The notes beneath the pieces are model-generated. The model was not told the DNA's origin and did not search any database. It worked only from the letters and a program-made list of their open reading frames with translations. Source: Candidatus Latescibacter sp. (lineage in GTDB: Bacteria; Latescibacterota; Latescibacteria; Latescibacterales; Latescibacteraceae). Taken from it: a stretch of DNA of 45,312 bases. A program made the translations under genes and the position numbers. The DNA is taken from assembly GCA_030692375.1 (NCBI GenBank), contig JAUYCD010000265.1, positions 1 to 45,312 of the forward strand, written 5' to 3'. Of this stretch, positions 1 to 45,312 are shown piece after piece; position 1 is the first letter of the stretch, and each line of letters opens with the position of its first letter.

Positions 1-252
1 GTGGCCGAGGACAACGTGGAGCTGCCCCGCCTCTACTACGCATGGCACTCACCGGCCAGGTACACTCCGGGTGAAGCTGAGCTTGACCTTTTTGCCGACA
101 TGCTCGGCTCCGGAAAAACATCGCGGCTGTACAAAGCGCTGGTATATGAACAGCAGATAGCTCAGGATGTATCGGTTTATCAAATTTCTAATGAGCTGGG
201 GGGCCTGTTTTGTATTGAAGTTACCGCCAGGAAAGGTCATACGCAGGAGTAG
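1..252 (+). CDS. M16 peptidase, N-terminal piece (partial, cut by in-frame TAG)
   Basis: This is the 3' end of the first half of an insulinase-type (M16) zinc peptidase. The reading frame is open from the first base, so the gene begins upstream of the window. The visible residues resemble the M16 fold after the zinc-binding motif; the HxxEH motif itself would lie outside the window. The frame stops at a TAG at 250-252. Translation past the TAG continues in the same frame with typical M16 sequence (LEKAVDSELWKVL and onward) into the ORF at 316-1914, so both ORFs are halves of one gene. Family members commonly have Glu at this point (QEELEK), which suggests a single GAG to TAG change. The result is either a pseudogene or a sequencing error. 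Confidence 0.75.
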   Translation: MAEDNVELPRLYYAWHSPARYTPGEAELDLFADMLGSGKTSRLYKALVYEQQIAQDVSVYQISNELGGLFCIEVTARKGHTQE

Positions 253-315
253 CTGGAAAAGGCGGTCGATTCTGAACTGTGGAAGGTCCTGACCGATGGG
301 ATCACGAAGGCCGAA

Positions 316-1914
316 TTGGCCCAGGCCCGGATAAACAATGAAGCGAAAAATGTACGCAATTTCCAGTCATTAGAAACTATTGCAACACGTCTTAATGATT
401 ATAATGTTTACCTGGGAGACCCCGGCAAGCTGGTCTGGGATATGGAGCGTTACGCTAAAGCCACGGTCGAGGATGTCCAGGGGTATGCGAGGAAGTATAT
501 CGATCTGAACAAGCGGGCGATATTGTATATAACGCCCCAGGGAACGCTGACGGCAGGTAACACCATGGTTGACCGCACGAAAGAGCCGTCGGCCATGGCC
601 GAACCGGTGTTTACCCCTCCGAAAATTCAACGGGCGACAATGGCGAATGGTATTGAGATTATTCTGGTGGAAGATCACCGTTTGCCCCTGGTGCAACTCA
701 ACCTTGTCATAAAAAGCGGTTTTGCGGCTGACCCAACTGATAGATTTGGCACTGCCAGGCTGACAGCCGAAATGCTGGCAAATGGTACAAAGTCCCGCAC
801 TGCTTTGGAAATATCCGATGGAGCCTTGCGCCTTGGGGCGCAATTGGATATTGGCAGTGACTTTGACGGCTCAACGGTCAGTCTGAACGTGCTCAGGCAA
901 AATCTCGACCCGGCATTGGATTTGATGGCCGATATCGTTTTAAATCCGACCTTTCCCGAAAAGGAACTCGAACGGCAGCGCCAGATATACCTCGGCCGTA
1001 TCCTGCAGGAGTCAAAAGAGCCGATTTCCACTGCTAACAAGACATTTATGTGGATTCTCTATGGTAGCGGCCATCCATACAGCCAGCCCGGTTCGGGAAC
1101 GGAATCGTCTATGAAAGCTATTACCCGAATTGACCTATTAAATTTTTATAAGGCAAACTATTTGCCAGGCAATGCGGCTGCGGTTATCGCCGGGGATATT
1201 ACCCTTCCGGAAGCCAGGCATAAGATAGAAAAAGCATTCAGGAAATGGGAACAGGGAACGGTAACCGCCCATGAGGTTCGGACACCACCAGCACCTGCCT
1301 CAACCAAGATTTATCTGATTGATAAACCGGGTGCGGTACAATCGGTAATATATATCGGTAACCTGGCAATGCAGCGCAGTAATCCCGATTATGTTACTTT
1401 TCGGGTTAGTAACGGTGCCTTTGGCTACAGAATCAATCTTAATCTTCGCCAGGACAAGGGGTATATCTATGGCTTTGGCACCCGTCTCTTGAACACCAAA
1501 GGTGTAGGACCATATATTTTTAATGCTCCGGTGGATATGCAGTATACCAAAGAGTCTCTTACCGAAATGGTCAAGGAGATGCGAGACCTACAAGGTTCGC
1601 GTCCGCTGACCGATGTTGAACTTGCCGATAGAAAGAACCGTCTCATCAAAAGTTTTCCCCAACAGTTTCAGGACTACTCCGGCATTGCCGGACAGCTCAG
1701 CGATCTGATAAAGTTCGATCTTCCTCTCGATGAGTGGAATACATACACAAAGCGGGTAAGCGCTGTCACCGGCGCCATGGCAAACAAAGCGGCGAAAGAT
1801 TATCTACATCCCGATGCTCTGGTGATCGTCATCGTGGGCGACCGGGAAAAGATCGAGAAAGGCATCAGAACACTGAACCTGGGCGAGATCGTGCATATGG
1901 ATGCAGTGAAATAA
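316..1914 (+). CDS. M16 peptidase, C-terminal part (downstream of the in-frame stop)
   Basis: This continues the frame of the broken M16 peptidase at 1-252. It contains the end of the first M16 unit and a complete second M16 domain from about residue 105 (MANGIEIILVEDHRLPLVQL). The second domain lacks HxxEH: the equivalent stretch reads GTARLTAEML. This is usual for two-domain M16 proteins in which only the first domain is catalytic. The second domain normally closes the peptidase chamber. Translation from 316 would need a TTG start with no convincing ribosome binding site, so this part is unlikely to be made independently. If made, it would lack the zinc site. Such proteins are usually periplasmic or cell-envelope oligopeptidases. 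The gene is followed by a dispersed repeat and the convergent FGGY kinase gene. Confidence 0.8.
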   Translation: MAQARINNEAKNVRNFQSLETIATRLNDYNVYLGDPGKLVWDMERYAKATVEDVQGYARKYIDLNKRAILYITPQGTLTAGNTMVDRTKEPSAMAEPVFTPPKIQRATMANGIEIILVEDHRLPLVQLNLVIKSGFAADPTDRFGTARLTAEMLANGTKSRTALEISDGALRLGAQLDIGSDFDGSTVSLNVLRQNLDPALDLMADIVLNPTFPEKELERQRQIYLGRILQESKEPISTANKTFMWILYGSGHPYSQPGSGTESSMKAITRIDLLNFYKANYLPGNAAAVIAGDITLPEARHKIEKAFRKWEQGTVTAHEVRTPPAPASTKIYLIDKPGAVQSVIYIGNLAMQRSNPDYVTFRVSNGAFGYRINLNLRQDKGYIYGFGTRLLNTKGVGPYIFNAPVDMQYTKESLTEMVKEMRDLQGSRPLTDVELADRKNRLIKSFPQQFQDYSGIAGQLSDLIKFDLPLDEWNTYTKRVSAVTGAMANKAAKDYLHPDALVIVIVGDREKIEKGIRTLNLGEIVHMDAVK

Positions 1915-1959
1915 TGATATTCGGGTATGCCATTAGATAAGGTTCGAGATCGTATATAT

Positions 1960-2019
1960 AGATGCCGAAACAAGTTCGGCATGACACGTGTCATCCTGAA
2001 CTCGTTTCAGGATCTAAAT
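1960..2019. repeat. Dispersed double-hairpin repeat, family 1, core copy A
   Basis: About 60 bp lying between two convergent genes. It consists of one hairpin (GCCGAAAC/GTTCGGC type), a central TGACACGTGTCA palindrome and a second hairpin (TCCTGAAC/TTTCAGGA type). The same unit recurs at 8679, 13541, 26858, 30714 and 37274 in either orientation. Here it may also act as a bidirectional terminator. Confidence 0.85.
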
Positions 2020-2043
2020 GACCTCCACCATGAAAAGGCTGCT

Positions 2044-3558
2044 TTAGCCATCATAGTGATTCTCCTTCAGTCTGTGTTCGAGAATATCCAGCCAGCGACG
2101 GTATGCCTCACGGTATAAGGGGACAAGTTCTTTTTTTGGCTCGATGATTCGAGTGGTCTTGAGACCGGAAAAAGCCTCACTGAAATTCTTATAGAATCCC
2201 ACTCCTATTCCGGCGCCCCGCGCCGCGCCCTGGGAACCGTCGGTGTTATACAGCTCCACAGTCGCCTCGGTCGTCGCGGCAAACGCCTCCTGGAAAAGCT
2301 CGGATAAGAACATGTTGGTATGGCCTGCACGGACAGTGGTTACCCGAACGCCCATTTCGCGGGCAATTCCAAGGCCGTAGTTGAGAGCGAACACGATGCC
2401 TTCCTGCGCCGCCCGGAGGAAGTGACGGCGATTGTGGGTATTGAACTTCAGCCCGTGGAAGGAGGCGCCGATATCACGGTTTCCCAGGGTGCGTTCCGCT
2501 CCGTTTCCATAGGGAAGAACGACCAGACCCTCCGCTCCCACCGGCGCTTTGAGAGCAAGCTCGTTCATTTGTTCGTAGGTCATCACAGCCTGGCCAGGTT
2601 TCATGATGGTTTTCCGGATCCACCGGTTGAGGATGCCGGTTCCATTGATGCAGAGGAGAACGCCGTAACGGGGATTTTCTTTCGTATGGTTGACATGGAC
2701 GAACGTATTGACCCTCGATTCAGGGTCGAATCCGGCCTGGTCGGTGACGCCGTAAACCACCCCCGAGGTTCCGGCTGTGGCGGCGACTTCACCGGGGTTT
2801 AAAACATTGAGGGAAAGCGCATTGTTCGGCTGATCCCCCGCCCGGTAGGAAACCGGAGTACCGGTTTTGAGTCCGAGTTCATCCGCCGCCTTTCCGGTCA
2901 ATGCTCCTTGAATGGAAAAAGTCGGAACCACTTCCGGTATCAGCTCAGGTGAAATACCGTAATAGTCCAGAACGATCTTCGCTGCATCCTGACGTTTGTA
3001 ATCCCATAGTATTGCTTCCGATAGGCCGGATGGCGTCGTTTTAATCTCGCTGGTCATCTTCATGGCGATGAATTCCCCCGGAAGCATGGCCTTATGAATC
3101 CGACCGTATATCTCCGGTTCGTTCTCCATCACCCATTTCAGTTTTGAGGCGGTAAAATTACCCGGCGAATTGAGCAGGCAGTTAAGACAATGTTCATGGC
3201 CGATTTCTGCAAATGCCCTATCCCCTATTTCCACTGCGCGGCTGTCGCACCAGATGATCGACGGGCGAAGGACATTCTGGTTTTTATCGACAATTACCAG
3301 CCCATGCATCTGGTAGGATATGCCGACAGCTCCGATATCGCCGGGATCGATACCGGAATCACGGAGAATATAAGCGGTTGCGTTTTTGACATGCTCCCAC
3401 CAGATATGCGGATGCTGTTCAGCCCATCCAGGCCGGCTTGCGATGATTTCCATCTCGACTTCCGGCGATGTTTTCGCAGCCAGGGCAATCCCCTTTTCTG
3501 CATCCAGCACAGTCGCTTTGATCGAGGAGCTGCCTACATCAAAACCCAGCAGATACAT
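2044..3558 (-). CDS. xylB: FGGY-family carbohydrate kinase (xylulokinase-like)
   Basis: A 504-aa sugar kinase of the FGGY family. It would use ATP to phosphorylate a ketose or sugar acid in the cytoplasm. The N-terminal phosphate-binding motif LGFDVGSSSIKATV is at residues 4-17. The substrate-side stretch SYQMHGLVIVD lies near residue 85 and a GDQPNNALSLNVL segment, with the likely catalytic Asp, near residue 240. The C-terminal region contains the GAARGAGIGVG turn typical of xylulokinases. Length fits the family (about 490-510). A GGGAGGA ribosome binding site precedes the ATG. It lies 28 bp downstream of the GntP permease gene, so the two probably form an operon for uptake and phosphorylation of a sugar or sugar acid. 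Substrate cannot be read from sequence: xylulose is the default family call, but other pentoses or uronate-derived ketoses are possible, given the pectate lyase next door. Confidence 0.8.
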   Translation of the reverse strand: MYLLGFDVGSSSIKATVLDAEKGIALAAKTSPEVEMEIIASRPGWAEQHPHIWWEHVKNATAYILRDSGIDPGDIGAVGISYQMHGLVIVDKNQNVLRPSIIWCDSRAVEIGDRAFAEIGHEHCLNCLLNSPGNFTASKLKWVMENEPEIYGRIHKAMLPGEFIAMKMTSEIKTTPSGLSEAILWDYKRQDAAKIVLDYYGISPELIPEVVPTFSIQGALTGKAADELGLKTGTPVSYRAGDQPNNALSLNVLNPGEVAATAGTSGVVYGVTDQAGFDPESRVNTFVHVNHTKENPRYGVLLCINGTGILNRWIRKTIMKPGQAVMTYEQMNELALKAPVGAEGLVVLPYGNGAERTLGNRDIGASFHGLKFNTHNRRHFLRAAQEGIVFALNYGLGIAREMGVRVTTVRAGHTNMFLSELFQEAFAATTEATVELYNTDGSQGAARGAGIGVGFYKNFSEAFSGLKTTRIIEPKKELVPLYREAYRRWLDILEHRLKENHYDG

Positions 3559-3586
3559 TGTTTTCCTCCCGCTCTCGCAGCATGTT

Positions 3587-4987
3587 TTAATAAATCCCTG
3601 TGAGCTGGTAAAAGGCGATAATAATAAATACCAGCGCTGTTTTCATGAATGTAATCGCTCCGATATCCAGATATGATTCCTTATGGGTAAGACCGCATAC
3701 CGCCAAAAGCGTAATAACCGCTCCGTTGTGCGGCAGCGTATCGAAGCCTCCCGATGCCATCGAAGCCACCCGGTGAAGTATTTCCGGGGACATTCCGATG
3801 GAATTTGCCCATGAAAGCCAGTCTTTGGACATGAGATCGAGAGCGATGGATAAACCTCCTGAAGCTGAACCGGTAATGCCTGCAAGAGTGGTAATCGACA
3901 CCGCTTCGGATACAAGGGGTGTTCCTCCGATTTTTATTCCGATAAGAAAATGAGAGATCGATTTAAAACCGTCCAAAGCTGCGATAACATTCCCGTATCC
4001 GACCTCGGATGCTGTATTCATAATCGCCAGAAGCGATCCGGCGACACCGGCGGTTAATGTCTTTTGCAGACCTCCCCTTTTCGGGATATTTTTAAATCCG
4101 ATTATTCCTGCGCTCATTATTCCGATGGAAAGCGCGATAATGAGAGACCATATTCCGACCACACGGTTGACATCGGAGACCATGAGCGGTAGTTTCATCC
4201 CCCCCAATGCTTCAAGACCGGAGCTATCCCATACGAATACTCTTGAAAAATAAAGATTGATACATAGAACGCAGAATAATGGTATAAGTCCGATATACCA
4301 TTTGGGTAATATCGCTTCCTGCCCGGATGGAGGTTCGTTTAAAGTATGGCTTCCGTAACCTTCACCTTTTTCCTGAGCTATTTTCCGCCGCCAATCCAAA
4401 TACCATATCCCCGATAGAAAAATTAATGTTCCTCCCAGTAATCCTGCAATCGGAGCAGCGTAGCTGGTAGTTCCATAAAAGCTGGTGGGAATTATGTTTT
4501 GTATCTGCGGTGTCCCCGGAAAAGCATCCATGGTGAAAGTAAACGAGCCGAGAGCAATAGTTCCCGGAATCAGGCGTTTGGGAATATCGGCTTCTTTAAA
4601 TAATTCTGCTGCAAAGGGATATACAGCAAATACCACTACAAACAGACTCACCCCTCCATAGGTCAATACCGCACAGGACAGCACGATAGCCCAAACGGCC
4701 CGTTTCTTTCCAAGCCTCTTCATTATCGCTGATGATATCGATTTGGCCAGCAGGGTTTCTTCCATCACTTTTCCAAAGACTGCGCCCAATAAAAATATCG
4801 GGAAAAAAGTTTTTATATATACAACAGCTTTGCCCATGAAAAGCTCTGTATAGGAAGGCATTACCGGCAAACCCTGAAATGCAGCCGCAAGCAATGCAAA
4901 AACAGGCGCAAAAAAAATAACCGAAAAACCCTTATACGCCATATACATCAAAAGAACCAGACTCAAAAGAATTCCGGCTATCTCCAT
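3587..4987 (-). CDS. GntP-family gluconate/sugar-acid:H+ symporter
   Basis: A 466-aa polytopic inner-membrane protein with about 12 hydrophobic segments, of the GntP / ion-transporter superfamily type. Features seen are the N-terminal pair of helices (residues 1-45), the YGGVSLFVVVFAVYPFA segment near residue 110, the FTFTMDAFPGTPQIQNIIP segment near residue 155, and the closing FDTLPHNGAVITLL segment near residue 415, all typical of the family. These permeases import gluconate, keto-deoxygluconate or other sugar acids with protons. The gene is first in an apparent operon with the FGGY kinase and is divergent from the pectate lyase, which suggests uptake of a pectin-derived acid. No clear Shine-Dalgarno was found beyond an A+T-rich leader with AGAGGA just before the ATG. 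Confidence 0.8.
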   Translation of the reverse strand: MEIAGILLSLVLLMYMAYKGFSVIFFAPVFALLAAAFQGLPVMPSYTELFMGKAVVYIKTFFPIFLLGAVFGKVMEETLLAKSISSAIMKRLGKKRAVWAIVLSCAVLTYGGVSLFVVVFAVYPFAAELFKEADIPKRLIPGTIALGSFTFTMDAFPGTPQIQNIIPTSFYGTTSYAAPIAGLLGGTLIFLSGIWYLDWRRKIAQEKGEGYGSHTLNEPPSGQEAILPKWYIGLIPLFCVLCINLYFSRVFVWDSSGLEALGGMKLPLMVSDVNRVVGIWSLIIALSIGIMSAGIIGFKNIPKRGGLQKTLTAGVAGSLLAIMNTASEVGYGNVIAALDGFKSISHFLIGIKIGGTPLVSEAVSITTLAGITGSASGGLSIALDLMSKDWLSWANSIGMSPEILHRVASMASGGFDTLPHNGAVITLLAVCGLTHKESYLDIGAITFMKTALVFIIIAFYQLTGIY

Positions 4988-5161
4988 ATTTCCTCTTTTA
5001 AAATGTTTGTTAAAATCTTACATTAGCTTGCAGACTGATCACTGTAAGCGGAAACAGGTCTTTTCCAACATGCATGGTAATAATAATGCTATTCCATCAC
5101 ATTTACAAATCCTTCCAGTTCAGTATTTTTAATCATGAAAACGCGCAAATATCATTAAAGG

Positions 5162-5190
5162 TTGACTAATTCGTTTTTTCTTAGTAAAAT
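5162..5190 (+). promoter_or_regulatory. Sigma-70-type promoter of the pectate lyase gene
   Basis: TTGACT (5162-5167), a 17-bp spacer, then TAAAAT (5185-5190). It lies 63 bp upstream of the lyase ATG in an A+T-rich divergent intergenic region (4988-5253). Spacing is ideal and both hexamers are close to consensus. The rest of the gap shows no clear operator. Confidence 0.55.
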
Positions 5191-5253
5191 CAGTGTATAT
5201 GATACCTGATTCGCCATGCATTCATCTGAAACCCGTTTGTAAGGAGGATTTTC

Positions 5254-6756
5254 ATGTTCCGATCTTTCCGCTGCTGCATCGCTCTTGCATCACTATTAGT
5301 TCTCGCGCTTTGCGGCTCTGCTTTAGCGGCTGCACCCAGTGCTTCAGCAGCAAAAACCACCCTGGCAAAAGATAAAGATGCTCGCGCCGCCATGAAAAAA
5401 GCAACTCTTTTCATGGTGAACACGGTATCGAATCACGGGGGATTTTTATCCCAGTACACCGTAGATCTTTCCGAACAGTGGGGCGAGATTCCCGCCAGAA
5501 AAACACAAATCATAGTGCAGGAACCTGGTACACCTGGTGTCGGTGAAATGTTCCTGAATGCATATCTGGCCACCGGCGATCCGGATTACCTGAACTATTC
5601 CAAACAGGCGGCCAACGCGCTCATCTGGGGGCAGTATCCCGCGGGTGGCTGGCATTACCTGATCGATTTCGATATGCCGGGCATCAGGAAATGGTACGAT
5701 GATGTCGCTTCGAAATGCTTTGGCTGGGAGGAATACTACCACTACTATGGCAACTGCACTTTCGATGACGATGTAACTGCCGGCGCAACACGCTTTCTCC
5801 TGCATCTGTATATGGCCACTCTGGATCCCGCCTACCGGACGCCGCTTCTTAAGGCGATGGATTTTATTCTTGCCTCCCAGTATCCCAACGGCGCCTGGCC
5901 GCAGCGTTACCCGCTGAGCTTCGAGTATCCTCATGACGGCCACGGTGATTATACGTCTTACTATACCTATAATGATGAAGTGATAGAGGGGAACATACTG
6001 CTTCTCCTCGAAGCCTATGACAAACTAGGCAACGAAGAATACCAGAAGGCCGCACTCCGAGGGATGGATTTCGTGATCATATCCCAGCTTCCCGCTCCCC
6101 AGGCCGGATGGGGCCAGCAGTACGATCTGAACATGAATTCGGCGGCTTCACGGTCGTACGAGCCTGCATCAGTAATGCCCGGCCAGACAATGAGCTGCAT
6201 CCGCAGTCTGGAGAATTACTACAAGATCACCGGCAACCGGAAATACCTCCGTGGAATTCCCGATGCGCTTGCATGGCTGGAGTCATCGGTCATCAACACC
6301 GATCCCGCGAAAAGATACACCCATGCCACATTCTACGAACTGGGAACCAACAAGGCGCTCTTCGCCCACCGTGACGGCACCAGTATGGAGAACGGGCACT
6401 ACTGGGTCGATTATACATTCGGCGAATTGAAACACTACGGTTCTATTTCGACTGTGAATACTCCGGCGATAAGGAAAGAATATGAACGGGTGAACGCTCT
6501 CACTCCCGAACAGGCCATGGCGGAACACAAACGGCAGAAAGAGGCCGGACGACCCGCCCCCGCTGTTTCACCGGAAACGGTTGACGGTCTCATTGCTTCG
6601 ATGGATGCCAGAGGCGCATGGATAACCGATATTCGTATTTCGAACTACCAGGATACCATAAACGGGGCGGTGCGTGTTACCAAGGGCATCAGCACGGGAG
6701 TATATGTCCGTAACATGCAGACCCTTATTAACTTTGTGTTGAGCCAGAAGAAGTAA
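5254..6756 (+). CDS. pelA: Secreted pectate lyase, polysaccharide lyase family 10
   Basis: A 500-aa pectate lyase that would cleave de-esterified homogalacturonan by beta-elimination outside the cytoplasm. Residues 1-26 form a Sec signal peptide with a probable ALA-AA cleavage site. The rest matches PL10 catalytic modules: conserved EPGTPGVGEMFLNAYLATGD near 90-109, the acidic DDDVT at 171-175, PNGAWPQRYP at 211-220, and a long run of alpha/alpha toroid helices. No cellulose-binding or dockerin module is present. A strong AAGGAGG ribosome binding site sits 6 nt before the ATG, below the promoter at 5162. The gene is monocistronic and divergent from the GntP/FGGY kinase pair, forming a small pectin-use locus. 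Enzyme class is confident; substrate methylation preference is not readable. Confidence 0.9.
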   Translation: MFRSFRCCIALASLLVLALCGSALAAAPSASAAKTTLAKDKDARAAMKKATLFMVNTVSNHGGFLSQYTVDLSEQWGEIPARKTQIIVQEPGTPGVGEMFLNAYLATGDPDYLNYSKQAANALIWGQYPAGGWHYLIDFDMPGIRKWYDDVASKCFGWEEYYHYYGNCTFDDDVTAGATRFLLHLYMATLDPAYRTPLLKAMDFILASQYPNGAWPQRYPLSFEYPHDGHGDYTSYYTYNDEVIEGNILLLLEAYDKLGNEEYQKAALRGMDFVIISQLPAPQAGWGQQYDLNMNSAASRSYEPASVMPGQTMSCIRSLENYYKITGNRKYLRGIPDALAWLESSVINTDPAKRYTHATFYELGTNKALFAHRDGTSMENGHYWVDYTFGELKHYGSISTVNTPAIRKEYERVNALTPEQAMAEHKRQKEAGRPAPAVSPETVDGLIASMDARGAWITDIRISNYQDTINGAVRVTKGISTGVYVRNMQTLINFVLSQKK

Positions 6757-6816
6757 TCAAAAAGATCTTTCCGAAACTGGCAAAAAGTATAATAAAGATT
6801 CTAAATCTTCCGAAAA

Positions 6817-6869
6817 CCTCACCCGGCCTTCAGCCACCCTCTCCTAATTAGGAGAGGGTCGTGGTGAGG
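6817..6869. repeat. Palindromic intergenic repeat / bidirectional terminator
   Basis: A perfect 24-bp palindrome (ACCCTCTCCT facing AGGAGAGGGT, 6836-6859) nested inside CCTCACC...GGTGAGG arms. It separates the convergent pectate lyase and Rieske-like genes and resembles the CCTCACCC/GGTGAGG-type repeats common in environmental genomes. It may terminate transcription from both sides. Confidence 0.7.
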
Positions 6870-6875
6870 TAAAAC

Positions 6876-7346
6876 TTAGAACGTAATATTCAATACTTTT
6901 GTCGTGTTGTCGTAACTACTGGCGAATTTCCTAAAGGACGCCGGGGCCGGTCCTTTAATGACATGCCCGTCAGAGGTGGAATATTCCGAGCCGCAGCATG
7001 GGCATACTAAATTCGCGCCGGATTGTGTGGGAAGTTTGACAGAACACCCCTCAAAAGTACAAGCTGTATTCAAAATAAGAAAATCAAGAGCGGCTGTCCG
7101 GATAATGAACACCGGTACGCCGCCATTGCTGTCGCCGAGCTTCTTTTTCACTATCCCGCCGACAGCGGAAAGAGCCGGCTCGGACGATGTATCGAATTCG
7201 ACGATTGTACCGGCGCTCTTCAAGGTGGTTGATTCGCACCCCCCCAATAACGCCTGAAACATGGCGCCGCAGGCGGTCAATCCCAGGAGAGCGGCCCCGT
7301 CGGCCAGAATTTTGCGCCTCTTTCTGCTTTTCGGTTCATCTTCCAT
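6876..7346 (-). CDS. Rieske-fold lipoprotein with substituted iron-sulfur ligands
   Basis: A 156-aa exported protein with a C-terminal Rieske-type domain. An ATG at 7346 preceded by AAAGGG is preferred over an upstream TTG at 7376. The N-terminus has a twin-arginine-like SRKRRKIL followed by a hydrophobic stretch ending in LLGGC, so Cys37 may be lipidated. The Rieske boxes are altered: box 1 reads CTFEGC (residues 96-101) where CTHxGC is expected, and box 2 reads CPCCGS (115-120) where CPCHGS is expected. Both histidine ligands are therefore gone, one replaced by Phe and one by Cys, while five cysteines remain. A canonical high-potential 2Fe-2S centre could not form; an all-cysteine cluster, another metal or a purely structural fold are possible. 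The gene lies 26 bp downstream of the cytochrome/barrel protein, so the two probably work together in the periplasm. Confidence 0.8.
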   Translation of the reverse strand: MEDEPKSRKRRKILADGAALLGLTACGAMFQALLGGCESTTLKSAGTIVEFDTSSEPALSAVGGIVKKKLGDSNGGVPVFIIRTAALDFLILNTACTFEGCSVKLPTQSGANLVCPCCGSEYSTSDGHVIKGPAPASFRKFASSYDNTTKVLNITF

Positions 7347-7372
7347 GTCATTATTCCCTTTATAGTGATTAT

Positions 7373-8608
7373 TCAATAAAACAGGTGCAACTGCACAGCA
7401 TACCGGCTGGATTTATATTGCTCCGTATCCACCAGGCGGTATTCCGGCCGCAGCTCTACATACGGGATGGGAAATATCTGCGCCCCGAACACTACTCTGT
7501 TGGTATATACCTCAGCCGCACTGATATCCGGGCTGAACCTGGAAATTCCCCGCTCTCCCCTGACGTAAAGGAGAAGAGGTTTGGTCACTCTACAGGAGAC
7601 ATCCACCACACCGTTATGGGTTCTCCGCATACCCTTTTTGTCCGATCGGGCGTACTCGCTGATAAGAGAGACCCGTTTGGCCAGTCCGGCGCTGGCAAAG
7701 ATACTGATCAGGTTGAAATCACCGTTCACCAGAACCGAGCTCCCGGCCAAAAGGTTAACATTCCTGTCCATTGCCCGATGGCGGAATTCCAGTCTTCCCA
7801 GAAAAGAAGGGTTATTTCGGTCCGTGATAAGAGAAATTTCTTTCCCGGTTCTGTCCAGTATACGGTTTTCGGCGAGACTGCGAGCTCCAAAGACGCCGGT
7901 AGTCACTGTCAGCCAGTCCATGCCGTTATAGTTGAACTCGGCGCCATATTCGGCGTAGCTGGGCGGAATGAGGGATGACCCGTTGGCGCCTGCTGTCTGA
8001 CGGGTGATGATGGTATGGTCGTCATACCGTATGCCGATGGATGGCTGGAAATAGCCTGCTCGAAGCTGGGTGTAGGAGTTTTCCGGCTGTAATATGAGTG
8101 AGCCGGTCCATTTCTGCTGGCCTAAAAATTTTTTCGGGCCGAAATTGTAGGACCCCTCTGCTTTCAGACAGGGAGACACTTTAAACGTGGAATACATTGA
8201 GAACTGCATGGGGAAGTATCGCCTTTTCGCGTCAGACGACTTCGGGGTTCGGGTTGTCTGATACCGCATGTCCGTTCCAAAAGAAAATCTATCACCCAAA
8301 AACTGGTTTGTCTCCCTGTCATGACGATAGATGCTCCCCAAACCGACTTTCCCCGGCTTGAGCAGCCCCGCTTCGTGCATCTCATAAAATCCGCGTGTGG
8401 TTCTCAGCCCGGATCCGAGAGCATTCACATGGCATGCAATGCATTTTTCACCGTTTATCATGGCAAATTGTGGAAGGGAAACTGCCGGTTCAACAGAAAC
8501 TACCGCTGCCAGCACCAAGAGCAGCATGAGTATTCCTGCCGACTGGTATGCCATGTACATCGGATTTTGATCACCCCGGAAATTGTCATTTTCACGTGAG
8601 CTTTTCAT
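7373..8608 (-). CDS. Outer-membrane mono-haem cytochrome c / beta-barrel fusion
   Basis: A 411-aa exported protein. Residues 18-45 form a signal peptide (there is an alternative start at Met17; the GAGGAA site favours the first ATG). Just after it lies a single haem-binding motif, CIACH (56-60), inside PQFAMINGEKCIACHVNALG. The rest, about 320 residues, has the alternating polar/hydrophobic pattern, frequent Tyr/Arg and terminal aromatic (LHLFY) of an outer-membrane beta-barrel. The architecture, one N-terminal haem followed by a porin-like barrel, recalls Cyc2 iron oxidases and related cytochrome-porin fusions; similarity to Cyc2 itself is only at the haem motif and layout. A role in moving electrons across the outer membrane is an inference. 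It is co-transcribed with the Rieske-like lipoprotein. Confidence 0.7.
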   Translation of the reverse strand: MKSSRENDNFRGDQNPMYMAYQSAGILMLLLVLAAVVSVEPAVSLPQFAMINGEKCIACHVNALGSGLRTTRGFYEMHEAGLLKPGKVGLGSIYRHDRETNQFLGDRFSFGTDMRYQTTRTPKSSDAKRRYFPMQFSMYSTFKVSPCLKAEGSYNFGPKKFLGQQKWTGSLILQPENSYTQLRAGYFQPSIGIRYDDHTIITRQTAGANGSSLIPPSYAEYGAEFNYNGMDWLTVTTGVFGARSLAENRILDRTGKEISLITDRNNPSFLGRLEFRHRAMDRNVNLLAGSSVLVNGDFNLISIFASAGLAKRVSLISEYARSDKKGMRRTHNGVVDVSCRVTKPLLLYVRGERGISRFSPDISAAEVYTNRVVFGAQIFPIPYVELRPEYRLVDTEQYKSSRYAVQLHLFY

Positions 8609-8678
8609 GGCTGGTTCCTCGCAGAATGGGTAAATAAGGTTTGTTTTTTAAAAGTTTATGAAAATTAATTTTTCGCTT

Positions 8679-8738
8679 AGATCCTGAAACAAGTTCAGGA
8701 TGACACGTGTCATGCCGAACTTGTTTCGGCATCTATTC
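8679..8738. repeat. Dispersed double-hairpin repeat, family 1, core copy B
   Basis: The core of the family-1 element: TCCTGAAAC/GTTCAGGA hairpin, the TGACACGTGTCA palindrome, then a GCCGAAC/GTTTCGGC hairpin. It is in opposite orientation to copy A. It lacks the terminal CATGACGACA arms seen in the full-length copies at 26821 and 37234. It ends 10 bp from the stop codon of the amidohydrolase gene. Confidence 0.85.
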
Positions 8739-8747
8739 TCTCCCAGA

Positions 8748-10331
8748 TTACCGTGAACGGATGGTTTTCCCCGGCGCAGCTCCGGTGTGTTTACCTCCTT
8801 CGACCACTACCTCGCCATTCACTATCACCCATGAAATTCCAACCGGAAACTGGCGGGGATTATCATAGTCAGCGGTGTCAATGATCGTGTCCGGGTTAAA
8901 AATGACCAGATCGGCGTCATATCCCTCAGCGATGACACCCTTGGATTTCAACCGCAGCTTCTCGGCAGGGAGAGAGGTCATTTTACGGATCGCATCTTCC
9001 AGACTCAGCAGCCGTTTTTCCCGTACATACCTTCCAAGAATGCGCGGGAAACTGCCATATACCCGGGGATGCGGCTGGGAGCCGCCGAGAATGCCGTCGG
9101 AGATAAAATTCACTGCCGGATGACTCATGATGGTCATGACATCCCGCTCATCCATGCAGAACATGACCATGAGAGCTGCTCCCTGCTCTTCTACAATGAT
9201 GTCCAAAACCGCATCGGCAGGATCATCAAGGCCGCGCATACGGCTGATTACCGTAATGCTTTTTCCGACAAACCGCTGGTTCGCTTCGCTTTCTACCGAA
9301 GAAACATAAAGGCTGTCCCATCCGGTGGTGAGCGCCCAGTTTTCCCAGTCGGTTCGCGTGTACATATCCTTTTTTACTATCTCCCGGTTCTCCCGCAGGA
9401 CACGGATAAGAGCATCCGGACCATCGGCGTGGTACCAGGGCGGAACAATGGCGGAAAGAACCGTACTGGCGGCAGTGTAGGGATACTGTTCAAGGCTCAC
9501 CTCGATTCCCTGACTGCGGGCTTCATCCACTTTCTCAAGCGCCTTTTCCACACCTCCCCAGTTCTTTTTCCCCTGTATTTTGAAATGGGTGATGATAACC
9601 GGGATGCCCGACCTTCTGCCGATTTCCAGGGCTTCATCCATCGCCGGAAAGAGTCCGTCTCCTTCACTCCGAAGGTGAATATTATATACTCCGCCGTATC
9701 GATTCACCGCCTGGGCGATGCATGAAATTTCATCGGTGGTCTGGTACTGGTTGGGCGGATAGATTAGCCCGGAAGAGATTCCGCGCGCCCCTTCATCCAT
9801 GGCCTGGAGGGCAATTTCGCGCATCTTGTTAATTTCGGAAGATGTCGCTTTCCGATCGGTCATTCCCATGACCTGGAAGCGTATGGCCCCAAGTCCAACA
9901 TAAGAGGATATATTCAGTGATGGTTTCACTGCATCTACCGCATCGAGGTGGTCGGCAAAGCTACGCCATTTCCATTCCACATCCGGATTGCCGTTTACGC
10001 CTGCAAGATACTTCCTCCAGACGTAAATGTCTTTTTCAGCGATGGGCGCCAATGAAAAACCATCCAAACCGATATTTTCAGTGGTTACTCCCTGCATCAC
10101 CTTTGCTTCCGCGCGGGGATGAACAAAAATAGAAAGATCTGAATGGCTGTGGCCGTCGATGAAACCGGGCGACACCACCTCCTGCTTCGCGTCTATTATT
10201 TTCCGGGCCTTGGCGTTGTTGAGCCTGCCTAGCGCGGAAATCTTTCCGCCTGAAATCGCCAGGTCGCTGTGAAACCAGGGATTACCCCTGCCGCTGATAA
10301 TTCTCCCGTTTACGATCAGAATATCGTACAT
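8748..10331 (-). CDS. N-acyl-D-amino-acid deacylase family amidohydrolase
   Basis: A 527-aa cytoplasmic zinc amidohydrolase of the D-aminoacylase group, which removes acyl groups from N-acyl-D-amino acids or related amides. Motifs (numbered from the ATG at 10331) are the metal-binding PGFIDGHSHSDLS near residue 57, MQGVTTENIGLDG near 80, HLRSEGDGL near 215, ITHFK near 243, and a C-terminal GYDADLVIFNPDTI cap. Characterised D-aminoacylases carry a zinc-ligand Cys in GNCG after QGVTT; here the position reads GLDG, as in many uncharacterised members of the family. The ATG start is chosen over an upstream TTG at 10364 because homology begins at MYDILIVNG. The gene stands alone between a repeat and the tRNA-His island, so its pathway is not indicated by neighbours. 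Confidence 0.8.
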   Translation of the reverse strand: MYDILIVNGRIISGRGNPWFHSDLAISGGKISALGRLNNAKARKIIDAKQEVVSPGFIDGHSHSDLSIFVHPRAEAKVMQGVTTENIGLDGFSLAPIAEKDIYVWRKYLAGVNGNPDVEWKWRSFADHLDAVDAVKPSLNISSYVGLGAIRFQVMGMTDRKATSSEINKMREIALQAMDEGARGISSGLIYPPNQYQTTDEISCIAQAVNRYGGVYNIHLRSEGDGLFPAMDEALEIGRRSGIPVIITHFKIQGKKNWGGVEKALEKVDEARSQGIEVSLEQYPYTAASTVLSAIVPPWYHADGPDALIRVLRENREIVKKDMYTRTDWENWALTTGWDSLYVSSVESEANQRFVGKSITVISRMRGLDDPADAVLDIIVEEQGAALMVMFCMDERDVMTIMSHPAVNFISDGILGGSQPHPRVYGSFPRILGRYVREKRLLSLEDAIRKMTSLPAEKLRLKSKGVIAEGYDADLVIFNPDTIIDTADYDNPRQFPVGISWVIVNGEVVVEGGKHTGAAPGKTIRSR

Positions 10332-10468
10332 TCGAGAAACGCAGCCTTTCTCATTTATTTGCAATACAAAACTTCTTTGATCTTTACTTAGTGAAGTCCC
10401 GCAAAAGGGGACTTTAAAACAAATAAAAATTCAAAGAAATGTATAACATTTATCCTGCGAAATACAGT

Positions 10469-10497
10469 AAAAAAATGCCATATGAAATCATATGGCA
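10469..10497 (-). terminator. Rho-independent terminator, probably the original tRNA-His terminator
   Basis: A 10-bp perfect stem (TGCCATATGA facing TCATATGGCA, 10476-10497) followed on the minus strand by seven T residues (10475-10469). It ends transcripts arriving from 10576-10923. It lies 11 bp beyond the displaced tRNA-His 3' end at 10508, so it probably served the tRNA before the island was inserted. Confidence 0.8.
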
Positions 10498-10507
10498 AAC
10501 AATTCCC

Positions 10508-10518
10508 TGGGGTGGATG
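10508..10518 (-). other. Displaced 3' end of tRNA-His (distal attachment site of island)
   Basis: On the minus strand these 11 bases read CATCCACCCCA: seven acceptor-stem bases, a C discriminator and CCA. They pair perfectly with the 5' acceptor strand GTGGATG of the tRNA-His gene 2 kb away, whose present 3' strand CTTCCAC has a T-T mismatch. Nine bases are identical to the tRNA end (12569-12577). This is the pattern left when an element integrates into a tRNA 3' end. A perfect GGCAGG/CCTGCC hairpin at 10524-10541 lies just inside the island. Confidence 0.65.
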
Positions 10519-10575
10519 GCTGAGGCAGGTTAGAACCTGCCGCATAGCAGAACCAGCCCTATTATAGCCTTTTAG

Positions 10576-10923
10576 TTAGGTGATAGAAATCTCTTTTTTA
10601 GCTTTATATGCTTTCCATTCAGTCTTGCCATCACAGTAAGCCCATTGATCCAGCTTCAAATTTCTTAAGAATTTGTCTACCTCATCTAAAAGCCCATGTG
10701 CAGCGGCGTAATTGATATGTTCTGCAAGCCTGACCATTTTTGCTAATGTCGGAGTATCCCACCATGCCGCAAGTATCAAAGGCAACGCAGGTTCCCATCC
10801 ACCGGAGCTCTTCTGTTTACGATCTGGGAGCATTTGCCAAAGCTCATTCCAATAAGTAGGCATCGGGCAAACACGCCCCTCAGATTTGACATATTCGATT
10901 AGTGAATTTAGTTTATCGCTCAT
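10576..10923 (-). CDS. Conserved hypothetical protein in tRNA-His island
   Basis: A 115-aa soluble protein rich in Trp and Leu, with no signal peptide or membrane segment. The stretch GRVCPMPTYWNELWQMLPDR near residues 16-35, followed by GGWEPALPLILAAWWDTP, looks like a conserved family of unknown function found sporadically in diverse bacteria. I recognise the pattern but know of no assigned activity. It is the last gene of the minus-strand island and ends 78 bp before a strong terminator. No clear Shine-Dalgarno precedes its ATG. Sporadic occurrence and location suggest horizontal transfer, perhaps as a defence or regulatory accessory gene, but that is inference only. The 218-bp gap upstream (10924-11141) holds nothing recognisable. 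Confidence 0.65.
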   Translation of the reverse strand: MSDKLNSLIEYVKSEGRVCPMPTYWNELWQMLPDRKQKSSGGWEPALPLILAAWWDTPTLAKMVRLAEHINYAAAHGLLDEVDKFLRNLKLDQWAYCDGKTEWKAYKAKKEISIT

Positions 10924-11141
10924 AAAATAGTATTTTATAATATCCCACTTATCACAATATTCTTCGTATTTGTTTTTCTGGATACTTATTCATAACTTTA
11001 TATAATACAGCTGGTTAACGATTTATAACACCAAGTTTTCTTGCGGGGGTCTCCGCTGCTTCTTACGCATTTGTCTCGAAACTAATTGATACAGCGTTGG
11101 TTATGGACAACTATGGAGACGGGATATATTTGCAATACAAA

Positions 11142-12038
11142 TTATTTTGAACTCATAAAAATTACCATTGCTTTTCCGTTATGGTTCTCAATAATTTTTA
11201 TAGCTTGAGTGGTTGAGAATGTATGCATATAAGCATGATGAACGGTTAACACCAAATCTTGAAGAACACTATCATCCTCTAAGCTCACAACCTTAAGACC
11301 AAATTTTTGGAGATCTGATATCGGAATTTGTCGATTATGGGATAAAGTGCCTTTATGGCTGGATAAAGCAGATACAATTTTGCATGCAATTTCTTCAGGC
11401 TTAGCATTACCATTAAACATGCCCGTTGTTAACCATTTTGTCACGATGCTTTGAGACCACTCAATCGCCTTTTCACAATCACCGATAAAAGTAGGATGAT
11501 ACTTTGATATAATTTCTCGCCATATCGGTATAGTACTTGGATCGCTCTTCACTTCTTTAATTGCTTTTTCAAATTCTTCCCTAACGCCTTCCGCTGAAAT
11601 ACCATTGAACTGCGGATCAATAGGGCCCATAAAAGAATGTTTCCCCATGACAATTTCTTTACATGAGCAAGCCAGCATGGTGCCAGCCGACATTGCCAGT
11701 TGAGGAATAAAAGCCCTGACATCCGTACCAAACATTTTTCTCAAGTAGTCAACAAGTGATTCAACGGAAGCTAAATTACCCCCGGGAGTATGCAAAATTA
11801 AGTCCAAGCCCTTGGTACGATCCAATTGGTGAATAGTTGTCATGAATCCATTCATATCATTATCATCTATCATAGCACTTGCGTGGTTGGGTTTCTGGAG
11901 CCAACCTGAATAATAAACGATAACATTTCTTTTTGTATAATTAGATAAATCGGCAAGAAACCTTCTACGTACTCTATCCTGCGGGCTAAGACCTGCTTCT
12001 TTTTGCAGTTCGATTAGAACTTCATTCCAATTTGGCAA
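11142..12038 (-). CDS. SDH-family Clp-fold serine proteinase
   Basis: A 298-aa protein of the ClpP/crotonase fold in the serine dehydrogenase proteinase (SDH_sah) family. Motifs are LDLILHTPGGNLAS at residues 78-91, the oxyanion-side glycines, and the nucleophile segment LAMSAGTMLA with Ser117. MGPIDPQFNGI near 137 is also typical of the family. No signal peptide is seen, so it acts in the cytoplasm or on the inner face of the membrane. Family members are poorly characterised proteases often found on accessory DNA. The start is a TTG at 12038, supported by AAAGGA six bases upstream and by overlap with the small gene in front: the last 17 bp of that gene cover this start, so translation is probably coupled. 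It lies in the tRNA-His island. Confidence 0.8.
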   Translation of the reverse strand: MPNWNEVLIELQKEAGLSPQDRVRRRFLADLSNYTKRNVIVYYSGWLQKPNHASAMIDDNDMNGFMTTIHQLDRTKGLDLILHTPGGNLASVESLVDYLRKMFGTDVRAFIPQLAMSAGTMLACSCKEIVMGKHSFMGPIDPQFNGISAEGVREEFEKAIKEVKSDPSTIPIWREIISKYHPTFIGDCEKAIEWSQSIVTKWLTTGMFNGNAKPEEIACKIVSALSSHKGTLSHNRQIPISDLQKFGLKVVSLEDDSVLQDLVLTVHHAYMHTFSTTQAIKIIENHNGKAMVIFMSSK

Positions 12039-12210
12039 TATGAATCCTTTCGGGAGGGACAGTGCTATTGGCGTACATTATATGATCCACTTGATACAAG
12101 GAACACTTCTTTATTTGTTTAGTAAAAGTATATGGATCACGATATTCGGGCAAATCGTTTTCTGAAATGCCGAGCTTTTTAAACTCTTCTTGTATCTGAT
12201 TTTGTTCCAT
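12022..12210 (-). CDS. Small protein translationally coupled to the SDH proteinase
   Basis: A 62-aa acidic/charged small protein with no recognised domain. It has one of the best ribosome binding sites in the window, AAAGGAGG seven bases before the ATG, and overlaps the downstream serine proteinase gene by 17 bp. It contains a single Cys and a predicted helical N-terminus (QIQEEFKKLGISENDL). Because of the overlap it may be an adaptor, inhibitor or partner for the Clp-fold proteinase. That role is inference from arrangement only. Confidence 0.65.
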   Translation of the reverse strand: MEQNQIQEEFKKLGISENDLPEYRDPYTFTKQIKKCSLYQVDHIMYANSTVPPERIHIAKLE

Positions 12211-12278
12211 CGGATTGCCTCCTTTATAAGAAATTATACAATATTCTATTAAAAAAATCCAGCTTTATCATTTGCAAG

Positions 12279-12568
12279 TTACGAGGCTACTTTCTCATAC
12301 AGATACTTCTGAAAATCAATAAAGGTAGCGCGAATATTATCAACCCCGCCAAGTATTTCTTCTGCATCGCGGATCGCCTGATATTTCAACGTCAAAAGGT
12401 CGGGTAGTTTTTCCTGATCAAGCTCTTCCACTCCGGATTCGATGTATTTAGAGAGCACGAACTCCAGAAACTTCTTTTGCTTATTGTCCAGCCCTCGAAA
12501 AATCTTCGCCTGTGCTTGCGCAACCCGCATTTCCCGCGTTATTGGCTTTATATGCTCAAAACAAAAAA
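12279..12568 (-). pseudogene. hsdR: Type I restriction subunit HsdR, C-terminal remnant
   Basis: About 95 codons matching the extreme C-terminus of type I restriction-modification R subunits (EcoEI_R_C region): PITREMRVAQAQAKIF, GLDNKQKKFLEFVLSKYI, LPDLLTLKYQAIRDAEEILGG, then IRATFIDFQKYLYEK before the stop. Full HsdR proteins are roughly 800-1100 aa, with helicase and nuclease parts that are absent here. Homology stops within about 15 bp of the 3' end of tRNA-His, so the gene was cut at the integration boundary. The longer open frame that runs upstream through the tRNA (to 12653) is an artefact. No hsdM or hsdS is present. The remnant shows that the island once carried a restriction system. 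Confidence 0.8.
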
Positions 12569-12647
12569 TGGGGTGGAAGACCGGGTTTGAACCGGCGGCC
12601 TCCAGGGCCACAACCTGGCGCTCTAACCAAACTGAGCTACATCCACC
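12569..12647 (-). tRNA. tRNA-His (GTG anticodon)
   Basis: A full cloverleaf on the minus strand: acceptor GTGGATG, D-arm GCTC/GAGC, anticodon stem CCAGG/CCTGG with loop TTGTGGC (anticodon GTG), five-base variable loop, T-arm GCCGG-TTCAAAC-CCGGT, acceptor CTTCCAC, discriminator C, encoded CCA. A G lies at the -1 position (12647) and C at position 73, as histidyl-tRNA synthetase requires. Position 6:67 is a T-T mismatch, which is explained if an integrated element replaced the 3' end (see 10508-10518). Confidence 0.93.
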
Positions 12648-12699
12648 ACACATAATTTATAATATAGATTACGGCCTTCTTAAAGTCAAGCCCGGACAG

Positions 12700-13458
12700 C
12701 TATACATGATATACAATGGTCTGTCCAACGCTCTGAGGTACAAAAATATTGTTCAACTGCTGGATGGCCAGATCCACTATTGCCTGCCCGTTTTTGATGC
12801 ACATGATCCCGTGGCCGGGGAACAATCCCTCGACCGCCAGATTTTTTAATTTCGGGAGTCCGGCCTGATACCATTCCATGCTGGACATGGGATAGTTCAA
12901 AAGCCCTATTACCCCGCCATAATAAAATGTATCTCCGTTGAACAGGCACCGCCGACCGTCCAAATCCATGAGATAGCACATCGAATCATGTGAATGCCCG
13001 ATGACATTGATAGCTTTGATGTGAATGCCGCCGATGGAAAACTCTTCGTTGTCTTCGATTCCGCGATCCACCGGGCAATGGATATAGACATAGTCCTTGG
13101 CATACATGCCATGAGCTTTGGCATATATCACCCCCAATTCTTCATCGGTTCCCTTTTCAAGCAGGTGCCTCCCGGTGTTATCGCTGATCCAAACCTTGCA
13201 GCCGAGAAGGTCTTTCAATGCTTTAGCCCCCCGGGCATGATCGGTGTGATGGTGCGTGATCAGAATGTGGCTGATATTTTTGGCGTCGAAACCTTCTGCG
13301 GATATATTGCGAATAAGACCCCCGGTGTCATATCCGTTCCCGGCGTCGATGAGAAATAATCCTGATGGACCCTTGATAAGAAACACGTGGCAATCGTAGC
13401 CATCGGTCAGCCCCTCGGGGGTGCCGCCTACGAGATACAGTGAAGGGGTGATGCGCAT
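12700..13458 (-). CDS. MBL-fold metallo-hydrolase
   Basis: A 252-aa cytoplasmic metallo-beta-lactamase-fold enzyme with the two-metal motif HHHTDH at residues 69-74. Further metal ligands are seen in VIGHSHDSMCY (near 150), FNGDTFYYGG (near 170) and LFPGHG (near 210). Substrate class is not readable; glyoxalase II-like, lactonase or other hydrolase roles are possible. Two ATG codons six bases apart are available. AGGAG lies six bases before the second (13458) but touches the first (13464), so the second is preferred. It follows tRNA-His with 50 bp between them. The gene appears monocistronic, bounded upstream by a family-1 repeat. Confidence 0.8.
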   Translation of the reverse strand: MRITPSLYLVGGTPEGLTDGYDCHVFLIKGPSGLFLIDAGNGYDTGGLIRNISAEGFDAKNISHILITHHHTDHARGAKALKDLLGCKVWISDNTGRHLLEKGTDEELGVIYAKAHGMYAKDYVYIHCPVDRGIEDNEEFSIGGIHIKAINVIGHSHDSMCYLMDLDGRRCLFNGDTFYYGGVIGLLNYPMSSMEWYQAGLPKLKNLAVEGLFPGHGIMCIKNGQAIVDLAIQQLNNIFVPQSVGQTIVYHV

Positions 13459-13500
13459 GCTCATCTCCTGTTTACGGGTGATTCATGAAATGAAGGAAAT

Positions 13501-13654
13501 ATATATGACGACATAAATAATTGCTCATGTTTTGAGTGTTTAGATCCTGAAACGAGTTCAGGATGACACATGTCATGCCGAACTTGTTGCCGCTTCGCGG
13601 GAACGATGAAACCGTTGCCGTTTCTCGGGAACGATGAAACCGTTTCGGCATCTA
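13501..13654. repeat. Dispersed repeat family 1, copy C (long form with 28-bp tandem duplication)
   Basis: It begins with the family terminal arm (ATATATGACGACATAAATAA), runs through the GTTTAGATCCTGAAACGAG hairpin and TGACACATGTCA palindrome, then the second hairpin, whose loop is expanded by two near-identical 28-bp units starting TTGCCG and ending GAAACCG. It is almost identical to copy F at 37234. The right-hand terminal arm is missing: the repeat ends inside the stop codon of the 75-aa gene next to it. Confidence 0.85.
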
Positions 13655-13879
13655 TTCTGCGCTGTCCGTTTTCTCCCAGAAATCAAGCTGCAGGTATTGT
13701 TCGAAAGAAAGTTTCAGTTCCTCTCCCAGAAGGCTGATATTCATGGTAGCAGCTAAAAGCTCGATAGTATTGCCGGGTTTGATACCCTTCCTGAGATTTT
13801 CTATGCTGTTTTGGATTTCCGCCTTGAATTCTTTGACAGTAATATCCTCAATTTCCGCGATTCTGTCTCTCTGGCTCAT
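13652..13879 (-). CDS. Small hypothetical protein
   Basis: A 75-aa acidic, mostly helical protein with no recognised domain (MSQRDRIAEIEDITVKEF at the start, a leucine-rich middle, then FEQYLQLDFWEKTD). AAGGA lies seven bases before the ATG. The TAG stop at 13652-13654 is supplied by the end of the adjacent family-1 repeat, so the original C-terminus may have been longer and been cut when the repeat arrived. It shares no operon with obvious partners. Confidence 0.5.
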   Translation of the reverse strand: MSQRDRIAEIEDITVKEFKAEIQNSIENLRKGIKPGNTIELLAATMNISLLGEELKLSFEQYLQLDFWEKTDSAE

Positions 13880-13990
13880 CTGGCGATCCTTCCGTGATCA
13901 GGTATGTAGGCACCTATTAATTTATATCGTTGAACATAAATGAGCAAACAGATTTTACAGAACTTTGTAGAAGCTTAATGTAATGCTTGA

Positions 13991-14021
13991 AGATAGTGCC
14001 GAACTTGGTTCGGCATCTGTC
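13991..14021. repeat. Half copy of repeat family 1
   Basis: A single hairpin, TGCCGAACTTGGTTCGGCA (13997-14015), with flanking AGATAG and ATCTGTCA. It corresponds to one arm of the family-1 core. It lies in the 299-bp gap (13880-14178) before the nucleotidyltransferase gene, which otherwise holds only A+T-rich sequence of promoter-like composition. Confidence 0.65.
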
Positions 14022-14178
14022 AGTTAAAAGGTTTTATAGCTCGTGAAAAAATATTTGAATTACTTTTCCTGTATTTTTGGTCCTCCGACGATATTATTTT
14101 TGCTTTTACCTCTTTTAAACTGTATTTTTTATATATACTTTGAAAATCCGGGCAAGAGTATCTTTACAAGGAGGTTGG

Positions 14179-14895
14179 ATGAAAGCAGTTATTCTGGCGG
14201 CCGGCAAAGGCACGCGGATGAAAGAGATCACGAAAGAAATACCGAAACCCATGGTGCTGATACATGGCAAGCCCATGCTTGAACATATCATCGATTTCAT
14301 TATGAGTGCGGGAATAACTGATTTCGGCATTGTTGTCGGGTACAAACAATCGGTAGTACAGGATTATTTCGGGGATGGCTCTTCGCGGGGCATTTCCATC
14401 ACTTATATAGAACAGGACGTACAGAACGGAACCGGGGCGGCTCTTCATCTTGCCAGGAATTATGCCGGGGCAGAACCGTTTTTCTTTACTTTCGGCGATG
14501 TCATCACACCACGGGAAAACTATATTGGCATGATTGAATATTTTTACCGTTTCTCATGCTATTGTCTTCTCGGTTTGAACAAGGTTGATGACCCTTACCG
14601 TGGAGCAGCGGTCTATATCGATGAAAACTGTACCATTAACCGCATGGTGGAAAAACCTCCCCTGGGAACATCTACTACCGATCTTACCAACGCAGGCATC
14701 ATGATTCTGGGAAAAGATATTTTTAAATATACTTCCCGTCTGTGCCTTTCGCCCCGCAGGGAATATGAGCTTACAGACATTTTCGGGATGATTACTGCCG
14801 ATGGAAATATATTGAAGGGATATATTCTTTCGGGATACTGGAAAGATGTGGGGACAGCGATGGATTTGGAAGCGGCGAATACTCTCCTTTCGTGA
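14179..14895 (+). CDS. Sugar-1-phosphate nucleotidyltransferase
   Basis: A 238-aa NTP-transferase with the signature MKAVILAAGKGTRMKEITKEIPKPM at residues 1-25 (glycine-rich NTP loop and KPM). It has QNGTGAALHLA near residue 90, FGDVITP near 112 and VEKPP near 165, with YWKDVGTAMDLEAAN at the end. Such enzymes join a sugar 1-phosphate to an NTP to give an NDP-sugar plus pyrophosphate, in the cytoplasm. The start at 14179 is preferred because AAGGAGG lies four bases before it and homology starts there. The galactokinase gene begins 18 bp after the stop, so the pair could phosphorylate a hexose at C1 and then activate it. Sugar and nucleotide specificity are not readable. Confidence 0.85.
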   Translation: MKAVILAAGKGTRMKEITKEIPKPMVLIHGKPMLEHIIDFIMSAGITDFGIVVGYKQSVVQDYFGDGSSRGISITYIEQDVQNGTGAALHLARNYAGAEPFFFTFGDVITPRENYIGMIEYFYRFSCYCLLGLNKVDDPYRGAAVYIDENCTINRMVEKPPLGTSTTDLTNAGIMILGKDIFKYTSRLCLSPRREYELTDIFGMITADGNILKGYILSGYWKDVGTAMDLEAANTLLS

Positions 14896-14913
14896 TCCCT
14901 CATTGCTTTACCG

Positions 14914-16287
14914 ATGAATATGGTGTATGTAATGCGGCGACATCAGATTGCAGATGAATTCAGCAGCCGATTTGGGCATGCTCCGGAGTATTACGTCCAG
15001 GCGCCGGGGAGAGTTAATCTCATCGGGGAGCATACCGATTACAACGGTTTCCCGGTCATACCCATTTCTATCCCTTTTACCATTAATGCCGCGGTTTCTG
15101 CACGGCGTGACAACAGAATATCCATCGCCAACCTGGAGAGCAGCTATGCTCCTTCCGCGTTTGACATAGAAAAAGAAATTCCGCCTTCACCTTCCGGACA
15201 CTGGGCAAACTATGTCAAAGCCGCCGTTTCCCAACTGGCAACTGAAGTACGCTCTAATCTTCACGGTATGGACGCTCTTTTTGAAGGCAACATCCCGGCA
15301 TCAGCGGGGCTTTCATCCTCTTCGGCGCTGGTTATCGCTTCCGCGCTCTCCCTGCTTGCGGCAAATTCTCTAAAACTGCCTGCCATTGAACTGGCTGAAA
15401 TGATGGCTGAAGGTGAAAGGTATGTGGGTACCCAGGGGGGAGGAATGGATCAGGCTATCTGCCTTCTGGGCCAGGAGGGAAAGTCGGTAAAAATTGATTT
15501 TTTTCCCCTGCGCTGTTCCTATTTCCCTTTCCCCGGCGATTATTCTATAATCGTGGCCCACTCGCTTATTCGAGCGGCAAAAACTGAAAATGCCCTGGTA
15601 AAATACAATCGCCGCCCGGCGGAATGCCGACTGGCTGCTGCCATGATTAACAGCCTGTATCCGGTAAATCCTCTCATGAAGAGACTGGGAGACCTTCCCC
15701 GTCAGGAATTTTATACCGGATTTAAAAACATCGAGGATTTTATTGAAGCGACCTTCCCCTGCCAGTCATATTCTCTAAAAACTATCGCACATGTGACCGG
15801 CGACACAACGGAATTCCTTACCATGAAATATCTTCTTACCAGAAACGGTATCCCTATGCCGGAGCCGGAAGATGGTTTTCACATCCGGCAGCGAGTGCTC
15901 CATATTCTGACTGAAGCCGACCGTGTGGAAATGAGCTGCGAAGCCCTCCGGAACCGCAACACCGATTTATTCGGGCGTCTTATGAATGAATCGCACGTAA
16001 GCTGCGATGTACATTACGGCATATCCACTCCGGAACTCAACGCCCTTGTTTCCATCATGCGCGATGCAGGGGCTTTAGGCGCCCGTCTGACCGGAGCAGG
16101 TTTTGGAGGATGCGCCATTGCTCTGGCCGATGACAGCGATATCTTAAAAATCATGGAAGCGGTGCAGGAATTATACTACGGAAAGTACCTTACGGATACC
16201 CGCCCCGAACTCGCAAAGGGAAAAAGCGGAGAAGATATAGTATTTTCTGCCAAACCGTCCCGGGGCGCGTCAGTACAACCTCTCTGA
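14914..16287 (+). CDS. galK: Galactokinase-family GHMP kinase
   Basis: A 457-aa GHMP kinase. The N-terminal galactokinase signature PGRVNLIGEHTDYNG is at residues 31-45, the ATP-binding PASAGLSSSSALV at 128-140, the catalytic-Asp segment GTQGGGMDQ ends at 180, and the C-terminal GARLTGAGFGGC stands near 393. It would phosphorylate galactose or a related hexose (possibly N-acetylgalactosamine) at C1. It is about 75 residues longer than E. coli GalK, mostly through inserts in the middle (around 230-300). No good Shine-Dalgarno precedes the cluster of ATG codons at 14914-14934, and translation is probably coupled to the nucleotidyltransferase gene. Downstream lies a small HTH protein. Confidence 0.85.
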   Translation: MNMVYVMRRHQIADEFSSRFGHAPEYYVQAPGRVNLIGEHTDYNGFPVIPISIPFTINAAVSARRDNRISIANLESSYAPSAFDIEKEIPPSPSGHWANYVKAAVSQLATEVRSNLHGMDALFEGNIPASAGLSSSSALVIASALSLLAANSLKLPAIELAEMMAEGERYVGTQGGGMDQAICLLGQEGKSVKIDFFPLRCSYFPFPGDYSIIVAHSLIRAAKTENALVKYNRRPAECRLAAAMINSLYPVNPLMKRLGDLPRQEFYTGFKNIEDFIEATFPCQSYSLKTIAHVTGDTTEFLTMKYLLTRNGIPMPEPEDGFHIRQRVLHILTEADRVEMSCEALRNRNTDLFGRLMNESHVSCDVHYGISTPELNALVSIMRDAGALGARLTGAGFGGCAIALADDSDILKIMEAVQELYYGKYLTDTRPELAKGKSGEDIVFSAKPSRGASVQPL

Positions 16288-16305
16288 AAAGATCGGTAAA
16301 AACGC

Positions 16306-16656
16306 ATGGAAAAAACCATCGGGTTCAGCGACAGAGACAAAAAAACGGTAAAGGAATTTTCCGATCTGTTGTGCAGGCTCGGTTTCAAACCGGAAATATT
16401 CATTCCCTTCCCGATTATCCGCAGTGCTCTAGGTGATTCAGCTCAAAGCCAGTGCGCCGGTTCCGACAGGGCTTTGCCGGAAGTCAACAAGAACAGCCAT
16501 GCCTATCCGACTCTCGGTGAAATCGAACGGAAACATATTTTCCATACACTCACATTATGCGACGGCGAGTGCAAAACCGCTTCCAAACTCTTGGGGATAA
16601 ACCGGTCGACATTGTATCGCAAGATGAAGAAATACGGGATTGAAAAGGAAAAGTAA
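16306..16656 (+). CDS. Stand-alone Fis-type HTH DNA-binding protein
   Basis: A 116-aa protein whose C-terminal half (residues 69-112) is a Fis/NtrC-type helix-turn-helix: PTLGEIERKHIFHTLTLC, then KTASKLLGINRSTLYRKMKKYG. In most proteins this domain ends a sigma-54 activator, but no receiver or AAA+ domain is present here. The N-terminal 65 residues match nothing I recognise. It could dimerise and act as a nucleoid-type or local regulator, or be the remnant of a larger activator. It starts 18 bp after galK, so it is in the same operon and might regulate it. Confidence 0.7.
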   Translation: MEKTIGFSDRDKKTVKEFSDLLCRLGFKPEIFIPFPIIRSALGDSAQSQCAGSDRALPEVNKNSHAYPTLGEIERKHIFHTLTLCDGECKTASKLLGINRSTLYRKMKKYGIEKEK

Positions 16657-16719
16657 GAGAAGAATCCAGGAGTATGGTTCAGACAGTCTTCCTTCCTTTA
16701 TTCCTTTGTGTTTTCTCTT

Positions 16720-16865
16720 ACCTAACCTGAGCGATTTTGTACTTGAAAAAGAGCACCCTCCGGGTTATGGCTTGTTGTTGATATCTGTCACGATATCCCT
16801 TTCATTAACAACAACATAACTCGTGATGGTGTCCTTTTTCAAGTATAAAATCGCTCAAATTAGGT
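16720..16865. repeat. MITE-like 146-bp hairpin element
   Basis: A long imperfect inverted repeat with ends ACCTAA(CC)TGAGCGATTTT and AAAATCGCTCAAATTAGGT. Complementarity continues inward through ACTTGAAAAAG/CTTTTTCAAGT and GTTATG...TTGTTGTTG/CAACAACATAAC. It lies in the 363-bp gap between the Fis-type gene and the RND operon. One terminal end recurs alone at 24340-24357. Confidence 0.75.
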
Positions 16866-16901
16866 CGGAATGAAATAATCAAATGTTGTGAAGTTAACAT
16901 A

Positions 16902-16930
16902 AAAGGGTGTAAACTATACTTACACCCTTT
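16902..16930. terminator. Hairpin terminator between convergent genes
   Basis: An 11-bp perfect stem, AAAGGGTGTAA facing TTACACCCTTT, with a 7-base loop. It lies between the plus-strand galK operon and the minus-strand RND pump gene. On the minus strand it is followed by a TTTTATG stretch, so it probably ends the RND operon; on the plus strand the tail is only moderately T-rich. Confidence 0.6.
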
Positions 16931-17019
16931 CCTCTGCTTCAACGGTGATAAACCTTGCTATGTCCCTGTCGCAATATTATTTCCTCACGAATGGGGGACG
17001 TCTCGACTGTTCGTGATTC

Positions 17020-20000
17020 TTACTCTTTACCCAATAAGTAGTACAGGCTCGGCACGACAATCATATTCAATACTGTGGAACTGAAGAGACCCCCCAGGAT
17101 GACAATTGCCATGGGAGTTTCGATTTCCTTTCCCGGCGCACCGCCGCCCAGGGCCAAGGGAATAAGTGCGAGGCCCGTGGATAGGGCGGTCATGAGAATG
17201 GGGCTCAGCCGCTCCATGGAACCTTGCATTATCGCTTTCTTAAACGGTAATCCCTCGCTGATGAGCGTCCGATAATGGGTTATCATCATGATGCCATTCC
17301 GGGTGGCAATACCGAAGAGAGCAATGAATCCAACAATTGAAGCTACGCTGATGATTCCGTTACCAAAAAAGACCGCCCAAATACCACCGACAAATGCAAA
17401 TGGCAGACTCGTAAGAATGAAAAGAGCAGATCTGATATCCTTGAAATGGAAATACAGTATCAAGAAAATAGCAGCAAGAGAGAGAACGGTCAGAAGAACC
17501 AGGACTCTGGTCGCCTTCTGCTCACTCTCAAACTGCCCTCCATATTCGATATAGTAGCCTTCCGGAAGAGAAACATTTCGGCTGATGCGGTCCTCGATAT
17601 CGTTGATCACACTCCGTAAATCGCGGTCGGCCACGTTGGATTGAATCACGATCTTGCGTTGCACGTTTTCCCGGCTGATGACATTGGGACCGGTATCATA
17701 CCGGACTTCCGCCAGTTGTTCCAGCGGTACTTTCGGTCCCAGCGGGGTATCGAACAGCGCATTCTTGATCTTATCGATTGAACCGCGGTTCCGCTGGTCA
17801 TATCTGACGATCAAATCATAGTTCTGCTGTCCATCGAGAACCTGGGAGGCAACCTCTCCATTGAAGGCGATATCGACGGTTTCCGACATATCCTCCACGG
17901 AAACCCCGTATACCGCCATTTTATCACGGTTAAAATCCACCTTGACTTGAGGTACATCCACCTGCTGCTCAACCGCGAGATCAACCACCCCAGGTATACC
18001 CGCCATCTGGGACCGGATTTGCTCCGCAAGAGACCGCAGCCGGTCCAAGTCCGGTCCGAACAGCTTTACTGCGATATTTGCGCGTGTTCCGGAGAGCATA
18101 TGATCGATACGGTGGCCGATAGGCTGGCCGATAGTGATGTTCGTACCGGGAACCGTTGCGAGCGAGTTTCGGATCTCATTTAAAAAAACTTCCTTTTTCT
18201 TCCCGTTCAACTCGAACCGCACATCAATCTCAGCGCCGTTGACTCCCTGAGCGTGTTCGTCTAACTCCGCCCGCCCCGTCCGTCGCGCCGTTGATTTCAC
18301 TTCCGGGTGCGCAAGAAGGATGTTTTCGATCAGATTCCCGATCCGGTTGGATTCGTCGAGCGACGTTCCGGCCATGGTCACTGCACTGAGTGTCAGGTTC
18401 CCTTCATTGAATTCGGGAAGGAAAGATCGTCCCAGGAAAGGCAGTGCCGCGAGCGAAAGAACGAGTATAATGATTGAACCGGCGATCACGCTTTTTGGAA
18501 AGCGTAAAGCCGAAACCATTATCGAATTGTAAGCATGTTTCAACCAGGTTACCACCCGGCTGTCGCCTTTGTTTCCAGTGAACTTTGCATTGGGAAGAAG
18601 CAGGAAGCACAAAACAGGAGTGATTGTTACCGCGACGAGCAAAGAAGCCAGAATTGAAATGGCATAAGCAATTCCCATGGGCCGCAGAAGCCGTCCTTCC
18701 ACTCCGCTCAGGAAAAACAACGGGAAGAAAACGATAATCATGATATAGGTTGCATTCACCATTGACCATCGAATTTCGTCCGACGCTTTGTAAATGACCT
18801 CGATTGCGGGCAGCCGTTCGATCTCCGGCCGCTGTCGATTTTCCTTGAGTCGGCGAAATACGTTCTCCACATAGATAATAGCGTCATCAACCAGCGCACC
18901 GGTTGCTATAGCCATACCTCCCAGAGTCATGGTGTTGATCGATATATTCATGAATTTGAAAACAAGGATGGTAATCATGAAAGAAAGGGGAATGGCCAGT
19001 GCGGAAATGAGGGTGGTGCGGAAGTTCCCCAGAAACAGGAACAGCACGATGATAACCAGAATCGCTCCATCACGCAATGCATTGGTAACATTGTTAATCG
19101 CAACCTGAATGAAATCCGCCTGGCGGAAGATCGTTGTATCGATCAGGATGCCCGGAGGCATTATTTTCCGAATATCAGCAATCGTTGCTTCTATCCGGCG
19201 GGTAAGTTCCAGGGTATTGGCGTTGGGCTGTTTCTGCACCATGACGATGACCGCGGGATGGCCGTTCACCGAGCCGTCGCCGAACTTTTCCGCGGGTCCG
19301 ACCCGCACTTCCGCGACATCACGGATCAGGACCGGCACGCCGTTCCGCACGGTCACAACAGATCGTGAAATATCATCCTGGGTGCGGATTCGTCCCATAC
19401 CGCGAATGAGATACTCCTGCCCTGCGTCCATGTATACGCCGCCGGAGGAATTGTTGTTACACGATTCCGCCGCACGGAACACTTCGTTTAAAGAAATACC
19501 GTAAGCTGAAAGCTTTTCCGGCGAAACCAGAATCTGGAACTGCTTTACCTCACCGCCGATAGGAATAACCTGCGAAACTCCCGGCACCGAAAGCAACCGT
19601 CTCCGCAATGTCCAGTCGGCGAAAGAACGGAGGTCCATTTCGGACAGGTCGTTTTTTTTATCCGGATCGATCTGTGCCCCGATCAGCATGATTTCGCCCA
19701 TAATCGAGGTAATGGGGGCGAGCACCGGACGATCAACGCCTTTGGGGAGAGACGATTCGGCAAGCTGAAGTTTTTCATTCACTATCTGGCGGGCGATAAA
19801 AATATCGGCGCCCCAATCGAATTCCACCCAGACAACGGAAAAGCCCGCCGCACTGGCTGACCGGACACGTCTTACCCCGGTCGCCCCGTTGACCGCCGTT
19901 TCTATCGGGAATGTCACCAGCGTTTCCACTTCTTCTGAAGCCATGCCGTGAGCCTCGGTGAGAATAGTCACCGTCGGAGCGGTAAGGTCGGGAAAAACAT

Positions 20001-20109
20001 CCACCGGCAAATTCACCATGATGAAAAGGCTTGCCCCGGCAAGCAACAAGACGGATGCAAGGACTATCAGCCGGTTTTCGAGTGATAATCGGATCAATTT
20101 ATCGAACAT
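17020..20109 (-). CDS. Heavy-metal-type RND efflux pump (CusA/CzcA family)
   Basis: A 1029-aa inner-membrane RND transporter, the usual length for the family. The N-terminal helix (residues 10-32) is followed by LPVDVFPDLTAPTVTILTEAHG, typical of CusA/CzcA-type pumps. Transmembrane helix 4 carries GALVDDAIIYVENVFRRL, with the charged residues that relay protons. Two large periplasmic loops follow helices 1 and 7. It would take cations (copper/silver or zinc/cobalt/cadmium class) from periplasm or membrane and export them with proton uptake, working with the adaptor and TolC-type channel encoded upstream. Which metal is exported cannot be decided by eye. It is the last gene of the operon, 75 bp after the adaptor. 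Confidence 0.88.
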   Translation of the reverse strand: MFDKLIRLSLENRLIVLASVLLLAGASLFIMVNLPVDVFPDLTAPTVTILTEAHGMASEEVETLVTFPIETAVNGATGVRRVRSASAAGFSVVWVEFDWGADIFIARQIVNEKLQLAESSLPKGVDRPVLAPITSIMGEIMLIGAQIDPDKKNDLSEMDLRSFADWTLRRRLLSVPGVSQVIPIGGEVKQFQILVSPEKLSAYGISLNEVFRAAESCNNNSSGGVYMDAGQEYLIRGMGRIRTQDDISRSVVTVRNGVPVLIRDVAEVRVGPAEKFGDGSVNGHPAVIVMVQKQPNANTLELTRRIEATIADIRKIMPPGILIDTTIFRQADFIQVAINNVTNALRDGAILVIIVLFLFLGNFRTTLISALAIPLSFMITILVFKFMNISINTMTLGGMAIATGALVDDAIIYVENVFRRLKENRQRPEIERLPAIEVIYKASDEIRWSMVNATYIMIIVFFPLFFLSGVEGRLLRPMGIAYAISILASLLVAVTITPVLCFLLLPNAKFTGNKGDSRVVTWLKHAYNSIMVSALRFPKSVIAGSIIILVLSLAALPFLGRSFLPEFNEGNLTLSAVTMAGTSLDESNRIGNLIENILLAHPEVKSTARRTGRAELDEHAQGVNGAEIDVRFELNGKKKEVFLNEIRNSLATVPGTNITIGQPIGHRIDHMLSGTRANIAVKLFGPDLDRLRSLAEQIRSQMAGIPGVVDLAVEQQVDVPQVKVDFNRDKMAVYGVSVEDMSETVDIAFNGEVASQVLDGQQNYDLIVRYDQRNRGSIDKIKNALFDTPLGPKVPLEQLAEVRYDTGPNVISRENVQRKIVIQSNVADRDLRSVINDIEDRISRNVSLPEGYYIEYGGQFESEQKATRVLVLLTVLSLAAIFLILYFHFKDIRSALFILTSLPFAFVGGIWAVFFGNGIISVASIVGFIALFGIATRNGIMMITHYRTLISEGLPFKKAIMQGSMERLSPILMTALSTGLALIPLALGGGAPGKEIETPMAIVILGGLFSSTVLNMIVVPSLYYLLGKE

Positions 20110-20184
20110 ACATCATTCCCCTTATTCTCAAATATCATTGATGCTCGTGAGTCGGTGTGAAACACCACTTCTCCGGTCATTGCC

Positions 20185-21714
20185 TCAGTGAGCATGACCA
20201 TGGCCGGTGGGGATAACCGTGGAAAGTGACGCCAGCTTGACCTGGTACCCTCCCGCAGTAACTACCCGCTCGCCTTCGTTCACCCCATGGAGAATCTGTA
20301 CATAACCGCCATCGGCAATACCAGTCGTTACAATCCGTTTCGAAAATGATTCTCCCGCCGTGTGAATGAATACAACCTGATGCTTGTATTCGTTGTACAC
20401 GGCGTGAGCCGGGACAGCGAGCACATTAACCGCTACATCCGTTCGGACCGAGATATAGGCGAACATACCGATTTTCAATCTGTTTCCCGGATTATCCATT
20501 TCAAAAACCACCGGTACCGTTCGTGAATCCCTATCCACCGTACCGCCGATGGTAACTATTCGACCGTTGATATCCCGGAGTTCGAACATGCCGGAATTCC
20601 CTTCCACCGTGAAAGAGGCATCGTGTGTCTGTTCGATGCTCTGCAAGTAAATCAGCGGAACTTTGGCGATGAGGTGAAGCCGCCGAGGATTGACCACGGT
20701 GAAAAGCGCCTCACCCTGATGGATCGCTTGCCCGATACGCACATGAGCGTTTTCCAGAACACCGTCAAGGGGAGATCGCACCACATACCGGTATTGTGTC
20801 GTCCCGCTCTCTTCCGACATGTCCCAATCCAGAACATTATACACGGTTTTCGCGGCTTCGTATTCTGTTCGGGCATCATCTATTCGCTTCCGTGAAACGG
20901 CGTTTTCCGCGGTCAGGCTTTGAACTCGTTGCCATTCCGATTCCGCCTTACGGTAAGTGGCATGGATGAGGGCTATCTCCATCTTGGTTGAGGCAAGCGG
21001 TGTAATAACTCCCAGCACCTCTCCCCGCCTGACTGCGGCTCCTTTTACCGGAAACCGTCCTCCCGCCGCTCCACTCATTATGCCATCGACCGGGGTAACA
21101 ATATCGGCATGGGAATTCGGCGCCGGTTGAATTTCCCCAACTGCTTTGATCGATTTGTAAAGCGTATGTGTTCTCGCCGGTTCGGTACGGAAATCGATTT
21201 TCCATTGCTGCTCTTTGAGAAAAGAGATTACTTCCTCCCCAGAGGCGGTTTTTTCGGAATGGGGAACAGAAGCCGCATCAGGATATACTACGATCTCACC
21301 GATATGCACGGTATCGGATACTTGCGTTGTATGCAGAATCAAATCCAGCGAATAGGTTCCGGCCTGAGTAAACGTTGCTTTCGGACGGAAAAATCCTGGA
21401 CGGGCGGGAGCATCGACTGAAACGGTGATTGCGGGAGCATTGTCCAAAGTGAAGATACAGGCAAGCGTACCCTCGGTAATTGGTTTGAAGGAAGACATAT
21501 CAGTCATGTGCGCCGCAAATTCCACTTCATGTCCCGCAACCAATGCTGGGTATTCCATGAAAAGCTCAGTTTTTTCAGACCAGACAGTGACCGCAACCCC
21601 ACTGTCATCATTTTGATCAAGATGCTGTTCAAGCGAGGAAACATCCCGCGAATTACATCCTTGAGGGAGTACGGCAACGGCCAAAAACAATATCAATGAA
21701 AGAATCCGAATCAT
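20185..21714 (-). CDS. RND efflux periplasmic adaptor lipoprotein (CusB-like)
   Basis: A 509-aa membrane-fusion protein. Residues 1-20 form a lipoprotein signal ending VLPQGC (Cys20). It has an N-terminal Ig-like metal-efflux domain (about 40-140) of the kind seen in many CusB-type adaptors, then a split barrel-sandwich (lipoyl) domain with PAPNSHADIVTPVDGIMSGA, a coiled-coil hairpin near 245-290 and a beta-barrel. The protein ends in GHGHAH, a probable metal-binding tail. It would bridge the pump at 17020 and the outer-membrane channel at 21730 in the periplasm. Spacing of 15 bp from the TolC-type gene indicates one operon. Confidence 0.85.
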   Translation of the reverse strand: MIRILSLILFLAVAVLPQGCNSRDVSSLEQHLDQNDDSGVAVTVWSEKTELFMEYPALVAGHEVEFAAHMTDMSSFKPITEGTLACIFTLDNAPAITVSVDAPARPGFFRPKATFTQAGTYSLDLILHTTQVSDTVHIGEIVVYPDAASVPHSEKTASGEEVISFLKEQQWKIDFRTEPARTHTLYKSIKAVGEIQPAPNSHADIVTPVDGIMSGAAGGRFPVKGAAVRRGEVLGVITPLASTKMEIALIHATYRKAESEWQRVQSLTAENAVSRKRIDDARTEYEAAKTVYNVLDWDMSEESGTTQYRYVVRSPLDGVLENAHVRIGQAIHQGEALFTVVNPRRLHLIAKVPLIYLQSIEQTHDASFTVEGNSGMFELRDINGRIVTIGGTVDRDSRTVPVVFEMDNPGNRLKIGMFAYISVRTDVAVNVLAVPAHAVYNEYKHQVVFIHTAGESFSKRIVTTGIADGGYVQILHGVNEGERVVTAGGYQVKLASLSTVIPTGHGHAH

Positions 21715-21729
21715 ATATACCTCGTTTCT

Positions 21730-22959
21730 TTAATGAATAATAGATCGCCCGGACGCACGTTCGAGCGCGTATACACTCTGGAAATACCGCTGCTGCAGAT
21801 CGTAATAAAACCGCCGGGACTCAATATACACCTCAACCGCATCGAGGAGTTCGACCAGTGACACCTCACCGGTACGGTACGAAACATACGCGGCTTTAAG
21901 CACCTGCGCCGACGAAGTGGTAAGCGAAGATGAGGACTGCGCGAGCATTTCGGTATATCGGACGCAGGAGTTGTACGCTTCCTCTATCTCCAGCGCAATT
22001 TCATTCTCCAGAAGTTCGACCATGCGTGTCGAGTAATTCATATCGGCTCGCGTACTGATCAGTTCCCCCTTTTTCAGGTCGAACAAGGGAAGAGAGAGCC
22101 TGGCTTGGAACACCGGTCCCCGATACCGGCCAATCTGGCGCTTATACCCCATTCCCAAGATGAGACCAGGGAGCCGGTTCCGGCCGGTTTCCTTCACCAC
22201 GGCGCGGTGTTCGTCGAGTGTAGCATGCGCGGCGAGCAGGTCGGGACGGTTCGGCATCGTGGCAGCAAGCAATTCGTCGAGCGCCGGTAGAGATACGATC
22301 TGTCCATCATCGAAAGAGGTCTGAAGTTGCTGTTTACTTTGTTCTCCCAGGAAAAACATGAGCCGTTTGTATGCGTTTGCGGCGTCAAGGCTGGTCTGGC
22401 CGCAGGCGTTAGTGTAGCGTGCGTATTCGAGTTCCATGCGATTCATTTCGAAGAGAGATATGTCGCCCTTTTCGTACCGGGATCGCATGTCATTCCGTAT
22501 TCGGCTGATTTCCGCTTCCGCTTCCGTGCAGAGCAGGTGAATCCTTCCGGCATAGTGACACTCCAGAAACGCGGCCCGAACATCATAAGCCAATCGCCTC
22601 TCAATATTCGTATAATTGTGCTGTTCCCGGAGCACCCGCGCCGAAGACGACGCCAGCCGCGGCCCCCGTCTCCACAAAAAGTCAAGGGGTTGATCAAACA
22701 TGATCGTCGACTCCCCGGTAGACAGCCCGCCTTGGCTCAGATCTTCACGATAGTATGAGAATTCGGGATTCGGTATGGCGCCGTCGGTTGTTTTCATTCC
22801 CCGTGCTCGCTCGATACGGCTTTCCTGCATCGCCAGTTCGGGACGCTGTGCTAGAGACCGACTCACCGCTGCGTCGATGGTAATGACCGTATCTTGAGCT
22901 TCGAGTACCCTCGGGCTGTATAACACCACGCTAATCAGAATGAAGAAACATATACGCAT
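21730..22959 (-). CDS. TolC-family outer-membrane efflux protein (CusC-like)
   Basis: A 409-aa outer-membrane factor. The start at 22959 (MRICFFILISVVLYSP) is chosen because it gives a signal peptide and has GAGGAG nine bases upstream; the open frame extends to 23118 without signal-like sequence. The mature protein has two TolC-type repeats of long helices with short beta segments, for example EISRIRNDMRSRYEKGDISL near residues 155-175, and the matching second half ending FYYDLQQRYFQSVYALERASG. It would form the trimeric exit channel for the adjacent metal pump. Length is typical of CzcC/CusC-type proteins from FCB bacteria. Confidence 0.85.
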   Translation of the reverse strand: MRICFFILISVVLYSPRVLEAQDTVITIDAAVSRSLAQRPELAMQESRIERARGMKTTDGAIPNPEFSYYREDLSQGGLSTGESTIMFDQPLDFLWRRGPRLASSSARVLREQHNYTNIERRLAYDVRAAFLECHYAGRIHLLCTEAEAEISRIRNDMRSRYEKGDISLFEMNRMELEYARYTNACGQTSLDAANAYKRLMFFLGEQSKQQLQTSFDDGQIVSLPALDELLAATMPNRPDLLAAHATLDEHRAVVKETGRNRLPGLILGMGYKRQIGRYRGPVFQARLSLPLFDLKKGELISTRADMNYSTRMVELLENEIALEIEEAYNSCVRYTEMLAQSSSSLTTSSAQVLKAAYVSYRTGEVSLVELLDAVEVYIESRRFYYDLQQRYFQSVYALERASGRSIIH

Positions 22960-23145
22960 CAAATAGATCTCCTCACCAGCATGCCGGGTATCTCTCAGAA
23001 AAAGAGCCCGAGCTGCTTGCTCTACAGGAATAATTCTGGAATGGAGTTTCTGACGGAGCTTTCTGTGTCGTATTCCAGGACATATACGACCATGAACTTC
23101 GCATACGCTCGGATTCAATCATTCAGAAAGCGACTGGAGTCTCAT

Positions 23146-23583
23146 TTAGGAGAGCGGCGGAGAGAGAGTAGTTCTGTAGAGAGTAACAACATGGGGAGGG
23201 GATACGGAAGGGAATGCCCACTTGCCATCCGTATGGAATTGAGTATTGACTCTATCGTATATATCTGACGGGGTGTCGAGGAAGACAGCGGAACACAGGA
23301 GTTCTTTATATCCGATAAAAATGTTCCCATTCGATATCTGAGACATACTGCAAGCAACTGAAAAAGCCCCATGCACATCGATACCCCCGTGATAGGAGTC
23401 ATCGTGGGTGACTGGGTTGTTAGCCGCCGCAAAGATTGAGTGCATATGGCATACTTCCTGCGTTCCTGCACTGTCGGTTTCAATATCGTGAATATGAAAC
23501 CAGGGGAGGAGAAAGGAGAACGCAAGATGTACGATGCAGGCCGTCACAACGGCAATCGGAGAACGGGAAGGGGAAAAGAACAT
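23146..23583 (-). CDS. His-rich small exported or membrane protein heading the metal-efflux operon
   Basis: A 145-aa protein with a hydrophobic N-terminus (residues 9-29, VTACIVHLAFSFLLPWF) and clusters of possible metal ligands: HIHD at 30-33, CHMH near 45, THDDSYHGG near 60, and VHG. Small His-rich genes often precede CusCBA-type operons in related bacteria, where they may be metal-binding periplasmic accessories or sensors; no activity is established for this one. It lies 186 bp upstream of the TolC-type gene on the same strand. No Shine-Dalgarno is evident, so expression may be weak or use a leader. An overlapping frame at 23142-23525 is a shadow. Confidence 0.55.
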   Translation of the reverse strand: MFFSPSRSPIAVVTACIVHLAFSFLLPWFHIHDIETDSAGTQEVCHMHSIFAAANNPVTHDDSYHGGIDVHGAFSVACSMSQISNGNIFIGYKELLCSAVFLDTPSDIYDRVNTQFHTDGKWAFPSVSPPHVVTLYRTTLSPPLS

Positions 23584-23752
23584 AGAAATAATTTCTCATT
23601 CGTTATACTTCTACGATATACGAGTTTTGATTAAAATAAAGTCTCTTTCGGTGAAACGCAACAGAATTTTTCTATCGGCATATTCGGCGTGTGTTTCCCA
23701 CCCTTAGTTCCGTTGATGAACGGAGTGCACCCAGTAGTTCATCTCTTGACTT

Positions 23753-24144
23753 GGGTACGCCGGTGATGGCGGGAAGATGACCGCGGAAGGGGTCATTGCC
23801 CTCGCCCACGGGCAGGGGTGCGATGAACTGGTGCATCGCGGGGATTCAAGGACTTCGGTCACGAAGAATTGCCCTTCAAACGGTTCGCGCCGAATGCGGC
23901 TTATTACCTCATGGCGGTGGCGTTCTTCCTGTTCGAGAGCTTCAAGGAGGACGTCTGCGCCGAGGTGGTCCCGGTCACCGCCTATGCCACGGCGGAGCGT
24001 CGAACCTTGATCGATTGCGCCGCCAAGTTGGTTCGTACAGGAGGCAAAATTATTCTCCGGGTGACTGCGGCAACCTGGAAGGCGCTGCAATTCGATGTAT
24101 TGTGGCAACGGAGCGAATTCCCACACCGGTTCGCCCAGGCGTAA
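23753..24144 (+). pseudogene. Transposase remnant (DDE group 1 / IS1380-like), frameshifted
   Basis: The frame from about 23777 (MTAEGVIALAHGQGCDELVHR) continues after a shift near 23843 into a second frame reading FKDFGHEELPFKRFAPNAAYYL, then FFLFESFKEDV, KLVRTGGKIILRVTAATW and LWQRS. Joined, this is the C-terminal third of a DDE transposase of the IS1380-like type. The catalytic N-terminal part and the terminal inverted repeats are not seen. The local codon bias is more G+C-rich than the neighbours, which fits a foreign origin. The shift equals two extra bases or one missing base. Assignment to a named IS family is tentative. The rest of the gap to 24386 holds only the repeat end at 24340. 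Confidence 0.6.
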
Positions 24145-24339
24145 TCGTATACACGACAGCCAAAAAATTCACTCCGGATACCCTCAAGGGAGAGGTACGC
24201 CCGCACCTGCTCACCGTGCACGCCATACCACCTCCTGTTATCGGGAATTCATCAGTAATCGTCGCATGATTACCTTCTCTCGCGTTGAATAACAGAACAA
24301 TAAACCATCTATACGAGTAAAATAAGTTTCGTTTATGAC

Positions 24340-24357
24340 AAATCGCTCAATTTAGGT
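24340..24357. repeat. Solo end of the 16720-type MITE-like element
   Basis: An 18-base sequence, AAATCGCTCAATTTAGGT, matching the right end of the 146-bp hairpin element at 16720-16865 in 17 of 18 positions. No second arm is nearby. It lies between the transposase remnant and lptG. Confidence 0.5.
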
Positions 24358-24386
24358 AATATAATCTTTGGACCTTGGACTATCTT

Positions 24387-25532
24387 CTACTTACTCGCTT
24401 TGATAAGCAGGACCAGACCGAACCAGAAGAATATCACATTTGAGAGCCAGGCGGCGATCAGGGGATTCATGGCGCCGGTACGTCCCAGCACCTGGAAAAT
24501 ATTGATGAGGGTATAGAAAATAAAACTGATCATCAGCGCGATGCCGAATGCTGCGGTTTTTCCCATTTTGACTGAACCCGCCGCCAGCGGAGCTCCAAAG
24601 AACACAATCACAAAGGAAACAAACGGGAAAGCAATTTTTAGATAGAGATCGATAAGCCACTGTGAAGCATTTCCTCCCTTTTCCTGGATTCCCCTGATAA
24701 AATTCCGCAATTGAAAATAATCCATCGATTCCGGTTTCAGATCTATAACTGCAAAATCTGAGGGTTGCCGCATCTTGAAAGGAACCTGCAGAGAAGGATG
24801 CAGTACTGCTTTGGCACCATCTCCGGAAAAAGTACGCTCCACTGCGTTGTAAAGTGTCCAACTGCCCTGCGTATAAACCATGTACTCGGCATCTATCCGT
24901 GAGGCAATCTTCTTAATATTAGCTTCTCCGTCATTGTTCACGGTCGTTTCCTCCGGTTTGATGATAAATACATCCCGGGCAGTATTTGTTTTGACGTGGA
25001 AACTGGCGGCATGGATGATTCGGCCATCCCTGTTCATCAGAAAGACATCGTCGCGGTCCAGTTCATGGATTTTAGAAAAAGACAGGTGATAATCGAGCGC
25101 TTTATTGCCCATGCGCCGAGCGTTGATAATGTCGCCGATATCCTGGTGCTGGATATTTGCCCAGGGCACCACCGTTTCGGCGAGGACCATCCCCACGACG
25201 CTCATGAACAGGGCAAAAACATACAGTGGGAAAAAGGTCCGGTAAAGGCTTACCCCGGCGGCTTTCATGGCAGTTATTTCATTGTCTCCCACCAGCCGCC
25301 CCAGGCTGAACATGGTGGCGAGCATCATGGACAGCGGCAGCGTAAGCACCATAATATACGGCAGGTAGAACAGGTAGAAGAAAAAAATAAGCATTAATCC
25401 GGCATCGCTGTCAATAAAGCGATCCATCATTTCGACGGAATCGATCAGAATGAAAATGACTGCGAATGCCAGAAGGGAATATCCGAGGAAGGATAAAAAC
25501 TCTTTGAGCAGATATCCGGTAAGGATTCTCAT
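24387..25532 (-). CDS. lptG: LptG/YjgQ-family LPS export permease
   Basis: A 381-aa inner-membrane permease with helices near residues 10-35, 50-80 and 100-125 and three at the C-terminus, and a periplasmic beta-jellyroll domain between them. TAMKAAGVSLYR near residue 87 is the conserved cytoplasmic coupling segment of LptF/LptG proteins. With LptF and the LptB ATPase it extracts lipopolysaccharide from the inner membrane and passes it to the LptC/LptA bridge. The second of two ATG codons (25532) is preferred: GAGGAG lies six bases ahead of it, and it follows the lptF stop by two bases. The other ATG (25538) overlaps that stop as ATGA. No lptB or lptA is visible nearby. Confidence 0.85.
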   Translation of the reverse strand: MRILTGYLLKEFLSFLGYSLLAFAVIFILIDSVEMMDRFIDSDAGLMLIFFFYLFYLPYIMVLTLPLSMMLATMFSLGRLVGDNEITAMKAAGVSLYRTFFPLYVFALFMSVVGMVLAETVVPWANIQHQDIGDIINARRMGNKALDYHLSFSKIHELDRDDVFLMNRDGRIIHAASFHVKTNTARDVFIIKPEETTVNNDGEANIKKIASRIDAEYMVYTQGSWTLYNAVERTFSGDGAKAVLHPSLQVPFKMRQPSDFAVIDLKPESMDYFQLRNFIRGIQEKGGNASQWLIDLYLKIAFPFVSFVIVFFGAPLAAGSVKMGKTAAFGIALMISFIFYTLINIFQVLGRTGAMNPLIAAWLSNVIFFWFGLVLLIKASK

Positions 25533-25534
25533 GC

Positions 25535-26737
25535 TCATCTCCTCGCGGCATAACGGAAAAGAAACAATCCCATGATTCCCATGATTATATTAGGCGCCCA
25601 CATGGACAGCCAGGGTGGTATCAACATCCGGTCGCCGGCGCTCTCTCCCCCGCTGAGAAACAAGTAGTAGACAGCGAAAAATCCGATGGATATGCCTATT
25701 CCGATAGAAGCTCCGGAGCGCTTCACCAGGATTCCCAGGGGTGCGCCGAGAAGCACAAAAATTATCGCCGCAAAGGGTATGGAGTCGCGCTTGTTCATCT
25801 CCACTTTGAAGGAAGCAATCTGCCGGTTATTTATTTTTATATTCTGCAGAATCCGGAGGGAGTCATCCTGGACCGGTTCACCCCTCATTTTCCGGAGCAA
25901 ATTCCTTCTCTGTATCGTATTCTCAGCCTGAAACTTCTTCACCTCTTCGCTCATCATGGAGGAAAGCATGGTACGGTCATTGCGTGAATTCCGGTAACCG
26001 GTATCGAGCCTCGAATCCATGCTGAAATTCTGGCTGAATTCCTTGAATTCGACCCGGACATACCGCTCCGGATGATGCGAATCCACATGGTGTACCTCGC
26101 CGTTTCTCAGAAGAAGAGTCAGACCGGCGCTGTCCGGATGGGTGATGAATCTTCCCGTTTCAGCTACAATCAAATCCTGATAAAACCCCCGGAAGCTGCG
26201 GAAAAGGGAAATTCCTTTCAATTCTTCTGTGGAATAATCAATGGATTCCACCCGTATCGTTACCGAAGGAATATCGTTGATGAACTGACCCTCGCGATTG
26301 TTAAAAGTAAGGAACGGTTTTTTAAAAAAAACCGCTGCGCTCAGGTTGCTTGCCCGGTAATTCGCCTCCGGAAGAATAGTATTATTGAACCACACCATAC
26401 CAAAGGCGATGAGCGCAGAAATGACCAGTATGGGGGCCACAATCCTGTACATGGATATTCCTGCGGCTTTCATGGCGATAATCTCGCTCGCGGCGCCCAT
26501 CCGGCCGAACGCCATCACCGTGGCTACCAGCACACTCATCGGCACCACCAGCGCCACCATATATGCAAGACTATAGGCAAATATCTTCGTCAGAACCAGG
26601 ATTTCCACACCCTTGGATATGAGCGCCGTCACTATCTCGAGCATGAGTTTTAGGATGAGAACAAACATGATCACGCTGAAAGCGAAGAAAAATGGCGCCA
26701 CATGCTCGCGGATGACATATTTATAAAAAATATACAT
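25535..26737 (-). CDS. lptF: LptF/YjgP-family LPS export permease
   Basis: A 400-aa inner-membrane permease of the LptF type. It begins MYIFYKYVIREHVAPFFFAF, the first helix, carries IIAMKAAGISMYRIVAP near residue 87 (coupling helix), has a periplasmic domain from about 130 to 290 and three C-terminal helices with APLGILVKRSG. The periplasmic domain has a charged, helical insert around residues 235-280 (SSMMSEEVKKFQAENTIQRR) seen in FCB homologues. AAGGGA precedes the ATG. It is the first gene of the lptF-lptG pair. The presence of both genes shows that the organism makes an LPS-type outer membrane. Confidence 0.85.
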   Translation of the reverse strand: MYIFYKYVIREHVAPFFFAFSVIMFVLILKLMLEIVTALISKGVEILVLTKIFAYSLAYMVALVVPMSVLVATVMAFGRMGAASEIIAMKAAGISMYRIVAPILVISALIAFGMVWFNNTILPEANYRASNLSAAVFFKKPFLTFNNREGQFINDIPSVTIRVESIDYSTEELKGISLFRSFRGFYQDLIVAETGRFITHPDSAGLTLLLRNGEVHHVDSHHPERYVRVEFKEFSQNFSMDSRLDTGYRNSRNDRTMLSSMMSEEVKKFQAENTIQRRNLLRKMRGEPVQDDSLRILQNIKINNRQIASFKVEMNKRDSIPFAAIIFVLLGAPLGILVKRSGASIGIGISIGFFAVYYLFLSGGESAGDRMLIPPWLSMWAPNIIMGIMGLFLFRYAARR

Positions 26738-26820
26738 GAGATCCCTTTCCGATATACTCAGAAGATAATATATAATCTGAGATTGAGCATTTCAACCGGA
26801 ATGAAAGGTTTACTGAATTA

Positions 26821-27000
26821 TCCATGACGACACATTTTATTGAGTTTCTTGTCAAAATAGATGCCGAAACGGTTGCTAAAAGATGCGCTGCGCTTGCATC
26901 GTTCCCGCGAAGCGGCAACAAGTTCGGCATGACATGTGTCATCATGAACTCGTTTCAGGATCTAAATACTCAAAACATTCGTATTTATGTCGTCATGTAT
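26821..27000. repeat. Full-length MITE-like repeat family 1, copy D
   Basis: A 180-bp element with terminal inverted repeats CCATGACGACA (left) and TGTCGTCATGTAT (right). Inside are the two hairpins and TGACATGTGTCA palindrome of the family-1 core, in the orientation opposite to copies C and F. The loop of the first hairpin carries an unrelated-looking insert (26876-26912) in place of the perfect 28-bp duplication. The right end abuts the stop codon of the deacetylase gene, whose stop lies at 27005. Confidence 0.8.
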
Positions 27001-27004
27001 GACC

Positions 27005-28147
27005 TCACTTCACCATATCCGCAGCCTGTACAAACCGTATCCCCTTTTGGACCAGTTTGGGAATGGTTTTTTCCAGTACGCTTATGGTGGTCTGACGGTC
27101 GTGCCCGATAATGATCACCGGCCCATTTTTAAATGCTTCGTTCGCGAGCGCGAGAAGCCGGTTTTCGATGTCGCCCTGATTTCCTTCGCTGTCGATGTAT
27201 CCTGTCATCTCTGCGCTTTTTACTCCCACTCTCTGCGAAACCATGATGCCTGTCGATTCCAGAGAGGTCTTTGAATCAATGAAAAAATAATTGTTAGACT
27301 TCAGAAAATTCATTACCGCCTCCATGATCTGCACATCCTCAGTTGCTTTTGAACCCATATGGTTGTTGAGGCCCTGAGCGCCCCTGACGCTTTTGAATGC
27401 CCGGGCAAGTTTTTCACTGACTGCTACTTCGGAATCGGTTGTCAGAATGAAGCCTTTCCCGGGGATTTCACTCCGTGATTTCGGCTCCATGGGCATGTGG
27501 AGGATATAGGGTATATCATTACGGGCGGCGAACGCCACCGCCTGAGCGGTATACTGCCGGAAAGGCAGAATGGATAGAGTAACCGTCTGCCCCTGGTTGC
27601 AAAGGCGTCTTATATTTTCAATCGGCCGAATTCCCACATCATCGATAATAATCGCCGCTTTTGCCTGTCGGGCTTCCAACGCCGGGTTTTTTCGGAAAAT
27701 CACTATATCTGTCGGAGTGGCTCTCGTTCCCAGAGTCAGGGTCAATGATTGACCGTCGGCGCTCTCAGTCCCGGAAAATACTTTGCCTCCGATCTTACAG
27801 GCAGCGGCGCTCACTTTCAGATTCAGGAAAGTCAGCGAGGTAGTGGATGGGATGGTCACCGTATAACTGTATCTCAATCCGCTTGCCGTCGACCGTGATT
27901 CCGTTCGTTTGATATCTTTTTGGGAAATGCCGTACTCGGAAAGTGTGGAAATGAGCATGGCGGATAGCTCCTGTGTAAACATGTCCGGGCTGGCCTGGAC
28001 AGCTTTAACAGAACGGGGATTCTGAGCGCTTTTAACACGGCTGGCAGTATGCCACTGAAATAAAGCAACCCCTGCCGCAATAAGTGCGGCGAGGGGCAGA
28101 AGAACAGAGAGAATGGGAACGATCCGGGATTTCTTTTTACGGGGCAA
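27005..28147 (-). CDS. Divergent polysaccharide deacetylase family protein (YibQ-like)
   Basis: A 380-aa protein with an N-terminal membrane anchor (KKSRIVPILSVLLPLAALIAAG) and a C-terminal divergent polysaccharide deacetylase domain from about residue 160: AAIIIDDVG, LSILPF, ILHMPMEP, GLNNHMGSKAT, FFIDSKTS and VIIIGHDR. The domain is NodB-like and bound to the outer face of the inner membrane; the natural substrate is unknown, probably a glycan. A TTG start at 28147 is chosen because GGAG lies seven bases ahead; another TTG at 28165 lacks one. The gene follows a lipoprotein gene by 20 bp. Confidence 0.78.
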   Translation of the reverse strand: MPRKKKSRIVPILSVLLPLAALIAAGVALFQWHTASRVKSAQNPRSVKAVQASPDMFTQELSAMLISTLSEYGISQKDIKRTESRSTASGLRYSYTVTIPSTTSLTFLNLKVSAAACKIGGKVFSGTESADGQSLTLTLGTRATPTDIVIFRKNPALEARQAKAAIIIDDVGIRPIENIRRLCNQGQTVTLSILPFRQYTAQAVAFAARNDIPYILHMPMEPKSRSEIPGKGFILTTDSEVAVSEKLARAFKSVRGAQGLNNHMGSKATEDVQIMEAVMNFLKSNNYFFIDSKTSLESTGIMVSQRVGVKSAEMTGYIDSEGNQGDIENRLLALANEAFKNGPVIIIGHDRQTTISVLEKTIPKLVQKGIRFVQAADMVK

Positions 28148-28167
28148 ACAGCGGTCTCCGAGCAAAG

Positions 28168-28749
28168 TTACGGCGTAGTAAGGTCATTCCACTGGATAAT
28201 GGCATACAGCTTGGACTGGCGATCCTGAACGAATTTGAATTCCATAAGCTGATGTATTTTAAAGTCACCGTATGTTTTTGTGAATATATCCATATCGATT
28301 AAATAGGTTTTCACCAGCCAGACTTCGTTCGGGTGCTCGTCGACTATCACTGCGCCATTCGGGGGATTCGGGACATCTTTGCCCCATTCCTCCATGCTTC
28401 CGAATTCGCTCGAAGTGAATACGAACGAAGTACAGTTATTCATGATGTTTTCAATAACTCGTACATCTTCAGATTTGGAAAAGCGGATATCAAGGGTATC
28501 GGTCTCCGATTTGCTCGTGTAAAAATAGTTATCATGGAGACAGTCGCGGTAAAAATTGATATTGAGTTGCTGGAAAGCCACTTTCAGATTGTTGACCACT
28601 TTATCGGGTGTGGCAGGTATTTCGATTTTACCATCGTTCGTGGTTTGTCCGGAATCTTTTTTCGGTGAGAAGATACATGAGCCGGTAAAAAGGGCTGTTA
28701 AAAATGCGATAAAAAGGCAAAAACAATTTCTTCTCACGATTCTTTTCAT
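28168..28749 (-). CDS. Putative lipoprotein, paralogue 1
   Basis: A 193-aa exported lipoprotein: a hydrophobic signal (residues 10-22) ends in the lipobox FTGSC (Cys25). The mature protein starts with a linker, then ATPDKVVNNLKVAFQQLNI and a mixed alpha/beta body rich in aromatic residues that ends LYAIIQWNDL. Length and pattern suggest an NTF2-like cone fold, but no family is recognised. It is related to the lipoprotein at 29067 through the P(D/E)KV(V/L)NNL segment and the same layout. It precedes the deacetylase gene closely. Confidence 0.65.
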   Translation of the reverse strand: MKRIVRRNCFCLFIAFLTALFTGSCIFSPKKDSGQTTNDGKIEIPATPDKVVNNLKVAFQQLNINFYRDCLHDNYFYTSKSETDTLDIRFSKSEDVRVIENIMNNCTSFVFTSSEFGSMEEWGKDVPNPPNGAVIVDEHPNEVWLVKTYLIDMDIFTKTYGDFKIHQLMEFKFVQDRQSKLYAIIQWNDLTTP

Positions 28750-28827
28750 GGGATTAACCCTTTAATCTTTTCCATCTGGTGAAAAGTATACTAGCACTAG
28801 TTTCGGCATCTTTTCCAAATGATAGAG

Positions 28828-29017
28828 GCTTTTGCAAAAGTCGTTTTATACGTAATAAGAAAACGAACTTTTAAACTACAGCCCCCTATCCCTCGGTACC
28901 TTTCCCCCGAAGGGGGCAAGGGATATCGTTGCTTAACAGTCACTTCCTGCCCCCTCCGGGGGAAGGATGTCCGAAGGACAGAAAGGGGGCTGCTTAAAAT
29001 ATCGACTTAGCAAAAGG
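28828..29017. repeat. Nested MITE-like element (outer CTTTTGC arms, inner CAGCCCCCT arms)
   Basis: Outer inverted ends are CTTTTGCAAAAGTCG (28829-28843) and CGACTTAGCAAAAG (29003-29016). Inside sits a second palindrome with ends CAGCCCCCT (28879-28887) and AGGGGGCTG (28984-28992), plus shorter CCCCCGAAGGGGG and CCCTCCGGGGG hairpins. A 24-bp stretch next to the left arm (28835-28858) is repeated exactly at 37201-37224. It fills most of the gap between the two lipoprotein genes. Confidence 0.7.
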
Positions 29018-29066
29018 ATCGATAGATTAACATTATCGAAAATTATCCGATTATGCAACAGAAAAA

Positions 29067-29639
29067 TTAACTGTACCTCGCCCGCACCGCTCCCCAGGAA
29101 TCTTTGTTAGGGTCTTTAGGGTATCCACGGTGATCTACCCAGAGATAAATGCTCCATTTTCCTGAATTTTCAATGAAATAGAGCCAGGCTTCTCCGTATA
29201 TGTCCTCTTTGTTTTCTCTACCAAAAGTGAGCTTATACCAGTATTTGTACATCTTGTCACCGGAATTGTATTCAGGTGTACGGTAGGTTGTAAGGGAAAT
29301 GGTAAATGTCGAATCCGGGATAAAATAATTCATGACGAATGCTGATTCCTTCTCACGGTTCCAAGTGCTGCGAAATTCCTGTTCATATTTCAGCGAATCC
29401 AGCGGATCGGGGCTGAAAGTGAACGGGTCGCTGAAAACGTCCATGTAATCCTGGATGCTCTTGGTCCTCAGCGATTCAACGAGGTTGTTCAACACCTTTT
29501 CGGGCGAGGTTGGCGGCAGAATAACAGCGCCTCCATCCGGAGGAGTCTGGGGAGTCCGCGTGCTGAACGGATTATTGCATGACAGCAATGAAATTACCGC
29601 GAGAGCGGCGCCGAAAATAACGAAAATAGAGCGCTCCAT
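29067..29639 (-). CDS. Putative lipoprotein, paralogue 2
   Basis: A 190-aa exported lipoprotein with a signal ending SLLSC (Cys21). The following Pro-rich linker (TPQTPPDGGAVILPPT) leads to SPEKVLNNLVESLRTKSIQDYMDVF, which matches the start of the paralogue at 28168. The C-terminal half is rich in Tyr/Trp (KYWYKLTFGRENKEDIYG, GKWSIYLWVDHRG) and again fits an NTF2-like fold. Its ATG is three bases after the site-2 protease stop, so the two are translationally coupled. Function unknown; an envelope role is inferred from lipidation. Confidence 0.65.
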   Translation of the reverse strand: MERSIFVIFGAALAVISLLSCNNPFSTRTPQTPPDGGAVILPPTSPEKVLNNLVESLRTKSIQDYMDVFSDPFTFSPDPLDSLKYEQEFRSTWNREKESAFVMNYFIPDSTFTISLTTYRTPEYNSGDKMYKYWYKLTFGRENKEDIYGEAWLYFIENSGKWSIYLWVDHRGYPKDPNKDSWGAVRARYS

Positions 29640-29642
29640 TCT

Positions 29643-30551
29643 TCATCCCACCTTTACCGGAACCGGTATGATACAGAGGATGAATATCACAATCGCTGCC
29701 ACAGCCGTGATGATACGAACCGCCCCGATGTCCGGCTCCATACGGTCGGGATAAGGATGCCGGGTCCCGAAAAAGAGCGAGAGCAGCGCCCAGACAAACC
29801 ATCCGCTCCAAAATGTCAGGCCGAGCAGGAGCAGGAGCGGTATCCGGATGCGGCGGAACAATTCATGTAAGCGCGGTGAAAGCGCAAAGAGAATATGCCC
29901 GCCGTCCAGTTGCCCGATGGGCAGAAGATTGAGCGCGGTAATAAAAAGCCCTATCCAGCCTGCAAAAGCGATGGGATGCAGGTTCAGGTCGTAGTGGGCC
30001 GGGATGGGACCGATCAGGAAATAACTGAGAATTTTGAAAAGCAGCGAATCGCCGAGGATAAGGTATTCATGTTGAGTATGCAGAGGGACGATCTCGGACA
30101 TTTTAAGCCCGATAACACTGGCGATGACCGCGAGGATAAAACCGGCTATCGGACCGGCCGCGCCCACGTCAACCAGCGCTTTACGGCTGGGAATGGAAGA
30201 TTTGATGCTGATCACTGCGCCGAATGTTCCGATGGGTTGAATGGGCGCCGGGATAAAATAAGGAGGAGTAACCACAATCCCCCATCTCCTCGCGGTAAAA
30301 TAATGGGCAAATTCATGGATGCCCAGAATGCTGAGGATGGCTATGGAATAGGGAAAACCTTTTGCGAAATTGCCCCAGCTCTGATACGGATTCGCATCGG
30401 TCACGAGCGCTCCCATGGTGGTCGTGGTAAAAACGGTCAGAAGGAAAAGGAGGATATGGAGCGCATAGTTGGTTTCCCGGACTGGAGGCTGCTCCGGATT
30501 ATCCCTGAAATAGTCGTCCCCGGGACGGATGATGAATTTTCTGTATTGCAT
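29643..30551 (-). CDS. M50-family site-2 (intramembrane) metalloprotease
   Basis: A 302-aa polytopic membrane protease. Zinc site HEFAH at residues 79-83 lies in a transmembrane helix, and NLLPIGQLDGGH ending at 219 supplies the third ligand (Asp216). Six or more hydrophobic segments surround them. No PDZ domain is present, which distinguishes it from RseP-type enzymes and places it with the short site-2 proteases that often have housekeeping or unknown targets. Substrate is unknown. The lipoprotein gene starts three bases downstream. The promoter region upstream is occupied by repeats. Confidence 0.85.
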   Translation of the reverse strand: MQYRKFIIRPGDDYFRDNPEQPPVRETNYALHILLFLLTVFTTTTMGALVTDANPYQSWGNFAKGFPYSIAILSILGIHEFAHYFTARRWGIVVTPPYFIPAPIQPIGTFGAVISIKSSIPSRKALVDVGAAGPIAGFILAVIASVIGLKMSEIVPLHTQHEYLILGDSLLFKILSYFLIGPIPAHYDLNLHPIAFAGWIGLFITALNLLPIGQLDGGHILFALSPRLHELFRRIRIPLLLLLGLTFWSGWFVWALLSLFFGTRHPYPDRMEPDIGAVRIITAVAAIVIFILCIIPVPVKVG

Positions 30552-30623
30552 ATCAAACCGAATTGGGCATGAAGTTGGCTTATAGTTTTCGAGAGCTTCA
30601 GAACTACAGCCCCCTAAATACTA

Positions 30624-30872
30624 CAGCCCCCTAAATCCCCCGAATGGGGACTTAAAAGACTGAAAGACAATCATTCACAGCGTTTTAATTAATTACTCAT
30701 GTAAGGCTTTTAATAGATCCTTAAACAAGTTCAGGATGACGTCATGCCGAACTTGTTTCGGCATCTATTCTATAAAAATGTGCAAAGAAATATGTCGCCA
30801 TGTATAAATGATGTTGTTCGTATGTTATTATCTTTCCCTCGTAAAGTTCCCCTCCGGGGTATTTAGGGGCTG
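30624..30872. repeat. CAGCCCCCTAAAT...ATTTAGGGGCTG element with nested family-1 copy
   Basis: Left arm CAGCCCCCTAAAT (30624-30636, with a tandem copy at 30607-30619) and right arm ATTTAGGGGCTG (30861-30872). Between them lies the family-1 copy E (30714-30806). The arms match the inner palindrome at 28879-28992. The nesting suggests one element inserted into another. It fills most of the 355-bp gap between the protease and pmbA genes. Confidence 0.55.
30714..30806. repeat. Dispersed repeat family 1, copy E
   Basis: The core is TAGATCCTTAAAC...TCAGGATGA, a shortened palindrome TGACGTCA, and GCCGAACTTGTTTCGGC, followed by the right arm ending in CATGTATA (30799-30806). It lacks a recognisable left arm. 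It is in the same orientation as copies B, C and F. Confidence 0.75.
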
Positions 30873-30906
30873 CCTGTGAGAAATTTTTCGTCTCAAATCA
30901 TTTCCT

Positions 30907-32208
30907 TCACCGGCTGGAAATCGAGAGCGCTGAGAACATCACATCCGGAACGAAAATCGAGCCGACCGGTTTGACATCAGAACCCGAGGCGTCGATCGAT
31001 CCGAACGCCTGATAAACATTTCCAGATACCATGGTATCCACCAGACGGCCGCTGATTTCCCCGTTCCGTACAAGGAAGCCGAGCATTATATTGAGGGCAA
31101 AATCCCCGGCCAGAAGATTCGACTGCCCTCCTCCGAGCACACCGTGCACAATCACCCCTTCATCGATGCTCTCGATCATCTCCTTCAGGCTGGATTTCCC
31201 GGGCGACATCACCAGGTTTGAGGTTCCTACTGTGGGCGCGGAGAGAAGACCACGCTGCGCATTGGCTGTGGAAACGCGTCCGGCCTGGGCTGCGGTGTCC
31301 AGGTTGAAAAGAAAAGACCGGAAGACGCCTTCTTCGAAAATCATGGTTAGCTGCGAAGGCATCCCTTCATCATCAAAGGGTCTGCTTCCGGGAGAACCCT
31401 CAATGTACGGATCATCGGCAAGTGTGACATCTCCGAGAATTTTTTCACCTTCACGGCCGATAAGGGGACTGTCGCCCTTTACCAGCCGTCTCCCGTCTAT
31501 TCCCATCTCGAATGCCTGCATGAGGCTGGGCATTTCCTGCGCGGTAAAAATAACCGGGAGCATACCGGAAATCCTGGGCGCTTTTTTTTCGGCATGACCG
31601 GCGAGCGCGGCGATTCTCTCCACATAGGCATCGGTGCGGATATCGAGAGCGCCGAAATGATTCCCATCGCCGATCCAGAGTATGGAGTCTCCCTCCACAA
31701 CAACGAGCGTTATATACTCCCGGAAGTCGGTGGAGCTGTACGAAGCATCGAAACCGGCAGTATTTGCAATCCTGACTTTGTTCACCGCAGTGGAAATGCT
31801 CAGGTCGGTCAGGCCTTTCGGGCAGCGCTCGCGGAGGATATCCACCGCACGCTTCCCTTCGCTTATAGCCTGGGCGGGGCTGTAACTTTCTACTGCAGGA
31901 TCGAAAGTTGCTGTTCCATATCCTGCTGCTATTGCTTCGCCGGGAAACTCAAAATGAACCTCTTTCCCGAACCGTGAGGCATCCAGGGCATTTTCCACCA
32001 GATCTTCGATGCGGTGCGGGTCTGTTGTGGATGAGAAGCCGATTCGGTCTTCGCGAATCACCCGCAGCCCGATGCCGAGCACCGTTTTCTGTTCTGCGTT
32101 CTTGAGTTTTCCGGATTCGAACGATATTTCCGAAGCGGCTCTTTCGGTCAGGAAAACCTCGGCGGATGCTCCGCGGCGTTTCACCTTCTCGAGTATGGTT
32201 TCTATCAT
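30907..32208 (-). CDS. pmbA: PmbA/TldE metalloprotease subunit
   Basis: A 433-aa PmbA (TldE) homologue. It begins MIETILEKVKRRGASAEVFL (ATG at 32208; the open frame extends further upstream only inside tldD). It has GLRVIREDRIGFSST near residue 50, RIANTAGFDASYSST near 160 and, near the end, GVLGGGQSNLLAGDFALN, then GYL-type MVSGNVYQAFGSI. It lacks the HExxxH zinc site, as expected of the non-catalytic partner. With TldD it forms a heterodimeric protease that trims unfolded peptides and processes some modified peptides. The ATG is one base after the tldD stop, so translation is coupled. Confidence 0.88.
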   Translation of the reverse strand: MIETILEKVKRRGASAEVFLTERAASEISFESGKLKNAEQKTVLGIGLRVIREDRIGFSSTTDPHRIEDLVENALDASRFGKEVHFEFPGEAIAAGYGTATFDPAVESYSPAQAISEGKRAVDILRERCPKGLTDLSISTAVNKVRIANTAGFDASYSSTDFREYITLVVVEGDSILWIGDGNHFGALDIRTDAYVERIAALAGHAEKKAPRISGMLPVIFTAQEMPSLMQAFEMGIDGRRLVKGDSPLIGREGEKILGDVTLADDPYIEGSPGSRPFDDEGMPSQLTMIFEEGVFRSFLFNLDTAAQAGRVSTANAQRGLLSAPTVGTSNLVMSPGKSSLKEMIESIDEGVIVHGVLGGGQSNLLAGDFALNIMLGFLVRNGEISGRLVDTMVSGNVYQAFGSIDASGSDVKPVGSIFVPDVMFSALSISSR

Positions 32209-32209
32209 T

Positions 32210-33565
32210 TCAGCCAACAAGAACCTTTCCGATACGGATATGGGGAGAACCGTCCGATACCGGGAGCGGGGACTGCTCGCCCTTGCCGCAGCCGCCCAGG
32301 CCGCCATAAAGAGTGAGGTCATTTCCGATCTTCTCGATATGGTCGAGCGTCTCGAATACGTTGCCTGAGAGAATCACATCCCGAAGGGGAGTTGTAATAC
32401 AACCTTTTTCAATCCGCCATGCATAGGCCGAGCTGAAGGTAAACCGTTCCAGATCGGTGTTCCCGCCAAGGTAACCGCAGGCGTAGATACCGTCCCTGAT
32501 TCCGGCCAGCATGTCCTCAAAAGCCGACTCCCCGCGGTCGATGAACGTCGTGGTCATCCGTACGATGGGACGAAAAGAGGCGCTGATGGCGCGGGCGTTC
32601 CCGGTGGGCATTTCACCCATGCGCCCGGCTGTTTCGCGGGAATGGAGCCGTCCGGTCAGAAAGCCGTTTTTAACCAGATAGGTCTTCTGTCCTTTCACTC
32701 CCTCATCATCATAGGGGGTGCAGCCGTTTTCACCCGAAAGGGCGCCGTCATCGATGATATTGAGCACATCCGGGCCGAAACGGCGGCCCAGTCTCATCAT
32801 TTCACGGGCTTTTGGATTCTCATAGACAAAATCGGCCTCGCTAAGGTGCCCCAATGCCTCGTGGACGAAAACACCGGCTAGCTGGGGATCGAGAATGACC
32901 GGATAGACCCCTCCGCTGACTTTCGGCGCCCGGATGAGATCACGGGTGATCTTGAGAATTTTCTCTACCTCTCCCTCACGGTTCTCCACCGTTTCAAATC
33001 CGCGCCGGTCGCCGAACGATTTCATACCGCGCTGTACGTTGGAGCCTTCCCTGGCGACCGCCATGAGGCTGACACCCGCGTAAATCTTTTCCTGCTCGAT
33101 CGTGCTTCCTTCGCTTGTATGAAGCCAGACTGTCTTCCTGGTATCGCGATACACCGAGTTGGTGGTAACGATGTCCTTTGCGCTAACCATCATGTCGTTA
33201 TATTTTTTCAGGAGCGCTAGTTTTTCTTCCAGAGGGACACGAGCAGGGTCTTTTCCAACTGAGTTTTTCACCCTGGCGGTTACCGGTACAACCTGAGCGA
33301 TCACCGTTTTATCCTCTCCGGCAAGTTTCGCCATGACACAGGCAGCCTGTGCGCTCTTCTCCGCATCCTCAATCCGGTTAAAAGAAGCAAACCCCCATCC
33401 CCCCCGGATACAGACCCGGACACATCCCCCCAGAGTCATGACCTTCCCTATATCTTCGAGCACGCCTCCCATGTATGCCAGGGAGGTGGTTTCGGAGCGC
33501 TCGATTCGAATATCGGCATAATCGGCATCCAAAGCCCCAATGGCCTTTTTCATCACCTGTTCCAT
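32210..33565 (-). CDS. tldD: TldD metalloprotease subunit
   Basis: A 451-aa TldD homologue carrying the zinc site HEALGH at residues 235-240 (HExxxH). Surrounding segments such as AREGSNVQRGMKSFGDRRGFE, GALSGENGCTPYDDEGVKGQ and TGNARAISASFRPIVRMTTTFI match the family. Its N-terminal domain builds the barrel that holds substrate peptides. Its start ATG overlaps the stop of the PorV-like gene by one base (TGATG). It forms the catalytic half of a complex with PmbA, acting in the cytoplasm. The position right behind genes for outer-membrane and secreted proteins is unusual. Confidence 0.88.
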   Translation of the reverse strand: MEQVMKKAIGALDADYADIRIERSETTSLAYMGGVLEDIGKVMTLGGCVRVCIRGGWGFASFNRIEDAEKSAQAACVMAKLAGEDKTVIAQVVPVTARVKNSVGKDPARVPLEEKLALLKKYNDMMVSAKDIVTTNSVYRDTRKTVWLHTSEGSTIEQEKIYAGVSLMAVAREGSNVQRGMKSFGDRRGFETVENREGEVEKILKITRDLIRAPKVSGGVYPVILDPQLAGVFVHEALGHLSEADFVYENPKAREMMRLGRRFGPDVLNIIDDGALSGENGCTPYDDEGVKGQKTYLVKNGFLTGRLHSRETAGRMGEMPTGNARAISASFRPIVRMTTTFIDRGESAFEDMLAGIRDGIYACGYLGGNTDLERFTFSSAYAWRIEKGCITTPLRDVILSGNVFETLDHIEKIGNDLTLYGGLGGCGKGEQSPLPVSDGSPHIRIGKVLVG

Positions 33566-34497
33566 CAGAATCCTGTGATTGAAAGCGTGAAGCGCAGGGC
33601 GTTATCCGGAAAATCCTTAATCGGCGTATAGGACACGTCTGCGGAAAAAATGCCCATCTCCAGGCCTAAACCGTAGCTCATGGTTTCCAGGCTGCTGTCG
33701 TTACGGTATCCGATACGGATAAAGAAACGATCTACAGCCTCCACCTCTACACCGGTACGAATTCCGTTGTCGCCGTACCGCGGAATAACGTAATCGCCGA
33801 GAAGGGTGAAATTTCGATTGAAACCGGGAAGCATGCCGCTGTAAAGAAATCCCATGCTCACATCGGAAGGTATCTTTGTCCGCTCGTTTTTGAGAATACC
33901 CATTTCGCCGTAGTTACGGGCAACTGCGGCAAGCGCCAGACCATCCATCGGACGCCAGGTTATTCCCCCGTCCACCGCGTATCCGCCGGCATTTTCCTGG
34001 GCGATTTTTTCAAAAAGTTTTTTATATGTCACACCGAGCGAAATCTTTTGGGTAAGAAGCCGCGCATAGGTGAAAGCAAGAGAAACATTCTTTATGCTGT
34101 ATGTTCCGGGAGAAGTTTCAGAGGGAGCGGATCCGCGCAGCTCTATATCCCCTGAATCGAAAATCTGAACGGAAAAACCGAAAGCGCCCGCTGCGCTGTT
34201 GGCAGAAACCGCGGCATATTCCTGCTTAATGCCCTGTATCCATTCCGTATGGGAGAATTGGGCCGAACGCTCGCCCACAAATGCTATCAGAGAAGGATTC
34301 AGCCACTCCGAAGAAGGTCCATCTGCGCTGGATAGCCCCGCTCCGCCCAGGGAAGCGATGCGCGCCGTGGGGGTGACGCGGAGGAAGGAAAGCCCGGTCC
34401 GGCCGGAATCACTGTATACCTGTTCCGACAGTACGTTTGACACACCAGCGGAAAGTATTGCGCATGATGCCGCAAGAAAGACGAATATCCTCATCAT
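33565..34497 (-). CDS. PorV/PorQ-family outer-membrane protein
   Basis: A 310-aa exported barrel protein. The signal peptide covers residues 1-25. The mature start contains GLSFLRVTPTARIASLGGAG, the hallmark of the PorV/PorQ family, followed by WLNPSLIAF and about 14 amphipathic strands. Homologues in the type IX secretion system cap the translocon and shuttle cargo; other homologues are porins of unknown function. GGAG lies eight bases before the ATG. It is fourth from the end of a run of overlapping genes, with a second PorV-like gene and a putative cargo protein upstream. Confidence 0.78.
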   Translation of the reverse strand: MMRIFVFLAASCAILSAGVSNVLSEQVYSDSGRTGLSFLRVTPTARIASLGGAGLSSADGPSSEWLNPSLIAFVGERSAQFSHTEWIQGIKQEYAAVSANSAAGAFGFSVQIFDSGDIELRGSAPSETSPGTYSIKNVSLAFTYARLLTQKISLGVTYKKLFEKIAQENAGGYAVDGGITWRPMDGLALAAVARNYGEMGILKNERTKIPSDVSMGFLYSGMLPGFNRNFTLLGDYVIPRYGDNGIRTGVEVEAVDRFFIRIGYRNDSSLETMSYGLGLEMGIFSADVSYTPIKDFPDNALRFTLSITGF

Positions 34498-34500
34498 AGT

Positions 34501-35505
34501 TTATTCTCCGTATGAGAGCACCAGGGAGACAAGATTTATCCGGTCATTCTCGATAGTATCGGCTGAATAGGCGTAATCGAAGCCGATAGAGCGGGTGACC
34601 TGCACACTGAATCCGGCGGTTACCGATCCGGAATCGAGACCACCGGAAGGAGTATAATTGTAGATTCCGCCTCTCAGCGTTAATGCTTTCATGAGCGTAT
34701 ACGCCGCTCCGAAATCATACCCGGTGGGATTATCCTTCACCGATTCGGTCATGGCCGAGAGAAGAAGTTTGTCATCCAGCAGGCGGCAGGCCAATCCTAT
34801 TGTATAATAGAGAGGAAGCTTGTCCACCTTTTCCATCGGCTGGCCGTCGGCGCCGCTTATTGTTTGCGACCACCGCTCGCTTTTCCAGGTGAACCGGCTG
34901 TTGATATCCCGCGCCACAAAGGAAGCGCTGAGGTTGTTCAGCGGACGGAGAATGATACCGCAGTCGAAACCAAACGCCTTTGCATCCTCTCCGGCCATCT
35001 TCCAGAGGCTGACCTTGGTATTGATTCCCAGTGATATTCTTTTCCCCATGCTTTTCGCAAAGGACACCGCAAACGAATTACTACTGTCCCGGAGAAGTCC
35101 TGTCGGGTTGCCGTTAAGGTCCCGTCCCTGGATGCCGTCCGTTCCGGCGCCGATCCACGAAATCGCAAAATCGGCATCCGGCCCGATTCTGCTTCCGAAA
35201 GCCAGGTGAGTCATGAAGCGATCCATACTCATATAACGCCGGGAAACTGCCAACTGGCGTCCGTTCATGAGTGCGAGACCGGCCGGATTATAATAAGAGC
35301 TGTATATATCGCCTTCCACAGCACTGTAGGCATTTCCCATTCCCAGCGCTTTGGCGCCCGCTCCCATGCGCAGGAACTCTCCCGCCCAGGGGGTATACTT
35401 GTCTTCGGAGAAAGCAGTACCAGGCAGTAAACAGATCCTTATTAACGCCGCGGCCAGAGCGCAAAGAATAAACTTTCGCTCAGTCGAGAACCATGATTTT
35501 GCCAC
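34501..35505 (-). CDS. PorV/PorQ-family outer-membrane protein
   Basis: A 334-aa exported barrel protein with a signal peptide ending near residue 33. The mature start AGEFLRMGAGAKALGMGNAYSAV then YYNPAGLALMNGRQ is diagnostic of PorV/PorQ (UPF0164-like) proteins, which have FadL-like beta-barrels. It starts with GTG at 35505, supported by GGGGA eight bases upstream, and overlaps the gene for the secreted Asp-box protein by 26 bp. It is only distantly similar to the second PorV-like protein at 33565. The two might act as alternative shuttles for the cargo encoded in front. Confidence 0.78.
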   Translation of the reverse strand: MAKSWFSTERKFILCALAAALIRICLLPGTAFSEDKYTPWAGEFLRMGAGAKALGMGNAYSAVEGDIYSSYYNPAGLALMNGRQLAVSRRYMSMDRFMTHLAFGSRIGPDADFAISWIGAGTDGIQGRDLNGNPTGLLRDSSNSFAVSFAKSMGKRISLGINTKVSLWKMAGEDAKAFGFDCGIILRPLNNLSASFVARDINSRFTWKSERWSQTISGADGQPMEKVDKLPLYYTIGLACRLLDDKLLLSAMTESVKDNPTGYDFGAAYTLMKALTLRGGIYNYTPSGGLDSGSVTAGFSVQVTRSIGFDYAYSADTIENDRINLVSLVLSYGE

Positions 35506-37033
35506 GAGCAGAATCCCCTTGTTGAGTTTTTATCCGATAAAAATAGACCCCGTTGGGAACAAGGGTGTTGTTCTTGTCCCTGCCGTCCCAGATTTCCTGG
35601 TAATCCCGGCCTCCGGCGCGAAAGACGCCGCTGACCAGGTCTCGCAGCAGCCTGCCATGATAATCATAGATGGCGATGGAAATACTGGCGTCTTTTTTCA
35701 GTGCAAAATGTATCCGTGTTTTTGAAAAATCGGCATCATGCCGGGAAGGAGAAAAAGGATTCGGGAAAGCATAGGTCTTTACATCGTCAAAGGCGGTGGA
35801 TATGCCGACATCCTTTTCCCCGGTATCCAGTGTCTTTACACGGGTAACGCCGCGGAAAATCTTCCATGTTTTCCCCCAGTCGGTGGTGCGGGCAAGGCCG
35901 TTGGCGCCGGCAGCCCAGAGCGTATCGCTCACCACTAGCACGGATGATACTCTCTCTCCGTTTTTCCAGAAGAGATCATCCGACTCACGGATGTCCATTA
36001 TATTCCAGTGAGCGCCCAGGTCTCTGGAAACGACCAGGCCTGAATCCGATGCGGCAAAAACTGTCGAATCCCCGAAAGCCGGATCGCTCGCCCCCTTGTG
36101 TCCGAAGGCAAAATTCCAGGCATTATACCTGGTGGTTTTATACTGCCATGTTTTGCCGTTGTCATCGGTGTGACAGATGCCGTACAATCCGAGGTTGGTG
36201 TAGACATAGTTATCGCAGCCGGCCCAGACATGGGTCTTTCCACCAATGATTTTATGCTCCACCGAGTACACCCAGTTGCCGGGTTTCGGATCGGAAAGAT
36301 CACCGGCGTTGGAGGTGTTCCAGGAATAATTCGTCCAGGTTTTTCCACGGTCGAAACTGACATTCATTCCCTGAAAAGTTCCCACCCAGAGGGTATCGCC
36401 ATAGGCGTCCGCACACTGCCCATGGTGGTTCGGGTTCGTAAGGTCGAGCGTTTCGTTGTTGGGAAGGATATTGGTCCAGGATTTTCCCACATCGGAGCTT
36501 TTCAGAAGAAAACCGGAAGTGGTGCTGCACCAGATGGTTCCCCGCGAAAGAACAATGTCGTACGTGGTGGTATACCGGCCGGGATTCGAGAGTCCGGCCC
36601 GATCAAGGAACATGTCTTTCACCGTGATATGCTTCCAGGACTTTCCCCGGTCCAGCGAGAGAGAAAGGCCGTCACCATAGGGCACCAGGTTTCCCAGGTA
36701 TTCAGCGCTGTATCCCCAGGCGGCGATGAGGGTATCTCCCGATGCAGTCAGCGCGGAAATGGATCCCTGTCCGAATCCATTTGTCTGTTTATAGGAAATC
36801 CAGTCATACAGTCCCCCGCCCTCGCCAATCCGGCGATTAAGTGAACTTGATCCGCTTACCCACAGAGAATAGCCATCCCATGCCATGTCGCCGAGATCGT
36901 TGGCGCCCAGTCCGGCGGAAGGCGATGAAAACATGGCGGATAAACCGTTTGGTTCCGCGCTCACGGCGGATACCGAAAGATAAATTCCAAGAAACAAAAC
37001 AATCGGTTTACTTATAAAATTCAATAAAAGCAT
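35480..37033 (-). CDS. Secreted Asp-box (BNR-like) protein with FlgD-like C-terminal domain
   Basis: A 517-aa exported protein: signal peptide to about residue 26, then a beta-propeller-like region with repeated Asp-box motifs (SLDRGKSW, SSDVGKSW, SFDRGKTW, HTDDNGKTW, TTDWGKTW). The last 95 residues form a FlgD-type Ig-like domain (YAFPNPFSPSRH near 420, ISIAIYDYHGRLLRDL, EIWDGRDKNNTLVPNGVYFYRI, GKIMVL). Such C-terminal domains mark type A cargo of the type IX secretion system and related FCB export routes. Sialidase activity is not implied, since no catalytic residues are seen. The ATG follows a purine-rich GGGAAGGGGAG. It heads the run of PorV-like, tldD and pmbA genes. Confidence 0.8.
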   Translation of the reverse strand: MLLLNFISKPIVLFLGIYLSVSAVSAEPNGLSAMFSSPSAGLGANDLGDMAWDGYSLWVSGSSSLNRRIGEGGGLYDWISYKQTNGFGQGSISALTASGDTLIAAWGYSAEYLGNLVPYGDGLSLSLDRGKSWKHITVKDMFLDRAGLSNPGRYTTTYDIVLSRGTIWCSTTSGFLLKSSDVGKSWTNILPNNETLDLTNPNHHGQCADAYGDTLWVGTFQGMNVSFDRGKTWTNYSWNTSNAGDLSDPKPGNWVYSVEHKIIGGKTHVWAGCDNYVYTNLGLYGICHTDDNGKTWQYKTTRYNAWNFAFGHKGASDPAFGDSTVFAASDSGLVVSRDLGAHWNIMDIRESDDLFWKNGERVSSVLVVSDTLWAAGANGLARTTDWGKTWKIFRGVTRVKTLDTGEKDVGISTAFDDVKTYAFPNPFSPSRHDADFSKTRIHFALKKDASISIAIYDYHGRLLRDLVSGVFRAGGRDYQEIWDGRDKNNTLVPNGVYFYRIKTQQGDSARGKIMVLD

Positions 37034-37233
37034 CTCCCCTTCCCTTCATCTCCGTCCTGAAGGTTTAAGAAAAGTGAATAATTGCGGCCGAACATGCAAT
37101 TTTCTTTCAAGCCGTTTCTGTACATATTGGTGGTACAACGGATGGATGTATGCATTCGGGCGAACAGTCGGGGTCATTTCTTTGAATGTGGAGCCTTATT
37201 CAAAAGTCGTTTTATACGTAATAATAGAGTTTT

Positions 37234-37425
37234 ATATATGACGACAAAAATAATTGCGCATGTTTTGAGTGTTTAGATCCTGAAACGAGTTCAGGATGAC
37301 ACGTGTCATGCCGAACTTGTTGCCGCTTCGCGGGAACGATGAAACCGTTGCCGTTTCTCGGGAACGGTGAAACCGTTTCGGCATCTATCTTGTAAAGGGA
37401 AACGTAAAATATGTAGTCATGTATA
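37234..37425. repeat. Full-length MITE-like repeat family 1, copy F
   Basis: It carries left arm ATATATGACGACA (37235 onward), the TAGATCCTGAAACGAG hairpin, the TGACACGTGTCA palindrome, a second hairpin expanded by two 28-bp units, and right arm TGTAGTCATGTATA (37412-37425). The left half matches copy C base for base over long stretches. The rest of the 429-bp gap (37034-37462) has the 24-bp repeat at 37201 and no gene. Confidence 0.82.
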
Positions 37426-37462
37426 ACTACAGTCCCCCGTATGAACGGCGCGGGATAACCTC

Positions 37463-39172
37463 TCAGCCTTTTGTCTTGATGAGCAGCTTGTCGCCGGGCT
37501 TAATCATCCTTGGATTACGGATCTTGTTCCAGACCATGATATCTTTATAGCTCACCGCGTATTTTTGAGCAATCACATAGAGAGAATCATTTTCCTGAAC
37601 AATATACGTGATATGATCGGGCTGTGTATCAGCCAAAACACCCTTGGCAGTTTTCTTCTGCTCCGGTTCAGCCTTCGCTGGGGAGGCTTTCTCGGTATTC
37701 ACAGCAATTTCGACAGTATCAACCGAACCGGGAATATTCAGTTTTTGTCCGATTTTGAGCACAGCGCCCTGTTTCAGATTATTCGCCGCCAGGAGTGAAG
37801 ATATCGTTATCCCGTATTTGCGCGCCACTTTGGATATGGTATCCCCTTTTCGAATCGTATACCCTTTTGCCACACTGACAGTTTTGATCTTTTCTTCTGG
37901 TATCTTGGCGTACTCAACAATAAATTTTTCCCGGCTTCCCTTAGGTATCTTGAGCTGATAAACATCTTTTCCGCCGGGAGTATATTCTCTGGTCAGTTCG
38001 CTATTAAGGTCTTTCAGAGCCTCTGCATCCACTCCGGCGCATTTGGCTGCAGTGTCAATTTTCGTATAAGGCCGGACCTCTGCAGTGTCAAACGCGTAAG
38101 GAGGTTCTTTTTCGATATTCTGGAATCCAAAAATCTCCGGCGCCTTGGAAATAATGAGCGCGGCCATGTACATCGGCACATAGTTGTCCGTTTCCTTGGG
38201 CAAATCTATCCGCCAGTAATCATTCAGTCCAGATTGCTGAGTGGAACGGCTGACTCTGCCGGCCCCGCAGTTATAGGCGGCCATAACCAGATTCCAGTCA
38301 TCATACAGTTTGAAGAGGTCCTGGAGATGCTGGGCGGCGGCTTTGGTGGACTTTAGAACGTCTCTCCGTTCATCGATCCATTCGTTTCGTTCCAGGCCGT
38401 ACAGCTTTCCGGTGGTGTAAATGAACTGCCAGAGACCGACTGCACGGGCGCGTGAAACCGCCCGGGGGTTCAGACCGCTCTCAATCATGCTCAGATATAC
38501 CAGATCGACAGGAAGGTCCTCTTCTGCAAAAATCTTCTGCATCATGGGAATGTACCGGCCGCTCCGTGACTGCCATCTGGCCATGACGTCATGACCTTTG
38601 GTCTGGAAATAGTAAATACAATTTCTGACTTTTTCATTGAAATCGATCGGAACATCGCTCTTACGGGAAATTTTATTCACAATGTCTTTCAATTCCTCGA
38701 ATGACCATTGCCCTGATTTGAACTGCTCTAAGTTGGAAAGGTCCGCTATCCAGGACCCAGGATCCTCACGGGCGATTTCGTCAGATTCCTGTAAAATTAC
38801 TCCATATTCATGGGCGAGCGCCGATACGGTTGTATTAAACCGTGTAACGAGCGATTGATTGTTGATTTCATCAAGATTGACTTTGCCGTACAGCACGAAT
38901 GCACTGTCAACAAGGGTTTCAGCCAGTCCGAAATCTCCTTCACGGTGAGCCGCGATGACCTTGTCATAATATGCAAGAATGTGGGCAAGAAGAGATTCTT
39001 CATGCTCATATTTTTGGATATTAGATGGATCTACTGGTGCAAACGTTAAGGTTGATTCGTTCTGTTTGATTTTCGGTACGCTACTCGTTATGCTCTTTAC
39101 AGCGGGTGCGGAACATCCAACTGCTGTCAATAGAAAAAAACTCAGAGCAATTCCAAGAGTGTGGTTTTTCAA
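37463..39172 (-). CDS. mltD: MltD-type lytic transglycosylase with two LysM domains
   Basis: A 569-aa lipoprotein (lipobox TAVGC, Cys20). It carries a helical N-terminal region, then a transglycosylase SLT domain at about 205-360 with catalytic Glu231 in IESGLNP, plus AVGLWQFI, NLVMAAYNCGAGRV and NYVPMYMAALII. Two LysM repeats follow (YTIRKGDTISKVARKYGI near 445 and YIVQENDSLYVIAQKYAV near 523). It would cleave glycan strands of peptidoglycan, leaving anhydro-muramic ends, from the outer membrane. A TTG start is used with GAAAGGG eight bases upstream. It is last in a three-gene set with the SPOR and DUF3108 proteins. Confidence 0.88.
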   Translation of the reverse strand: MKNHTLGIALSFFLLTAVGCSAPAVKSITSSVPKIKQNESTLTFAPVDPSNIQKYEHEESLLAHILAYYDKVIAAHREGDFGLAETLVDSAFVLYGKVNLDEINNQSLVTRFNTTVSALAHEYGVILQESDEIAREDPGSWIADLSNLEQFKSGQWSFEELKDIVNKISRKSDVPIDFNEKVRNCIYYFQTKGHDVMARWQSRSGRYIPMMQKIFAEEDLPVDLVYLSMIESGLNPRAVSRARAVGLWQFIYTTGKLYGLERNEWIDERRDVLKSTKAAAQHLQDLFKLYDDWNLVMAAYNCGAGRVSRSTQQSGLNDYWRIDLPKETDNYVPMYMAALIISKAPEIFGFQNIEKEPPYAFDTAEVRPYTKIDTAAKCAGVDAEALKDLNSELTREYTPGGKDVYQLKIPKGSREKFIVEYAKIPEEKIKTVSVAKGYTIRKGDTISKVARKYGITISSLLAANNLKQGAVLKIGQKLNIPGSVDTVEIAVNTEKASPAKAEPEQKKTAKGVLADTQPDHITYIVQENDSLYVIAQKYAVSYKDIMVWNKIRNPRMIKPGDKLLIKTKG

Positions 39173-39189
39173 TGAACTTACCCTTTCGT

Positions 39190-39738
39190 TTACTGATTGG
39201 CGACATTCTTAATTACCCAGAAAGCTCCTTTGAAACCAAAATCCTGCATAACTTTTACATTTATTTCCGCCTCTTTTCGCGTTTTGAAATCCCCCACCCG
39301 TACCCGGTAAAACGGCGCCTCGAACTCAATATACACATTCATGTTTACTTTGGAAAGAGCTTCTTCCCGGCATTTGTCAGCCGATTTACGATCCTCGAAT
39401 ATACCTATCTGCACTCGATATTCAAAGCTATTTGTTGACAGCTCAGATCTGGGGTTAATAACCGGCGTTTTTTCCTCCGTTCGTGAAATCTCGGTGGTTT
39501 GTTTCCTGGTGTCCGCAGGGACGGGAACGACTGCATTATTGCCCTTGGCATCGACAGAACCTTTGGTTGCATCGGTACCCGCAGCTTTCCCGGCAAATTC
39601 GTCTCCATACTCAAACGGATCTATATCTTCCATGGTACTCTGACGGTTTGGGATGGCCACCCCGCTCATACCGCATCCGGTGTTCATCAGAAGTGCGCAG
39701 ATTATGCAAACTCCTATAAAATTATACATTTTTTTCAT
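39190..39738 (-). CDS. SPOR-domain lipoprotein
   Basis: A 182-aa lipoprotein: signal ending MNTGC (Cys22), a variable charged linker, and a C-terminal SPOR domain from about residue 105 (YRVQIGIFEDRKSADKCREEA, FYRVRVGDFKTRKEAEI). SPOR domains bind glycan strands stripped of stem peptides, as left at division sites. Its ATG overlaps the DUF3108 stop (ATGA), and mltD begins 17 bp downstream, so a joint role in peptidoglycan remodelling is likely. Confidence 0.85.
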   Translation of the reverse strand: MKKMYNFIGVCIICALLMNTGCGMSGVAIPNRQSTMEDIDPFEYGDEFAGKAAGTDATKGSVDAKGNNAVVPVPADTRKQTTEISRTEEKTPVINPRSELSTNSFEYRVQIGIFEDRKSADKCREEALSKVNMNVYIEFEAPFYRVRVGDFKTRKEAEINVKVMQDFGFKGAFWVIKNVANQ

Positions 39739-40697
39739 TTATCAACCTGTTTTTTGTAATTTTTTAAATTTGCGGCAATATTTCCAATGGTAACTTTGCT
39801 CGTCATCTTGACAGGTATCTTGTTTTTGTCGTCTGTAAGCCAGACCAAAAGCCTTCCTTTCTGGCTGAAAATACCCTCGGATTTCAGCAAAGGCTCAACC
39901 AGAAAGCAGGTGAATGAACCGGCCTCAACCGTTACTTTCTCTTTTTTGTGAACCATAATCTGGAGGGGATAGACCTTTCCATCGGCTAATACTTCTAATG
40001 TCTCCTTTTTTCCCACCCTGAGATCGAAGGTACGGATATAATACAAGGAGCTCAAAATATCCTGCACATACAGAGGAATTTCCACAAACGCCCGCTTTTC
40101 TTTGGTGCTCACCGCCAGGAGACGATCCTGATAGAGATCGACCAGTTCATCGAAAGAATATCCCCCCTCCCGCAGGTGCTTCTCAAATCGCCGTGAAAAG
40201 ATTCCCTGCATGTCAATGAATGAATCAACCCGATCTCTGACTTTATAAAAAGAAGATATGAATTTGTTTGACTCGGCAGTGGTACGGATATGGTAGCACA
40301 ACCCTCCGTTAATAAATTCCGAACCTATGACCGACATAGTTGCAATCCCGGCGCTGTAAAAACCATAATCGATGGAAAACACCAGATTTTCCCCCACATC
40401 AAACGTTTCATTTTTTTCTTTTCGGGGAATGAATTTTCCGATTGTGTATTTTTTTGCGATATCGGGCGGGATTTCACGGGCTTTAAGTATCGATGAAGCA
40501 GAAACTAATGTATCTGACATCGCTTGAGAGGAGGGAGCGGCCGGCTGAGGAAGTGTTTGGGACGGGGCAATACCTTCCCGGGGAGGCGGCGACGGAACGA
40601 CGGCAGGGAATGATGACGATATATTTTTATTGTTTGAGAAGTCAACTAAAAAAATTGCCAGAAATACCAAAACCGTGGTAGGAAAAAATTTATTCAC
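39735..40697 (-). CDS. DUF3108 periplasmic protein
   Basis: A 320-aa exported protein with a hydrophobic N-terminus (TTVLVFLAIFLVDF) that may be a signal or anchor, a Pro/Ser-rich linker, then a DUF3108 domain from about residue 95: FDVGENLVFSIDYGFYSAG, then CYHIRTTAESNKFISSFYKVRDRVDSFID and FLVEPLLKSEGIF. DUF3108 proteins are beta-rich envelope proteins of unknown function. The start is taken as GTG at 40697 because GGAGAG lies four bases before it; a TTG at 40709 has no Shine-Dalgarno. The gene is first of the DUF3108-SPOR-mltD set. Confidence 0.72.
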   Translation of the reverse strand: MNKFFPTTVLVFLAIFLVDFSNNKNISSSFPAVVPSPPPREGIAPSQTLPQPAAPSSQAMSDTLVSASSILKAREIPPDIAKKYTIGKFIPRKEKNETFDVGENLVFSIDYGFYSAGIATMSVIGSEFINGGLCYHIRTTAESNKFISSFYKVRDRVDSFIDMQGIFSRRFEKHLREGGYSFDELVDLYQDRLLAVSTKEKRAFVEIPLYVQDILSSLYYIRTFDLRVGKKETLEVLADGKVYPLQIMVHKKEKVTVEAGSFTCFLVEPLLKSEGIFSQKGRLLVWLTDDKNKIPVKMTSKVTIGNIAANLKNYKKQVDK

Positions 40698-40933
40698 GTA
40701 TCTCTCCAACTGCCAAAAAAAACAGCATTCTTACCTGTATTATCTTCTCTGGCATAAAATAATACATTATTGATAAAAATGCTGCTTTTTTCTTTAATCT
40801 GAATTTACTTACATAATATCCCCATGTAAATCCCGTTGGTGAATGATTTACATACTTCAAACTTTCTCCTATGTCTAATGCTTCTCCTTCTGGATCGAAA
40901 ATCTGATTGTAATCCCCTCTTGCATTTAACCCG
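40690..40933 (-). pseudogene. Truncated DUF6166-like gene fragment
   Basis: An open frame on the minus strand with no start codon, reading NARGDYNQIFDPEGEALDI, then YVNHSPTGFTWGY and IMYYFMPEKI, ending at 40690. HSPTGFxWGY recalls the DUF6166 family common on mobile elements; the following GSG-type segment is not conserved. The 5' end stops at the inverted-repeat element 40936-41138, which may have cut it off. Base composition is A+T-rich, like the block to the right, so it probably belongs to that block. Its stop overlaps the DUF3108 start. Confidence 0.35.
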
Positions 40934-40935
40934 TA

Positions 40936-41138
40936 TTAACCCGGATTATTCATAAAATGTTTTTTCACATTTCATTAAAGGGATTGATCCCCTCTGCCTG
41001 TCGGCATCTCCCCTTGTTAAGGGGAGAATTCGCCACAAGCATTTTTTATCTTTCATTTTTTTTACCCCCTTCGATAAGGGGGTCGCCGCCAAGCGGCGGG
41101 GGGATCTTATCTTCAAGTTTGCGAATAATTCGGGTTAA
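40936..41138. repeat. MITE-like element with 16-bp terminal inverted repeats
   Basis: Left end TTAACCCGGATTATTC (40936-40951) and right end GAATAATTCGGGTTAA (41123-41138) match in 15 of 16 positions as an inverted pair. Inside are CCCCTTGTTAAGGGG (41010-41024) and ACCCCCTTCGATAAGGGGGT hairpins and a CGCCGCCAAGCGGCG palindrome, all more G+C-rich than the DNA on either side. It sits at the boundary between the chromosomal genes and the A+T-rich block. Confidence 0.7.
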
Positions 41139-41161
41139 TTGGTAAAATCCGTATCTCATTT

Positions 41162-41371
41162 TTAAATCTCTCCTCTAATTATTTTTCTGTATAATACATT
41201 TATTTCTTCTATTTTTCTATCAGATTCATATTTATCAAAAATTGTAGCTTTGTATTTATTGAATGTCCATGTTCTATCCATGTAATACATTTTACTAGTT
41301 TCATCATAAATTATAAAATGTTCAATATCATTGTCATTTCTTTTATTGTATATTACTTTTACTAATTTCAT
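41162..41371 (-). CDS. Small phage-type hypothetical protein
   Basis: A 69-aa lysine- and tyrosine-rich protein (MKLVKVIYNKRNDNDIEHF), no recognised domain. An ATG at 41371 with GGAGGT four bases upstream is preferred over a GTG at 41383. It starts two bases after the stop of the zinc-ribbon gene and is the last intact gene of the A+T-rich minus-strand block. Confidence 0.55.
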   Translation of the reverse strand: MKLVKVIYNKRNDNDIEHFIIYDETSKMYYMDRTWTFNKYKATIFDKYESDRKIEEINVLYRKIIRGEI

Positions 41372-41373
41372 AA

Positions 41374-41583
41374 CTACCTCCACTCTAATTTTTCAAATAA
41401 TCCTTCTTTGTTTTTTTTATAAATCGAACCAACTTTTTCAAAAAAATTTATGATATTTTTATCAGCGCATTTTTCACATAACGCCGCAAAATGACCAGAG
41501 TGTGTCAATCCGTTAATCATTATATTTTTTAATTCCTTTTTGCAGTATTCGCACTGCGTTGTGCCTTTCCATATATTATTCAT
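41374..41583 (-). CDS. Small zinc-ribbon-like protein
   Basis: A 69-aa protein with two CxxC knuckles, CEYCKK near residue 11 and CEKCADK near 36, and a His between them (SGHF). It probably binds one zinc ion. Such proteins are common among phage accessory genes. The start is taken at 41583, five bases after the terminase stop, with GGGGA eight bases upstream (inside the terminase stop region). Confidence 0.6.
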   Translation of the reverse strand: MNNIWKGTTQCEYCKKELKNIMINGLTHSGHFAALCEKCADKNIINFFEKVGSIYKKNKEGLFEKLEWR

Positions 41584-41588
41584 TTTTT

Positions 41589-43022
41589 TTATCCCCAGTA
41601 CGAACAATACACAAATGTTTCTAAAGTTCCATTTTCTCCGTCGTATATTCTTAAAGCATGCTCCGCCAAACACAATGCTGTTATTAATTCATTCGGTTCA
41701 TTTGCCATATAAAGTCTAAATGCTTCTTTTAAAGCTTTTGCATGTTGTTTTTCATAATCTTCTTTTGCCGGTATTACATAAATTTCTCTTTCTATTTGAT
41801 AAACTATTTTTGGTATCATATCATATACATTTATTAATCTTTCTTTGTCGTGTCCTCTTACATTCCATTTTCTTGGAATTAAATTATTTAAATAAAGAGA
41901 ATGTAATATTTCGCTGTCTATTGCTATTTGTTCGTATTCTTCGGTTTCTAATAAATCTTCCAATATTTTCATCATATCGAATATAGTATTTGCCGGTGTT
42001 TTTAATATTATTTTAACGTATATTTTTTTATCATCAGCCGTTCTTATTTCAATCGAAGTCATTAATTTGTTTTTGTATTCTTCCAATTTGCCATTTTTTA
42101 AATGAAGCGGTAAAAATATTCCTAAATATTTTTTTTCGTTCTTTCTTTTTTTTTCATTCGATATATCTATTTTTATACATTCTTTTACAAAATCTTCATT
42201 GAATAACGATGTTTCTTTATCTGTGTCTTTGTTTTGATATTCCTGGGCAAAACATAACGAACCTATTTCTTTTTTTTTCTTTATCAAAAGTTCATATGTC
42301 CAATATTCCGGCCATAATTCTTTTTCATCTTTTATTGCTTCATATATGAATTGTTTGTATTGATCGTTATTCTTTAGTGTTGTGTGCAAATCAAGCGGAT
42401 GCTTTTTTGTTCCTATTACTATCATTCTTCCTGTTTTTGGCCTCAATATTGGCGTCAATGTTTTTTTGAACCATGTTTCTGTTTTGTTCCTTTGTGTTTC
42501 GCTCGATACATTTTCATCGTTCAGCGGATCGTCTACTATTATCAAATCCGCCCTTCTGCCTATTATTTTTTTTCCTGTCCCCCCACATACTACTGTTGGT
42601 TCTTTTCCTCTTTCGCTTCTTAAAACTGTAATATCCTGAGCCCTCCATATCGACCCCCCTCCCGATTTTTCTTTCGGTTTGAATTCTCCAAAGTGTTCTA
42701 TCAACAATGCGTTTCTTTCCAATTCATCTTTTATAGCTCTTAAAAATATCTCTGCTTGGTCTGCTATATCCGAGCAAATAATTATATTTATGTCCCTGTT
42801 CTTCATTATTTTCCACATAGGATATATTATGCTCAACCATGTCGATTTTGCATGCCCTCGCGGGGCCAAAATATCCAATCTATTATTTTCTGGTTCTTCT
42901 ACTATTTTTATCAGTTCCTTATGAAATTCTCCTGTCTTTTCCGGTGTCAAATGCGGAAAATAATACTCTCCGAAAAATATACAATCTTTTTTTGCTTTTG
43001 CTATGTCTGCGTTCATTCCCAT
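41589..43022 (-). CDS. Phage terminase large subunit (ATPase), nuclease motif unclear
   Basis: A 477-aa packaging motor protein. The ATPase domain has Walker A APRGHAKST (residues 53-61), Walker B LIIVDDP (160-166) preceded by GRRA, and a coupling segment MIVIGTKKHP near 200. The C-terminal part should be the RNase H-like nuclease that cuts concatemeric DNA. There, motif I, usually GIDPA or similar, reads YLGIFLPL (299-306) with no Asp, though later acids (AIDSE near 375, NELITALCLAEHAL near 452) are present. The nuclease may be divergent or inactive. The ATG at 43022 with GAGG upstream is preferred to a TTG at 43088. No small subunit, portal or capsid gene lies in the window. Confidence 0.75.
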   Translation of the reverse strand: MGMNADIAKAKKDCIFFGEYYFPHLTPEKTGEFHKELIKIVEEPENNRLDILAPRGHAKSTWLSIIYPMWKIMKNRDINIIICSDIADQAEIFLRAIKDELERNALLIEHFGEFKPKEKSGGGSIWRAQDITVLRSERGKEPTVVCGGTGKKIIGRRADLIIVDDPLNDENVSSETQRNKTETWFKKTLTPILRPKTGRMIVIGTKKHPLDLHTTLKNNDQYKQFIYEAIKDEKELWPEYWTYELLIKKKKEIGSLCFAQEYQNKDTDKETSLFNEDFVKECIKIDISNEKKRKNEKKYLGIFLPLHLKNGKLEEYKNKLMTSIEIRTADDKKIYVKIILKTPANTIFDMMKILEDLLETEEYEQIAIDSEILHSLYLNNLIPRKWNVRGHDKERLINVYDMIPKIVYQIEREIYVIPAKEDYEKQHAKALKEAFRLYMANEPNELITALCLAEHALRIYDGENGTLETFVYCSYWG

Positions 43023-43044
43023 TTTTTTTTCCTCTTTTTTTTTC

Positions 43045-43102
43045 CCCGCCGAATTTATCTGACCAAAAGGAGGGATTTTTTTTATCAAATATTTCCGGCG
43101 GG
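43045..43102. promoter_or_regulatory. G+C-rich inverted repeat in terminase leader
   Basis: CCCGCCG (43045-43051) and CGGCGGG (43096-43102) form a seven-base stem around a 44-base A+T-rich loop. It stands out against the A+T-rich surroundings and lies in the 90-bp space before the terminase start. It could be a regulatory hairpin or protein-binding site; on the plus strand it is followed by a T-run. Confidence 0.35.
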
Positions 43103-43112
43103 TTTGTTTTTT

Positions 43113-43244
43113 TTACATTAGACCTTTTGCTTTGAGCTCACATTCGTTTATCAATCTGAACAACGTCGTCAATAACTTTTCATGCTCATCCAATATTGTG
43201 AGCATTTTCTTCAATCTTTCTCTTGTTTCTTCCATATCATCCAT
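43113..43244 (-). CDS. Tiny 43-aa phage-type protein
   Basis: A 43-residue open frame starting MDDMEETRERLKKMLTILDE, ending in KAKGLM. It has an AAGGAGG site with eight bases to the ATG, the best ribosome binding site in the A+T-rich block, and fills the space between the coiled-coil gene and the terminase leader. It is helical, amphipathic and has one Cys. Function unknown. Confidence 0.55.
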   Translation of the reverse strand: MDDMEETRERLKKMLTILDEHEKLLTTLFRLINECELKAKGLM

Positions 43245-43295
43245 TTTTTTTTCCTCCTTTTTCTTTCTTTTTATTTCTTTATGTTCTGTTTTTTT

Positions 43296-43463
43296 TTATT
43301 TCTGTATGACTCTGTCTTCGTTTCCTCCTTTCTTTTTATTGTGTATTGCGTTCAAATTTTCGATGTGCTGTTTCTGCTGTTCGATCGCTTCTTCCTGCAT
43401 CTTTATGAATTCTTTCAATTCTTTTATTTCTGCGCTCATCGTCTCTTCGGCTTTTGTGCTCAT
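43296..43463 (-). CDS. Small coiled-coil protein
   Basis: A 55-aa protein (MSTKAEETMSAEIKELKEF) whose middle (KELKEFIKMQEEAIEQQKQHIENL) has heptad-like spacing of hydrophobic residues and is predicted to form a coiled coil. GGAG lies seven bases before the ATG at 43463; upstream in-frame codons belong to the end of the replisome-organizer gene and are not used. Function unknown. Confidence 0.5.
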   Translation of the reverse strand: MSTKAEETMSAEIKELKEFIKMQEEAIEQQKQHIENLNAIHNKKKGGNEDRVIQK

Positions 43464-43479
43464 TACTTTTCTCCTTTTT

Positions 43480-44556
43480 TTATTTTTTCCATTCAAACCA
43501 TTCTTTGACTCCGGTCCTTAAAAGTAATTCCCTATTGTATCTGTAGAAGCCGGATTTTATAAAATCTTCCGGTACTTCTTTCTGCTCGATTGTTTTGTAT
43601 CCTGTTTTTTCTTTGAATATTTTTAATAATCTTTTATGTTCTTCCGTCGCCTCCTTTCCTAAGAAATATTTTATTTTTCTTTTCTTTATTTCTACTATGT
43701 TTATTTCGTTCATCACATGGTTTAAATTTTCATTTTCAAATATATCATAAATGTTATAATCATGAAGAATGTAATTAAACATACTCTGTGCATCAAGTAA
43801 TGTAGTTTTAATGTAAGCCATATATATTTGGCCAATAAATTCATGTGTATCATGTAGATTCGTATCGCATGTTTCTTTTTCATTTTTGTTTTCTCGTTTT
43901 TTGTTGTTTTCGTTTAAATAACGCTCGAAATGGTCGCCGCCGAAAAGTGTCGCTTGATTGTACAGCCTAGGGTTTCTCTGGAAAAATTGGTCGTCAAATT
44001 TTGTGTCTATTATTTTTATGAACTCTTCCTTTTTTTTTCCTTTTCTCAACTGCATAAGTATAACTGCTATATCTTTTAAATTTTTTCCTGTCTTTTGGTT
44101 CAAATAATTCAATATCTCTTGCGCTGTCTCGAATTCTTTTTCTTTTGTATCTTTCTTTTCTTCTTCTATTTTTTTTTTCTTTCCTTCATTTTGTAGTATT
44201 TTTGTGATTTTATCAACAAATCCTTTTTTTCTTCTTATTTCCCAATTGTTTGCAAGTCTAATGAACTCAGGTATTTGTATCATTATATCTTCATTTATTA
44301 TTCTGTAATCGATTCTCTCTTTTTCTTTGAAAAATTTGAGTAATTTCAACATTTTTTTGTTGCTTATCTTGATTTCTTCTTTCAAAATTTTCAGGTTGAA
44401 TTTCAAATATCCGCTTTCGTCAATTTCGTTGAAATTTCTTCCGTATATCTCTTTCAATGATATGTAGAACCTGTATCCGGGCAGCGCCAGTTCTTTCTCC
44501 GCCTCCCTTATATCCTTGTCGTTTCTCCAATCTGTCAGATGCTTGAACCACTTCAT
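43480..44556 (-). CDS. Phage replisome organizer (DnaD-like, TIGR02220-type C-terminus)
   Basis: A 358-aa protein. The N-terminal MKWFKHLTDWRNDKDIREAE and the helix-rich segment up to residue 110 resemble the winged-helix domain of phage replisome-organizer proteins. After a charged Lys/Glu linker, residues 145-220 read EILNYLNQKTGKNL, then FIKIIDTKFDDQFFQRNP and TLFGGDHFERYLNE, which match the conserved phage C-terminal domain. Such proteins load the replicative helicase at the phage origin. A further 130 residues at the C-terminus are unassigned. AAAAGGA precedes the ATG. It lies downstream of the HNH gene. Confidence 0.7.
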   Translation of the reverse strand: MKWFKHLTDWRNDKDIREAEKELALPGYRFYISLKEIYGRNFNEIDESGYLKFNLKILKEEIKISNKKMLKLLKFFKEKERIDYRIINEDIMIQIPEFIRLANNWEIRRKKGFVDKITKILQNEGKKKKIEEEKKDTKEKEFETAQEILNYLNQKTGKNLKDIAVILMQLRKGKKKEEFIKIIDTKFDDQFFQRNPRLYNQATLFGGDHFERYLNENNKKRENKNEKETCDTNLHDTHEFIGQIYMAYIKTTLLDAQSMFNYILHDYNIYDIFENENLNHVMNEINIVEIKKRKIKYFLGKEATEEHKRLLKIFKEKTGYKTIEQKEVPEDFIKSGFYRYNRELLLRTGVKEWFEWKK

Positions 44557-44593
44557 ATTTTTTCCTTTTTTTCTTCCATGTCAGTTGTTTTTT

Positions 44594-45175
44594 TTAAAGT
44601 AAAGGGTAGCCTTTTTTTAATTTTTTTTTAATTTTGCAGATGTTTGGCGTTTTCATTCCTGTTTCTTTTGCTATATCGCATAATCTTTTGTTCGATTTTA
44701 TTAGATCAATCACTTCCTTATATTTTTTTTTATCATATTTCGCTAATTTCGATTTCCATCCGCATTTTATTGTTTTTATTATGCATATTGCATGTATTTT
44801 GTTTTGTTTTGATGTGCATATTTCTAAATTTTTTATTTCATTGTTTCTTTTATTTCCGTCTATATGATTTATTTCCATTCCTTCTGGTATTTTTCCATTG
44901 TAATATTGCCATATTAATCTGTGTACTGAGTATCTCATTATTTTTCCATTTATTGTTTTTGTTGATCTATTGTACATGCCTTTTGGTTCTATTTCTCTTA
45001 TGCTTGTTTCTTCTCCCCACCTTCCATTCCTTCTTATTCTTGTCAATTCTCCTTTTTTGTTTATTTTATATATTCCTGTTATTATTTGATTTATCATTAA
45101 ATCATATATATCTTGCCCTTCTAATTCTTTTAGGTGTTTCTTTATTATTTTATTCCTTTTTTTTGGGGTTAACAT
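44594..45175 (-). CDS. HNH endonuclease (homing type)
   Basis: A 193-aa Lys-rich protein with an HNH nuclease core at about residues 83-128: HRLIWQYYNGKIPEGMEINH, then IDGNKRNNEIKNLEICTSKQN. This is the pattern of phage-borne free-standing homing endonucleases. A C-terminal helix-turn-helix-like segment (VIDLIKSNKRLCDIAKETGM) would bind DNA, as in NUMOD-type proteins. AAAGGGA lies five bases before the ATG. It may have invaded the neighbouring replication region. Confidence 0.8.
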   Translation of the reverse strand: MLTPKKRNKIIKKHLKELEGQDIYDLMINQIITGIYKINKKGELTRIRRNGRWGEETSIREIEPKGMYNRSTKTINGKIMRYSVHRLIWQYYNGKIPEGMEINHIDGNKRNNEIKNLEICTSKQNKIHAICIIKTIKCGWKSKLAKYDKKKYKEVIDLIKSNKRLCDIAKETGMKTPNICKIKKKLKKGYPLL

Positions 45176-45254
45176 TATTTTCCCTTTATGAAAAAATAGC
45201 TAACGAATGTTTGTTTAATTTTCAAAAAAATATTACATGTTTTGTTTTGTATTT

Positions 45255-45283
45255 AATATAATAACGTTTGTTAGGTTTGTCAA
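45255..45283 (-). promoter_or_regulatory. Consensus-like promoter of the A+T-rich block
   Basis: On the minus strand: TTGACA (45283-45278), a 17-base spacer, then TATATT (45260-45255), 80 bp before the HNH gene. The -35 is perfect and the -10 differs at one base. TAACGTTTGTTA within the spacer and TAACGAATGTTTGTT at 45200-45214 are repeated AAC/GTT motifs that might be operators. The rest of 45176-45312 shows nothing else. Confidence 0.5.
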
Positions 45284-45312
45284 GTGTTTTTTTCAATAAT
45301 TTCTAAATATTT

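Follow-up and report, generated by a model that had tools for sequence, protein, structure and literature searches.

The gene at positions 6876–7346 (minus strand) of the window, by which we mean the whole 45,312-nt stretch of Candidatus Latescibacter sp. DNA analysed here (contig JAUYCD010000265.1), encodes a predicted Rieske-fold lipoprotein of 156 amino acids from which both histidine ligands of the [2Fe-2S] cluster are gone. We put the odds slightly better than even (about 55%) that this protein is a clusterless, probably disulfide-stapled Rieske-fold lipoprotein and not an ordinary one-electron carrier. The evidence comes from the gene itself, from its relatives in the same phylum, and from a separate family of Bacteroidota lipoproteins in which cysteines of the two Rieske boxes are kept and lost in pairs.

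A Rieske-fold lipoprotein with both histidine ligands replaced

Translation of the window DNA gives an uninterrupted product, as the initial annotation had stated. Although the listed open reading frame reaches a TTG at 7376, the ATG at 7346 is the better start for the lipoprotein gene; a sequence resembling a ribosome-binding site, AAAGGGA (7355–7361, minus strand), lies 8 nt 5´ of it. Read by eye, residues 1–37 (7236–7346, minus strand) form a signal region with a Tat-like twin arginine (KRRKIL) and a lipobox (LGG-C37), features from which an exported, lipid-anchored lipoprotein is predicted, in agreement with the earlier proposal of export.

Box 1 (residues 96–101; 7044–7061, minus strand), which aligns with the CTH of homologues, reads C96-T-F98-E-G-C101 (CTFEGC; codons TGT ACT TTT), with F98 (TTT, 7053–7055) at the position of the canonical His. 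Box 2 (residues 115–120; 6987–7004, minus strand), aligned to the C-S-C-H-G of homologues, reads C115-P-C117-C118-G-S120 (CPCCGS; codons TGC CCA TGC TGC), and here the canonical His is C118 (TGC, 6993–6995). These codons reconfirm the loss of both histidines that was first noted from the DNA. The clustering of five cysteines was also correctly described: all five lie in the two boxes, and C26 and C37 belong to the signal and lipobox. Each replacement, Phe (TTY) or Cys (TGY) for His (CAY), takes two base changes, which excludes a single-base error at both, and sequencing error is probably not the source of the His-less boxes.

The domain is recognizably Rieske-like, as initially annotated. Pfam Rieske PF00355 matches residues 75–141 with 27.7 bits against a cut-off of 20.3, the sole match to this model in the protein's own 3.9-Mb genome. 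The AlphaFold2 model is a confident Rieske fold, with block pLDDT values of 92–98 across residues 51–156, and the top PDB matches found for it by Foldseek are all Rieske proteins. In Rieske proteins, Fe1 is held by the first Cys of box 1 and the first Cys of box 2, Fe2 is held by the two His, and a disulfide joins the second box-1 Cys to the middle box-2 Cys. The window protein retains the two Fe1 ligands and the two disulfide cysteines. Since Phe cannot coordinate, Fe2 would be left with at most one protein ligand, and with both His gone (F98, C118) no Rieske cluster can form; judged from its boxes, a two-Cys two-His [2Fe-2S] cluster is excluded.

Relatives in the same phylum keep both histidines

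Matches at E ≤ 1e-7 were found in 23 of 64 same-phylum genomes (the window's own included), and all orthologues found in the phylum retain both His. Those from another family of the phylum, 38–43% identical, carry CTH and C-x-C-H boxes. Taxonomically, the closest genome that has the gene is G003, of the same family; its copy (L014:1498–1980) has both His, with CTHAGC as box 1 and an expanded box 2, CPGPCGHGS. There is thus no CTF/CPCC clade around the window gene, and the conservation that the initial annotation had hoped to see as support for a new ligand type did not materialize: within the phylum, the CTF/CPCC state is known from the window genome only. The same annotation had held that canonical boxes in all close homologues would mark the change as a mutation or error of a single genome. 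That pattern is largely what the phylum presents, but the replacement of the box-2 His by Cys is fixed in an independent Bacteroidota family, described below.

The G003 orthologue is itself another unusual Rieske box at the equivalent genomic position, and other, paralogous Rieske-like lipoproteins of the phylum have a damaged box 2 (L027, ISPGHGA; L021, LGPCHGS). An apparent relative in G002 was rejected, as it matched only through the signal and lipobox on an RraA-like protein. Searches with the window protein returned no match among the viral contigs searched, and plasmids gave distant matches only, mostly annotated Rieske proteins.

Paired cysteines in a His-less Bacteroidota family

A scan of genome contigs with the window protein yielded one distant relative, a Bacteroidales lipoprotein (L022) with the box CPCCGS. 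Relatives of L022 were found in 197 of 295 sampled Bacteroidales genomes, and 129 members were aligned, comprising a first set of 69 and a further 60 fetched afterwards as a held-out set. Cys occupies the box-2 His position in 123 of the 129 and His in none; the box-1 His position is mostly Tyr, with His in 24. Wherever the first Cys of box 1 (C1) occurs, the box-2 His position is Cys as well (123 members); the other 6 members have neither, and none has just one of the two. The ratio of both to neither to single was 65:4:0 in the first set and 58:2:0 in the held-out set, covariation with a Fisher p of 2e-10 when relatedness is ignored, and the two cysteines were lost jointly at least three independent times, on well-supported branches. 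The classical disulfide pair, C2–C4, covaries too (75 both, 46 neither, 8 mixed; p = 5e-27), and unlike pairs of cysteines show no covariation (p = 0.2–0.46). Tree-aware sign tests, which are underpowered here, gave p = 0.25 for C1 and the box-2 Cys and p = 0.06 for C2–C4. C3, which corresponds to C115 and binds the cluster in true Rieske proteins, varies independently of the rest: 55 members have Cys there, 69 have Asp and 5 have some other residue. This pairwise loss of cysteines while C3 drifts indicates that the Bacteroidales proteins probably carry a second disulfide in place of the cluster, not a new set of ligands. The window protein has the family trait, with C118 at the box-2 His position together with C96.

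A wider Bacteroidota sample contained three further patterns. In one sub-family (L212, L214, L216, L218, L219, L223, L224, L226, L227, L229–L232), Asn and Asp mostly take the place of the His (CPNQ...CSCDK), and both Fe1-ligand cysteines (C1, C3) and both disulfide cysteines are kept. Another pattern has Ser at both C1 and the box-2 position (or Ser/Asn), with Asp at C3, and the last comprises two His-bearing sequences with twin-arginine-like signals and without the Rieske disulfide cysteines. In 26 of the 27 His-less sequences of this sample, C1 is Cys exactly when either C3 or the box-2 His position is Cys. Such a rule would be expected of disulfides and does not suit a metal site with four ligands; one with two Cys would be compatible with it. 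Genes of the Bacteroidales family often lie beside S-adenosylhomocysteinase, which gives their position and not their function. The open literature searched contained nothing relevant on Rieske proteins lacking His, lacking a cluster or carrying CPCCGS, and no paper there describes the Bacteroidales family.

Probably separate origins and different export signals

In phylogenetic analysis, the window protein falls with its phylum's canonical Tat-exported lipoproteins (support 100/98), and a branch with 100/100 support separates them from the Bacteroidales set. When the window protein was joined to the Bacteroidales, the best tree was 11.4 log units worse, with an AU p of 0.077, so a common origin is disfavoured, though not formally rejected. 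Given this separate placement, the change from His to Cys in box 2 probably arose at least twice, and the window protein appears to have reached its His-less state independently of the Bacteroidota family.

The signals differ along the same division. A twin arginine followed by any residue and a hydrophobic one (RRx[hydrophobic]) precedes the lipobox in 19 of 20 own-phylum homologues with a scorable lipobox (the window protein excluded) and in 1 of 88 scorable Bacteroidales members, counts made with a script that took the wrong segment for the window protein, which was read by eye, and probably also for some Bacteroidales members. The window protein, with KRRKIL, does not have the twin-arginine-free Sec-type signal of the Bacteroidales family. 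Absence of the twin arginine from the Bacteroidales forms is what one would expect of proteins exported without a cofactor already in place. Genes for TatC, for a haem-copper oxidase subunit and for a cytochrome c assembly protein are present in the window's own genome.

A neighbouring gene for a predicted haem c barrel protein

The gene upstream (7373–8608, minus strand) ends 26 nt before the lipoprotein start. Its 411-aa product has a signal peptide, a single CxxCH haem c site and a C-terminal part that resembles a beta-barrel. In the haem c motif, CIACH (residues 56–60; 8429–8443, minus strand), C56, C59 and H60 do not vary across an alignment of 14 relatives, and porins were the best matches in a fold search made with a low-confidence model (pLDDT 59.9). 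In G003, as in the window, the lipoprotein gene is flanked on one side by the orthologous CxxCH barrel gene and has a pectate-lyase-like gene nearby on the other. Genomes of genus g5 have the lipoprotein and barrel genes far apart or on different contigs, and in G001 the partner gene is present only as a fragment at the edge of a contig.

Elsewhere, G029 (L013 / L041) has a canonical Rieske lipoprotein gene, a YceI-family gene and a CxxCH barrel gene in a row, which suggests a small envelope redox module, and in G009 the CxxCH barrel gene occurs three times in close succession, as copies or fragments (C1:1764944–1771017; L031, L046, L048). The stretch that separates the lipoprotein gene from the convergent pectate-lyase-like gene contains a dispersed palindrome, CACCCTCTCCTAATTAGGAGAGGGT (6835–6859), which the genome has in 36 exact copies. 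Another family of palindromic repeats, built of a core GACACGTGTC between TTCGGCAT/CAGGAT arms, is represented in the window by three copies (1956–2019, 8678–8735 and 37284–37321).

Discussion

We favour a model in which an exported, lipid-anchored Rieske fold has lost its [2Fe-2S] cluster and its tip is held by the usual Rieske disulfide, here C101–C117. A second tip disulfide would join C96, the former Fe1 ligand, to C118 at the former His position, with C115 as an alternative partner; all four cysteines required for both proposed pairs are present. As the window protein lies outside the Bacteroidota clade, these disulfides are proposed by analogy with that family, and we likewise infer the absence of a cluster or metal, the location and the role. 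Canonical relatives are probably one-electron carriers of the cell envelope, and some genomes have them beside a haem c–porin fusion. In the window lineage, the domain is more likely a docking or structural partner of the cytochrome–porin, or a dithiol/disulfide element.

An all-Cys cluster, a different metal and redox disulfides had all been offered initially as uses for the clustered cysteines. The Bacteroidota covariation argues for the disulfides and disfavours an all-Cys cluster or multi-ligand metal. In the window protein, too, we regard an all-Cys metal site as less likely than disulfides. Such a site would be built from C96, C115, C118 and perhaps C101 or C117, and its metal would be one Fe or Zn, or else a [2Fe-2S] cluster bound by three or four of the cysteines. 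Retention of all five box cysteines, the canonical Fe1 ligands C96 and C115 among them, makes a Cys-only site chemically possible. The Tat-like signal, as is usual in proteins that take up their cofactor and fold before they are exported, speaks against the clusterless reading, and the adjacent haem c barrel gene and the TatC and c-type cytochrome assembly functions of the genome would also suit a metalloprotein. We nevertheless consider a metal site unlikely: more than half of the Bacteroidales family has replaced C3, the equivalent of C115, mostly by Asp and without loss of the other two; the Bacteroidales losses are pairwise, as in disulfides; F98 is unable to act as a ligand; and an oxidizing periplasm favours disulfides. 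More doubtful still is electron exchange between the haem c porin next to it and a three- or four-Cys centre, be it [2Fe-2S] or another metal, which would be a natural case of a Rieske domain turned to all-Cys ligation.

A single sequence with CTF/CPCC is compatible with recent decay as well as with new function. Under relaxed constraint, the electron-transfer role would have been lost recently in this lineage and the boxes would be drifting towards no new function, which would account for the restriction of CTF/CPCC to the window genome within the phylum and would find parallels in the altered box-2 spacing of G003 and the damaged box 2 of the paralogues L027 and L021. Simple drift sits poorly with an intact frame, ribosome-binding site, signal and lipobox, with the retention of all five cysteines and the G-P-A motif, and with two replacements that each took two base changes, one of them producing the very Cys that is fixed in another family; we hold it to be an improbable explanation, on a par with a metal site. 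Far less credible than either is an error of sequencing, assembly or annotation in this metagenome-assembled genome. The boxes are known from a single genome in 273 contigs, but such an error would have had to alter four bases across two sites and spare all the rest, and the neighbouring orthologous partner gene is normal.

If the disulfide-stapled reading is true, a redox-cofactor fold has swapped its metal centre for a disulfide more than once, and the survival of a cofactor fold after loss of the cofactor becomes testable. The Bacteroidales His-less family, in which the twin arginine is missing as well, is widespread. Because some His-less members are still picked up by the Pfam Rieske model, automated annotation may call them [2Fe-2S] carriers though no Rieske cluster is possible.

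Comparison with known systems

The partner protein invites comparison with Cyc2, a fused cytochrome–porin in which AXPXFAR[Q/K][T/Y] lies upstream of CXXCH and PXL downstream (PMC8406198). Both have a signal peptide, PxFA near a single CxxCH and about 400 aa, and the C-terminal part of the partner may likewise be a porin-like barrel. The corresponding region of the partner reads LPQFAMINGEKCIACHVNALGSGL, with PxFA and CxxCH but without R[Q/K][T/Y] and PxL, and its identification as Cyc2 was rejected because these parts of the motif are missing; the likeness is one of layout.

With Rieske [2Fe-2S] proteins of PF00355, such as the kuste4569 soluble domain (9rk4), PetC3 (5cxm) and the bovine protein (1rie), the window protein has in common the fold, both box loops, the usual disulfide pair, both Cys ligands and the G-P-A segment; unlike them, it lacks both His ligands. 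The Tat-exported Rieske lipoproteins of its own phylum (L003–L020) are orthologous, the nearest at 36–43% identity, and share its signal and lipobox layout, but they keep CTH (or CPH) and C-x-C-H, save for the longer box 2 of G003. The His-less Bacteroidota lipoproteins resemble the window protein in their Rieske-like domain, in a CPCCGS box with Cys at the box-2 His position and in a box-1 His position that is often aromatic, like F98, whereas they form a separate clade, have a Sec-type signal without twin arginine and lie among different gene neighbours.
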